From Bacteroidia bacterium (lineage in GTDB: Bacteria; Bacteroidota; Bacteroidia; Flavobacteriales; Flavobacteriaceae): 43,315 nt of DNA. How positions within the stretch are numbered: the first letter of the stretch is position 1; every line of letters begins with the position of its first letter. The position numbers and the translations under genes were made by a program. The notes beneath the pieces were generated by a model that searched no databases, was not told where the DNA came from, and saw only the letters and a list, made by a program, of their open reading frames with translations. Below are positions 1-43,315 of this stretch, one piece after another. The stretch spans positions 1 through 43,315 of the forward strand of contig JAUIGC010000008.1 of NCBI GenBank assembly GCA_030429835.1, given 5' to 3'.

Positions 1-1934
1 GCGTCCACACCAATTAATGTGGCATTGGTTTGCCTATAGGACCATACAGGAAATGCACCCCTTATAGTAAATTCGACACCTGTGGGTTCCAGTAGGATAA
101 AATCGTTTATGCTATTCACAAAAGGTGCGAAGGAATATCCCCAATCCTGAGAATTTTTCTCGAGGGAAACGGATACTTTGGACGATTTTTCACTATTGAT
201 ATGCAAATCACCCAATTCAATTCGGGCTGCGGAATGGTGAAGTCCATCGCTAAATAGTTCGGAAGGATTAGGGGCTCTTTGCGAGTACGCAAAGTTTACT
301 CGCAACAAATTCTCATTATCAATTTCATAATTTACACCCGTCGTACCGGAAAAATTGTGAAAATCGAATGTAGGATTCGTAAGAAGTTGCGTTCCTAGGT
401 CCTCTATAACAACATCATTAAAATCCTGGTCGTAACCACGCTCTTCCCATCTGGAGACCAGATAGAACTTTTTAGCGTCTATTCTATTGAAGTCAAAGCG
501 TAAGCCAGCATCCAAGGTCCAAGCATCATTTAAACGATACTCCGCCACACCATATGCTCCCAAATCATATTTATCGTAATCAGGGATCAACCTTCTTACC
601 CCTGTGGCCGGATTTGCAAAATTGTTTTGGTACCTGCCCAACAATCCCACTTTTAAATCAAATCCTTGTTTGGCGTCGAATTTTAGGTTCGTCAAAACGG
701 AATGCGTAGTCAGCTGCAAATCCAAAGATGCTTTTTCTGCGTCATCACCTACACGGATATCATATTCAAATCTTCGGTTTTGCTGAAAATCATATTGAAT
801 CTCCCACTTTCCAAACCCTTCTATTCTTCGATAATAATTCAGCTTTCCAAGATGATGGGAAACCTCCTGATTGGGCCTGTTAATGGTATAGGTAAAATCA
901 TTGATGACATTCGGCTGTTCACTGTTTATGGATTGAATCAAATCATCTACGTTGCCAATGTGCGAGGCTCTAAGGATTCCAATTTCAGTATCGAAATAGG
1001 AGTAATACGCTTCCCAACCTTGAATAAAGTCTCTTTTTCCAACATTTAAGGAAACTCCCATTTCACGTATACCCGTATTGGATAAAACATAATCTGGCGC
1101 TTCCAAATCACCTAAACGCTTAAAAGATCCTTGTCCAGTTATGTAAAGTCCTGAATCATAGGATTTGGTTAGTGAACTGGTAATATTACCTCCACGTCCA
1201 TTAGAAAAAAGATTTAGCTGTGTTTTCCCAAAAAGAGTATCTTTTCTAATAATTGGAGAGGGTTCCATAACGATAACTCCCCCTATGGCGTCGCCTCCAT
1301 ATTCTAAAGCGGCAGCACCTTTTATGACGCTGATTTTTTGGTTTGCATTGATGTCTACATTGGGTGCATGCTCATCCCCCCATTCCATGTCTTGCATGCG
1401 TACGTTGTTATTGAGAATCAAAATTCTACTACCGTTCAGCCCTTGTATTACAGGCTTAACGATATTCCCACCAGTATTCAAAGTGGATACCCCAGCAATC
1501 TTTTTAAGGGCATCTCCCAAACTACCGCCACTACTTCGCTCTAATTCTTTTTGGGATAGGGATTCCTCCTGTCCGGAGTTGGTGTTCTTTGGAATATTGC
1601 TAACAACCTTTACCTCTTCCAGTTCCTCTAAATGATGTTCTAAAAGAATCTTTTCAAATGTATCTCCGTTAATGGTAACCACTACAAATTTGGTTGTACA
1701 TACCGGATGCGACACCTCCAATTCAATGACTCCATCACATAAATTTCTAAAACTAAATTTCCCATCTTCTTTGGAAATTGTCGTTTTGTCCAAACCTGTA
1801 ATAGATATCGTGGCACCACTAAGCGGGGTATTGTCATGAAAATCAATAACACTCCCAATCAAAATTGAATTACAATCTTGGGCAAATAGGTTAAAGCCTG
1901 TAAATAGAAAAAACAGTATTAAACAATACTTCAT
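1..1934 (-). CDS. TonB-dependent outer-membrane receptor (3' end outside window)
   Basis: Translating the reverse strand from the ATG at 1934 gives an uninterrupted frame to the window edge, about 644 residues. It begins with a signal peptide (MKYCLILFFLFTGFNLFAQ). A carboxypeptidase-regulatory-like beta-sandwich follows (GSVIDFHDNTPLSGATISI), then a plug domain with IQGLNGSRILILNNN and GGDAIGGVIVM, then beta-barrel strands rich in aromatic residues. The barrel's C-terminal end is missing because the window stops. The plug carries MEWGDEHAP where related receptors often carry an acidic/His segment. In the ZnuD-like branch that segment is linked to metal import, so a divalent metal, possibly zinc, is a reasonable but unproven substrate. 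The gene lies 61 bp behind a small membrane protein rich in His and Cys, and the two probably share a promoter. Function as a TonB-driven importer is secure; the substrate is inference. Confidence 0.9.
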   Translation of the reverse strand, partial: MKYCLILFFLFTGFNLFAQDCNSILIGSVIDFHDNTPLSGATISITGLDKTTISKEDGKFSFRNLCDGVIELEVSHPVCTTKFVVVTINGDTFEKILLEHHLEELEEVKVVSNIPKNTNSGQEESLSQKELERSSGGSLGDALKKIAGVSTLNTGGNIVKPVIQGLNGSRILILNNNVRMQDMEWGDEHAPNVDINANQKISVIKGAAALEYGGDAIGGVIVMEPSPIIRKDTLFGKTQLNLFSNGRGGNITSSLTKSYDSGLYITGQGSFKRLGDLEAPDYVLSNTGIREMGVSLNVGKRDFIQGWEAYYSYFDTEIGILRASHIGNVDDLIQSINSEQPNVINDFTYTINRPNQEVSHHLGKLNYYRRIEGFGKWEIQYDFQQNRRFEYDIRVGDDAEKASLDLQLTTHSVLTNLKFDAKQGFDLKVGLLGRYQNNFANPATGVRRLIPDYDKYDLGAYGVAEYRLNDAWTLDAGLRFDFNRIDAKKFYLVSRWEERGYDQDFNDVVIEDLGTQLLTNPTFDFHNFSGTTGVNYEIDNENLLRVNFAYSQRAPNPSELFSDGLHHSAARIELGDLHINSEKSSKVSVSLEKNSQDWGYSFAPFVNSINDFILLEPTGVEFTIRGAFPVWSYRQTNATLIGVD

Positions 1935-1995
1935 TGAATGATTTTTACGCTAAAGAATATCGATAAACTGAGTATACCGATTTTTAAAACAAAAA

Positions 1996-2301
1996 TTAGC
2001 ATAAATAGGGTGGAGGTCTTCCGAATGAATTATAGGGGATAAGAATGGAGGACAAACTTGTTGTTGTCTCCAAATTAAGTTTTTTATATGGTACCGCTAA
2101 AAGTAATAGGGCTACAACAACTATGGTAGCTATTTGAAAACTTGTTGTTTGGTCTTGAAATGAAAAATAGCAGGTAATGCAATTTTCTATTTTATCCGCA
2201 GAGTTATCTTGATGGGAATAGATATGAAAAGAACTTACCTTAAAAAGCATTAAGGTAAATAGAATAAAAGCTGAGAGATATGTGAATATCTTTCTTTTCA
2301 T
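1996..2301 (-). CDS. small membrane protein with His/Cys segment, upstream of receptor
   Basis: This 101-residue protein starts at the ATG at 2301. The frame is open further upstream to 2415, but that extension would run through the promoter and into the neighbouring gene, so the short form is preferred. It has an N-terminal hydrophobic helix (residues 5-24), then a short exported segment with possible metal ligands (SFHIYSHQD, ENCITC). A second helix follows (about 56-72), and the tail ends in FGRPPPYLC. I do not recognise a named family with certainty. Flavobacterial TonB receptors of the metal-uptake type are often preceded by a small protein of this layout. The spaced His pair and CxxC suggest metal binding, possibly as a partner or sensor for the receptor. 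That is inference from composition and position. Confidence 0.72.
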   Translation of the reverse strand: MKRKIFTYLSAFILFTLMLFKVSSFHIYSHQDNSADKIENCITCYFSFQDQTTSFQIATIVVVALLLLAVPYKKLNLETTTSLSSILIPYNSFGRPPPYLC

Positions 2302-2306
2302 AGATG

Positions 2307-2314
2307 CAAAACTA
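2307..2314 (-). promoter_or_regulatory. -7 promoter box of the receptor operon
   Basis: The minus strand reads TAGTTTTG, an exact match to the Bacteroidota -7 consensus TAnnTTTG. It ends 5 nt before the ATG at 2301, which puts the expected transcription start on or next to the start codon. No clear TTG is seen at -33. Confidence 0.55.
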
Positions 2315-2339
2315 ACAAATGCATTAGCATTATTTGTTA
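2313..2339. promoter_or_regulatory. 27-bp inverted repeat, candidate operator
   Basis: Arms TAACAAAT and ATTTGTTA are perfect 8-bp inverted repeats around an 11-nt centre. A second, nested repeat AATGC-ATTA-GCATT occupies 2318-2331. The element sits immediately upstream of, and touches, the -7 box of the small-protein/receptor operon, where a repressor dimer would block RNA polymerase. The layout resembles Fur/Zur-family sites, but the exact bases are not one of their classical consensus sequences. Confidence 0.45.
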
Positions 2340-2354
2340 AATAAAACTTAACTA

Positions 2355-2675
2355 TTAATTGTTGAAGAAAAATCCGAGACCCATTCTCTTCAACATTTTC
2401 TTCTCGAAATTCCAAAAGAATTTAAATTGACCGAAAAGCCAACCATAGGCAACTAGGAGAATTTGATAGAAAGGGAAAATCAGCAAAATCCTAAGGGTCC
2501 AATAGACTAGTGAACCCCACCACGCATCAGGAAAATTTTCTTGTTGTAGGCCAATAAGATTTAGAAAAGGTTTAGCCACATAAACGGAAGAGGACCCTGT
2601 AATGGCAAAAACGAAAAATATTATTACGAGTTGAAGATTATTCTGTACTCCCCAACGTTCCTTTAATCTTTGCAT
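2355..2675 (-). CDS. small conserved Bacteroidota membrane protein (DUF6787-like)
   Basis: A 106-residue protein starts at the ATG at 2675. It begins with the short amphipathic stretch MQRLKERWGV. Two hydrophobic segments follow, at about residues 15-37 and 56-80, joined by a loop containing ENFPDAWWGS. The C-terminus is basic and aromatic (FFWNFEKKMLKRMG). The length and the KERWGV and aromatic-loop pattern fit a small uncharacterised family of Bacteroidota inner-membrane proteins; I recall it as DUF6787 but cannot confirm that without a profile search. It lies 30 bp after the preceding lipoprotein gene on the same strand and is probably cotranscribed with it. No enzymatic motif is visible. 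Confidence 0.72.
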   Translation of the reverse strand: MQRLKERWGVQNNLQLVIIFFVFAITGSSSVYVAKPFLNLIGLQQENFPDAWWGSLVYWTLRILLIFPFYQILLVAYGWLFGQFKFFWNFEKKMLKRMGLGFFFNN

Positions 2676-2705
2676 GAAAACGAAAATAGACTACAAAGAT
2701 ACCAT

Positions 2706-3182
2706 CTATATCCTAGGTAAAAAAGGGCCCAATCGTTGGTTATATTTCCGCTGAAAATAGATGAAGTAGTTGTACAGTTTATAATTTACTTCATAGCCAT
2801 AATCAATATTCTTATTATAATTGATTTGTAGCTCATAGAGCAAGGGGCTATATCGCTGCGGTTGAAGTACTCTTTGGTTCCATTCGGTAACCATTATCCA
2901 ATTTCTGTTTTCCATAAAGGATTGGGAATAATACCCCTCTGGTCTTGCAATGGAGTTTAACCAAGTATAGAAGCCGGGTTCAATGATGATTATTTCATAT
3001 TCGGTTTCCTCGTTAGCTATTCGTATGGTATCGCCCTCTTTCTGATTAAAGGCTTCCTTTTCCTGTTCGGAAATAGATAAGGTTTCCTTGGTGCTTCCAC
3101 AATAGCTCAATGAAATGGCTATGAGGAATAAACTCACGACAACACCAATTTTTTTCAATAACACTAACATGTTCTTTTCCAT
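2706..3182 (-). CDS. small lipoprotein (DUF6146-like)
   Basis: The chosen start is the ATG at 3182 (MEKNMLVLLKK), giving 158 residues; the ATG at 3170 is also possible. A start further up at 3218 is open, but it would translate the terminator hairpin of the gene upstream and is rejected. A lipoprotein signal peptide ends in the lipobox ISLSYCGS, so the mature protein should be anchored by its N-terminal Cys. The mature part is about 130 residues, rich in Tyr, Trp and Asn (EPGFYTWLNSIARP, ENRNWIMVTEWNQR), and resembles the uncharacterised Bacteroidota DUF6146 family. No catalytic motif is seen. Its neighbours are other small envelope proteins of unknown role. Confidence 0.75.
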   Translation of the reverse strand: MEKNMLVLLKKIGVVVSLFLIAISLSYCGSTKETLSISEQEKEAFNQKEGDTIRIANEETEYEIIIIEPGFYTWLNSIARPEGYYSQSFMENRNWIMVTEWNQRVLQPQRYSPLLYELQINYNKNIDYGYEVNYKLYNYFIYFQRKYNQRLGPFLPRI

Positions 3183-3198
3183 AAACTTAAAATACAAA

Positions 3199-3226
3199 AA
3201 AGCCGTTTGAAATTTCAAACGGCTTT
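3199..3226 (-). terminator. rho-independent terminator of the DUF937 gene
   Basis: A perfect palindrome with 14-nt half-sites (AAAGCCGTTTGAAA and its complement) lies 24 bp after the DUF937 stop. On the minus strand the stem is followed at once by a T run (CTTTTTTG). The plus strand lacks a long T run, so it should act mainly on the minus strand. Confidence 0.85.
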
Positions 3227-3250
3227 AGTTAAATTAGGTTAAATCTTATT

Positions 3251-3880
3251 TTATTTTCCGAATAGGCCTCCTAAAAGTCCACCAAGTCCACCTTTCTTTT
3301 TATTACTTCCCATAACCATACCTGCAACATCGTCCAAAATGCTCCCATCACCATCGGCATCCAATAAAGTGGTAATCAAACTTTGGTTCTGTTGGGGTTG
3401 TCCCCCCAGCATACTTCCTAGTAATGCATTCATACTTGAGGAATCATTCACTTTATTTTGGGAGGTTTCCCTACCCAAATATCCCATTACTATTGGGGCG
3501 GCAATTTTAAGTATTTGAGCCACCGTACCCGCATCCAGACCAGATTTTTGACTCAATGCGTTCTCCACTTGAGGCTGTTTGCCTCCAAAAACATGTCCAA
3601 GAATTCCTGCGCCATCATTCATTACGGAATCATCCACACCACCTTGGAACAATCCACCAAGGTTGTCCAAGATGCTTCCATCATGTTTATTGTTCAATGC
3701 GTTCATTAAGCCGTCCGCACCACCTGATTTTACATTTTTCTTCATGGCACCCAAAATCAAGGGCATGGCCATGCTTAATACATCCGCGGTTTTGCTTTCC
3801 GGTTGATTGGTTTGGCCAGCAACGCCACTAATCAATTGTTTGCCCATTGGGCTATTTAATAAATCTAATAATCCTGCCAT
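3251..3880 (-). CDS. DUF937-domain protein
   Basis: A 209-residue protein starts at the ATG at 3880 (MAGLLDLLNSPMGKQLISGV). It has the DUF937 (YidB-like) pattern: Gly- and Asn-rich amphipathic helices with repeated half-motifs such as GSILDNLGGLF at about residue 70 and GSILDDVAGMVMG near the C-terminus. In the middle is the hydrophobic segment TVAQILKIAAPIVMGYLGR. The end is a Gly-Lys-rich tail (KKKGGLGGLLGGLFGK). There is no signal peptide. The family's biochemical role is not established. The gene sits 66 bp after serA on the same strand and has its own strong terminator, so it probably closes the acyl-CoA reductase-serC-serA transcription unit. Confidence 0.88.
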   Translation of the reverse strand: MAGLLDLLNSPMGKQLISGVAGQTNQPESKTADVLSMAMPLILGAMKKNVKSGGADGLMNALNNKHDGSILDNLGGLFQGGVDDSVMNDGAGILGHVFGGKQPQVENALSQKSGLDAGTVAQILKIAAPIVMGYLGRETSQNKVNDSSSMNALLGSMLGGQPQQNQSLITTLLDADGDGSILDDVAGMVMGSNKKKGGLGGLLGGLFGK

Positions 3881-3946
3881 TTTATAGTTAATTTAATGTT
3901 CCTTCGGTAATGTACGAAAAGAGTTCAAAAAATTTGTAATAAAGCT

Positions 3947-4897
3947 CTATTTAAAATGTGAAATGATTTGTTCTGCCAATTCTAGGCCAATACGGTCTTG
4001 GGCCTCGTTGGTAGCCCCTCCTATATGTGGCGTCAATGATATTTTCGGATGCATTAGAATCCTGATTTCCGGATTTGGTTCAGATTCATAAACGTCCATG
4101 CCTGCAAAGGAAACCTTATCGCTTTCAAGGGCATCGACCAAGGCAACCTCGTCTATGACACCACCACGGGCCGCATTTATAATACCTACGCCATCTTTCA
4201 TGATTTCGAACTCCTTTTTTCCAAGAACATATTCTTTCTGGGCTGGCACGTGTACCGTAATGAAATCCGATTCTTTCAGTAATATATCTTTCTCCGTTTT
4301 CGTTAAATTAAAGGTGACGGATTGCCCATCAAAAAAAGACAGGGTCAATGAAACCTTAGACAGAAGGGGGTCAAAAAACAAAACCTTCATTCCAGCGCCC
4401 AGAGCCAATTTAGCGGTAGCCTGACCAATTCTGCCAAAACCGATAATACCAAGTGTTTTACCCGCAAGTTCCTTGCCCTTGCCATAGGACTTCTTGAGTT
4501 GTTTAAATTTGCTATCACCTTCCAAGGGCATATTCCTATTGGCATCGTATAAAAACCTAACACCGCCATAAAGATGGGCAAATACCAGTTCCGCCACGGA
4601 TAGGGAGGAGGCTGCAGGGGTATTGATTACGTGGATTCCTTTCTTAATGGCATACTGTACATCAATATTGTCCATCCCAACGCCACCCCGGCCAATGAGT
4701 TTAAGTCCTGGGCATGCATCTATGAGTTCTTTGTTCACTTTGGTAGCGCTGCGCACCAATAAACCCGTTATTTCATTCTGGTTTATAAAATTAGCTAGCT
4801 GTTCCTGGGCTACCGTTGTCGTTAAAACGTGAAATCCATTTTTTTCAAGAAGAGAAATACCCTTTTCGGATATTCCGTCGTTCGCCAATATTTTCAT
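3947..4897 (-). CDS. serA: D-3-phosphoglycerate dehydrogenase, short ACT-less form
   Basis: A 316-residue D-isomer-specific 2-hydroxyacid dehydrogenase that should oxidise 3-phosphoglycerate to 3-phosphohydroxypyruvate with NAD+, the first step of serine synthesis. The NAD site is GFGRIG at 153-158. The catalytic set is Arg244 (NAARGG), Glu273 (YESEP) and His291 (TPHIGG). Substrate-binding loops are VRSATKV and GRGGVGMDNID. The protein stops after the catalytic domain and lacks the C-terminal ACT domain that gives serine feedback inhibition in longer SerA forms. The start lies 4 bp after the serC stop, so the two are translationally close and surely cotranscribed. That adjacency, rather than the family alone, supports the serA call over another hydroxyacid dehydrogenase. 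Confidence 0.93.
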   Translation of the reverse strand: MKILANDGISEKGISLLEKNGFHVLTTTVAQEQLANFINQNEITGLLVRSATKVNKELIDACPGLKLIGRGGVGMDNIDVQYAIKKGIHVINTPAASSLSVAELVFAHLYGGVRFLYDANRNMPLEGDSKFKQLKKSYGKGKELAGKTLGIIGFGRIGQATAKLALGAGMKVLFFDPLLSKVSLTLSFFDGQSVTFNLTKTEKDILLKESDFITVHVPAQKEYVLGKKEFEIMKDGVGIINAARGGVIDEVALVDALESDKVSFAGMDVYESEPNPEIRILMHPKISLTPHIGGATNEAQDRIGLELAEQIISHFK

Positions 4898-4901
4898 TCT
4901 T

Positions 4902-5966
4902 TTATGCTTTCCTTTCCATTTCGCTCATAACGTCTACCAATACACCTACGCTCTCAAGCGACAGGGCGTTGTACATACTTGCCCTGTATCCACCTACGGA
5001 ACGGTGGCCGTTTAGACCATTGATTCCGGCTTCTTTGAGCATGCTGTCAAAAGTACCCTTAAGACCTTCCTCTGCTAGATTGAACGTAGCATTCATTTTT
5101 GATCGGTCATTTTTATTGGCGTAGCCTTCAAATACTGGATTCAAATCTATTTCAGAATATAATAACTGGGCCTTTTTCTCATTAACTTCCTCAATAGCGG
5201 CAATTCCGCCAAGATTTTTTAGCCATTCCAAAGTCAACATTGAGGTGTATACTGCAAAAACAGGGGGCGTGTTGAACATACTCTCTTTGCTTATGTGCAC
5301 CTTATAATCTAGCATGGAAGGAATTTTTCTAGAAACCTTGCCCAATATTTCTTCTTTGATTACAACCAGTGTGGTACCCGCGGGACCCATATTTTTTTGG
5401 GCACCGGCATATATAAGATCAAATTTGGAAAAGTCAAGTACCCTTGAGAAAATATCCGAACTCATATCGCAAACGAGTGGAGCATCCGTTGTAGGGAATT
5501 TTTTGAACTGTGTTCCATAAATGGTATTGTTGGAGGTCAAATGTAAATAGTCCAGACCTGAAGGAACAGCGTATCCTTTTGGTATATAATTAAAATTCTC
5601 ATCCTTGGATGAACCCACTTCAACCACTTCACCAAAAAGCTTGGCCTCCTTGATGGCCTTATCACTCCAAGTTCCCGTATTTAAGTATCCGGCTTTGGTC
5701 TCCAGTAGATTATAGGCCACCATTAAAAATTCCATACTGGCACCTCCTTGTAAAAAGAGCGCATGGTAACCCTTGCCTTCCAAGTTTAGGAGCTCCAAAA
5801 CTAGGGAACGTGCACGCTCCATGATTTCAATAAAATCCTTACTTCGATGGGAAATTTCTATTAATGAAAGTCCGGAACCATTCAAGTCCATAACAGCTTC
5901 TGAGGCTTTAAGCAAGACTTCTTTGGGTAAAATACAGGGACCGGCACTAAAATTATGTTTTTTCAT
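4902..5966 (-). CDS. serC: phosphoserine aminotransferase
   Basis: A 354-residue class V PLP aminotransferase that converts 3-phosphohydroxypyruvate and glutamate to phosphoserine. The family can also act on 3-hydroxy-4-phosphohydroxy-2-oxobutanoate in pyridoxal phosphate synthesis. The N-terminus MKKHNFSAGPCILPKEVL is diagnostic. The PLP-binding lysine is Lys191 in YAGAQKNMGPAG. FLQGGASMEF supplies the phosphate-binding loop, and the C-terminal GHRSVGGYRASMYN provides substrate-binding His and Arg. The length is normal. serA follows within 4 bp, forming a serine-synthesis pair; I see no serB phosphatase in this window. Confidence 0.96.
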   Translation of the reverse strand: MKKHNFSAGPCILPKEVLLKASEAVMDLNGSGLSLIEISHRSKDFIEIMERARSLVLELLNLEGKGYHALFLQGGASMEFLMVAYNLLETKAGYLNTGTWSDKAIKEAKLFGEVVEVGSSKDENFNYIPKGYAVPSGLDYLHLTSNNTIYGTQFKKFPTTDAPLVCDMSSDIFSRVLDFSKFDLIYAGAQKNMGPAGTTLVVIKEEILGKVSRKIPSMLDYKVHISKESMFNTPPVFAVYTSMLTLEWLKNLGGIAAIEEVNEKKAQLLYSEIDLNPVFEGYANKNDRSKMNATFNLAEEGLKGTFDSMLKEAGINGLNGHRSVGGYRASMYNALSLESVGVLVDVMSEMERKA

Positions 5967-6040
5967 TTTTTAATTGATTAGAAGGGGTTAAAGGTCAGAA
6001 ATTTCCATGGAACTGGAATAATTAGAACCTATTTATTCTG

Positions 6041-7102
6041 TCATGTTTTTAACAGGAATTCAACAGTGTCCACACCATCCGCATAATCCCACAAAGAAGG
6101 TTTTTGCGAAGACCCAAAGGGAATACCGTCTTTATGACTTTTTGGGCCCACAATGCACTGGATTTTATCTCGGTCTTGGTCAATTTTGTCATCCAAGAAT
6201 TTTTTGGACCCATATTCTTCATAAAATAGGGATGCTATGGGCGAAGCATAGCTTTCATCTTCCTTTAAAAGTAAAAAGCCGTTGTCCAAAAATTTAAACT
6301 CGCTCATTAAATAAACGGCTTTATTGTAGTCGTAGTTATTGGCATACTTGTTTTCCTCGATAATTTCCTTAAACGCGTAAATAGATTTATAGAAATCATC
6401 AAAATCATATCCTTGGGGAACCAAAAGTTTGGATACATTTCTGCATCCCAAACCGTAATATCTAAAAATATCCTCTCCCAAAAGGGATAGCTCTTCTTGG
6501 GTTTCATTTCCTGAAAGGATGGCGACGGAATTCCTGTTTTTCCTAATAATATTAGGTCCTTTGCCAAAATAATATTCAAAATAACGGGCCGTATTATTAC
6601 TTCCCGTGGCAATTACGGCGTCAAATCCTGATAGGACCTCGTCAGTAAATACAATCTGATCGCCCAGGCCAGGTTCAATAGACTTTAGATATTCTGCAAG
6701 GAAAGGTAGCAGCAATTTGTCATTACCGGATAATTTGATAAGGGCCTTGTTGCCCGTTACCAGAACGGCCAGGAAATCATGAAAGCCCACTAAGGGAATA
6801 TTACCGGCCATTATGATGGCAACTGTTTTTTTATTGTTTTTGGTCAAGTCATATTTGCTCAACCAATTATGTAGATTTTCAGTTGTAAGTTCCCTAGACC
6901 ACTGATTAAAGGCATATAGAATGTTTTCTTTGGTAAACCAACCGTTATGATTCTTGGCACTGTATACAATCTCGTCCAATTTAAGAAGCCAGTCATTGGA
7001 ATTTTCGTCAAAAGAAGCTGTACCGTTAGAAAAATCACAATAGTCCCCTAAAAAATCTCCGAGTTTAACAAAAGCTTTTAATGTTTCAAGTTGTTGTGCC
7101 AT
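6041..7102 (-). CDS. LuxC-type acyl-CoA reductase
   Basis: The start is the ATG at 7102 (MAQQLETLKA), giving 353 residues; a TTG 15 nt upstream is less likely. The protein matches the LuxC/acyl-CoA reductase branch of the aldehyde dehydrogenase superfamily. It has a nucleotide-binding region (VAIIMAGNIPLVGFHDF at 94-110), SGFDAVIATGSNNTARYF at 158-175, and the probable acyl-accepting Cys220 in YYGLGCRNVSK. LuxC enzymes reduce an activated fatty acyl group to aldehyde with NADPH. No luxAB or acyl-transferase partners lie nearby, so the physiological substrate is unknown. It faces a ferredoxin gene across a shared promoter region and precedes serC by 74 bp. A role in lipid or aldehyde metabolism is inference. 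Confidence 0.85.
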   Translation of the reverse strand: MAQQLETLKAFVKLGDFLGDYCDFSNGTASFDENSNDWLLKLDEIVYSAKNHNGWFTKENILYAFNQWSRELTTENLHNWLSKYDLTKNNKKTVAIIMAGNIPLVGFHDFLAVLVTGNKALIKLSGNDKLLLPFLAEYLKSIEPGLGDQIVFTDEVLSGFDAVIATGSNNTARYFEYYFGKGPNIIRKNRNSVAILSGNETQEELSLLGEDIFRYYGLGCRNVSKLLVPQGYDFDDFYKSIYAFKEIIEENKYANNYDYNKAVYLMSEFKFLDNGFLLLKEDESYASPIASLFYEEYGSKKFLDDKIDQDRDKIQCIVGPKSHKDGIPFGSSQKPSLWDYADGVDTVEFLLKT

Positions 7103-7106
7103 TATA

Positions 7107-7138
7107 TTTGTATACAAGTTTACTAGGGTTTACTTTTG
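7107..7138 (+). promoter_or_regulatory. promoter of the ferredoxin gene
   Basis: TTTG at 7107-7110 and TACTTTTG at 7131-7138 are separated by 20 nt, matching the Bacteroidota -33/-7 pattern well. Transcription should start near 7144, about 85 nt before the ferredoxin ATG. The -33 element lies just upstream of the acyl-CoA reductase start codon, inside that gene's 5' leader. Confidence 0.65.
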
Positions 7139-7140
7139 TG

Positions 7141-7148
7141 CAAAAATA
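7141..7148 (-). promoter_or_regulatory. -7 promoter box of the acyl-CoA reductase gene
   Basis: The minus strand reads TATTTTTG, an exact TAnnTTTG match, 38 nt before the reductase ATG at 7102. It lies only 2 bp from the oppositely oriented ferredoxin -7 box, so the two promoters overlap completely. No good -33 TTG is visible. Confidence 0.5.
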
Positions 7149-7205
7149 AGCTTCTGAATTGAAAAAAGAGTTGAATAATGTTGCACTTCAGGACTTCATT
7201 TTTAG

Positions 7206-7583
<378 letters not shown>

Positions 7584-7602
7584 AAAGAAATCATTCAAAT
7601 GG

Positions 7603-7635
7603 AAAGCCCCAAATACTATGTTTGGGGCTTTTTTT
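7603..7635 (+). terminator. rho-independent terminator after the ferredoxin gene
   Basis: Perfect 11-bp stem AAAGCCCCAAA/TTTGGGGCTTT with loop TACTATG, followed by a T tract to 7635. It starts 20 bp after the ferredoxin stop. Confidence 0.92.
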
Positions 7636-7688
7636 ATTTGAACGCCCTAAAGAATGTTCAAATTATATTTAGTTGTGAAAGTACATTG

Positions 7689-7696
7689 TATCTTTG
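7689..7696 (+). promoter_or_regulatory. -7 promoter box of ychF
   Basis: TATCTTTG is an exact match to TAnnTTTG. It lies 52 nt before the ychF ATG and just after the ferredoxin terminator. A TTG at 7673-7675 is spaced only 13 nt away, shorter than usual. Confidence 0.55.
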
Positions 7697-7748
7697 CACC
7701 CAAATTTTACAAACCGGTATTTCCGGTTTCCTTTAAATCCATTAAAGA

Positions 7749-8843
7749 ATGAAAGCAGGAATCGTAGGATTGCCCAATGTTGGTAAATCGACCCTATTTA
7801 ATTGCTTATCCAATGCAAAGGCACAGAGTGCCAATTTTCCATTTTGTACGATTGAACCCAATATTGGTGTTGTGAACGTTCCGGATGCAAGACTGCAAAA
7901 GTTGGAAGAACTGGTAAAACCGGAAAGGGTGCTTCCTGCTACTGTTGAAATAGTGGATATTGCCGGTTTGGTCAAGGGCGCAAGTAAAGGGGAAGGTCTG
8001 GGCAACCAATTTTTGGGAAATATACGTGAGACCGATGCCATTTTGCATGTACTGCGATGCTTTGATAATGATAACATTGTGCATGTGGATGGTAGTGTAG
8101 ACCCCATTAGGGATAAGGAAACCATTGACATGGAACTTCAGTTGAAGGATTTGGAAACCGTTGACAAGAAATTGGAGAAGGTCAAGCGGGCCGCAAAAAC
8201 TGGAAATAAGGATGCTCAGAAAGAAGAAGCCGTACTTATGGCTTTAAAAACAGGACTGGAATCCGGAGTGTCCGTAAGGGCCATAGATATTTCAAAAGAA
8301 GATAGAACAGAGTTTGTTAAACCACTCCAGTTCATTACGGACAAACCGGTCATGTATGTTTGTAATGTGGATGAAGAATCTGCCGTATCTGGTAATGCCT
8401 ATGTTGAAAAAGTGAAAGAGGCCGTCTCTAATGAGAATGCCGAAGTTATTTTTCTTGCTGTGGGTACTGAGGCCGATATTACGGAATTGGAGACCTATGA
8501 CGAAAGACAGATGTTTTTGGAAGACCTTGGTTTGGAAGAGCCAGGTTCGGCAAAACTTATCCGTGGCGCATACCGACTTCTTAATCTGGAAACCTACTTT
8601 ACGGCAGGGGTCAAGGAGGTTAGGGCCTGGACCATACCCGTGGGCGCCACCGCACCTCAAGCGGCCGGTGTAATCCATACCGATTTTGAGAAAGGGTTCA
8701 TACGTGCCGAAGTAATCGCCTATGATGACTATGTGAAATATGGCAGTGAAACTAAGGTAAAGGAAGCTGGTAAAATGCGGGTGGAAGGAAAGGAGTACAT
8801 TGTTAAGGATGGCGATGTAATGCACTTTAGGTTTAACGTATAA
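7749..8843 (+). CDS. ychF: YchF/OLA1-family ribosome-associated ATPase
   Basis: A 364-residue Obg-related P-loop protein. The P-loop is GLPNVGKST at 7-15. [16 protein letters not shown] (70-85) forms G3 plus the switch region. The G4 position reads NVDE (206-209) instead of NKxD, the change that makes this family prefer ATP over GTP. A coiled-coil insertion (about 125-165) and a C-terminal TGS domain (about 280-364) complete the standard architecture. YchF binds ribosomes and modulates translation initiation and oxidative stress responses in other bacteria. The length is normal. It is probably transcribed alone from its own promoter. Confidence 0.97.
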
Positions 8844-8856
8844 CCTCATAAATATC

Positions 8857-8880
8857 AACAATAGAGGGTTTTCTATTGTT
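8857..8880 (+). terminator. possible weak terminator after ychF
   Basis: A perfect 9-bp stem AACAATAGA/TCTATTGTT with a 6-nt loop lies 14 bp after the ychF stop. The stem is AT-rich and no T tract follows, so efficient termination is doubtful. Confidence 0.35.
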
Positions 8881-8958
8881 AATTACTTTAGGGAGTAGGG
8901 GTTTTATCTTAATGAGAGTCATGTTATCTTTAGCAGCACTTTCATAATTTTTAGTTAA

Positions 8959-10821
8959 ATGTCCCAAGAATCTCAATATACAGAAGATAATATACGCTCG
9001 CTCGATTGGAAAGAACACATCCGATTGCGGCCAGGTATGTATATTGGTAAGTTGGGTGATGGTTCCTCAGCGGATGATGGTATATATATTCTTCTCAAGG
9101 AAGTCATTGATAACTGTATCGATGAGTTTGTTATGGGAGCCGGAAAAACCATCGAGATCAGTATCAAGGATAAGACTGTAAAGGTTAGGGATTATGGCCG
9201 GGGCATCCCTTTAGGAAAAGTGGTGGACGTCGTATCCAAGATGAACACCGGCGGTAAATACGATAGCCGTGCCTTTAAAAAATCGGTAGGTCTTAATGGG
9301 GTTGGTACCAAAGCGGTCAACGCACTTTCCAGTTTTTTTGAGGTACAGTCCTCAAGGGACAATCAGGTAAAAACTGCCCAGTTCAGTTTTGGAAACCTTG
9401 ACCATGAGGAAGGGCCGGAAGATACAACCAAAAGAAAGGGAACCAAGGTTACCTTTGTGCCTGACGAAAGTATTTTTAAAAATTACAAGTACCGAAACGA
9501 GTATGTGGAACGCATGCTCAAGAATTATGTCTATCTAAATCCCGGACTCACCATTGTTTTTAATGGAGAAAAATTTCATTCAGAAAATGGTCTGAAGGAT
9601 TTATTGGAGGACAACAACAATATGGACGATATGCTCTATCCGGTAATCCATTTGAAAGGGGAGGATATAGAGGTTGCCATTACACACAGTAAGACCCAGT
9701 ACAGCGAGGAATACCATTCATTCGTAAACGGGCAACATACCACTCAGGGAGGAACGCATCAAGCAGCTTTTAGGGAAGCCGTCGTTAAGACCATTCGCGA
9801 TTTTTACGGTAAAAATTACGATGCATCGGATATTAGAAAATCTATTATCTCCGCTATTTCCATTAAGGTTATGGAACCCGTATTTGAAAGTCAGACCAAA
9901 ACAAAGTTAGGTTCCACGGATATGGGGGGTGATTTTCCCACGGTAAGAACCTATATAAATGATTTTGTAGGGAAGTATTTGGACAATTACCTTCATAAGA
10001 ATCCGGAAACGGCCGATAAGCTACAGCGAAAGATCATTATGGCGGAGAAGGAGCGAAAGGAACTCTCCGGCATACGAAAACTGGCAAGGGACCGCGCCAA
10101 GAAAGCTAGCTTGCACAATAAGAAATTGAGGGACTGCAGGGTACATTTGGGAGACATGAAAAATGATAGAAGGTTGGAGAGTACGCTTTTTATTACGGAA
10201 GGTGACTCGGCTTCCGGATCTATCACAAAATCAAGGGACGTAAATACGCAAGCGGTTTTCAGTCTTCGAGGAAAACCTTTGAATTCCTATGGAATGTCCA
10301 AAAAAATCGTGTATGAAAACGAAGAGTTCAACTTGCTGCAGGCAGCCTTGAACATTGAGGAGTCTATGGAGGACCTACGATACAACAATATCGTAATCGC
10401 CACGGATGCCGATGTGGATGGAATGCATATAAGATTATTGCTCATCACCTTTTTTCTACAATTTTTTCCCGAACTGATCAAAGAAAACCACCTGTATATT
10501 TTACAAACCCCTTTGTTCAGGGTGCGTAATAAAAAGGAAACCATTTATTGCTATAGCGATGAAGAACGACAGATGGCCATCAGAAAATTATCCGGTAAAC
10601 CAGAAATTACCAGGTTTAAGGGATTGGGAGAAATTTCACCCGATGAATTCCAACATTTTATAGGCGATGACATACGGCTGGAACCGGTGATGTTGGACAA
10701 AGCCATGTCCATTGAGGAATTACTGAATTTTTATATGGGCAAAAACACCCCGGACAGACAAGAATTTATTATAGAAAACCTTAAAGTAGAGATTGACCTT
10801 GTAGAGGAAAATCAAAAGTAA
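8959..10821 (+). CDS. parE: DNA topoisomerase IV subunit B
   Basis: A 620-residue type IIA topoisomerase ATPase subunit. GHKL motifs are present: Glu48 and Asn52 in [18 protein letters not shown] at 77-84, and [13 protein letters not shown] at 111-123. The TOPRIM domain has [11 protein letters not shown] at about 410 and the metal-binding [12 protein letters not shown] at about 480. It forms a heterotetramer with ParC and uses ATP to pass DNA through a double-strand break, unlinking replicated chromosomes. The parC gene begins 23 bp downstream. Pairing of the B and A genes in this order and the ParC tail type favour topoisomerase IV over gyrase. The length is slightly short of 650, as is common for ParE. 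Confidence 0.94.
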
Positions 10822-10844
10822 CCAGTAAATACGATTGCTTCTGA

Positions 10845-13529
10845 ATGGAAGAAAATGAAGAATTGAACGACGGTACGAACGATAATCCATCCAACGGCCA
10901 ACCATCAGCCAAAGAAGAAACATCGGATGCCCTTACCAAGGTAACCGGCATGTACAAGGATTGGTTTTTGGACTATGCTTCATACGTGATTCTGGAACGT
11001 GCCGTACCGGCGATTGAGGACGGTTTTAAACCTGTTCAAAGAAGAATCATGCATTCCCTCAAGGAATTGGACGATGGCCGATATAACAAAGTTGCCAATG
11101 TTGTTGGGCACACTATGCAGTACCATCCCCATGGAGATGCCAGTATTGCGGATGCCATGGTTCAAATTGGTCAAAAAGACCTATTAATTGATACCCAAGG
11201 TAACTGGGGGAATATACTAACGGGTGACAGTGCTGCCGCCTCCCGATACATAGAGGCCAGATTATCCAAATTTGCCTTGGAGGTCGTTTATAGTCCAAAG
11301 ATTACGGAATGGCAGCAAAGTTATGATGGTAGAAAAAAGGAACCGGTTAATCTACCGGTAAAATTTCCTCTTTTATTGGCACAAGGTGCGGAAGGTATTG
11401 CCGTTGGACTGTCAACCAAGATTTTGCCCCACAATTTCAACGAGTTGATAGATGCGTCCATCAAACATTTGAAAGGGCAACGTTTTAAACTGTTTCCCGA
11501 TTTTCCTACGGCCGGTATCATAGACATTAGCAATTATAACGATGGCTTAAGGGGTGGAAAGGTTAGGGTACGGGCCAAAATATCCCAAATGGATAAAACG
11601 ACTTTGGTCATTAATGAAATACCCTATGGGACGAATACCTCCTCATTGATTGATTCCATTCTTAAGGCCAATGACAAGGGGAAAATCAAAATAAAAAAGA
11701 TAGAGGATAATACCGCTGCCGAAGTGGAGATTTTGATTCATCTTCCTTCGGGTATCTCCCCAGACAAAACCATAGATGCCCTATATGCCTTTACGGCGTG
11801 TGAATCATCCATTTCCCCTTTGGGATGTATCATCGAGGACAATAAACCTCTTTTTATTGGTGTAACTGAAATGTTGCAGCGTTCAACGGATGCTACTGTA
11901 GAGCTTCTAAAACAGGAACTGGAGATACAACTGGATGAGTTGGAGGAACAATGGCATTTTGCTTCCTTGGAAAGGATATTCATAGAAAATAGGATTTATC
12001 GGGATATTGAGGAAGAGGAAACTTGGGAAGGAGTCATTGCTGCTATTGACAAGGGACTAAAACCATATACCAAACATTTAAGAAGGGCTGTTACGGAGGA
12101 GGACATTGTTCGATTGACCGAAATCAGGATCAAACGAATATCAAAGTTCGATTTGGACAAGGCACAACAGCATTTGGAATCCCTTGAGGAAAAAATAGCC
12201 GAAGTAAAACACCATTTGGATCATTTGGTCGAATTTGCGATAGACTATTTCAAAAAATTAAAGGAAACCTACGGGAAGGGTAGGGAAAGAAAATCGGAGA
12301 TACGCATATTTGACGATATAGAGGCTACCAAAGTCGTAATAAGAAACACCAAGTTGTATGTCAATAGGGAGGAAGGTTTCGTAGGAACTTCTCTTAAAAG
12401 GGATGAATACGTAACCGATTGCAGCGACATAGATGATATCATTGTTTTTACCCAAGATGGTAAAATGCAGGTAACCAAGGTAGATGCCAAAATCTTTATA
12501 GGAAAGAACATCATACATGTAGCCGTTTTTAAGAAAAAGGATAAACGCACAATTTATAACCTGGTCTACAAGGATGGAAAAGGAGGGCCTTCCTTTATAA
12601 AAAGGTTTAATGTAACCTCTATAACTAGGGACAAATCATATGACCTAACCGCGGGGAAGCCCAACTCCCAAATACTATATTTTTCGGCCAATCCTAATGG
12701 TGAGGCAGAGGTTGTAACAGTAAACCTTAGACAAGCGGGAAGCATTAAAAAATTAAAATGGGATATTGATTTTGCGGATGTTCTTATAAAAGGTAGGGCG
12801 GCGAAAGGAAATATTGTTACCAAATATCCAGTAAAAAGGATAGAACTAAAGGAAAAAGGTGTTTCCACCTTGAAGCCCAGGAAAATTTGGTTTGACGATG
12901 TGGTTCGTAGGCTCAATGTAGATGGTAGGGGAGAGTTGATCGGTGAATTCAAGGGGGATGACCTTTTGCTGATCATTACGCAGAAGGGAATCGTCAAAAC
13001 TATATTGCCCGTTCTTACCACCCGTTTTGATGATGACATGATAGTTCTTGAGAAATATAATCCGCAAAAACCCATATCCGCTATTTATTGGGAAGGTGAA
13101 AAGGAGCGTTTCTATGTAAAACGCTTTATGATAGAAAATGAAAATAAAGAGGAAACATTCATTTCCGAACATCCAAAATCATATTTGGAAATTGTTTCAA
13201 CAGATTGGTTGCCGGTGGTTGAAGTTGAATTCCCCAAACCTAGAGGAAAAGACCCCAAGGAAAGTTTAACAGTTGAATTGGAAGATTTTATAGCGGTTAA
13301 GGGAATAAAGGCTATGGGGAACCAGTTGACCTCTGAAAAGGTGAAAAACATAAATCTTTTGGATCCACTTCCTTACGAAGAAACTGAACCGGGGCAGCCT
13401 GAGGATATTGAAGTGGTGGATGAAGAGGATATGTCCTCTGATGATACGGAGAATGGAGATGATAAGGAAAACCCTAAGGATAATAAGAATGAAAAAGATG
13501 ATGGGGAAGGACAAACTACCCTATTCTAA
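10845..13529 (+). CDS. parC: DNA topoisomerase IV subunit A
   Basis: An 894-residue DNA-cleavage subunit partnering ParE. The catalytic tyrosine is Tyr135 in AASRYIEARL, and the winged-helix region carries QYHPHGDASIADAM (92-105). At the classical quinolone-resistance positions this natural sequence has Ala99 where gyrases have Ser83, and Asp103 where they have Asp87. I recall this as usual in Bacteroidota ParC rather than acquired. A coiled coil (about 425-480) precedes a degenerate beta-pinwheel C-terminal domain. The last 50 residues are an acidic Asp/Glu/Asn linker that ends exactly in QTTLF, resembling a DNA-sliding-clamp binding pentapeptide. The start is the ATG at 10845, and the N-terminal 30 residues are low complexity. 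Confidence 0.94.
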   Translation: MEENEELNDGTNDNPSNGQPSAKEETSDALTKVTGMYKDWFLDYASYVILERAVPAIEDGFKPVQRRIMHSLKELDDGRYNKVANVVGHTMQYHPHGDASIADAMVQIGQKDLLIDTQGNWGNILTGDSAAASRYIEARLSKFALEVVYSPKITEWQQSYDGRKKEPVNLPVKFPLLLAQGAEGIAVGLSTKILPHNFNELIDASIKHLKGQRFKLFPDFPTAGIIDISNYNDGLRGGKVRVRAKISQMDKTTLVINEIPYGTNTSSLIDSILKANDKGKIKIKKIEDNTAAEVEILIHLPSGISPDKTIDALYAFTACESSISPLGCIIEDNKPLFIGVTEMLQRSTDATVELLKQELEIQLDELEEQWHFASLERIFIENRIYRDIEEEETWEGVIAAIDKGLKPYTKHLRRAVTEEDIVRLTEIRIKRISKFDLDKAQQHLESLEEKIAEVKHHLDHLVEFAIDYFKKLKETYGKGRERKSEIRIFDDIEATKVVIRNTKLYVNREEGFVGTSLKRDEYVTDCSDIDDIIVFTQDGKMQVTKVDAKIFIGKNIIHVAVFKKKDKRTIYNLVYKDGKGGPSFIKRFNVTSITRDKSYDLTAGKPNSQILYFSANPNGEAEVVTVNLRQAGSIKKLKWDIDFADVLIKGRAAKGNIVTKYPVKRIELKEKGVSTLKPRKIWFDDVVRRLNVDGRGELIGEFKGDDLLLIITQKGIVKTILPVLTTRFDDDMIVLEKYNPQKPISAIYWEGEKERFYVKRFMIENENKEETFISEHPKSYLEIVSTDWLPVVEVEFPKPRGKDPKESLTVELEDFIAVKGIKAMGNQLTSEKVKNINLLDPLPYEETEPGQPEDIEVVDEEDMSSDDTENGDDKENPKDNKNEKDDGEGQTTLF

Positions 13530-13540
13530 TTGATTTTGTG

Positions 13541-13975
13541 ATGAAAAGTCTATTAAAGGAATTTAAGGATTTTGCCGTTAAGGGCAATATGATCGATATG
13601 GCCATCGGTATTATCATAGGAACGGCATTCAACAATGTGGTGAATACCTTGGTCAAAAAAGTGGTAATGCCACCATTATCCTTAATGACAGATGATGTGA
13701 ATCTGAGCAATAAAAAGTGGATTTTAAGGAAAGCCGCTGAAAACTCTGAGGAAGTTGCCATAGGTTATGGTGAATTTATGGAAGTAATGATTGATTTCGG
13801 AATTATTGCCTTTACTATTTTTATTATGCTGAAATTCATCAATAGGTTCAAGGAAAAGTCAGATGACCCAACAAATAATGAAGTGAAAACACCCAAGAAT
13901 ATTGAGCTTTTGTCAAATTTAGAAAGTTTAATGAAAGAGCAGAATATGATTCTTAAAAAACAGAACAAAACATAG
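13541..13975 (+). CDS. mscL: large-conductance mechanosensitive channel
   Basis: The start is the ATG at 13541; a GTG directly before it is also in frame. The 144-residue protein has the MscL layout: an amphipathic N-terminal helix (KSLLKEFKDFAVKGN), then TM1 with the pore-lining Gly/Ala pattern (MIDMAIGIIIGTAFNNVVNTLV). A periplasmic loop follows, then TM2 (IDFGIIAFTIFIMLKFIN) and a charged C-terminal helix bundle (NLESLMKEQNMILKKQNK). The channel opens under membrane tension during hypo-osmotic shock and releases solutes. It starts 11 bp after the parC stop, so some cotranscription with topoisomerase IV is likely, though no functional link is implied. Confidence 0.95.
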   Translation: MKSLLKEFKDFAVKGNMIDMAIGIIIGTAFNNVVNTLVKKVVMPPLSLMTDDVNLSNKKWILRKAAENSEEVAIGYGEFMEVMIDFGIIAFTIFIMLKFINRFKEKSDDPTNNEVKTPKNIELLSNLESLMKEQNMILKKQNKT

Positions 13976-14068
13976 TTCCGTTATTCTTATAGCTACATAA
14001 GCAGTTACTATTCCTTAATTGTATCATAAACACCTATTATAACTATATTTGGCGAAATTTAATTATTA

Positions 14069-15025
14069 ATGGACCTTACAAACCCCCTCATTTACGGAGT
14101 ACCTTGTTTCATTGCTTTTATCCTCTTAGAACTTACATACAGCCATACCCATGGTGACAAGGAACTTTATGTTTGGAAAGACTTGATGGCCAGTGGAGCT
14201 ATGGGTATTGGCTCGGCAATTTTGGGACCATTGATCAAGGTTACTGTTTTAATCGTGGTTTTCAATTTCACTTATGAGCTCTTTAATCCGGTGGTTGACG
14301 GTGTAAGGACCAACATTATGGGGTATAAGTCCTTTGGCTATGAATGGTATATATTTTTACTTTGTCAATTAGCGGACGATTTTACCTATTATTGGTTCCA
14401 TAGGGCCAATCATGAAATACGAATATTATGGGCCGCGCACATAGTACATCATTCTTCGGACCACTTTAATTTAGGAACTGCAATCCGAAATGGTTGGTTT
14501 ACGCTACTTTATAAGCCATTTTTCTACATGTGGATGCCCGCCATAGGTTTTCCTGTGGAAGTGGTCATATTTTGTTTGGCCATTGAATCCTTTTGGCAAT
14601 TTCAGCTACATAGTAAGTATGTACCAAAAATGGGATGGATTGAGAAAATTTTCAATACGCACACCATGCACCAAGTACACCATTCTCAGAACGTGGAATA
14701 CTTGGACAAGAATCATGGAGGATTTTTAAACATTTTCGATAAAATGTTCGGTACCTGGAAGGAGCTGGATGATGACGTTGAAGTAAAATTTGGGGTTATA
14801 CATGCTCCCAATTCCTATAATCCCTTGGTTATTTTAACTCATGAATTCAAGGATATTTGGAATGACATGAAGAAATCCGATAAGCTTTACCACAAATTCA
14901 TGTATGTTTTTGGACCTCCGGGTTGGAGCCACGATGGTAGTACCTTGACCGTGAAGCAGCAACAGCGTTTGTACGAGGCGCAGAAAAACGCCAACCCAGA
15001 GGTGGTCTTTAACAGACCCAACTAA
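14069..15025 (+). CDS. sterol desaturase / fatty acid hydroxylase superfamily protein
   Basis: A 318-residue integral membrane di-iron enzyme. The eight-histidine signature is complete: HRANH at 111-115, HIVHH at 124-128 (with His132), and HTMHQVHH at 198-205. Hydrophobic segments lie at about 9-27, 45-68, 95-108 and 145-172. The family inserts oxygen into or desaturates lipid substrates such as sterols, carotenoids, fatty acids or alkylglycerols. Bacterial members without genetic context cannot be assigned a substrate. It has about 90 bp of upstream spacer and ends 15 bp from a convergent oxidoreductase gene, so it is probably monocistronic. Confidence 0.92.
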   Translation: MDLTNPLIYGVPCFIAFILLELTYSHTHGDKELYVWKDLMASGAMGIGSAILGPLIKVTVLIVVFNFTYELFNPVVDGVRTNIMGYKSFGYEWYIFLLCQLADDFTYYWFHRANHEIRILWAAHIVHHSSDHFNLGTAIRNGWFTLLYKPFFYMWMPAIGFPVEVVIFCLAIESFWQFQLHSKYVPKMGWIEKIFNTHTMHQVHHSQNVEYLDKNHGGFLNIFDKMFGTWKELDDDVEVKFGVIHAPNSYNPLVILTHEFKDIWNDMKKSDKLYHKFMYVFGPPGWSHDGSTLTVKQQQRLYEAQKNANPEVVFNRPN

Positions 15026-15040
15026 TTTATTTAGGACTTT

Positions 15041-16507
15041 TTAAACTTCCCAACCCGAGCGATATTTTCTACCAACGAATTGATTGGCCTCTTCCAAATT
15101 GGTGATTCTCATGTTTTCACCATCCCAAAGCAGTTTTTTACGTGCAAAGAAATCCATTTGGCCTTCCTCGTTCTCCTTACGCAGCATATAGCTTCTAATG
15201 GCCAGGTTCCCCATAAGCACAGTTTCGGTCATAGGGCCTGCATAATCAAAGGAAGAAGTTAACGCCAAATGCTCGTCACTACCAAAACCAGCCTTACAGG
15301 CGTCGACCCATTTACGTTGATGACCGTATTCAGGTTCGAGGTTCTCTTCAACTTCAGGTCCAAATTCCGTCGTACCGTCATTCAAGTATAGTTTTGGCAT
15401 TAAAGGTGAACTGTCATTGATATTAGTGGAAATAATTCCCTTTTCACCAATGATCAAAACCCCATTTGCACTGTTTTTACCACCTATGTCATCATTGGCC
15501 GGAATAATATCTGGGTGCGCAGGCCGAATACCACCGTCACTCCATGTCATTTCAATAGGGGATTTGGATTTCTCCGTAGCATCAAAATTTAAAGTGATGA
15601 AGGAAGATGGTGGACATCCTTCTGGATAATAATCCGGTGTCCACATTTGGGTATAAACGGAACCAACACTACATTCTGCCGCAGTGGGGTATTTTAGATT
15701 CAAGGTCCTAAATGGGATGTCCACCAAATGGCATCCAACATCACCAAGGGCACCTGTGCCAAAATCCCACCAACCACGCCAATTAAATGGGTGAAGATTT
15801 GGAACGTAAGGTCTATCCTCCGCGGGTCCCAGCCAAAGGTCCCAATTCAAATCCTTGGGTTTTAGGCTAGCATCAGGCTTTGGCATTTGTATTCCTTGGG
15901 GCCAAACAGGTCGGTTCGTCCAAATTTGGACTTTACTGATAGCTCCAATTTTATCATCGTCAATCCATTTTTGTACCATTCCCAATAAGGGATTTGACCC
16001 ACCTTGGTTTCCCATCTGACTAACAATTTTGTTGTCCCTGGCCATTTGGGTCAGTTTTCTAGCCTCTTTAATATTATGGGTCATCGGTTTCTGGACATAT
16101 ACATGAATACCCCTTTCCATGGCATATTTTGCTGCAGGACCGTGCACATGATCCGGAGTAGAAATGGTTACGGCGTCGATATTTTTTTTCTTGTCGAGCA
16201 TAACCCTGAAATCATCAAAAAGCTTTGCCTTTGGAAAAGACTCTACCGCCTTGGAAGCCGAACCGGAAAAATCAACATCGCAAAGCGCTACGACACGTTC
16301 CCTACCATTTACCGAGGCGTTTGTGATATCGCTAAATCCTTTACCCCCCGAGCCTATGGCCGCAAGGTTCAATTGATCACTTGGAGAGATAAAACCTGGG
16401 CCTCCCAAAACATTCCTGGGTACGATGAATATCGAAGAGGCCATCGCACTTTTCTTAACGAAGTTTCTCCGGCTTATCGATTGATTTTTCTTGTTTGATT
16501 TTTTCAT
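15041..16507 (-). CDS. Tat-exported Gfo/Idh/MocA-family oxidoreductase
   Basis: A 488-residue protein with a twin-arginine signal (SRRNFVKKSAMASSIFI, Arg13-Arg14), so it should be exported folded with its cofactor. The NAD(P)-binding Rossmann segment follows (LAAIGSGGKGF), with the family lysine in VQKPMTHN. A long C-terminal alpha/beta domain contains WDLWLGPA, NWRGWWDFGTGALGDVGCH and GEKGIIST. This matches the exported Bacteroidota branch of the family. Some members of that branch act as glycoside hydrolases through NAD-dependent redox chemistry; others are sugar dehydrogenases. No polysaccharide-utilisation genes are adjacent, so the substrate is unknown. It is convergent with the hydroxylase gene and preceded by a 320-bp spacer. 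Confidence 0.93.
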   Translation of the reverse strand: MKKSNKKNQSISRRNFVKKSAMASSIFIVPRNVLGGPGFISPSDQLNLAAIGSGGKGFSDITNASVNGRERVVALCDVDFSGSASKAVESFPKAKLFDDFRVMLDKKKNIDAVTISTPDHVHGPAAKYAMERGIHVYVQKPMTHNIKEARKLTQMARDNKIVSQMGNQGGSNPLLGMVQKWIDDDKIGAISKVQIWTNRPVWPQGIQMPKPDASLKPKDLNWDLWLGPAEDRPYVPNLHPFNWRGWWDFGTGALGDVGCHLVDIPFRTLNLKYPTAAECSVGSVYTQMWTPDYYPEGCPPSSFITLNFDATEKSKSPIEMTWSDGGIRPAHPDIIPANDDIGGKNSANGVLIIGEKGIISTNINDSSPLMPKLYLNDGTTEFGPEVEENLEPEYGHQRKWVDACKAGFGSDEHLALTSSFDYAGPMTETVLMGNLAIRSYMLRKENEEGQMDFFARKKLLWDGENMRITNLEEANQFVGRKYRSGWEV

Positions 16508-16827
16508 TATTTCTAATCGGTTATTTTAAAATTTAAAGAATACCTCAAGATAGCAATTAAAATTCTTGTTAGTTGATTCGAAATCTATTCAGTTAAGATT
16601 AATGCTTAAAATTCAAGAATTTTCACTAGGGCGTGAAGAGAATGTAATAACCTAAAACCGTGGTAGTTCCAATCCATCAGGGATTAAAGGTATTTTAAAT
16701 ACTGTGCTAATACAAAACAATACTTGATCTAAACTTGTAAATGGAGAGGATTTTCTCAAATAAATTGAGGGTAGGTTTTTTGTTTCTCTCCTGGTGAAGT
16801 ACTTCTTCCAGCCAAAACGAGAAAATT
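16508..16827. other. 320-bp intergenic stretch
   Basis: Nothing convincing is seen here. It holds the 5' region of the exported oxidoreductase gene and the 3' region of the lipoprotein gene, both on the minus strand. A near-match to a -7 box (TATCTTGA on the minus strand at about 16547-16554) could serve the oxidoreductase. No hairpin with a T tract, repeat or RNA gene is evident. A 62-codon minus-strand frame that begins with TTG looks spurious. Confidence 0.5.
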
Positions 16828-17205
16828 CTACTTTACCCAATAGGCAGTGCCAGTTTTTATGTTAAGATTTCTATTGGGGTCTTTAACGGCATTTTTATAT
16901 TCAAAGGTATAGGAACTGTCCGTAGTCTTGATGATTTTGTAGTGGATGCCTACCTTACTTTCTAAATCCTGTAAAACGAACTCGCAATCGTTTATCCAGC
17001 GAATGGAAGCACTGTCAATTTTGTTGTCATAGTAATCTACGCTAAATTTTTCCCCGCGAACAAAACGTCCTTGTTTCAAGGAATCCCCAATTTTATAATT
17101 AAAAATGAACTCCCCCGTTTTAAAGTCTTGACAATTTCTATCTGGTTCATAACAGGAAGCCAGAATCGATAAGATTGATATAACCAAAAATACCCTTTTT
17201 AACAT
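16828..17205 (-). CDS. small lipoprotein of unknown function
   Basis: A 125-residue protein with a lipoprotein signal peptide ending in the lipobox SILASC, so the mature chain starts at Cys18 and should be membrane anchored. The mature part contains ten or so beta-strand-like segments with Lys/Asp/Tyr pairs (TGEFIFNYKIGD, FSVDYYDNK, SSYTFEYKNA), typical of a small beta-barrel or sandwich. CYEPDRNCQDFKTG holds two further cysteines. I recall close relatives in Bacteroidota with misleading names such as DNA topoisomerase IV; nothing in this sequence supports an enzymatic role. It is divergent from the M14 peptidase gene across 150 bp. Confidence 0.78.
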   Translation of the reverse strand: MLKRVFLVISILSILASCYEPDRNCQDFKTGEFIFNYKIGDSLKQGRFVRGEKFSVDYYDNKIDSASIRWINDCEFVLQDLESKVGIHYKIIKTTDSSYTFEYKNAVKDPNRNLNIKTGTAYWVK

Positions 17206-17330
17206 GGGTGCAAATTAAGTAAAATTGCAGTTATCATGGTCATTTGAAAACCTTAAGATTTAAAATCATTTCAGTAGGTAAAGAAGCCTATTAAGTGTTT
17301 TTAGTGCTTATCAGCATAACTATATTGTAT

Positions 17331-17338
17331 TATTTTTG
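17331..17338 (+). promoter_or_regulatory. -7 promoter box of the M14 peptidase gene
   Basis: TATTTTTG matches TAnnTTTG and lies 17 nt before the ATG at 17356. Only a TTA, not TTG, is found about 20 nt upstream. Confidence 0.45.
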
Positions 17339-17355
17339 CGACATTATTTGAATAT

Positions 17356-18450
17356 ATGTGGAATAACGGCGATTATCTGAATTTTAAATTGACCTCCGTA
17401 TCGGGAAGGTATGTTACCAATGAGCATATTTATGAGTTTCTGAATACATTGGATGATTCATTTCATTTGAATGTGCTAGGACTATCGGTAAAAAAAAGAC
17501 CTATTTATGGGATTACCGTTGGCCATGGACCAAATCGAATATTAATGTGGTCCCAGATGCATGGCAACGAGTCCACGACGACCAAAGCCGTACTGGATTT
17601 GCTTAATTTTCTTAAGCAAGGTTCATCAAGTGTTGAAGAAATCTTGGGCAAGGTTACCTTAATGATTATTCCCATTCTTAACCCTGATGGGGCCTTCAAT
17701 TATACGAGGGTTAACGCCAAAAAAGTTGACCTCAATAGGGACGCCCAAAAAAGAACACAGCCGGAGAGTAAGATTCTTAGAAAAACCTTTGATGAATTTG
17801 CCCCGGATTATTGTTTTAACCTGCACGATCAAAGGACTATATTCAATGTGGGTAATTTAAAAAATCCCGCAACCGTATCTTTTTTAGCTCCCGCTTTTGA
17901 TGAACAAAGAAACAATTCAGAATCCAGGGCAAGGGCCATGCTTATAATTGCGGCCATGAATAAGGAGTTACAGGGTTATATACCTGGTCAAGTTGGTCGA
18001 TTTGATGATTCTTTTAATTCCAATTGTGTAGGGGATACTTTTCAAATGGAAAAAGTACCAACCATTCTTTTTGAAGCGGGTCATTACCAGGAAGACTACC
18101 AGAGAGAAAAAACCAGGGAACTTATAGTATATGCATTACAAAGGGCTATACTCACCATTGCCAATGAAGAAATTGAAAACTATGCTTTGGATCAATATTT
18201 TAAAATGCCGGAAAACAATAAGCGATATGTTGATATTTTAGTTGAAAATGCCCATGTATTGGACAATTCCTTAAGGAAAAATGACTGCATATCCATACTT
18301 TACAAGGAGGTTTTGGATAAGGATAAAATAAAATTTGTTCCCACAATAGCCGAAAAGGGCTTTCAGCCAGGTTACTATTTTGGGCATAAAACCTTGAATT
18401 GTTTAAATGAAGTCGATGTTAACTGGCTACGTTCACAAAAAATTATCTAA
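17356..18450 (+). CDS. M14-family zinc carboxypeptidase
   Basis: A 364-residue metallopeptidase without a signal peptide, so probably cytoplasmic. Zinc ligands are His69 and Glu72 in MHGNE and His157 in FNLHDQ. The substrate-binding arginine and neighbouring residues are in VDLNRDAQ (124-131), and the catalytic glutamate is Glu240 in LFEAGHYQED. About 100 residues follow the catalytic domain and contain no recognised motif. M14 peptidases remove C-terminal amino acids or trim cell-wall peptides; substrate preference cannot be read from the sequence. An Lrp/AsnC regulator gene follows 122 bp downstream, but with its own promoter box. Confidence 0.9.
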   Translation: MWNNGDYLNFKLTSVSGRYVTNEHIYEFLNTLDDSFHLNVLGLSVKKRPIYGITVGHGPNRILMWSQMHGNESTTTKAVLDLLNFLKQGSSSVEEILGKVTLMIIPILNPDGAFNYTRVNAKKVDLNRDAQKRTQPESKILRKTFDEFAPDYCFNLHDQRTIFNVGNLKNPATVSFLAPAFDEQRNNSESRARAMLIIAAMNKELQGYIPGQVGRFDDSFNSNCVGDTFQMEKVPTILFEAGHYQEDYQREKTRELIVYALQRAILTIANEEIENYALDQYFKMPENNKRYVDILVENAHVLDNSLRKNDCISILYKEVLDKDKIKFVPTIAEKGFQPGYYFGHKTLNCLNEVDVNWLRSQKII

Positions 18451-18547
18451 TTAGGAACTTCAATAGAATTATTCAATTTGAAATTTTATTATATTACGAT
18501 TTTGACATAAAAACTTAATATCTTTTATAATTCTTTTTAATATTTTT

Positions 18548-18555
18548 TACTTTTG
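18548..18555 (+). promoter_or_regulatory. -7 promoter box of the Lrp/AsnC gene
   Basis: TACTTTTG is an exact TAnnTTTG match ending 17 nt before the ATG at 18573, in an AT-rich spacer. No well-spaced -33 TTG is visible. Confidence 0.5.
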
Positions 18556-18572
18556 CATAAAATTAATCAAAC

Positions 18573-19052
18573 ATGGGTAAAGTTAAATTAGACGAAATCG
18601 ACCACCAAATTCTGGATATGTTGATAGACAACACCAGAACTCCTTTTACCGATATAGCCAAAAAGTTATTAATTTCCGCGGGAACAGTCCATGTGAGGGT
18701 TAAGAAAATGGAAGAAGCTGGAATTATCAAAGGCTCTTCACTCACTTTGGATTATGTTAAACTGGGATACGCCTTTATTGCATATGTGGGCATATTTCTA
18801 GAAAAAACACATCAAACCAAGTTTGTGCTTGAGCGTTTAAACCAGATACCTAACGTTACCATTGCGCATATTACTACGGGAAAATTCAATATCTTCTGCA
18901 AGATAAGGGCGAAGGACACCACCCACGCTAAGAACATCATTTTTAAAATAGATGATATTGATGGCATTAGTCGGACTGAAACGATGATTTCTTTGGAAGA
19001 AAGTTTCAATGACAAGAAAAGATTGATGCATACCATTTTTAATGAACTGTAG
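18573..19052 (+). CDS. Lrp/AsnC-family transcriptional regulator
   Basis: A 159-residue one-component regulator. The N-terminal winged helix-turn-helix spans about residues 5-60 (LDEIDHQILDMLIDNTR, FTDIAKKLLISAGTVHVRVKKM). The C-terminal RAM domain (about 70-150) has the family's beta-alpha-beta-beta-alpha-beta pattern, including IAHITTGKFNIFCKIRAKD. Such proteins form octamers and sense amino acids. The upstream M14 peptidase releases amino acids, but coregulation is only a suggestion. The gene has its own promoter and terminator and could be autoregulated, as is usual in this family. Confidence 0.94.
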   Translation: MGKVKLDEIDHQILDMLIDNTRTPFTDIAKKLLISAGTVHVRVKKMEEAGIIKGSSLTLDYVKLGYAFIAYVGIFLEKTHQTKFVLERLNQIPNVTIAHITTGKFNIFCKIRAKDTTHAKNIIFKIDDIDGISRTETMISLEESFNDKKRLMHTIFNEL

Positions 19053-19070
19053 TATTCATATTATAATATT

Positions 19071-19105
19071 AAAAAGCCCGATCCATTAATAGATTGGGCT
19101 TTTTT
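19071..19105 (+). terminator. rho-independent terminator after the Lrp/AsnC gene
   Basis: Stem AAAAAGCCCGATC/GATTGGGCTTTTT with one G-T wobble and an 8-nt loop, running into a T tract. It lies 18 bp after the stop codon and separates the regulator from the DinB-like gene. Confidence 0.9.
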
Positions 19106-19131
19106 GACTAATCTTGTTTGATATTCCAATT

Positions 19132-19647
19132 ATGAGAAAATCCGAATTGCAAAATCTTGGGGATACCTATTTCTATAGCACCTACCTGAATTCATTGGAA
19201 GATGTAAATCTAATGGATGCCTTTTATGAAGGAAAAGAGTGGTTTATGGATTATATAAAGGAGCTTCCTTTGGAAAAATTGGGCTACTCCTATGCGGAGA
19301 ATAAATGGAGCGTTGCGGAAGTTTTAATTCATATCATTGACACGGAGCGTATTTTTCAATATCGGGCATTCAGATTTTCTAGAAAGGATGAAACCGCACT
19401 TCCGGGCTTTGATCAGGATGCCTACATTACTGAAAGTAATGGCCTTAATAGGAACAAAGAAGATATATTGGAAGAATATTTGGCCGTTCGCAATTCTACC
19501 ATCACCCTATTCAAAAATCTTGGCAACGAACAGTTGAAAAGGGTAGGAATCGCCAGTGGTATTCCATGGAGCGTAGCGGCCTTGGGTTTTGTAATTAGTG
19601 GACACCAAAAGCACCATACCAATATCCTGCTAACAAAATATCAGTAA
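19132..19647 (+). CDS. DinB-like four-helix-bundle protein
   Basis: The start is the ATG at 19132 (MRKSELQNLG), giving 171 residues; an in-frame TTG at 19114 lies close to the terminator and is less likely. The chain is all helical with the DinB/YfiT histidine pattern: a first His in VAEVLIHIIDTER and a C-terminal pair in SGHQKHHTNILL. These are where a divalent metal binds in DinB-superfamily proteins. Members include thiol-dependent S-transferases (bacillithiol or mycothiol) and proteins of unknown role. The thiol cofactor here cannot be inferred from sequence. It converges on the following minus-strand gene with a 1-bp gap between stop codons. Confidence 0.87.
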   Translation: MRKSELQNLGDTYFYSTYLNSLEDVNLMDAFYEGKEWFMDYIKELPLEKLGYSYAENKWSVAEVLIHIIDTERIFQYRAFRFSRKDETALPGFDQDAYITESNGLNRNKEDILEEYLAVRNSTITLFKNLGNEQLKRVGIASGIPWSVAALGFVISGHQKHHTNILLTKYQ

Positions 19648-19648
19648 C

Positions 19649-19987
19649 CTAATCTTGGTCCGAATATTCTTGATCTTCGGATTCATAGTTCATTTCCATT
19701 TCGGGGATGATTTCCTCTTCGTTATCCATAACATCTTCCGGTGTTTTACCTTCAAGTTCCTTTTCTATGGTATCATCAAAGTTGGCAATGAAATTGGAGA
19801 GACTTTTACTGATTTTTACAAGATATAATGTATCCTCCGTTCTAAGTTCCACGGCTTCCACATATTCGCCACTACCATTTTTGAATACAATAATATCTTC
19901 ATCACCGTAGCCATAAGGATATTTTTCGATGAGTAGAGATGCGAGCTGATGGTCCAATTTTTTGTAATCGATGAGTCGTCTGGTCAT
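19649..19987 (-). CDS. small acidic conserved flavobacterial protein
   Basis: A 112-residue cytoplasmic protein. The N-terminal 80 residues look folded (MTRRLIDYKKLDHQLASLL, YGYGDEDIIVFKNGSGEYVE, DTLYLVKISKSL). The C-terminal 30 residues are strongly acidic (DNEEEIIPEMEMNYESEDQE). I recall near relatives in Flavobacteriia under the label DNA primase, which the sequence does not justify: no zinc finger, TOPRIM or helicase motif is present. A role is not known. It lies upstream of aroB on the same strand and tail-to-tail with the DinB-like gene. Confidence 0.75.
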   Translation of the reverse strand: MTRRLIDYKKLDHQLASLLIEKYPYGYGDEDIIVFKNGSGEYVEAVELRTEDTLYLVKISKSLSNFIANFDDTIEKELEGKTPEDVMDNEEEIIPEMEMNYESEDQEYSDQD

Positions 19988-20096
19988 AATAGTATAGGTT
20001 GGTTGATTATTCTTAAAATCCTGAACCTAAACTAATTATTTAATCGTTTTGTAGTTGTAAAGAGTTGTGAAATGAAAGTTTTAGTATATAAAGTTT

Positions 20097-21158
20097 TTAT
20101 TCCATGTAGTATGCGAAGGCCTCATGGAATAAATCTGGTGAAATGGTCACATCTATTTGAGTCTCCCCTATCTGTTTTAGCAACACAAAATTGATGTTGC
20201 CATGGGAATTCTTTTTGTCGTATTTTAAAAGTTCAAGGATATCCAAAATATCCTTATCCGTAAAATCCACTTTTGGGTAATATTTCAAAAAGGTTGATTT
20301 TATATCCATTAATTCATCCTTGGATAATCCCGTTAGTTTGTAGGACAGATACCCTTCGGTAATCATCCCAATGGCAATAGCTTCTCCATGTAATAAGGTT
20401 TCCTTGCTTTCATTTTCCAAGAAATAGGATTCGATGGCGTGCCCTAATGTGTGTCCGTAGTTTAATATTTTTCTGATATTCTGTTCTGTGGGGTCCTGTA
20501 ATACCACCTCGTTCTTAAGGGCAACCGAAGGCCTTATATGATGTTTTATTTCGTTGAGGGAACTTACTTTTTTTAAAGACTCCCAATACCCTGCATTTTT
20601 AATAAGGCCATGTTTTAGCATTTCAGCAAAGCCACTGGTTATTTGTCGCTCGTTCAACGTTTCTAGAAAATCTGAAACAATCAAGACCATTTCTGGCTGA
20701 TTGATTACCCCAATCTGATTTTTTAAAGGGCCCAAGTCCACCCCGGTTTTGCCTCCAACGGAAGCATCTACCATGGACAATAGGGTAGTGGGCACATTTA
20801 TAAAGTTAATCCCCCTTTTAAAGGTAGAGGCAACAAATCCACCAAGGTCTGTAAGAACTCCACCGCCTAGGTTGATCATAAGGCTTTTTCGGTCGGCACC
20901 AAGTTCAGATAAGGCTTCCCAAACCCCAACACAAGTTTCTATAGTCTTATTGACTTCACCCGATTCTATTTCAATGATTTCAAAAGCATATTCACCTTCA
21001 ATGTCAGACATGAATTGAGGAAGGCACAATTCATGGGTGTTTTCATCCACCAAAATAAAAATCGTGGAATAGTTTTGGGAGTTTAAGTGGGAATTTAGTG
21101 CCTCAAATGCTCTATTATCAAAATGGACGGCATATGAATCTGATACAATGGACTGCAT
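20097..21158 (-). CDS. aroB: 3-dehydroquinate synthase
   Basis: A 353-residue NAD- and metal-dependent enzyme that makes 3-dehydroquinate from DAHP, the second step of the shikimate pathway. The central signature is GGGVLTDLGGFVASTFKRGI, followed by VPTTLLSMVDASVGGKTGVD. Metal ligands are expected at the Glu of GFAEMLKHGLI and the His residues of NYGHTLGHAIES and LLHGEAIAIGM; all are present. The length is normal. It is divergent from proline dehydrogenase across about 120 bp. No other shikimate gene lies in the window. Confidence 0.96.
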   Translation of the reverse strand: MQSIVSDSYAVHFDNRAFEALNSHLNSQNYSTIFILVDENTHELCLPQFMSDIEGEYAFEIIEIESGEVNKTIETCVGVWEALSELGADRKSLMINLGGGVLTDLGGFVASTFKRGINFINVPTTLLSMVDASVGGKTGVDLGPLKNQIGVINQPEMVLIVSDFLETLNERQITSGFAEMLKHGLIKNAGYWESLKKVSSLNEIKHHIRPSVALKNEVVLQDPTEQNIRKILNYGHTLGHAIESYFLENESKETLLHGEAIAIGMITEGYLSYKLTGLSKDELMDIKSTFLKYYPKVDFTDKDILDILELLKYDKKNSHGNINFVLLKQIGETQIDVTISPDLFHEAFAYYME

Positions 21159-21247
21159 GGAATCGGAATTATGAATAGACCAAAAAACTTTAATTTAAGA
21201 GCGCAAAATAAGGGTTATTTTAATGAATAGAATAGAAAACCTGTGTT

Positions 21248-21255
21248 TATCTTTG
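21248..21255 (+). promoter_or_regulatory. -7 promoter box of the proline dehydrogenase gene
   Basis: TATCTTTG is an exact TAnnTTTG match 22 nt before the ATG at 21278. No well-placed -33 TTG is seen. Confidence 0.5.
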
Positions 21256-21277
21256 AAGCCGAAATAAATGATTGCAT

Positions 21278-22444
21278 ATGGATGCTATTTTTGAGAATAC
21301 GGCAACCGCATTTTCTCTCAAAACCGATTCAGAACTGGAAAGAGCCTATTTTCTTTTTAAGATGATTGCCAACGAACCCTTGGTAAAAATCGGAACGGCA
21401 ATGACCAATTTCGCCATAAAGGCACATCTTCCCGTAGAGGGTCTAATAAGGGCAACGGTTTTTGATCATTTCTGTGGCGGAGTCAATGAGGAGGATTGTA
21501 TGCCGGTCGTGGATAAAATGTTTGTAAAGGGCGTTTGTTCCGTTTTGGATTACTCTGTAGAGGGCAAGGACGAAGAAGATCCCTTGGACAATGCGACGGA
21601 AATGATTTTGAAAATTTTGGATTTTGTGAAGGAGAAGGATGCCATTCCCTTTGCAGTCTTTAAACCATCCGGTTTTGGGCGGTTTGCCCTGTATCAAAAA
21701 ATAAGCGAAGGAAAAAAATTGAGCGAAAAAGAGGAGGCAGAATGGCAAAGGGTTGTCAATAGATTCGATAAAGTATGTAAAAAGGCACACGACTTGGATG
21801 TTTCCCTATTGGTAGATGGAGAGGAAAGTTGGATGCAGGATGCCGCGGATCGTTTGGTGGAAGACATGATGCGTAAATACAACAAAAAGAAAGCCATTGT
21901 CTTCAATACGTTACAGACCTATAGATGGGATAGATTACCTTATCTTAAAAAATTACATGAAAGAGCCTCGACCGAAGGTTTCATGATCGGGATTAAGGTA
22001 GTTAGAGGGGCTTATATGGAAAAGGAGAATGAACGTGCCAGGGAAAAGGGCTATCCAAGTCCTATTTGCGATTCCAAGGCCGCTACAGATGAAAATTTTG
22101 ATACTACCATTGCTTACATGGTTGAAAATTTGGAAACGATGGCCATTTTTTCCGGCACACACAATGAAAACAGTTGTTACAAGTTGATGCAACTTATGAA
22201 GGAAAAAGGCGTTGAAAATAACCATGAAAATATATGGTTTGGACAACTCTATGGGATGAGCGACCATATTTCATTAAATCTAGCTGCCCATGGATATAAC
22301 GTGGCCAAATATTTGCCTTTTGGACCTGTAAGGGACGTAATGCCCTATTTGATAAGGAGGGCGGAAGAAAACACCTCGGTGGCCGGGCAGACAAGCAGGG
22401 AGCTTTCCTTGCTGAAAAAGGAGCGTAAACGTAGGAAAATATAA
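21278..22444 (+). CDS. proline dehydrogenase
   Basis: The start is the ATG at 21278 (MDAIFENTATAF); the TTG two codons upstream is less likely. The 388-residue FAD enzyme oxidises L-proline to pyrroline-5-carboxylate and delivers electrons to quinone. The PRODH barrel signatures are GIKVVRGAYMEKE, FSGTHNENS and FGQLYGMSDHIS. The C-terminal substrate-binding helix has LIRRAEENTS. It is a stand-alone monofunctional enzyme: no aldehyde dehydrogenase domain is fused and no pruA lies nearby. Length and sequence resemble the eukaryotic-like form found in Bacteroidota. The stop codon directly abuts that of the convergent next gene. Confidence 0.94.
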   Translation: MDAIFENTATAFSLKTDSELERAYFLFKMIANEPLVKIGTAMTNFAIKAHLPVEGLIRATVFDHFCGGVNEEDCMPVVDKMFVKGVCSVLDYSVEGKDEEDPLDNATEMILKILDFVKEKDAIPFAVFKPSGFGRFALYQKISEGKKLSEKEEAEWQRVVNRFDKVCKKAHDLDVSLLVDGEESWMQDAADRLVEDMMRKYNKKKAIVFNTLQTYRWDRLPYLKKLHERASTEGFMIGIKVVRGAYMEKENERAREKGYPSPICDSKAATDENFDTTIAYMVENLETMAIFSGTHNENSCYKLMQLMKEKGVENNHENIWFGQLYGMSDHISLNLAAHGYNVAKYLPFGPVRDVMPYLIRRAEENTSVAGQTSRELSLLKKERKRRKI

Positions 22445-22828
22445 TTATTGAATAGTGACCGATTCGATACTGGCTTTATCCGGACAGTTTTTTACCCATG
22501 CCGCTAGTTTTTGGTCTTTCTGGTTCCCTTGGATTAAATAGGTTTTACAGGGATTGGATTTGGTATCGCTCTCAGAAAAATCTACATTCCCTTCATTCAA
22601 AACGAAAATAATATCCAGGGAATCCAATTCACTGTTCGCCAATTGCCGTTGTACGTTATCGGAATAATATAAGGGCTTTGATCGAATGTCCTTTAAGGTC
22701 CTACAATTGGGAAAATAACAAAAGGATACTCCGGTCTCGTCCGATTTTTTTCTTAGGAAATAGGCCAAAAAAATGATACCAATGGAAAATCCGCCCAAAT
22801 AAAAGCCCAAACGCTTAATAAAACTCAT
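22445..22828 (-). CDS. membrane-anchored small protein of unknown function
   Basis: A 127-residue protein with one N-terminal membrane helix (residues 8-25, LGFYLGGFSIGIIFLAYFL) followed by RKK, so the body may be cytoplasmic. The soluble part begins with the conserved-looking VSFCYFPNCRTLKDIRSK, followed by a Ser/Asp-rich region and C-terminal cysteines (NPCKTYL, VKNCPDK). Four Cys in a short chain is notable, but no known metal-site spacing is recognised. It lies just downstream of the alanine dehydrogenase-like gene on the same strand (72 bp) and may be cotranscribed with it. I do not recognise a characterised family. Confidence 0.72.
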   Translation of the reverse strand: MSFIKRLGFYLGGFSIGIIFLAYFLRKKSDETGVSFCYFPNCRTLKDIRSKPLYYSDNVQRQLANSELDSLDIIFVLNEGNVDFSESDTKSNPCKTYLIQGNQKDQKLAAWVKNCPDKASIESVTIQ

Positions 22829-22899
22829 TGTAGTCGATGAAAATTGGAACCGCTAAATTATAGGTTTCTTACGGATACTGAAAGTAGGCTCCAGTAATT

Positions 22900-24099
22900 C
22901 TAAAAAATTAAAAAATTGATATCGCTATACGATAGGTCGAACCAATCACCGACTGTCCTATTGGTAAGGATACCATGATACATGTACAGACCGTTACGTA
23001 AGCCTTTGTCAAACCTCAATGAATTTTCCAATCCTCCATCTTCCCCTATCTTTAAAAGATAAGGGGTGAAAATATTACTGATGGAAACCGATGCTGTTTT
23101 GGGATATCTTGATGGAATATTGGGTACACCGTAATGAAGCACACCGGATTTCTCGATAGTCGGTTTATTATGGTTGGTAATTTCGCTTGTTTCAAAACAT
23201 CCACCAGTGTCTATACTTACATCAATGATTACGGCACCCTTCTTCATATGTTCCACCATGGTACTTGATACAATTACGGGGGACCTTCCCTTACCACGAG
23301 TAGCGCCAATGGCCACATCACATCGTTTTAAGGCCTTTAAAAGATTTTTGGGTTGAATGGTAGAAGTATAAACCGTTTGTTTAAGGTTGGTTTGAATATT
23401 TCGTAGCCTAGTTATGGAATTGTCAAAAATCTTAACGTTGGCCCCAAGACCAATGGCCGACCTTGCAGCGTATTCCCCAACGGTCCCCGCACCAATAATG
23501 ACAACTTCTGCGGGCGGAACACCGCTTATGTTACCGAACATTAAACCATTTCCTTTATTCGTGGCGGCCATTAATTCCGCAGCGATCAAAACGGAAGCAG
23601 TTCCTGCAATCTCGCTTAAAGACCTTACCGCAGGGTACTTACCATCCTCATCACGAATATATTCAAAAGCAATGGCCGTAATCCTTTTTTTGGCCAATTC
23701 CTCAAAATAGCTTTTATCCTGGGTTTTTATTTGTAAAGCAGAAATCACCGTTGTCTGTGGGTGTATCATGGCAATTTCTGAAAGGGTGGGGGGTTCCACT
23801 TTTAAAAGTAAGGGGCAGGAAAATACCTTTTTTGTATCCCTTGTAATTTCTCCTCCAGCATCGGTGTAATCCTTGTCCGAAAAGTTGGCTCCTTCACCAG
23901 CACCCGATTCCAGTAATACCCTGTGTCCGTTGGATGTTATGGCATTTACCGCATCGGGGGTGAGACAAACTCTCTTTTCCTGATATTGGTTTTCCTTTGG
24001 AATGCCAATAAAAAGTTCTCCTTTCTGCTTAAGGATTTCAAGGGTTTCTTCCTGAGGTATTAGTTGATGTTTACTAAAGGGTGAGCTTGGTTGGTTCAT
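22900..24099 (-). CDS. alanine dehydrogenase / PntA-like protein
   Basis: A 399-residue member of the alanine dehydrogenase and transhydrogenase alpha-subunit family. It has the N-terminal substrate domain (IGIPKENQYQEKRVCLTP with the substrate Arg43), LLLKVEPP with Lys100, and a Rossmann NAD site (VVIIGAGTVGEYAAR). IDVSIDTGGCFETS carries the family Asp. Known alanine dehydrogenases interconvert alanine with pyruvate and ammonia and use a catalytic His in a YLHLA-type motif. Here that stretch reads VISALQIKTQ with no His, so alanine dehydrogenase activity is uncertain. A 25-residue N-terminal extension precedes the domain. The gene is on the same strand as tsaE and porX, but separate genes lie between. 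Confidence 0.83.
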   Translation of the reverse strand: MNQPSSPFSKHQLIPQEETLEILKQKGELFIGIPKENQYQEKRVCLTPDAVNAITSNGHRVLLESGAGEGANFSDKDYTDAGGEITRDTKKVFSCPLLLKVEPPTLSEIAMIHPQTTVISALQIKTQDKSYFEELAKKRITAIAFEYIRDEDGKYPAVRSLSEIAGTASVLIAAELMAATNKGNGLMFGNISGVPPAEVVIIGAGTVGEYAARSAIGLGANVKIFDNSITRLRNIQTNLKQTVYTSTIQPKNLLKALKRCDVAIGATRGKGRSPVIVSSTMVEHMKKGAVIIDVSIDTGGCFETSEITNHNKPTIEKSGVLHYGVPNIPSRYPKTASVSISNIFTPYLLKIGEDGGLENSLRFDKGLRNGLYMYHGILTNRTVGDWFDLSYSDINFLIF

Positions 24100-24194
24100 A
24101 TTAGGGCTATATAAAAAAGATGACTTTTTAGTCCTAAACCAAATGTACGATTTTTAGATAAATGACCCTTTGCAAAGTTTTTGGAAAGACCTTA

Positions 24195-24866
24195 TTAGAA
24201 TTTAAAATGAAACCAGTTTTGAAGTTTCTCTTGGAAAATTTTGAGACCCTGCTCTATACTATCGGTAGAAAGTTTTCTGTCTATTTCCTCCGCAAGTGAC
24301 TCCTGATTTAATTCATCCTTTGTGTCTGCTATGTCATTTTTGATTTTTGGTGTATACCCATCGGAAATATTCTTTTCTTTTAATTCCTCCAATTCCGCTT
24401 CCATAGCTTCCAAATCGATACCATGGACATACTTGTCATAGAGTTTTATTCTTATAAAATAAACAAAGGGTATAACCACCATACAGATTGGTAAAAGCCA
24501 TAACAAATTGGCAGTATCTACTGCTTCATCATTGATAAATAATACTTCAAACAATTGAAAAGCATACATTGCTATGGGAATTAGAATAATATGGTACCAC
24601 CAATCCCTTGAAGAAAGAAACCATAAGATTAACAAGTATAATGGAACAATCTTTCCAACCAAAAACCAGACATAAGTATTTACATCTTCAAACCCGTTAT
24701 CCTTGATTTCAATACCCAAAAAGTCAATTCTAAAAGTCGCCGTCTGCGGAAAATAAACATGCGCTTTAAATATAAAGGGAGATAAAACAATAAAAAAGGC
24801 TATGGAAGACTCCAATAGGATTCTCTTCCTAGCCCTTAATCTTTTGTAATTTTTCATCTTTGCCAT
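24195..24866 (-). CDS. four-pass membrane protein with charged C-terminal tail
   Basis: A 223-residue protein starting at the ATG at 24866; the ATG at 24857 is an alternative. Four hydrophobic helices lie at about 15-33, 66-86, 90-110 and 120-140. The first extracytoplasmic loop is about 30 residues long (HVYFPQTATFRIDFLG). The last third (about 145-223) is hydrophilic and rich in Glu and Lys, likely helical (DLEAMEAELEELKEKN), and ends in QNWFHFKF. I do not recognise the family; no channel selectivity motif, transporter motif or catalytic residue set is visible. It may be cotranscribed with the 45-residue secreted peptide gene that starts upstream. Confidence 0.72.
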   Translation of the reverse strand: MAKMKNYKRLRARKRILLESSIAFFIVLSPFIFKAHVYFPQTATFRIDFLGIEIKDNGFEDVNTYVWFLVGKIVPLYLLILWFLSSRDWWYHIILIPIAMYAFQLFEVLFINDEAVDTANLLWLLPICMVVIPFVYFIRIKLYDKYVHGIDLEAMEAELEELKEKNISDGYTPKIKNDIADTKDELNQESLAEEIDRKLSTDSIEQGLKIFQEKLQNWFHFKF

Positions 24867-24938
24867 TAATGCGAGTAACGTCTAACATAATGACAACGAC
24901 TAAATTCATTAATTATTGGGTCTACAATAAATAAAGTG

Positions 24939-25076
24939 TTACTGTCTACCTGGCACTCTTATTTTTGACCTATCAACGCTAACCGTTGCATCATCAGGAG
25001 TTATAATTGGGGCTGTCATAGCCAACAAGAAAAATCCTAAGGCCAAAGAGGCCAAAAAAGTTCTTTTGTTTTTCAT
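24939..25076 (-). CDS. 45-residue secreted peptide, unlisted small gene
   Basis: The reverse strand has a complete frame from the ATG at 25076 to a TAA at 24939. It begins MKNKRTFLASLALGFFLLAM: a basic N-terminus, a 15-residue hydrophobic core and a plausible signal peptidase site near MTA-PII. The remaining 23 or so residues are polar and basic (TPDDATVSVDRSKIRVPGRQ). A -7 box TACGTTTG lies 42 nt upstream on the same strand. Signal peptide, promoter box and clean stop together support a real gene. Its product would be an exported peptide of unknown role. The membrane-protein gene follows 72 bp downstream on the same strand. Confidence 0.65.
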   Translation of the reverse strand: MKNKRTFLASLALGFFLLAMTAPIITPDDATVSVDRSKIRVPGRQ

Positions 25077-25295
25077 TTTCACTAGGGGTTTTTAGTTAGT
25101 AATTCACTTGTTCTAGTACAAACGTAAGAAATAATGGACAAAAAAAATGTTTTTAAACGTTAAAATTGTGTATTTCAACGTAAAAAAAGTACATTTTATC
25201 GATTTCCATGCATTTCATCGAAAAAATACAATAAAAACCATGGCGAAACGATGTGTATTCTATTTCAGAATAAAGGTAATTGTATGTGAAATTTG
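25077..25295. other. AT-rich 219-bp spacer upstream of the peptide gene
   Basis: The spacer separates the minus-strand tsaE stop from the peptide gene start. It holds A and T tracts and three ACGT-centred words (AAACGTAAG, AAACGTTAA, CAACGTAAA) at about 25121-25187. A short inverted repeat TATTCT/AGAATA lies at 25256-25272. No T-tracted terminator for tsaE is evident. The words could be regulator sites for the peptide gene, but this is speculative. Confidence 0.35.
25119..25126 (-). promoter_or_regulatory. -7 promoter box of the secreted-peptide gene
   Basis: The minus strand reads TACGTTTG, an exact TAnnTTTG match, 42 nt before the ATG at 25076. The nearest upstream TTTG is only 12 nt away, so no standard -33 element is apparent. 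Confidence 0.5.
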
Positions 25296-25706
25296 CTAAA
25301 TGGTTGAAATTCTTCTGGTTGTACTGTTCAGAATTTCAATTTTTAAAGCCACTAAGTTCTCCGGAAGTAAAGAGGAGATTTTCTCCGGCCATTCCATAAA
25401 AATATAGGCATCGGTGTTAAAATAATCCTCCAACCCGAAATCCAAGGCTTCCATTTCATCCTTTAACCGATAAAAATCAAAATGGTAGGCGATAAGATTC
25501 CCCTCACGATCGGCGTATTCATTGACTAGTCCAAATGTGGGACTGCTTACTTCGTCCACGCCACCCAATTCTCTGACCAAGGCTTTAATCAAGGTTGTTT
25601 TACCAGCGCCCATGGGGGCGTAGAAAGCGAAAAAAAATGAATGGGAATTCTCAAGTATTGTTTTGGCAACGTTTTGGATATTGTTCTCAGTATAGACCAG
25701 TTCCAT
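25296..25706 (-). CDS. tsaE: tRNA threonylcarbamoyladenosine synthesis ATPase
   Basis: A 136-residue P-loop ATPase that works with TsaB and TsaD to install t6A37 on ANN-decoding tRNAs. Walker A is APMGAGKTTL at 30-39, with Ala in place of the usual first Gly. The switch region is SPTFGLVNEY. Walker B-like residues lie in YHFDFYRL, and the C-terminal family motif is FMEWPEKI with Trp106 and Glu108. It starts 9 bp after the porX stop on the same strand, so the two are cotranscribed. The length is slightly short of E. coli TsaE (153), within family range. Confidence 0.95.
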   Translation of the reverse strand: MELVYTENNIQNVAKTILENSHSFFFAFYAPMGAGKTTLIKALVRELGGVDEVSSPTFGLVNEYADREGNLIAYHFDFYRLKDEMEALDFGLEDYFNTDAYIFMEWPEKISSLLPENLVALKIEILNSTTRRISTI

Positions 25707-25715
25707 AGGATGTAG

Positions 25716-27260
25716 TTATTTAGCCTCCAAAACTACAAAAGGCACAATCATTTCCTCCAAAGAAACTCCCCCATGCTGATAGGTATTTCTGTAGTAACTC
25801 ACATAATGGTTGTAGTTGTTCGGGTAGGCAAAAAATAAATCATTCTTAGCAAAAATATAGGAACTGCTTACATTGATATTGGGAAGAAAAATTTTGCTGG
25901 GATCCTTTGCAGCTAGAACGTCCTTATCTTCATAGCTTAGACTTCTTCCGGTCTTGTAGCGTAAGTTTAAGCTGGTATCCCGGTCCCCAATAACCTTTGA
26001 TGGGGATTTAACATTGATAGTACCATGATCGGTGGTAATTATCAGTTTCATGCCCAATTGCTGGGCTTGCTGAATAATTTCCAATAGAGGGGAATTCTTG
26101 AACCAACTCTGGGTAAGTGATCGGTATGCCTTGTCATTGGAAGCCAATTCCTTAATAACCTCCATCTCCGTTTTGGAGTGAGAGAGCATATCCACAAAAT
26201 TGTAAACGATTACTGTTAGGTCATTGTCCTTTTGGGATTTAAAATTTTGTGATAAATGCTTCCCTTGTTTTAGGCTGCTTATTTTGTGGTATTCCCATTT
26301 TAAATCTAATCCCAATCTTTTTAGTTGCTCGCCTAAAAACTTATCTTCAAAAAGATTTTTACCTCCGTCATCGGTATCATTCTTCCACCATTCTGGATAT
26401 TTCTTTTCCATATCCAAAGGGGTAAGTCCAGAGAAAATGGCATTTCGGGCATATTGTGTGGCCGTTGGCAAAATACTGAAGTACGATTTTTCCTTGGTCT
26501 TTTTGTAAAAGGAGCTTACCGTGTCCTCAAATGAATACCATTGGTCATATCTTAAATTGTCTACAACGACTAACAATGTTTTTTCTTCTTTTATTTCAGG
26601 GGTAATCCAATTTTTAAAAAGGGTGTGCGATAGTACTGGGGCATCACCACCGTTAAACCAATCCTCATAATTTTTGTCGATAAACTTGCCAAATTGGTTA
26701 TTGGCTTCCACCTTTTGGGATTCTAATATTTCGAACATGCCGCTATCCTCGATCTGCTCCAGTTGAAGCTCCCAGTAAATCAACTTCTTGTATAATTCTG
26801 TCCATTCCTCATAGGAATTGACCATGGATAGGTTCATGGCAATTTTTCGAAACTCCTGTTGGTAGCTACTGGTCGTTTTTTCGGAAACCAATCTGGAATG
26901 GTCCAAACTTTTTTTAAGGGATAAAAGAATCTGATTGGGATTTACCGGTTTTATCAAATAATCGGCAATCTTGGAACCTATGGCTTCCTCCATAATAAAC
27001 TCCTCTTCACTCTTGGTAATCATTACAACCGGTAGCGAGGAGTCTATTACCTTGATTTCGCTCAAGGTTTCCAACCCGGAAATTCCGGGCATGTTTTCGT
27101 CCAGGAACACAATATCTACCCTGGTTTTTTCTAGTTCTTCCAAGGCTTCCTGTCCACTTTGGCAGGTGATAACTTCGTAGTTTTTATTTTGAAGGAAGAG
27201 AATGTGTGGTTTTAAAAGGTCCACTTCATCATCTACCCATAGAATTTTTATTTTGTTCAT
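25716..27260 (-). CDS. porX: PorX response regulator with PglZ domain
   Basis: A 514-residue protein. The N-terminal receiver domain has Asp10/Asp11, phospho-acceptor Asp54 (VFLDENMPG) and Lys104 (IKPVNP). A helical linker (about 125-220) leads to an alkaline-phosphatase-superfamily PglZ domain with metal-site segments VVVDNLRYDQW (231-241), TATQYARN (266-273) and ITTDHGTINVKSP. This is the architecture of PorX. In Porphyromonas and Flavobacterium, PorX with the PorY histidine kinase controls type IX secretion genes and has zinc-dependent phosphodiesterase activity on nucleotide substrates. No porY or type IX structural gene lies here. tsaE follows within 9 bp. Confidence 0.95.
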   Translation of the reverse strand: MNKIKILWVDDEVDLLKPHILFLQNKNYEVITCQSGQEALEELEKTRVDIVFLDENMPGISGLETLSEIKVIDSSLPVVMITKSEEEFIMEEAIGSKIADYLIKPVNPNQILLSLKKSLDHSRLVSEKTTSSYQQEFRKIAMNLSMVNSYEEWTELYKKLIYWELQLEQIEDSGMFEILESQKVEANNQFGKFIDKNYEDWFNGGDAPVLSHTLFKNWITPEIKEEKTLLVVVDNLRYDQWYSFEDTVSSFYKKTKEKSYFSILPTATQYARNAIFSGLTPLDMEKKYPEWWKNDTDDGGKNLFEDKFLGEQLKRLGLDLKWEYHKISSLKQGKHLSQNFKSQKDNDLTVIVYNFVDMLSHSKTEMEVIKELASNDKAYRSLTQSWFKNSPLLEIIQQAQQLGMKLIITTDHGTINVKSPSKVIGDRDTSLNLRYKTGRSLSYEDKDVLAAKDPSKIFLPNINVSSSYIFAKNDLFFAYPNNYNHYVSYYRNTYQHGGVSLEEMIVPFVVLEAK

Positions 27261-27344
27261 TCAATCGTTTTAATCGATTTTGTCATTTGGCATTTGCCCC
27301 GATTCCTAATGATAATCAAACAATGCGGTGTTGATACATTTAAC

Positions 27345-27352
27345 TAACTTTG
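27345..27352 (+). promoter_or_regulatory. -7 promoter box of the HD-domain gene
   Basis: TAACTTTG matches TAnnTTTG and ends 28 nt before the ATG at 27381, in the divergent spacer with porX. A TTG at 27331-27333 is only 11 nt away, too close for a typical -33. Confidence 0.45.
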
Positions 27353-27380
27353 AAAAATATATCAAACTTCCTCGGATTTA

Positions 27381-28610
27381 ATGAAACCCAAAAAGCTTAC
27401 CATATTTAATGACCCAATTTACGGATTTATTAGGATTCCGAGCGATTTGATTTTTGATCTTATCGCACATCCATACTTTCAGCGTTTGCGCAGAGTTTCG
27501 CAAATGGGTCTCTCTTATATGGTATATCCTGGAGCTCATCACACAAGGTTTCATCATGCCTTGGGCAGCATGTATTTGATGCAAAAATCAATTCAGGTAC
27601 TGCGGTTCAAAGGTATTGAGATAACGGATACCGATGAGAAAGGGTTATTGGGTGCCATTCTTTTGCATGATATTGGGCATGGTCCCTTTTCCCATGCCAT
27701 GGAACATAGTATTGTGAACGGTATAAGTCATGAGCATATATCCCTTCAGTTCATGAAAGTATTGAACGACAGTTTTAATGGAGAACTGACCGAAGCCATC
27801 GCCATATTTACGGGAAAGCATCCAAAAAAATTCTTAAATCAGTTGGTTTCTAGTCAGCTGGATATGGACCGATTGGACTATCTAAAACGGGATAGTTTTT
27901 ATACCGGTGTTTCCGAAGGAAATACCAATGCTGAGCGACTTATTACCATGCTGAACGTTGTGGATGGAAATCTGCTTGTGGAAGAAAAAGGGATTTACTC
28001 CGTTGAAAAATTCTTAATGGCCAGAAGGTTCATGTACTGGCAGGTGTACCTGCATAAAACCGGGGTCGTTGCCGAGCAGATTTTAATCAGTATTCTAAAA
28101 AGGGCGAGATATTTATTGAATGAAGGGACAATGTTAAGGGCCAGCAAGGCGCTTTTGTTTTTTTTGAAGAACGATATCAACCAAACTAATTTTGACAACA
28201 AGGTGCTTCATGAATTCTCCAAATTGGACGATGTTGATATTCTTTCTGCGGTTAAGGATTGGCAAGATGAAGATGACAAGATACTCTGCACACTTTGTAG
28301 AATGTTAATTGACAGAAAGCTTTTGCATATTAAGGTTAGGAAAGAACCCGTTAATGAGTTAAAATTGGCAAAAAAAAGAAAAAAAGTAGGGGAGTTGCTG
28401 AACCTAAATTCCGATGATGAAATCTCCTATTTTATTTTCACTGGAGCAATTGAAAACAGGGCCTACAACCAAACGAGTCAGAACATTAACATCCTTCGTA
28501 AAAATGGTAAAATTGTTGATGTTGCCAAACTTTCTGACCATCTGAATTTAAGCGCACTCTCCAATACGGTGACCAAATATTATATCTGTTACCCTAAAGA
28601 TGCCGTATAA
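27381..28610 (+). CDS. HD-domain phosphohydrolase, SAMHD1/dGTPase-like
   Basis: A 409-residue protein with the full HD metal set: His54 in HHTRFHH, His96-Asp97 in LLHDIGHGPFSH, and the distal Asp in LDMDRLDYLKRD (about 161-166). The N-terminal start (IFNDPIYGFIRIP) and the order of segments match the SAMHD1-like/YdhJ branch. Members of that branch hydrolyse dNTPs to deoxynucleosides and triphosphate; some are regulatory and act on other nucleotides. A C-terminal region of about 150 residues after the HD core is rich in Lys. Its role here may be nucleotide pool control; no phage-defence partner is adjacent. Confidence 0.9.
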   Translation: MKPKKLTIFNDPIYGFIRIPSDLIFDLIAHPYFQRLRRVSQMGLSYMVYPGAHHTRFHHALGSMYLMQKSIQVLRFKGIEITDTDEKGLLGAILLHDIGHGPFSHAMEHSIVNGISHEHISLQFMKVLNDSFNGELTEAIAIFTGKHPKKFLNQLVSSQLDMDRLDYLKRDSFYTGVSEGNTNAERLITMLNVVDGNLLVEEKGIYSVEKFLMARRFMYWQVYLHKTGVVAEQILISILKRARYLLNEGTMLRASKALLFFLKNDINQTNFDNKVLHEFSKLDDVDILSAVKDWQDEDDKILCTLCRMLIDRKLLHIKVRKEPVNELKLAKKRKKVGELLNLNSDDEISYFIFTGAIENRAYNQTSQNINILRKNGKIVDVAKLSDHLNLSALSNTVTKYYICYPKDAV

Positions 28611-28620
28611 CAATTTTTCT

Positions 28621-28628
28621 TACATTTG
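28621..28628 (+). promoter_or_regulatory. -7 promoter box directly before lpxD
   Basis: TACATTTG is an exact TAnnTTTG match. It ends only 5 nt before the lpxD ATG at 28634, so a transcript from it would start at about the start codon. No -33 TTG is evident, and chance occurrence cannot be excluded. Confidence 0.4.
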
Positions 28629-28633
28629 TGCCC

Positions 28634-29650
28634 ATGGTGTTTACAGCAGGTCAAATTGCGGGTATATTAGAGGGTGAAGTCCATGGAAATCCAGAGATAT
28701 CCGTACATAAATTGGCCAAAATCGAAGAAGGGGAAAAAGGATCTTTGACCTTTTTGGCAAATCCAAAATACACTTCATTTATATACAAGACAAAGGCTTC
28801 CATTACTATTGTAAACAAGGATTTTGTCCCTGAACAAGATTTGGAGACAACACTTATAAAAGTAGAGGATGCCTATAAATCCTTTTCCAAATTATTGGAA
28901 TATTATAATCAGGTTAAAAACAATAAAATTGGCATTGAGGAGCCAGTGTTTAAATCGGAAACAGCCACCTTTGGTGATGATTTATACCTTGGAGCCTTTT
29001 CTTACGTAGGCAGTAATGTAGCTATAGGCCACAATGTTAAGATATATCCTAATGTATATATTGGTGATAATGTAAAAATTGGGGACAATGTGGTCGTTTT
29101 TGCAGGCGCCAAAATTTATTCGGAAAGTATCATTGGGAACAATTGTGTGGTTCACAGTGGTGTAATTATCGGTGCCGATGGCTTTGGTTTTACACCTAAT
29201 TCCGAAGGGGAATTCATAAAGGTGCCCCAAACCGGAAATGTCATTCTGGAAGACAATGTAGATGTTGGTGCTGGAACAACGATAGACAGGGCAACCTTAG
29301 GTTCTACCATACTAAGAAAAGGCGTTAAACTTGATAATCAAATACAGATTGCACATAATGTAGAGATTGGTGAACATACCGTGATTGCGGCCCAAACCGG
29401 TGTAGCGGGCTCTACCAAGATAGGAAAACACTGTATGATCGGTGGTCAAGTCGGTATCGTAGGACATATTGTGATAGGAAACAATGTACGCATACAGGCA
29501 CAGTCAGGAATTGGAAGAAATGTAAAGGATAACGAAGTTTTACAGGGTTCGCCCGCCCTAAATTATGGAGACTTTAATAAGTCCTATGTACACTTTAAAA
29601 ACTTACCTAAAATAATCAATAGAATCGACAACTTGGAAAATAAGGATTGA
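28634..29650 (+). CDS. lpxD: UDP-3-O-acylglucosamine N-acyltransferase
   Basis: The start is the ATG at 28634 (MVFTAGQIAGILEG). A GTG two codons earlier is in frame but overlaps the promoter box. The 338-residue trimeric enzyme adds the second 3-hydroxyacyl chain, on nitrogen, in lipid A synthesis. The N-terminal uridine-binding domain (about 1-100) leads into a left-handed beta-helix of hexapeptide repeats. Catalytic His241 lies in IQIAHNVEIG. A C-terminal helix closes the trimer. It heads the cluster lpxD-lpxC/fabZ-lpxA, which supports the assignment. A second LpxD-like protein lies 2.8 kb downstream. Confidence 0.95.
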   Translation: MVFTAGQIAGILEGEVHGNPEISVHKLAKIEEGEKGSLTFLANPKYTSFIYKTKASITIVNKDFVPEQDLETTLIKVEDAYKSFSKLLEYYNQVKNNKIGIEEPVFKSETATFGDDLYLGAFSYVGSNVAIGHNVKIYPNVYIGDNVKIGDNVVVFAGAKIYSESIIGNNCVVHSGVIIGADGFGFTPNSEGEFIKVPQTGNVILEDNVDVGAGTTIDRATLGSTILRKGVKLDNQIQIAHNVEIGEHTVIAAQTGVAGSTKIGKHCMIGGQVGIVGHIVIGNNVRIQAQSGIGRNVKDNEVLQGSPALNYGDFNKSYVHFKNLPKIINRIDNLENKD

Positions 29651-29652
29651 CG

Positions 29653-31050
29653 ATGAATACAACTGAAAAACAGCGCACTATTGCGAAGGAAGTATCCCTC
29701 ACAGGTGTTGGTCTACATACTGGGGAGAACGTAACCATAAAATTTGTTCCTGCACCCGAAGATCACGGCTATAAATTTAAGCGCGTAGATCTTGAAGGTG
29801 AACCTGTCATCGAGGCCGATGCCAATTATGTAGTGAATACCCAGCGAGGTACCAATCTGGAAAAGAATGGAGTAAAGATCCATACTTCGGAGCATGTTTT
29901 GGCCGCACTCGTTGGTTTAGAAATAGATAACGTGCTTATTGAATTGGATTCCCCTGAGCCACCTATAATGGATGGTTCGGCCAAGTTTTTTGTGGAAGCC
30001 CTTGAAGGTGCCGGTATTGTTGAGCAAAAATCTTTCCGGGAAGAATATGTGGTTAAAGATGTCCTTACTTATAAGGATGAGGCCACGGGAAGTGAGATTA
30101 CCATCATTCCAGCTGATGAATACCAGGTGACCACTATGGTCGACTTTGGAACCAAGGTCTTGGGTACCCAAAATGCCACCCTCGAAAAATTATCGGATTT
30201 TAAGGAAGAAATTTCAGCAGCACGTACGTTCAGTTTTCTGCATGAACTGGAAATGCTATTGGAAAACGGACTCATCAAGGGAGGTGACCTTAACAATGCC
30301 ATCGTTTATGTGGACAAGGAGATTTCCGCGACTACCATGAAAAAGTTGGAAAAGGCCTTCAATAAAGAGAAACTTTCCGTAAAACCTAACGGTATTTTAG
30401 ATAATCTTACCTTGCATCAGCCCAATGAAGCTGCCCGTCATAAATTGTTGGATGTAATAGGGGACTTGGCTTTGGTAGGCACTCGTTTACGTGGTAAGGT
30501 TATTGCCAATAAACCGGGTCATTATGTAAATACCCAGTTCGCCAAAAAGCTATCCAAAATTATAAAGTTGGAGAAAAGAAATAATGTGCCCAAATATGAT
30601 TTGAGTCAAACACCGTTAATGGATGTCACCCAAATTATGAAGATGTTGCCACATAGACCACCATTTCTATTGGTCGATAAAATTTTGGAGTTATCGGATT
30701 CCCATGTCGTTGGTGTAAAAAATGTTACTATGAACGAACCATTCTTTGTGGGACATTTTCCGGGAGCACCAGTTATGCCAGGGGTTTTGCAAGTGGAAGC
30801 TATGGCGCAGACAGGGGGAATTTTGGTCTTGAGTACCGTTCCGGATCCTGAAAATTATCTCACCTTCTTTATGAAGATGGATAATGTTAAATTTAAACGT
30901 CAAGTACTTCCTGGGGATACTTTGATTTTTAAATGTGATTTAATTTCACCCATCAGAAGAGGTATTTGTCATATGCAGGCTTATGCCTATGCCAATGATA
31001 AATTAGTTTCGGAAGCAGAACTTATGGCCCAAATTGTAAAATCAAAATAA
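29653..31050 (+). CDS. lpxC/fabZ: fused LpxC deacetylase / FabZ dehydratase
   Basis: A 465-residue bifunctional protein, the fused form typical of Bacteroidota. Residues 1 to about 305 are LpxC, the zinc deacetylase that commits UDP-3-O-acyl-GlcNAc to lipid A; HTSEHVLAAL, ELDSPEPPIMDGS and the C-terminal RHKLLDVIGDLALVG hold the metal and catalytic residues. Residues from about 325 are FabZ, the 3-hydroxyacyl-ACP dehydratase. FabZ motifs are MLPHRPPFLLVD, and GHFPGAPVMPGVLQVEAMAQ with its catalytic His and Glu. The fusion links two users of the same 3-hydroxyacyl-ACP pool. The ATG at 29653 lies 2 bp after the lpxD stop. Confidence 0.97.
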   Translation: MNTTEKQRTIAKEVSLTGVGLHTGENVTIKFVPAPEDHGYKFKRVDLEGEPVIEADANYVVNTQRGTNLEKNGVKIHTSEHVLAALVGLEIDNVLIELDSPEPPIMDGSAKFFVEALEGAGIVEQKSFREEYVVKDVLTYKDEATGSEITIIPADEYQVTTMVDFGTKVLGTQNATLEKLSDFKEEISAARTFSFLHELEMLLENGLIKGGDLNNAIVYVDKEISATTMKKLEKAFNKEKLSVKPNGILDNLTLHQPNEAARHKLLDVIGDLALVGTRLRGKVIANKPGHYVNTQFAKKLSKIIKLEKRNNVPKYDLSQTPLMDVTQIMKMLPHRPPFLLVDKILELSDSHVVGVKNVTMNEPFFVGHFPGAPVMPGVLQVEAMAQTGGILVLSTVPDPENYLTFFMKMDNVKFKRQVLPGDTLIFKCDLISPIRRGICHMQAYAYANDKLVSEAELMAQIVKSK

Positions 31051-31060
31051 TTAAGGTAGT

Positions 31061-31846
31061 ATGAATCAGCCGCTCGCCTATGTTCATCCAGGGGCCAAAA
31101 TTGCAAAGAACGTTGTTATTGAACCTTTTACCACCATTCACAATAATGTAACTATTGGGGAAGGAACCTGGATCGGTTCAAATGTCACGATTATGGAAGG
31201 TGCAAGAATCGGTAAAAATTGTAATATTTTTCCTGGTGCGGTCATTTCGGCGCCACCACAGGATTTAAAATATAAAGGAGAGGAAACCACTGTAATTATA
31301 GGGAACGGAACTACGATACGGGAGTGTGCTACCATTCACAAGGGAACTTCAGACCGTATGAAAACGGTCATTGGCAAGAACTGCCTTATCATGGCGTATT
31401 GCCATGTTGCCCACGATTGTCTGGTAGGGAACAATTGTATTTTTTCAAACAATTCAACCTTGGCCGGACATGTAACCATTGGTGACAATGTTATTTTGGC
31501 AGGTTTGGTGGCCGTACATCAATTTGTTTCGGTAGGTCAGCATGCCTTTGTAACCGGTGGTTCTTTGGTACGAAAAGATGTTCCTCCTTATGTAAAGGCG
31601 GCAAGGGAACCACTTTCGTATGTAGGTATAAATTCCGTAGGTCTTAGACGAAGAGGATACCAATCGGAGAAAATAAGGGAGATTCAGAATATATACAGAA
31701 TTCTATATCAGAAAAATTACAACAATACCCAGGCGGTTCAAATTTTGGAAGCTGAAATGGAAGCAACCCCAGAAAGGGATGAAATCCTTCAATTTATAAG
31801 GGATTCACAACGTGGAATCATGAAAGGATATTTCAGTCATAATTAA
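31061..31846 (+). CDS. lpxA: UDP-N-acetylglucosamine O-acyltransferase
   Basis: A 261-residue hexapeptide-repeat enzyme that transfers a 3-hydroxyacyl chain from ACP to UDP-GlcNAc, the first lipid A step. Beta-helix repeats run from about 5 to 190. The catalytic His lies in the family motif IMAYCHVAHDCLVGN. The C-terminal helical domain includes VGINSVGLRRRGYQSEKI, which favours LpxA over LpxD. It starts 10 bp after the lpxC/fabZ stop and belongs to the same operon. The length matches the family. Confidence 0.96.
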   Translation: MNQPLAYVHPGAKIAKNVVIEPFTTIHNNVTIGEGTWIGSNVTIMEGARIGKNCNIFPGAVISAPPQDLKYKGEETTVIIGNGTTIRECATIHKGTSDRMKTVIGKNCLIMAYCHVAHDCLVGNNCIFSNNSTLAGHVTIGDNVILAGLVAVHQFVSVGQHAFVTGGSLVRKDVPPYVKAAREPLSYVGINSVGLRRRGYQSEKIREIQNIYRILYQKNYNNTQAVQILEAEMEATPERDEILQFIRDSQRGIMKGYFSHN

Positions 31847-31919
31847 TTACCTTAATTTCGCATCTATCGAATTTTTCATGGTAGTTCATCATAAATCATC
31901 ATTTTAAGTAAATCATAGC

Positions 31920-32486
31920 ATGGCATCTACATCGGATATTAGAAAAGGATTATGTATTAGATATAATAACGATATCTATAAGATTATTGAATTTTTACAT
32001 GTAAAACCAGGTAAAGGTCCTGCTTTCGTGAGAACAAAGCTAAAAAGTGTCACTACAGGGAAGGTTTTGGACAATACTTTTTCTGCCGGACATAAAATAG
32101 AGGATGTTCGTGTTGAAACAAGGTCATATCAATATTTATATGCGGAAGGGGAGACCTATCACTTTATGAACACAGAGGATTACAATCAACTTACCCTTCA
32201 AGAAGGTGCACTGGACGCTCCCGGATTGTTAAAGGAAGGCGAAGTCGTAAAGATTATGTTCAATACGGAGGATAGTATGCCATTATCCGTTGACATGCCT
32301 GCCAGTGTGGTTTTGGAGGTAACCTATACGGAACCCGGTGTCAAGGGAAATACCGCAACCAATGCCACAAAGCCAGCCAAGGTGGAAACGGGAGCAGAGG
32401 TAAATGTTCCTTTGTTCATCAACGAAGGCGATAAAATTAAAATTGATACATCCAGTGGTTCCTATATGGAACGCGTAAAAGAATAA
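31920..32486 (+). CDS. efp: elongation factor P
   Basis: A 188-residue translation factor that rescues ribosomes stalled on polyproline. KOW-like domain I carries the modifiable residue Lys32 in HVKPGKGPAF, followed by two OB-fold domains. The C-terminus GDKIKIDTSSGSYMERVKE is the EF-P signature. A Lys rather than Arg at the tip rules out the EarP rhamnosylation type. Whether it is beta-lysylated or used unmodified cannot be told here; no epmA/epmB is present in the window. It is embedded in the lipid A cluster with 73 bp upstream and 10 bp downstream. Confidence 0.97.
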   Translation: MASTSDIRKGLCIRYNNDIYKIIEFLHVKPGKGPAFVRTKLKSVTTGKVLDNTFSAGHKIEDVRVETRSYQYLYAEGETYHFMNTEDYNQLTLQEGALDAPGLLKEGEVVKIMFNTEDSMPLSVDMPASVVLEVTYTEPGVKGNTATNATKPAKVETGAEVNVPLFINEGDKIKIDTSSGSYMERVKE

Positions 32487-32496
32487 AACCAATTCC

Positions 32497-33432
32497 TTGA
32501 AATTTCCTACCACTTTCACGCTTAAACAGATTTCAGAAATCATACAAACCGAATATGTTGGTGATTCGGATTTTCCTGTTTTGGGTATGAACGAAATTCA
32601 TGTGGTGGAGAACGGCGATATTGTGTTTGTGGACCATCCAAAATACTATGATAAGGCCCTAAACTCAAAAGCTACGGTGATTCTAATCAATAAAAAGGTT
32701 GATTACCCTGAAGGAAAGGCGTTGTTAATTTCGGATGATCCATTTAGGGATTTCAATACATTGACGCATTATTTCAGTCCATTTGTTGCTTCGGCAAGAA
32801 TGATTTCCAATTCCGCCAAAATAGGAAGGAACACCATAATACAGCCCAACGTTTTTATTGGGAATAATGTCACTATTGGTGATAACTGTCTTATTCACGC
32901 CAATGTGAGTATATATGATAACTGTGTCATTGGAAATGGGGTTACGATTCACTCAGGGTCCGTATTGGGCGCAGATGCATTTTACTATAAAAATCGGCCC
33001 GAAGGGTTTGATAAATTGCTATCGGGAGGAAGGGTAGTGTTGAAAGATAATGTAGACCTTGGTGCCTTGTGTACTATAGATAGGGGAGTTACGGGTGATA
33101 CGACCATAGGTGAAGGAACTAAGTTGGACAATCAAGTACATGTAGGTCATGATACTGTAATCGGCAAAAAATGTTTGATTGCTTCCCAAACGGGAATAGC
33201 AGGTTGTGTGATTATTGAGGACGAAGTGACCTTATGGGGCCAAGTAGGCACCAATAGTGGAATAACCATTGGTAAGAAGGCGGTCATTATGGGTCAGACT
33301 GGCGTTACGAAATCGGTCAAGGGAGAAATGAGCTATTTTGGCACTCCTATAGAAGAATCAAGGGAAAAGTTAAAGCAGTTGGCCTACATCAAAAAAATTC
33401 CTGATATCATAAAAAAACTAGAGAACAAATAA
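32497..33432 (+). CDS. second LpxD-like N-acyltransferase, TTG start
   Basis: A 311-residue paralogue of LpxD. The chosen start is the TTG at 32497 (read as MKFPTTFTLKQISEI). It is the only option that keeps the full N-terminal uridine-binding domain; the first in-frame ATG is about 30 codons later. It lies 10 bp after the efp stop. The N-terminal domain is shorter than in the first LpxD. The beta-helix repeats and the histidine equivalent to the catalytic one (His218 in VHVGHDTVIG) are kept. It may act on a different acyl chain or sugar, or be a second N-acyltransferase for lipid A. Activity is plausible; specificity is unknown. Confidence 0.85.
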   Translation: MKFPTTFTLKQISEIIQTEYVGDSDFPVLGMNEIHVVENGDIVFVDHPKYYDKALNSKATVILINKKVDYPEGKALLISDDPFRDFNTLTHYFSPFVASARMISNSAKIGRNTIIQPNVFIGNNVTIGDNCLIHANVSIYDNCVIGNGVTIHSGSVLGADAFYYKNRPEGFDKLLSGGRVVLKDNVDLGALCTIDRGVTGDTTIGEGTKLDNQVHVGHDTVIGKKCLIASQTGIAGCVIIEDEVTLWGQVGTNSGITIGKKAVIMGQTGVTKSVKGEMSYFGTPIEESREKLKQLAYIKKIPDIIKKLENK

Positions 33433-33443
33433 GAAGCAGAATA

Positions 33444-33475
33444 CTTTAGTATTCATGGACAAACATATATTTTTG
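33444..33475 (+). promoter_or_regulatory. likely sucD promoter
   Basis: TATTTTTG at 33468-33475 matches TAnnTTTG. TTTA at 33444-33447 sits 20 nt upstream in the -33 position, with one mismatch to TTTG. The start codon of sucD is 24 nt downstream. Confidence 0.5.
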
Positions 33476-33499
33476 TAAAAATAAAAACCAAACAGCAGT

Positions 33500-34372
33500 A
33501 TGAGCGTTTTAGTAAATAAGGATTCCAAAATAATTGTACAAGGATTTACAGGAAGTGAGGGTACTTTTCATGCCCAACAAATGATTGAATATGGCACGAA
33601 TATCGTCGGAGGAGTTACTCCGGGAAAAGGAGGTCAGGAACATTTAGGAAAACCTGTTTTCAATACCGTTAGTGAAGCTGTTGAAAAGGTTGGTGCCGAC
33701 ACTACGATTATTTTTGTTCCGCCGGCATTTGCAGCCGACGCGATCATGGAAGCTGCCAATGCGGGAATTAAAGTCATCATTACCATTACAGAGGGTATTC
33801 CTGTTGCTGACATGGTAATTGCGGCCAATTATATAAAAGGAAAGGATTGTAGACTAATAGGACCTAACTGTCCTGGTGTTATTACCCCAGGCGAGGCCAA
33901 AGTGGGTATCATGCCTGGTTTCGTATTTAAGAAAGGTAATATTGGAATCGTTTCTAAGTCCGGTACGCTTACCTATGAGGCCGCTGATCAAGTGGTAAGA
34001 CAAGGTTTGGGTATTACAACGGCCATAGGTATTGGAGGTGACCCAATTATTGGAACAACGACCAAGGAAGCGGTTGAGCTTTTGATTAACGACCCAGAAA
34101 CGGAATGTGTGGTAATGATCGGTGAAATTGGTGGTCAGTTAGAGGCGGATGCGGCAAAATGGTATAAGGAAAGCGGTAGCAAAAAGCCGATTGTTGGTTT
34201 TATAGCCGGTGAAACTGCACCCGCAGGAAGAACTATGGGACATGCAGGTGCCATTGTTGGAGGTAGCGATGATACCGCCCAGGCTAAAAAGAAAATTATG
34301 AGGGAACATGGAATCCATGTAGTTGATTCTCCGGCTGAAATCGGGGTCAAAGTAAAGGAGGTAATGTCTTAA
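33500..34372 (+). CDS. sucD: succinyl-CoA synthetase alpha subunit
   Basis: A 290-residue subunit that with SucC interconverts succinyl-CoA and succinate with substrate-level phosphorylation in the TCA cycle. The CoA-binding Rossmann domain begins [34 protein letters not shown] is the CoA-ligase signature. The phosphohistidine is His248 in [13 protein letters not shown]. sucC is not adjacent, a common arrangement in Bacteroidota. It has its own promoter and a strong terminator, so it should be monocistronic despite following the lipid A cluster. Confidence 0.97.
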
Positions 34373-34393
34373 TACATCCCTAAAATCTATATT

Positions 34394-34420
34394 AAATCCC
34401 GTTAGTACGGGATTTTTTTT
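34394..34420 (+). terminator. rho-independent terminator after sucD
   Basis: Perfect 9-bp stem AAATCCCGT/ACGGGATTT with loop TAGT, followed by a T tract to 34420. It lies 21 bp after the sucD stop. Confidence 0.92.
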
Positions 34421-34442
34421 CGTCTATATATTAAACAAAACT

Positions 34443-34450
34443 TATATTTG
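34443..34450 (+). promoter_or_regulatory. -7 promoter box of fabG
   Basis: TATATTTG is an exact TAnnTTTG match 27 nt before the fabG ATG. TTTTCG about 20 nt upstream could act as a weak -33, but it overlaps the tail of the sucD terminator. Confidence 0.5.
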
Positions 34451-34477
34451 ATAAACGTCGTTACAAATAAGAATTAA

Positions 34478-35227
34478 ATGAAACTGTTAGAGGGAAAAAA
34501 TGTTATCATTACAGGTGCTAGCCGAGGTATAGGAAAGGGCATCGCTAAAGTATTTGCTGAAAATGGGGCCAATGTAGCCTTTACCTATAGTTCAAGTGAG
34601 GGCCCTGCCTTGGAATTGGAAAAGGAGCTTAGTGCCTTGGGCGTAAAAGCAAAGGCGTATAAAAGCAATGCGGCAAGTTATGCCGAGGCCGAAACGCTCG
34701 TAACGGAGGTGTTGAAGGATTTTGACGGTGTAATCGATGTTTTGATCAATAATGCAGGTATTACCAAGGACAATTTATTGATGCGAATGTCCGAAGACGA
34801 TTTTGACACCGTGATAGATATCAACTTGAAGTCTGTTTTTAATATGACCAAAGCCACACAGCGTACATTTCTAAAACAGCGAAAAGGCTCTATAATCAAT
34901 ATGAGCAGTGTGGTAGGGGTAAAAGGAAATGCAGGACAGACCAACTATGCGGCTTCCAAGGCTGGTATGATTGGGTTTACTAAATCAGTAGCGTTGGAAT
35001 TGGGCTCGAGAAATATACGCTGCAACGCCATTGCCCCAGGTTTCATAGAAACGGAAATGACCGAGAAGCTGGATGAAAAAACCGTTCAAGGTTGGAGGGA
35101 TGGAATACCCTTGAAGCGAGGGGGAACTACGGAAGACATAGCAAATGCATGCCTTTTCTTCGCCTCGGATTTATCGGCTTATGTTACCGGGCAAGTACTT
35201 AATGTGGACGGTGGCATGTTAACATAG
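34478..35227 (+). CDS. fabG: 3-oxoacyl-ACP reductase
   Basis: A 249-residue short-chain dehydrogenase that should reduce 3-oxoacyl-ACP with NADPH in fatty acid elongation. The cofactor loop is TGASRGIGKGI. NNAGITKDNLLMRM is the FabG-type NNAG motif. The catalytic set is Ser in NMSSVVG, Tyr157 and Lys161 (NYAASKAG). The C-terminus ends LNVDGGMLT as in FabG. Other short-chain dehydrogenases share the fold, but the NNAGITKDNLLMRM and VDGGM features are those of FabG. It is not next to acpP or fabF. A 7-bp hairpin follows at 35241-35258 without a T tract. Confidence 0.93.
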   Translation: MKLLEGKNVIITGASRGIGKGIAKVFAENGANVAFTYSSSEGPALELEKELSALGVKAKAYKSNAASYAEAETLVTEVLKDFDGVIDVLINNAGITKDNLLMRMSEDDFDTVIDINLKSVFNMTKATQRTFLKQRKGSIINMSSVVGVKGNAGQTNYAASKAGMIGFTKSVALELGSRNIRCNAIAPGFIETEMTEKLDEKTVQGWRDGIPLKRGGTTEDIANACLFFASDLSAYVTGQVLNVDGGMLT

Positions 35228-35287
35228 CCCATACTTTCCGTCCAAGGTTTCCCTTGGAATTACCGTTGTAAATACCTTGATAGATTC

Positions 35288-37312
35288 ATGCAAACTGAAA
35301 CAGTACTACTTATTTTATTGGCTACTATCGTGGCCATATCGGTAGCACTGTTTCACTATTTTTTCAAGAATAAAAATCGGGGTAAACTTTACATAACACT
35401 CGCCTTTCTTAGGTTTTTAGGAGTTTTTGGTATTTTATTGCTTTTGATCAACCCTAAATTTTCAAAAACTAGCTATACTATTGAGAAATCGGTTTTGACC
35501 CTGTTGACGGACAATTCTACTTCCGTAAAGAATAGTGAAGAGGACATTAAATCCATCCTATCCTCTTTGGATAATGCTGATGAACTCAAAAATCGGTTTA
35601 TAATCAATCATTATGCTTTTGGTGAAGACCTCGAACCTACGGATAGTTTATCCTTTACGGACAAACTCACCAACATATACAAACCACTTTCAAGTTTAAA
35701 CGAAGCATACCGTAGAAAGCAAAGTACCGTGCTTCTCATTTCTGACGGAAATCAAAATATAGGAAGGGATTATACGTATATCACGGACACCAGCAAACCG
35801 GTTTATACCTTAACTGTGGGGGATACTACGGCGTACGAAGACGTGAGCATCGGCCCGATAAACACGAATACCTATGCCTTTTTAAATAATAAGTTTCCCT
35901 TGGAAACCTATGTAAGATATCAGGGAAGTGGTGAAATATCCACTAAAGTAACTATAAGGGTAGGGAATAAAACCGTTTTTTCAGAACAAATCCGTTTATC
36001 GAAATCCAATAATCTAAAGAGCATAGAAACATTGATAGACGCTAATACTGTTGGGCTAAAAAAATTAGTGGTAAGTGCTGCGCAAATTCCATCGGAAAAA
36101 AATACCGTTAACAACACAAGGGAAACTACGGTCGAAGTTATTGATGAAAAGACTAATGTTGGGATTGTTTCTGAGGTTCTTCATCCTGATTTAGGAGCTT
36201 TTAAAAAGGCGATTGAAAGTAATGAACAACGAAAGGTCAATTTTTTAAAACCGAATTCACCCAAGGAAAAGTGGGATGATACGGATATTTTTATTCTGTA
36301 TGAGCCTACAAGAAATTTCAGCTCCCTCTTTGATTATATTAAGAATAATAAATCAAGCCATTTGATTGTAACCGGGGTCAATACCGACTTCAATTTTTTA
36401 AATAAGGCACAGGACAATTTTAAAATTGAACTGGGTTATCCGGCCCAAGAGGTATTTGGTCAATTGAACCCGGGCTTTTCTAATTTCGACATTTCCGATT
36501 TTGAAATAAGCGGTTTTCCTCCTTTGACCAGTGACGCCGGTCCCATAACGTTTCAATCCGTATATGATGTTTTGTTGGATACTGAAATTAAAGGGGTAAA
36601 CATCAATTCTCCTATGCTGAGCATTATGGATGGGAATTCTTGGAGAAAAGGGATTTGGTTAGGTACGGATATATGGAGATGGAGAGCACAAACTTATCGG
36701 GATACAGGTGATTTTTCCAATTTTGATACGTTTATGGGAAAACTGGTAAGATACCTATCAGGAAATTCAAAAAGGGACAGGCTTAACCTGGAATACAACA
36801 ATTTGTTTGAAGGTAGTAATGCCGCAATAATAACGGCTACTTATTTTGACCAAGCGTATTTGTTCGACCCAAATGCAACACTGAATATCACCATAACCAA
36901 TAAGGATAATGCCAATTCATCCAAGAGATCAATGGCTATTATGAACGGGTATTATCAAGCGGATTTAAGTGACCTTTCCCCTGGGGATTACGAATTCAGC
37001 ATCAATGTGGAAGGGGGGAATATTTCAAAAAATGGGAGGTTTGTAATTTCTGACTTTGACTTGGAGAAGCAATTTGTTTCAAGTGACTATAAGAAAATGG
37101 CCACACTTGCCAATAACACCGGTGGATCTTCTTTTTTTTCCTCACAGATAAATCAGTTAATAGAAGAACTGGCTACCAAGGATACCTTTGTTCCTAGGCA
37201 GAAAAGCGTTGAAAATGTCGTATCTTTGATAGACTACAGGATACTCTTGGCTATTATCGTTTTAGCTTTCACGTTGGAGTGGTTCCTTAGAAAATATAAC
37301 GGACTAATTTAA
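35288..37312 (+). CDS. large membrane protein with vWA-like domain
   Basis: A 674-residue protein with two N-terminal membrane helices (about 5-26 and 38-54) and one near the C-terminus (about 648-666). The long middle part is therefore probably on one side, most likely periplasmic. DNSTS at 75-79 matches the DxSxS metal-ion-dependent adhesion motif, and VLLISDGNQNIG resembles a later vWA strand. Ig-like beta regions follow (about 180-290 and 530-610). The layout recalls Bat-type vWA proteins of Bacteroidota, but it is longer and has the extra C-terminal helix. Function is unknown. The SPFH gene starts 11 bp downstream, suggesting a membrane-associated pair. Confidence 0.82.
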   Translation: MQTETVLLILLATIVAISVALFHYFFKNKNRGKLYITLAFLRFLGVFGILLLLINPKFSKTSYTIEKSVLTLLTDNSTSVKNSEEDIKSILSSLDNADELKNRFIINHYAFGEDLEPTDSLSFTDKLTNIYKPLSSLNEAYRRKQSTVLLISDGNQNIGRDYTYITDTSKPVYTLTVGDTTAYEDVSIGPINTNTYAFLNNKFPLETYVRYQGSGEISTKVTIRVGNKTVFSEQIRLSKSNNLKSIETLIDANTVGLKKLVVSAAQIPSEKNTVNNTRETTVEVIDEKTNVGIVSEVLHPDLGAFKKAIESNEQRKVNFLKPNSPKEKWDDTDIFILYEPTRNFSSLFDYIKNNKSSHLIVTGVNTDFNFLNKAQDNFKIELGYPAQEVFGQLNPGFSNFDISDFEISGFPPLTSDAGPITFQSVYDVLLDTEIKGVNINSPMLSIMDGNSWRKGIWLGTDIWRWRAQTYRDTGDFSNFDTFMGKLVRYLSGNSKRDRLNLEYNNLFEGSNAAIITATYFDQAYLFDPNATLNITITNKDNANSSKRSMAIMNGYYQADLSDLSPGDYEFSINVEGGNISKNGRFVISDFDLEKQFVSSDYKKMATLANNTGGSSFFSSQINQLIEELATKDTFVPRQKSVENVVSLIDYRILLAIIVLAFTLEWFLRKYNGLI

Positions 37313-37323
37313 ACAGAACAATA

Positions 37324-38139
37324 ATGGACAGATTGCCAAAAATTGCCTTACCGGCAATATTTATCTTTATAGTGTTAGTTATCTTAATATCCAAATCGGC
37401 CGTGACCATAGGTTCGGGAGAAGCGGGAGTACTCTACAAAACTTTTGGTAACGGGGTCGTAACGGACCAACCGCCTATGGGTGAAGGATTTCACCTAGTT
37501 GCTCCATGGAACAAGGTTTTTGTATACGAAGTACGTCAACAAGAGGTATTCGAAAAAATGAATGTGCTCTCTAGCAATGGTTTGGATATCAAGCTGGATG
37601 CGTCCGCTTGGTTTCAGCCCAAATACGACGACTTGGGCAAATTACATCAGGAAAAGGGAGAGGATTATGTACAACGCGTTTTACTACCTACCATAAGATC
37701 TGCTGCAAGATCGGTTGTTGGTCGTTATACCCCAGAACAACTTTACTCTAGTAAAAGGGATGCCATTCAAATGGAAATTTTTGAAGAAACCAAAAAAATC
37801 GTAAATGATGAGTACATTCAATTAAATGAAATCTTAGTGCGTGATGTAACCCTGCCTCCTACCATTAAGGACGCCATAGAACGTAAATTAAAGCAGGAAC
37901 AAGAGTCCTTGGAATATGAGTTTCGACTGATTACGGCGGAAAAGGAAGCTGAAAAAGTTAGGATTGAAGCACAGGGTAAGGCAGATGCAAATAGAATATT
38001 GAGTGCATCGTTGAACGATCAAATATTAAGGGATAAAGGTATAGATGCTACGCTTCGTATGTCAGAATCCCCAAATGCCAAGGTAATCGTAATAGGTGGG
38101 GGAGAATCCGGTTTGCCTCTGATTCTAGGAAATAACTAA
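37324..38139 (+). CDS. SPFH/prohibitin-family membrane protein
   Basis: A 271-residue protein with an N-terminal membrane helix (about 8-25, IALPAIFIFIVLVILI). An SPFH domain follows (about 28-200, with GEAGVLYKTFGNG, PMGEGFHLVAPWNKVFVYEVR and VVGRYTPEQLYSSKRD). Next comes a charged helix (KLKQEQESLEYEFRLITAEKEAEKVRIEA) and a short C-terminal tail. The order is that of bacterial prohibitin-like and HflC-like proteins, which assemble into ring- or cage-like membrane scaffolds and modulate membrane proteases such as FtsH. Its partner by position is the vWA-like membrane protein 11 bp upstream. Confidence 0.93.
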   Translation: MDRLPKIALPAIFIFIVLVILISKSAVTIGSGEAGVLYKTFGNGVVTDQPPMGEGFHLVAPWNKVFVYEVRQQEVFEKMNVLSSNGLDIKLDASAWFQPKYDDLGKLHQEKGEDYVQRVLLPTIRSAARSVVGRYTPEQLYSSKRDAIQMEIFEETKKIVNDEYIQLNEILVRDVTLPPTIKDAIERKLKQEQESLEYEFRLITAEKEAEKVRIEAQGKADANRILSASLNDQILRDKGIDATLRMSESPNAKVIVIGGGESGLPLILGNN

Positions 38140-38194
38140 TTTGTATAAATTGTTATTTTTCAAAAATATTCTTTTAAACAAGAAAATTAAATTT

Positions 38195-38202
38195 TACTTT
38201 TA
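38195..38202 (+). promoter_or_regulatory. probable -7 promoter box of the his operon leader
   Basis: TACTTTTA matches TAnnTTTG except for the last base. It ends 7 nt before the leader-peptide ATG at 38210, so the transcript would start at or just before that ATG. No -33 TTG is evident. Confidence 0.45.
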
Positions 38203-38209
38203 CGTCGTA

Positions 38210-38266
38210 ATGAGAAAAAACAATAATACACATCATCATTTTTATACTTGCTCTCAAGCGAGGTAA
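38210..38266 (+). CDS. his operon leader peptide (MRKNNNTHHHFYTCSQAR)
   Basis: An 18-codon frame with stop TAA lies 106 nt before hisG. It contains three consecutive His codons (CAT CAT CAT at 38231-38239), the hallmark of a histidine attenuator leader. It is far too short to be found by length and is recognised by its His run and by its position between a promoter box and a terminator. Its last five codons, from TCT to AGG, overlap the antiterminator strand. Ribosome position on this peptide would therefore decide which RNA hairpin forms. Confidence 0.88.
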   Translation: MRKNNNTHHHFYTCSQAR

Positions 38267-38326
38267 AAATGTATTGTAGTATTACAAACATATTTTAAAA
38301 CCCGTTTGAGCAATCAAACGGGTTTT
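38247..38326 (+). promoter_or_regulatory. his operon transcription attenuator
   Basis: Four RNA segments can be read directly. Segment 1 (38247-38252, CTTGCT) pairs with 38257-38262 (AGCGAG), giving a protector hairpin. Segment 2 (38253-38263, CTCAAGCGAGG) can instead pair with 38301-38310 (CCCGTTTGAG), forming 10 pairs with one bulged A and one wobble. Segment 3 (38297-38309) and segment 4 (38314-38326) form the terminator. A ribosome stalled at the His codons would cover segment 1 and free segment 2, opening the operon when charged tRNA-His is scarce. A ribosome that reaches the stop codon would cover segment 2 and allow termination. Confidence 0.82.
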
Positions 38327-38333
38327 GTTTTTG
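38297..38333 (+). terminator. attenuator terminator before hisG
   Basis: Perfect 13-bp stem AAAACCCGTTTGA/TCAAACGGGTTTT with tetraloop GCAA, then GTTTTTGG. It lies between the leader peptide and hisG, 39 nt before the hisG ATG, and so controls entry into the operon. Confidence 0.9.
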
Positions 38334-38372
38334 GCTCTGATAGTATTTGCCAACTAAAATTAAAAATCAATA

Positions 38373-39230
38373 ATGACAAAGATTAGGATTGCTATTCAAA
38401 AATCGGGAAGACTCAATGAAGACTCCCTTCAGATTCTAAAGGACTGCGGTATTTCCATTGACAATGGAAAAGATCAGCTAAAAGCCTCTAGCCGAAACTT
38501 CCCCATGGAGGTGTTTTACCTAAGAAACGGGGACATTCCCCAGTATTTAAGGGACGGTGTGGTTGATGTTGCCATCATTGGTGAAAATGTATTGATAGAA
38601 AAGGGAGCCGACATTTCCATTGCGGAAAAACTTGGTTTTTCAAAATGCAAGGTGTCCTTGGCGGTACCTAAGGCCGTCAAGTACAAATCCGTTCAGGATT
38701 TTGAAGGAAAACGTATTGCTACTTCGTACCCCAATACAGTTACCAACTATTTAAAGGAAAAAGGGGTTAATGCAGATTTACACATTATTAATGGTTCTGT
38801 TGAGATTGCCCCTAATATTGGTTTGGCAGATGCTATTTGCGATATTGTTTCCAGTGGCAGCACCTTGTTCAAGAACAATTTAAAGGAAGTTGAAGTGATG
38901 TTGACCAGTGAGGCAGTATTGGCCGTTTCCCCAAAAATAACGGAGGAACGTTCGGCTTTACTTAAAAAATTACAGTTTAGGATACAATCCGTCTTACGGG
39001 CGAGGAAATCAAAATACGTACTCTTAAATGCCCCTAATGAGAAATTAGAAGAAATACTGAAGTTATTGCCGGGAATGCGCAGTCCAACGGTATTGCCCCT
39101 TGCAGAAGAAGGCTGGAGCTCGGTGCATACGGTAATTGACAAGGATACCTTTTGGGAGGTAATCGATGAATTGAAGAAGGTTGGTGCTGAAGGTATTTTG
39201 GTTTGTCCTATTGAGAAAATGGTTTTATAA
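38373..39230 (+). CDS. hisG: ATP phosphoribosyltransferase, long form
   Basis: A 285-residue enzyme that joins ATP and PRPP in the first step of histidine synthesis. The start is the ATG at 38373 (MTKIRIAIQKSGRL). GENVLIEKGADI and the PRPP loop DIVSSGSTLFKNNL are present. About 75 C-terminal residues (LLPGMRSPTVLPLAEEGW to GILVCPIEKM) form the regulatory domain that binds histidine. This is therefore the long, hexameric, feedback-inhibited form that does not need HisZ. Control of the operon is double: enzyme feedback plus the attenuator upstream. Confidence 0.97.
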   Translation: MTKIRIAIQKSGRLNEDSLQILKDCGISIDNGKDQLKASSRNFPMEVFYLRNGDIPQYLRDGVVDVAIIGENVLIEKGADISIAEKLGFSKCKVSLAVPKAVKYKSVQDFEGKRIATSYPNTVTNYLKEKGVNADLHIINGSVEIAPNIGLADAICDIVSSGSTLFKNNLKEVEVMLTSEAVLAVSPKITEERSALLKKLQFRIQSVLRARKSKYVLLNAPNEKLEEILKLLPGMRSPTVLPLAEEGWSSVHTVIDKDTFWEVIDELKKVGAEGILVCPIEKMVL

Positions 39231-39310
39231 AGGCTATTGGCTGTTAGCTTTTTGCTATTCGCCTTACATTATTACTAATTATTTGCCAAGGGCTAATTGC
39301 TCTTTAAGAA
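39231..39310 (+). other. hisG-hisD spacer with GCTATT-like words
   Basis: This 80-bp spacer is the only sizeable gap in an otherwise tightly packed operon. It contains related words GGCTATTGG, GGCTGTTAGC, TGCTATTCGCC and GGCTAATTGC, which could form imperfect hairpins. It looks like a decayed small intergenic repeat, but I cannot identify a family. No T tract and no promoter box are evident. Confidence 0.3.
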
Positions 39311-40624
39311 ATGAACAAGATTTATAACCCTAGTAGAGAATCGTGGTCCACTATACTTAAACGTCCAACACAGACCGTGTCCGACATTGAGGATATTGTG
39401 GATACTGTTTTTACCGAAGTAAAAAAAGGAGGGGATTCCATTTTGAAAATGTATACGGAGAAGTTTGACGGCTTTTCTTTGGAAACCATTAGGGTGACCA
39501 AAGAGGAAGTAAATCAGGCGAGCCTGCATGTTTCGCAAGAATTGAAAAAAGCCATTCAAATGGCCAAAAGCAATATCGAAGAATTCCATAAAGCTCAAAA
39601 AACGGAAAGAGTTTTCGTAACTACTGCACCTGGGGTAGATTGTTGGCAAGAAAAACGACCTATTCAAAAGGTGGGTCTATACATCCCTGGAGGTACTGCA
39701 CCTTTGTTTTCTACAATTCTCATGTTGGCCATCCCGGCCAAATTGGCCGGATGCAAGGAAATTGTTCTATGCACGCCACCAAACAAAGAAGGCAAAGTGA
39801 ATCCAGCTATTTTATATACGGCGGCACTCTGTGGGGTTAAGAAAATTTTTAAAGTAGGGGGCATCCAAGCCATTGCGGGAATGACTTTTGGAACGGAGTC
39901 GGTACCAAAAGTGTATAAGATTTTTGGTCCGGGCAACCAATATGTAACGGTTGCCAAGCAAATAGCGACCAAATATGGGGTGGCTATTGATATGCCAGCA
40001 GGTCCTAGCGAACTTTTGGTTTTTGCGGATGATTCCGCAAATCCGGCTTTTGTAGCTTCTGATTTGTTGAGCCAGGCCGAACACGGTGTGGATAGCCAGG
40101 TTATTTTAGTCTCAACCTCAAAAGACCTATTGGATAAAGTGGAAGTTGAAGTAGAAATTCAATTGAAGGATTTGCCAAGGAAGGAAATTGCCGCTAGGGT
40201 TATAGAAAATAGCAAACTCTTCTATGTAAATGATAAAAAATCGGCTGTTGATTTGATCAATGAATACGGACCCGAACATTATATTATTTGTGCTGAAGGT
40301 GAGGACTTTTTTATTGAAAATGTGGAGAACGCCGGGTCGGTATTTATTGGTAATTACACTCCGGAAAGTGCTGGGGACTATGCCTCTGGAACCAACCATA
40401 CATTACCCACTAACGGGTACGCAAAACAATATAGCGGAGTTAATTTGGATAGCTTTATGAAAAGTATGACGTTTCAGAAAATAACCCCAAAAGGCATTCA
40501 AAACATTGGCAAAGCGATAGAATTAATGGCGGAAGCCGAAGGGTTGCAGGCACATAAAAATGCGGTAACCTTAAGATTGAATGAAATAAATAAAGTCATT
40601 TCGAGCACAGTCGATAAATCCTAA
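39311..40624 (+). CDS. hisD: histidinol dehydrogenase
   Basis: A 437-residue zinc enzyme that oxidises L-histidinol to histidine in two NAD-dependent steps, the last of the pathway. Characteristic segments are YIPGGTAPLFSTILMLAIPA, FGPGNQYVTVAKQ, GPSELLVFADDSANP, the base pair Glu-His in EYGPEHYIICAE, and GTNHTLPTNGYAK. The length is normal. It follows hisG by 80 bp and precedes hisC by one base, consistent with one operon. Confidence 0.98.
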   Translation: MNKIYNPSRESWSTILKRPTQTVSDIEDIVDTVFTEVKKGGDSILKMYTEKFDGFSLETIRVTKEEVNQASLHVSQELKKAIQMAKSNIEEFHKAQKTERVFVTTAPGVDCWQEKRPIQKVGLYIPGGTAPLFSTILMLAIPAKLAGCKEIVLCTPPNKEGKVNPAILYTAALCGVKKIFKVGGIQAIAGMTFGTESVPKVYKIFGPGNQYVTVAKQIATKYGVAIDMPAGPSELLVFADDSANPAFVASDLLSQAEHGVDSQVILVSTSKDLLDKVEVEVEIQLKDLPRKEIAARVIENSKLFYVNDKKSAVDLINEYGPEHYIICAEGEDFFIENVENAGSVFIGNYTPESAGDYASGTNHTLPTNGYAKQYSGVNLDSFMKSMTFQKITPKGIQNIGKAIELMAEAEGLQAHKNAVTLRLNEINKVISSTVDKS

Positions 40625-40625
40625 T

Positions 40626-41672
40626 ATGAAAATGTTCGATTTAAATAGTTTGATTCGTCAAAACGTAAAAGGTCTAAAGCCCTATTCCTCTGCTCGGGAC
40701 GAATATGTGTCGGATGGTTCGGAAATGATTTTTTTGGACGCCAACGAAAACCCCTTTCAGAACGGTGTCAATCGATATCCTGACCCCCAACAAAGAAGTT
40801 TAAAGTCCGTCTTGGCCCAACAGAAAGGTGTTCGGCAGGAAAATATACTCTTGGGTAACGGAAGTGATGAAGTGTTAGATTTGTTGTTTCGTGCCTTCTG
40901 TGAACCAAAAGTGGACAATATCATTACCTTACCGCCCACATATGGAATGTATAAGGTTTTGGCGGATATTAATGTGGTTGAAAACAGGGAAGTATTGTTA
41001 ATGGATGATTTTCAGCCGGATGTAGATTCCATTTTGAAAAACGTGGATTCACATACCAAATTGGTATTTCTTTGCTCTCCCAACAACCCCACAGGAAATA
41101 GCCTTCAGGTTTCCAAAATTGAAAATTTGTTGTCATCTTTCAATGGTCTGGTAGTTATTGATGAAGCTTATATTGATTTTTCTTCCGAGGAAAGTTGGGT
41201 TTCCAAATTATCCGAACACCCAAATTTGGTAGTTACGCAAACGCTATCCAAGGCTTATGGAATGGCGGGAATTCGCTTGGGAATTTGTATTGCTTCAGAA
41301 GAAATAATATCGGTATTGAATAAAATTAAACCGCCGTACAACGTAAATGAACTTACCCAGCAACGGGCTATGGAAAGGGTGTTGAATCGGGAGGAAATTA
41401 ATCAAGAAGTAGAAAACATCCTTAAAGAAAGAACGGTATTGGAACAAACGTTGAAAACCATTCAATTTGTTGAAAAAGTATATCCAACCGATGCCAATTT
41501 TATTCTTGCTAGAGTGGATGATGCGTCGCTCAGATATGGACAATTGTTGGAGAAAGGGATTGTCATTAGAAATAGAACTACCCAGCCCCTGTGTGAAAAC
41601 ACATTGAGATTTACAGTTGGGACACATAAGGAAAATGAATTTTTGATAAAGGCCTTAAAAGAATTATCATGA
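40626..41672 (+). CDS. hisC: histidinol-phosphate aminotransferase
   Basis: A 348-residue fold-type I PLP enzyme that converts imidazole-acetol phosphate and glutamate to histidinol phosphate. [11 protein letters not shown] is the N-terminal HisC signature. SPNNPTGN and VIDEAYIDF bind the cofactor, and the Schiff-base lysine is Lys209 in [10 protein letters not shown]. The C-terminal Arg lies in [12 protein letters not shown]. It starts immediately after the hisD stop and its TGA overlaps the ATG of hisB in the sequence ATGA, indicating translational coupling. Confidence 0.97.
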
Positions 41673-42850
41673 AAATAGAAAATGCAAAAAATAGTTCCCC
41701 CATTGGGGGCGGAGGGGGCCGAAAAGTCCTATTTATAGATAGGGACGGCACCATCATTAAAGAAACTGCGGACGAGCAGATTGATGCTTTTGAAAAAATG
41801 ATTTTCTATCCAAAGGCATTTACTTTTTTAGGTAAAATCGCCAAGGAACTGGATTATGAACTTGTCATGATTACCAATCAAGATGGTTTGGGAACAGACT
41901 CTTTCCCGGAAGATACCTTTTGGCCTGTTCACAATTTCATTTTAAAATCTTTCGAAAACGAAGGTGTTGTTTTTGATAAGGTCTTTTTGGATAGAACCTT
42001 TCCACATGAGAATGCAGATACCAGAAAACCCGGTACGGGACTCCTTACGGAATATTTCTCCAACGAATATGACCTTGAAAATTCCTTTGTTATTGGCGAC
42101 CGACTAACGGACATTGAATTGGCAAAGAATTTGGGTGCAAAAGGTATTTTTATCAATGACCAAACGAATTTGGGAACCAGTGAGATTACGGTAAAACGGG
42201 AAGCATTGGATGACATCATCGCGTTAGAAAGCAACGACTGGGAAAAAATCTATGAGTTTTTAAAACTGAAGGATAGAACGGCGACAACCCATAGAAAAAC
42301 CAACGAAACCGATATCCTTATTGAATTGAATTTAGATGGAACGGGAAAAAGCGATATCAAAACAGGGTTAGCGTTTTTCGACCATATGCTGGACCAATTG
42401 GCGCGTCACGGACAAATGGACCTAAAAATAAAGGTGGACGGCGATTTGGAAGTAGACGAACATCACACGATTGAGGATACAGGAATTGCTTTAGGTGAAG
42501 TTTTTTATAATGCTTTAGGAAACAAATTAGGTATCGAGCGCTATGGATTTTGTTTACCCATGGACGACTGTTTGGCGCAAGTAGCTATCGACTTTGGCGG
42601 AAGAAACTGGCTGGTTTGGGACGCGGATTTTAAACGCGAAAAAATCGGGGACATGCCTACGGAGATGTTCCATCATTTCTTTAAGTCCTTTTCAGACAGT
42701 GCAAAGGCAAACCTAAACATCAAGGCTGAAGGTACCAATGAACACCACAAAATAGAGGCTATTTTCAAGGCCTTTGCAAAGAGTATAAAAATGGCGGTAA
42801 AGCGGGACGTTGAAAAAATGGTCCTACCATCTACGAAGGGCGTGTTATGA
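41669..42850 (+). CDS. hisB: bifunctional histidinol-phosphatase / imidazoleglycerol-phosphate dehydratase
   Basis: A 393-residue fusion. The N-terminal HAD phosphatase has Asp24 and Asp26 (FIDRDGT), then MITNQDGLG and [12 protein letters not shown]; it removes phosphate from histidinol phosphate. The C-terminal dehydratase (about 205-393) has the manganese-binding [14 protein letters not shown] and [15 protein letters not shown]. It starts in ATGA overlap with hisC and ends in ATGA overlap with hisH. The first 17 residues (ending SSPIGGGGG) are an unusual extension before the normal start of the HAD fold, encoded by a G/C-rich repeat. This could be a repeat insertion tolerated at the N-terminus. 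Confidence 0.96.
41694..41720 (+). repeat. C5/G5 repeat inside the hisB N-terminus
   Basis: The stretch has CCCCC (41697-41701), ATT, GGGGG (41705-41709), CGGA and GGGGG (41714-41718). CCCCC can pair with either G run. It encodes residues 9-17 of HisB (SSPIGGGGG). Flavobacterial genomes carry short intergenic repeats of this general build, by my recollection; finding one in frame inside a core gene is unusual. Confidence 0.5.
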
Positions 42851-43315
42851 AAATAGTCATTATAAATTATGGAGCGGGAAACATCCAAAGTATCAAATTT
42901 GCGATAAAACGCTTAGGGTATGATGCTGTTTTAAGCAATGATGCCGACGAAATACGAAATGCTGACAAAGTTATCTTCCCAGGGGTAGGCGAGGCCAGCA
43001 GCGCTATGAAAAAACTGAGGGAAAGCCAATTGGACCAATTGATTCCCAATCTTACCCAACCGGTTTTGGGTATCTGTTTGGGAATGCAGTTGATGTGCAA
43101 CGGTTCAGAAGAGGGTAATACGAATGGCCTAGGTATTTTTGATGTTGATGTTGTACGATTTTCCAAAAAAGTTAAGGTGCCTCAGATAGGATGGAATCAG
43201 ATTTCAGACCTCAAATCACCATTGTTTAAAGGGGTAAAGGAAAATAGCCATATTTATTTGGTACACAGTTATTATGCTCCCGTTTGTAAACAGACCATAG
43301 CCACTTCTACATACG
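42847..43315 (+). CDS. hisH: imidazole glycerol phosphate synthase glutaminase subunit (partial)
   Basis: The first 156 codons are present and the window ends before the catalytic His-Glu pair. The protein begins [20 protein letters not shown]. It has the oxyanion segment FPGVGEAS and the nucleophile Cys77 in [10 protein letters not shown], as in class I glutaminase domains. HisH makes ammonia from glutamine and hands it to HisF for ring closure. The ATG overlaps the hisB stop (ATGA). The order hisG-D-C-B-H suggests that hisA, hisF and hisI continue beyond the window. Confidence 0.96.

Follow-up and report, generated by a model that had tools for sequence, protein, structure and literature searches.

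The his leader of enterobacteria carries seven histidine codons, and trpL of Sinorhizobium meliloti is a leaderless attenuator in which the control open reading frame (ORF) lies at the 5' end of the transcript. The enterobacterial his attenuator (RF00514) has, before the his operon, a leader peptide with His codons as well as terminator and antiterminator structures that are alternatives to each other (PMC9413887). In Firmicutes, his genes are controlled mainly by T-boxes and the HisR repressor, and attenuators were predicted in 17 genomes of three lineages (the Bacillus cereus group, Peptostreptococcaceae with Lutispora, and Erysipelotrichales), with three to five consecutive His codons and alternative hairpins before the his operons (PMC9413887). 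The original prediction for the locus described here named Proteobacteria and Firmicutes together as the groups in which histidine attenuation is best described, which overstates the case for Firmicutes.

For Bacteroidota, a 2021 study of Flavobacterium psychrophilum reported a conserved structured 5' element before hisG, which occurs in other Flavobacteriaceae genera and has no Rfam match, as well as clues of leader-peptide attenuation before amino-acid operons (PMC9723704). This element is very probably the same as the one analyzed here. The section of that paper naming hisG gives no peptide or helices for it, and the word "histidine" is absent from the main text (PMC9723704). Small ORFs reminiscent of leader peptides were described in Bacteroides thetaiotaomicron, in a text whose retrieved part does not contain "histidine" (PMC7366714). 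The retrieved part of PMC9413887 deals with His attenuation in Proteobacteria and some Firmicutes and does not contain "Bacteroid"; that of PMC2965389 has no match for Bacteroid or Flavobacter, that of PMC8305728, on the his genes of the superphylum of Bacteroidota, has none for "leader", and that of PMC4833913 names His leaders in gamma-proteobacteria and Bacillus. No Bacteroidota-wide His leader was found among the open-licence PMC titles and abstracts listed, and the subscription literature could contain one. The earlier statement that leaders are little catalogued in Bacteroidota stands insofar as the one before hisG is hardly described there, but this leader is not wholly unreported, given the F. 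psychrophilum element. The attenuator is known in kind and hinted at in print for one species; its detail and breadth are new.

Compared with the enterobacterial his leader, the element described here has three or four His codons, no Rfam match and, judging from a promoter motif, a probable near-leaderless start. Unlike trpL of S. meliloti, which responds to tryptophan in Proteobacteria, it concerns histidine and its 5' start is a prediction. In contrast to the three lineages of Firmicutes, leaders were found here in 37 of the 44 Bacteroidia family codes with hisG.

Organization of the hisG leader

The window, i.e., the whole stretch of 43,315 nucleotides that was analyzed, contains the consecutive genes hisG (38373 to 39230; long form with C-terminal domain, TIGR00070 and TIGR03455), hisD (39311 to 40624; TIGR00069), hisC (40626 to 41672; TIGR01141) and bifunctional hisB (41669 to 42850; NF003937), all on the forward strand and with matches above the cut-off. 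They are followed by an open frame (42847 to 43315, forward strand) that runs off the window end and that we take, from its sequence, to be probable hisH. The leader, also on the forward strand, is located between the start of hisG and an upstream gene (37324 to 38139) with weak HflC/HflK matches below the cut-off.

The leader ORF (38210 to 38266, MRKNNNTHHHFYTCSQAR followed by the stop codon) has 18 codons, with three tandem His codons, the putative control codons, at 38231 to 38239. The 18-residue His-His-His peptide proposed earlier is thus encoded before hisGDCB, where a short ORF with tandem codons for the amino acid made by the operon precedes the first gene. For the family comparison, 80 loci were fetched by hisG, which are the best 80 of at least 562 confirmed. 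In every one of them, a short ORF encoding His-His lies in the 260 nt upstream of hisG, so that the His run expected in Flavobacteriaceae was retained in 80/80 of these best matches. In the 81 leaders (window plus the best 80 of at least 562), histidine is encoded 263 times by CAT and 34 times by CAC; the use of both codons indicates that the residue, and not the letters, is conserved. Length differences in the alignment 5' of and through the His run are of three bases (e.g., a fourth His codon), and 3' of the run there is a one-base gap in L075, while L006, L009 and L022 end three codons early. L034 encodes Tyr-His-His and fails the three-His rule of the terminator, pairing and box tests, in which 80 of the 81 loci were counted. 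The family alignment used 46 of the 81 sequences, near-duplicates being removed by hand.

The region from 38210 to 38326 folds at -37.1 kcal/mol, against -13.9 ± 2.9 kcal/mol in 200 shuffles (z = -7.9). The minimum free energy structure and the family alignment contain one long protector hairpin, in which an outer helix (38224 to 38232 with 38275 to 38284) encloses an inner hairpin (38237 to 38271) formed by 38237 to 38245 with 38263 to 38271 and, at the apex, 38247 to 38252 with 38257 to 38262. Each His codon is located within one of the 5' arms of this hairpin or between two of them. In the 46 Flavobacteriaceae sequences, 78.8% of the alignment cells of the inner hairpin and 80.2% of those of the outer helix are paired, with 32 and 34 two-sided cells, respectively, compared with 12.5 and 14.3 in shuffles; when the partner was slid by 1 to 3 columns, pairing fell to 21 to 51%. 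Counted by pairs, two-sided change was not in excess of the shuffles (7 versus 6.2 for the inner and 6 versus 5.2 for the outer part). The six apical pairs hold in 40, 32, 30, 34, 46 and 15 of the 46 sequences and are the weakest part of the protector, the outer parts being better conserved. The six pairs originally taken for the whole protector therefore exist, but the hairpin is much longer and these pairs are its least conserved portion.

The stretch 3' of the leader stop codon (38267 to 38296, TGTATTGTAGT...) is well conserved in the window and its relatives. Part of it serves as the 3' arm of the outer protector helix.

The antiterminator pairs segment 2 (38253 to 38264), which covers the end of the leader ORF up to the first base of its stop codon, with segment 3 (38300 to 38310), which is shared with the 5' arm of the terminator. 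It has 11 bp, a bulged A at 38261 and one G-U pair, i.e., one pair more than the proposed pairing of 38253 to 38263 with 38301 to 38310, whose bulge and wobble are both present. The 13-bp intrinsic terminator with GCAA loop and T-rich end (38297 to 38332) was confirmed at the level of base pairs, by alignment and by a terminator scan: its arms are 38297 to 38309 and 38314 to 38326, and the 3' arm ends in four T followed by GTTTTTGG. This intrinsic terminator precedes the first structural gene, its end lying 46 nt 5' of hisG with the hisG start uncovered. A 500-nt scan of both strands found 3 terminator-like sites versus 0.2 in shuffles, and the leader terminator (14 pairs in the scan) was the only one on the forward strand.

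The motif CCGTTTGAG is present in the terminator arm (segment 3) in all 81 loci, i.e., the window and 80/80 relatives (best 80 of at least 562). In the 46 aligned sequences, 95.4% of the antiterminator cells are paired, against 22 to 54% after sliding by 1 to 3 columns. None of its 11 pairs showed a two-sided change within these Flavobacteriaceae, which is attributed to segment 3 being nearly invariant there. For the terminator, 94.5% of the cells are paired, and 5 two-sided cells were found versus 0.9 in shuffles, a count exceeded by the 8 two-sided cells obtained when the terminator was slid 1 to 3 columns toward the 3' end.

A probable -7 promoter box of the TAnnTTTG type (TACTTTTA, 38195 to 38202, forward strand, with A instead of G as the final base) and a probable -33 element (TTT, 38172 to 38174, forward strand) precede the leader; T occupies positions -38 to -36 of the leader ATG in 71, 71 and 69 of the 81 loci. 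A TAnnTTTN box ends 6 to 9 nt 5' of the leader ATG in 69 of the 80 family loci (best 80 of at least 562), while shuffles preserving only base composition had such a box within 16 nt of the ATG in a mean of 12.9 and a maximum of 19 of 80. The exact TAnnTTTG was found within 16 nt in 29 of these 80 loci (best 80 of at least 562) versus 1.8 in the same shuffles. In F. psychrophilum, boxes of this type occupy positions -12 to -5 (PMC9723704), and probable promoters of Flavobacterium johnsoniae have the box 4 to 5 nt from the start (PMC6847099). With this spacing, the position of the box predicts a transcript start near 38207 and a 5' untranslated region of about 3 nt, so that the leader ORF probably begins almost immediately after the transcript start. 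In the window, a start some 7 nt further upstream could result from an overlapping box (TAAATTTT). Starts so close to the coding sequence are uncommon: leaderless ones make up 5.5% in F. psychrophilum (PMC9723704), and 5' untranslated regions shorter than 10 nt make up about 3.7% in B. thetaiotaomicron (PMC7366714). In the class set for promoters (121 leaders, L083 to L210, with 21 later-fetched loci excluded), exact boxes lie within 60 nt in 93/121 and within 16 nt in 46/121, with gaps of 4 to 48 nt, indicating that a near-leaderless start is not universal.

Further leaders were sought in the same genome. Upstream of pheA (G000:C128, locus L252, about 1353 to 1424), a second likely attenuator consists of the leader MTKQYFWNGFYFYFFFKRGTGLL and, after it, a terminator, AGTCCCGT...ACGGGACT with a T run; ACGGGACT also occurs at the leader's end. 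A trpE-like match lies at its cut-off, homoserine dehydrogenase matches are present too, and no ilvD was found in this incomplete assembly.

Selection for the alternative pairing across the class

Among 296 genomes of the class, hisG was found in 131, including that of the window, and the other 130 were all examined. A leader was counted when, within 450 nt of hisG, a short ORF had three or more His among five codons. Such a His-rich leader precedes hisG in 114 of the 130 genomes (102/109 plus 12/21), compared, for the first 109, with 3 on the other strand and a mean of 2.4 in shuffles (2 to 3% in these controls), the highest shuffle giving 7. A few of the 114 are doubtful (e.g., L157, L166 and L186), which fits the 2 to 3 expected by chance. 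At least one leader occurs in each of 37 of the 44 family codes with hisG. Sixteen of the 130 genomes have no such leader. Six of these make up the whole of family code f43, in which the region preceding hisG looks coding by eye, and L110, counted as a miss, has a His-His ORF and a terminator-like hairpin by eye, below the threshold. The leader was found in 19/19 further loci of the same class. Outside the class, it was found in 23 of 40 loci, hand-chosen to cover families and with the hisG start assumed in 9 of the 17 misses, versus 2 on the other strand and 0.7 in shuffles. An intrinsic terminator follows 93 of the 114 class leaders versus 12 of 342 shuffled stretches, the remaining 21 having no recognizable terminator; the shuffles for class leaders, outside-class leaders and class terminators preserve base composition only.

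In 200 loci with leader and terminator (80 from the family, 107 from the class and 13 from outside), the terminator arm was paired with the sequence that separates the His codons from the terminator, and the result was compared with dinucleotide shuffles of that sequence. In 170 of the loci, the pairing beat at least 95 of 100 shuffles (77/80, 84/107 and 9/13, respectively), and 30 failed. The median end of the pairing site falls within the leader stop codon. The pairing sequences vary by family, being CTCAAGCG/CGTTTGAG here and GGTAGGC/GGCTTACC or ATAGGTG/CGCCTAT elsewhere. In 54 loci less than 66% alike, pairing with the own partner had a mean of -12.5 kcal/mol versus -9.3 kcal/mol with swapped partners (z = -9.8; 0 of 10,000 permutations as low), and the 50 of these loci that are not of the window's type gave a z of -8.6. 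The own partner beat every swap in 5 of the 54 loci and was in the best 10% in 23; the few outright wins are likely due to families sharing similar terminator arms. The pair 38257:38306, surveyed in 117 loci of the window's type by taking the best-pairing octamer, a choice that leans toward pairing, is A-U in 74, G-U in 31 and G-C in 12, which amounts to a two-sided change.

These comparisons show, at the level of sequence, selection across the class for pairing of segment 2 with segment 3 in an antiterminator that is exclusive with the terminator. The covariation that had been proposed as a check on this pairing is absent within Flavobacteriaceae, which taken alone would speak against the prediction, but across the class the pairing is kept with different sequences.

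Several lineages differ at the end of the leader. In family code f40 (L189-L191, L257, L259, L261, L263, L265-L267), 10/10 loci keep a His-rich leader, e.g., MEQYKLHHLHLHHHHFVVNR, and an intrinsic terminator was found in 0/10; several show a small hairpin over the leader's end by eye. Leaders ending in HHSS (L139, L146, L147, L153, L161, L164 and L165) have, by eye, a hairpin of the TTCCTC...GAGGAA type around the stop codon; no intrinsic terminator was found in six of the seven, and in L161 a T run is preceded only by a long, irregular hairpin. Outside the class, f84 (L222-L225, L230, L246-L248) has scattered His codons, often with Gly between them, and no terminator at the threshold of -8 kcal/mol. 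Some f84 leaders start directly 3' of a TAnnTTTG box by eye.

Proposed mechanism and alternative explanations

The leader is in all likelihood a ribosome-mediated transcription attenuator of the his operon, as judged from sequence comparison and folding models. We infer the following course of transcript start, leader translation, termination and response to histidine. RNA polymerase would start a few bases 5' of the leader ORF, followed by a ribosome. With plentiful charged His-tRNA, the ribosome would reach the stop codon and cover segment 2, so that segment 3 would pair with segment 4, the terminator would form and transcription would stop before hisG. When charged His-tRNA is scarce, the ribosome would stall at 38231 to 38239 and open the long protector hairpin; segment 2 would then pair with nascent segment 3, the terminator would be blocked and hisGDCB would be transcribed. 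If the leader is not translated, the protector would hold segment 2 and the terminator would form.

The folding model represents the ribosome as a deletion of all RNA 5' of its edge. Edges at 38243, 38246 and 38249 correspond to a ribosome at His 1, 2 and 3 and were set by the usual toeprint and footprint spacing of a stalled ribosome. With edges at 38243, 38246, 38249 or 38252, the mean pair probability of the antiterminator is 0.81 to 0.98 while the polymerase is at 38310 to 38318, and for the His 1 to 3 edges it is lost at 38322. With RNA removed up to 38276 (ribosome at the stop codon), no antiterminator is predicted and the terminator forms. Without a ribosome, the protector has probabilities of 0.55 to 0.98 and the antiterminator at most 0.35, reached briefly at 38313 to 38316 (0.27 to 0.35). 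In the model, the masked folds give a transient antiterminator at the stall edges and a terminator at the stop-codon edge. Once the RNA has its full length, the terminator prevails in all masked states (0.94 to 0.98), and the switch must therefore be kinetic, with timing deciding the outcome. The idea that the stalled ribosome masks segment 1 was correct only in part: a stall at His 1 or 2 leaves 38247 to 38252 uncovered, but in the model the outer helices are removed and the antiterminator beats the apical hairpin. Both the alignments and the model are consistent with a protector hairpin that a ribosome stalled at the control codons would open.

It is highly improbable that the terminator merely ends the upstream gene and that the His ORF is incidental. 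A homologue of the upstream gene lies in the flank of 71 of the 80 related loci (best 80 of at least 562) and could explain part of the conservation, but all nine loci without it (seven with 3 kb of flank, and L071 and L079 with only 500 to 730 nt) keep the leader and the terminator arm, and this explanation was rejected on that ground. It is also at odds with the leaders before hisG in 114/130 class genomes and with the promoter-like box between the upstream gene and the leader. Somewhat more room, though still very little, is left for a histidine-responsive leader that acts at translation or through Rho rather than through an intrinsic terminator. Such action would suit the 21 of 114 class leaders without an intrinsic terminator, including all 10 of f40 and six ending in HHSS; the window and its 80 relatives, however, carry a strong terminator with segment 2 as the partner of its 5' arm, and that of the window ends 46 nt before hisG, leaving the hisG start free.

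Almost no probability attaches to a T-box, a riboswitch or a protein-bound leader in place of a translated one. The very conserved leader sequence, with segment 3 invariant in 81 loci, would fit an element of this kind, but the His run is kept and the frame is maintained across it, a fourth His accounting for a 3-nt difference. In addition, no family of Rfam 15 reached its gathering score in the window, neither the his leader RF00514 nor the T-box model being matched, and the 18 weak matches with E up to 10 in 38100 to 38450 include no T-box and no his leader. The best of these, PyrR, L10 leader and PyrG leader, were rejected as being below their gathering scores. Compared with these alternatives, a functional His attenuator of the classical type is very probably what the locus encodes. 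The elements named in the original prediction are present and positioned as such a mechanism requires, and its interpretation was right in essence.

Significance of probable histidine attenuation in Bacteroidia

This analysis adds a fuller anatomy of the leader, supports the alternative pairing by comparison and shows that leaders occur in most sampled Bacteroidia family codes. A broader history can be offered tentatively, and as a whole it is rather doubtful: control of hisG by a His leader may be old in the phylum and kept in most sampled Bacteroidia families, the leader ORFs of the window's relatives may be read from a nearly leaderless 5' end and without Shine-Dalgarno signals, and at least two lineages (f40 and that of the HHSS leaders) may have swapped the terminator for another output, perhaps a hairpin at the stop codon.

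Amino-acid attenuation is best described in Proteobacteria; the attenuator would add to its range a phylum that has promoters of its own and lacks Shine-Dalgarno signals, and would imply close coupling of transcription and translation in Bacteroidota, at least on this leader. It may offer His-responsive switches for Bacteroidota genetics, and its sequence-divergent natural copies form a series for studying the evolution of attenuators.
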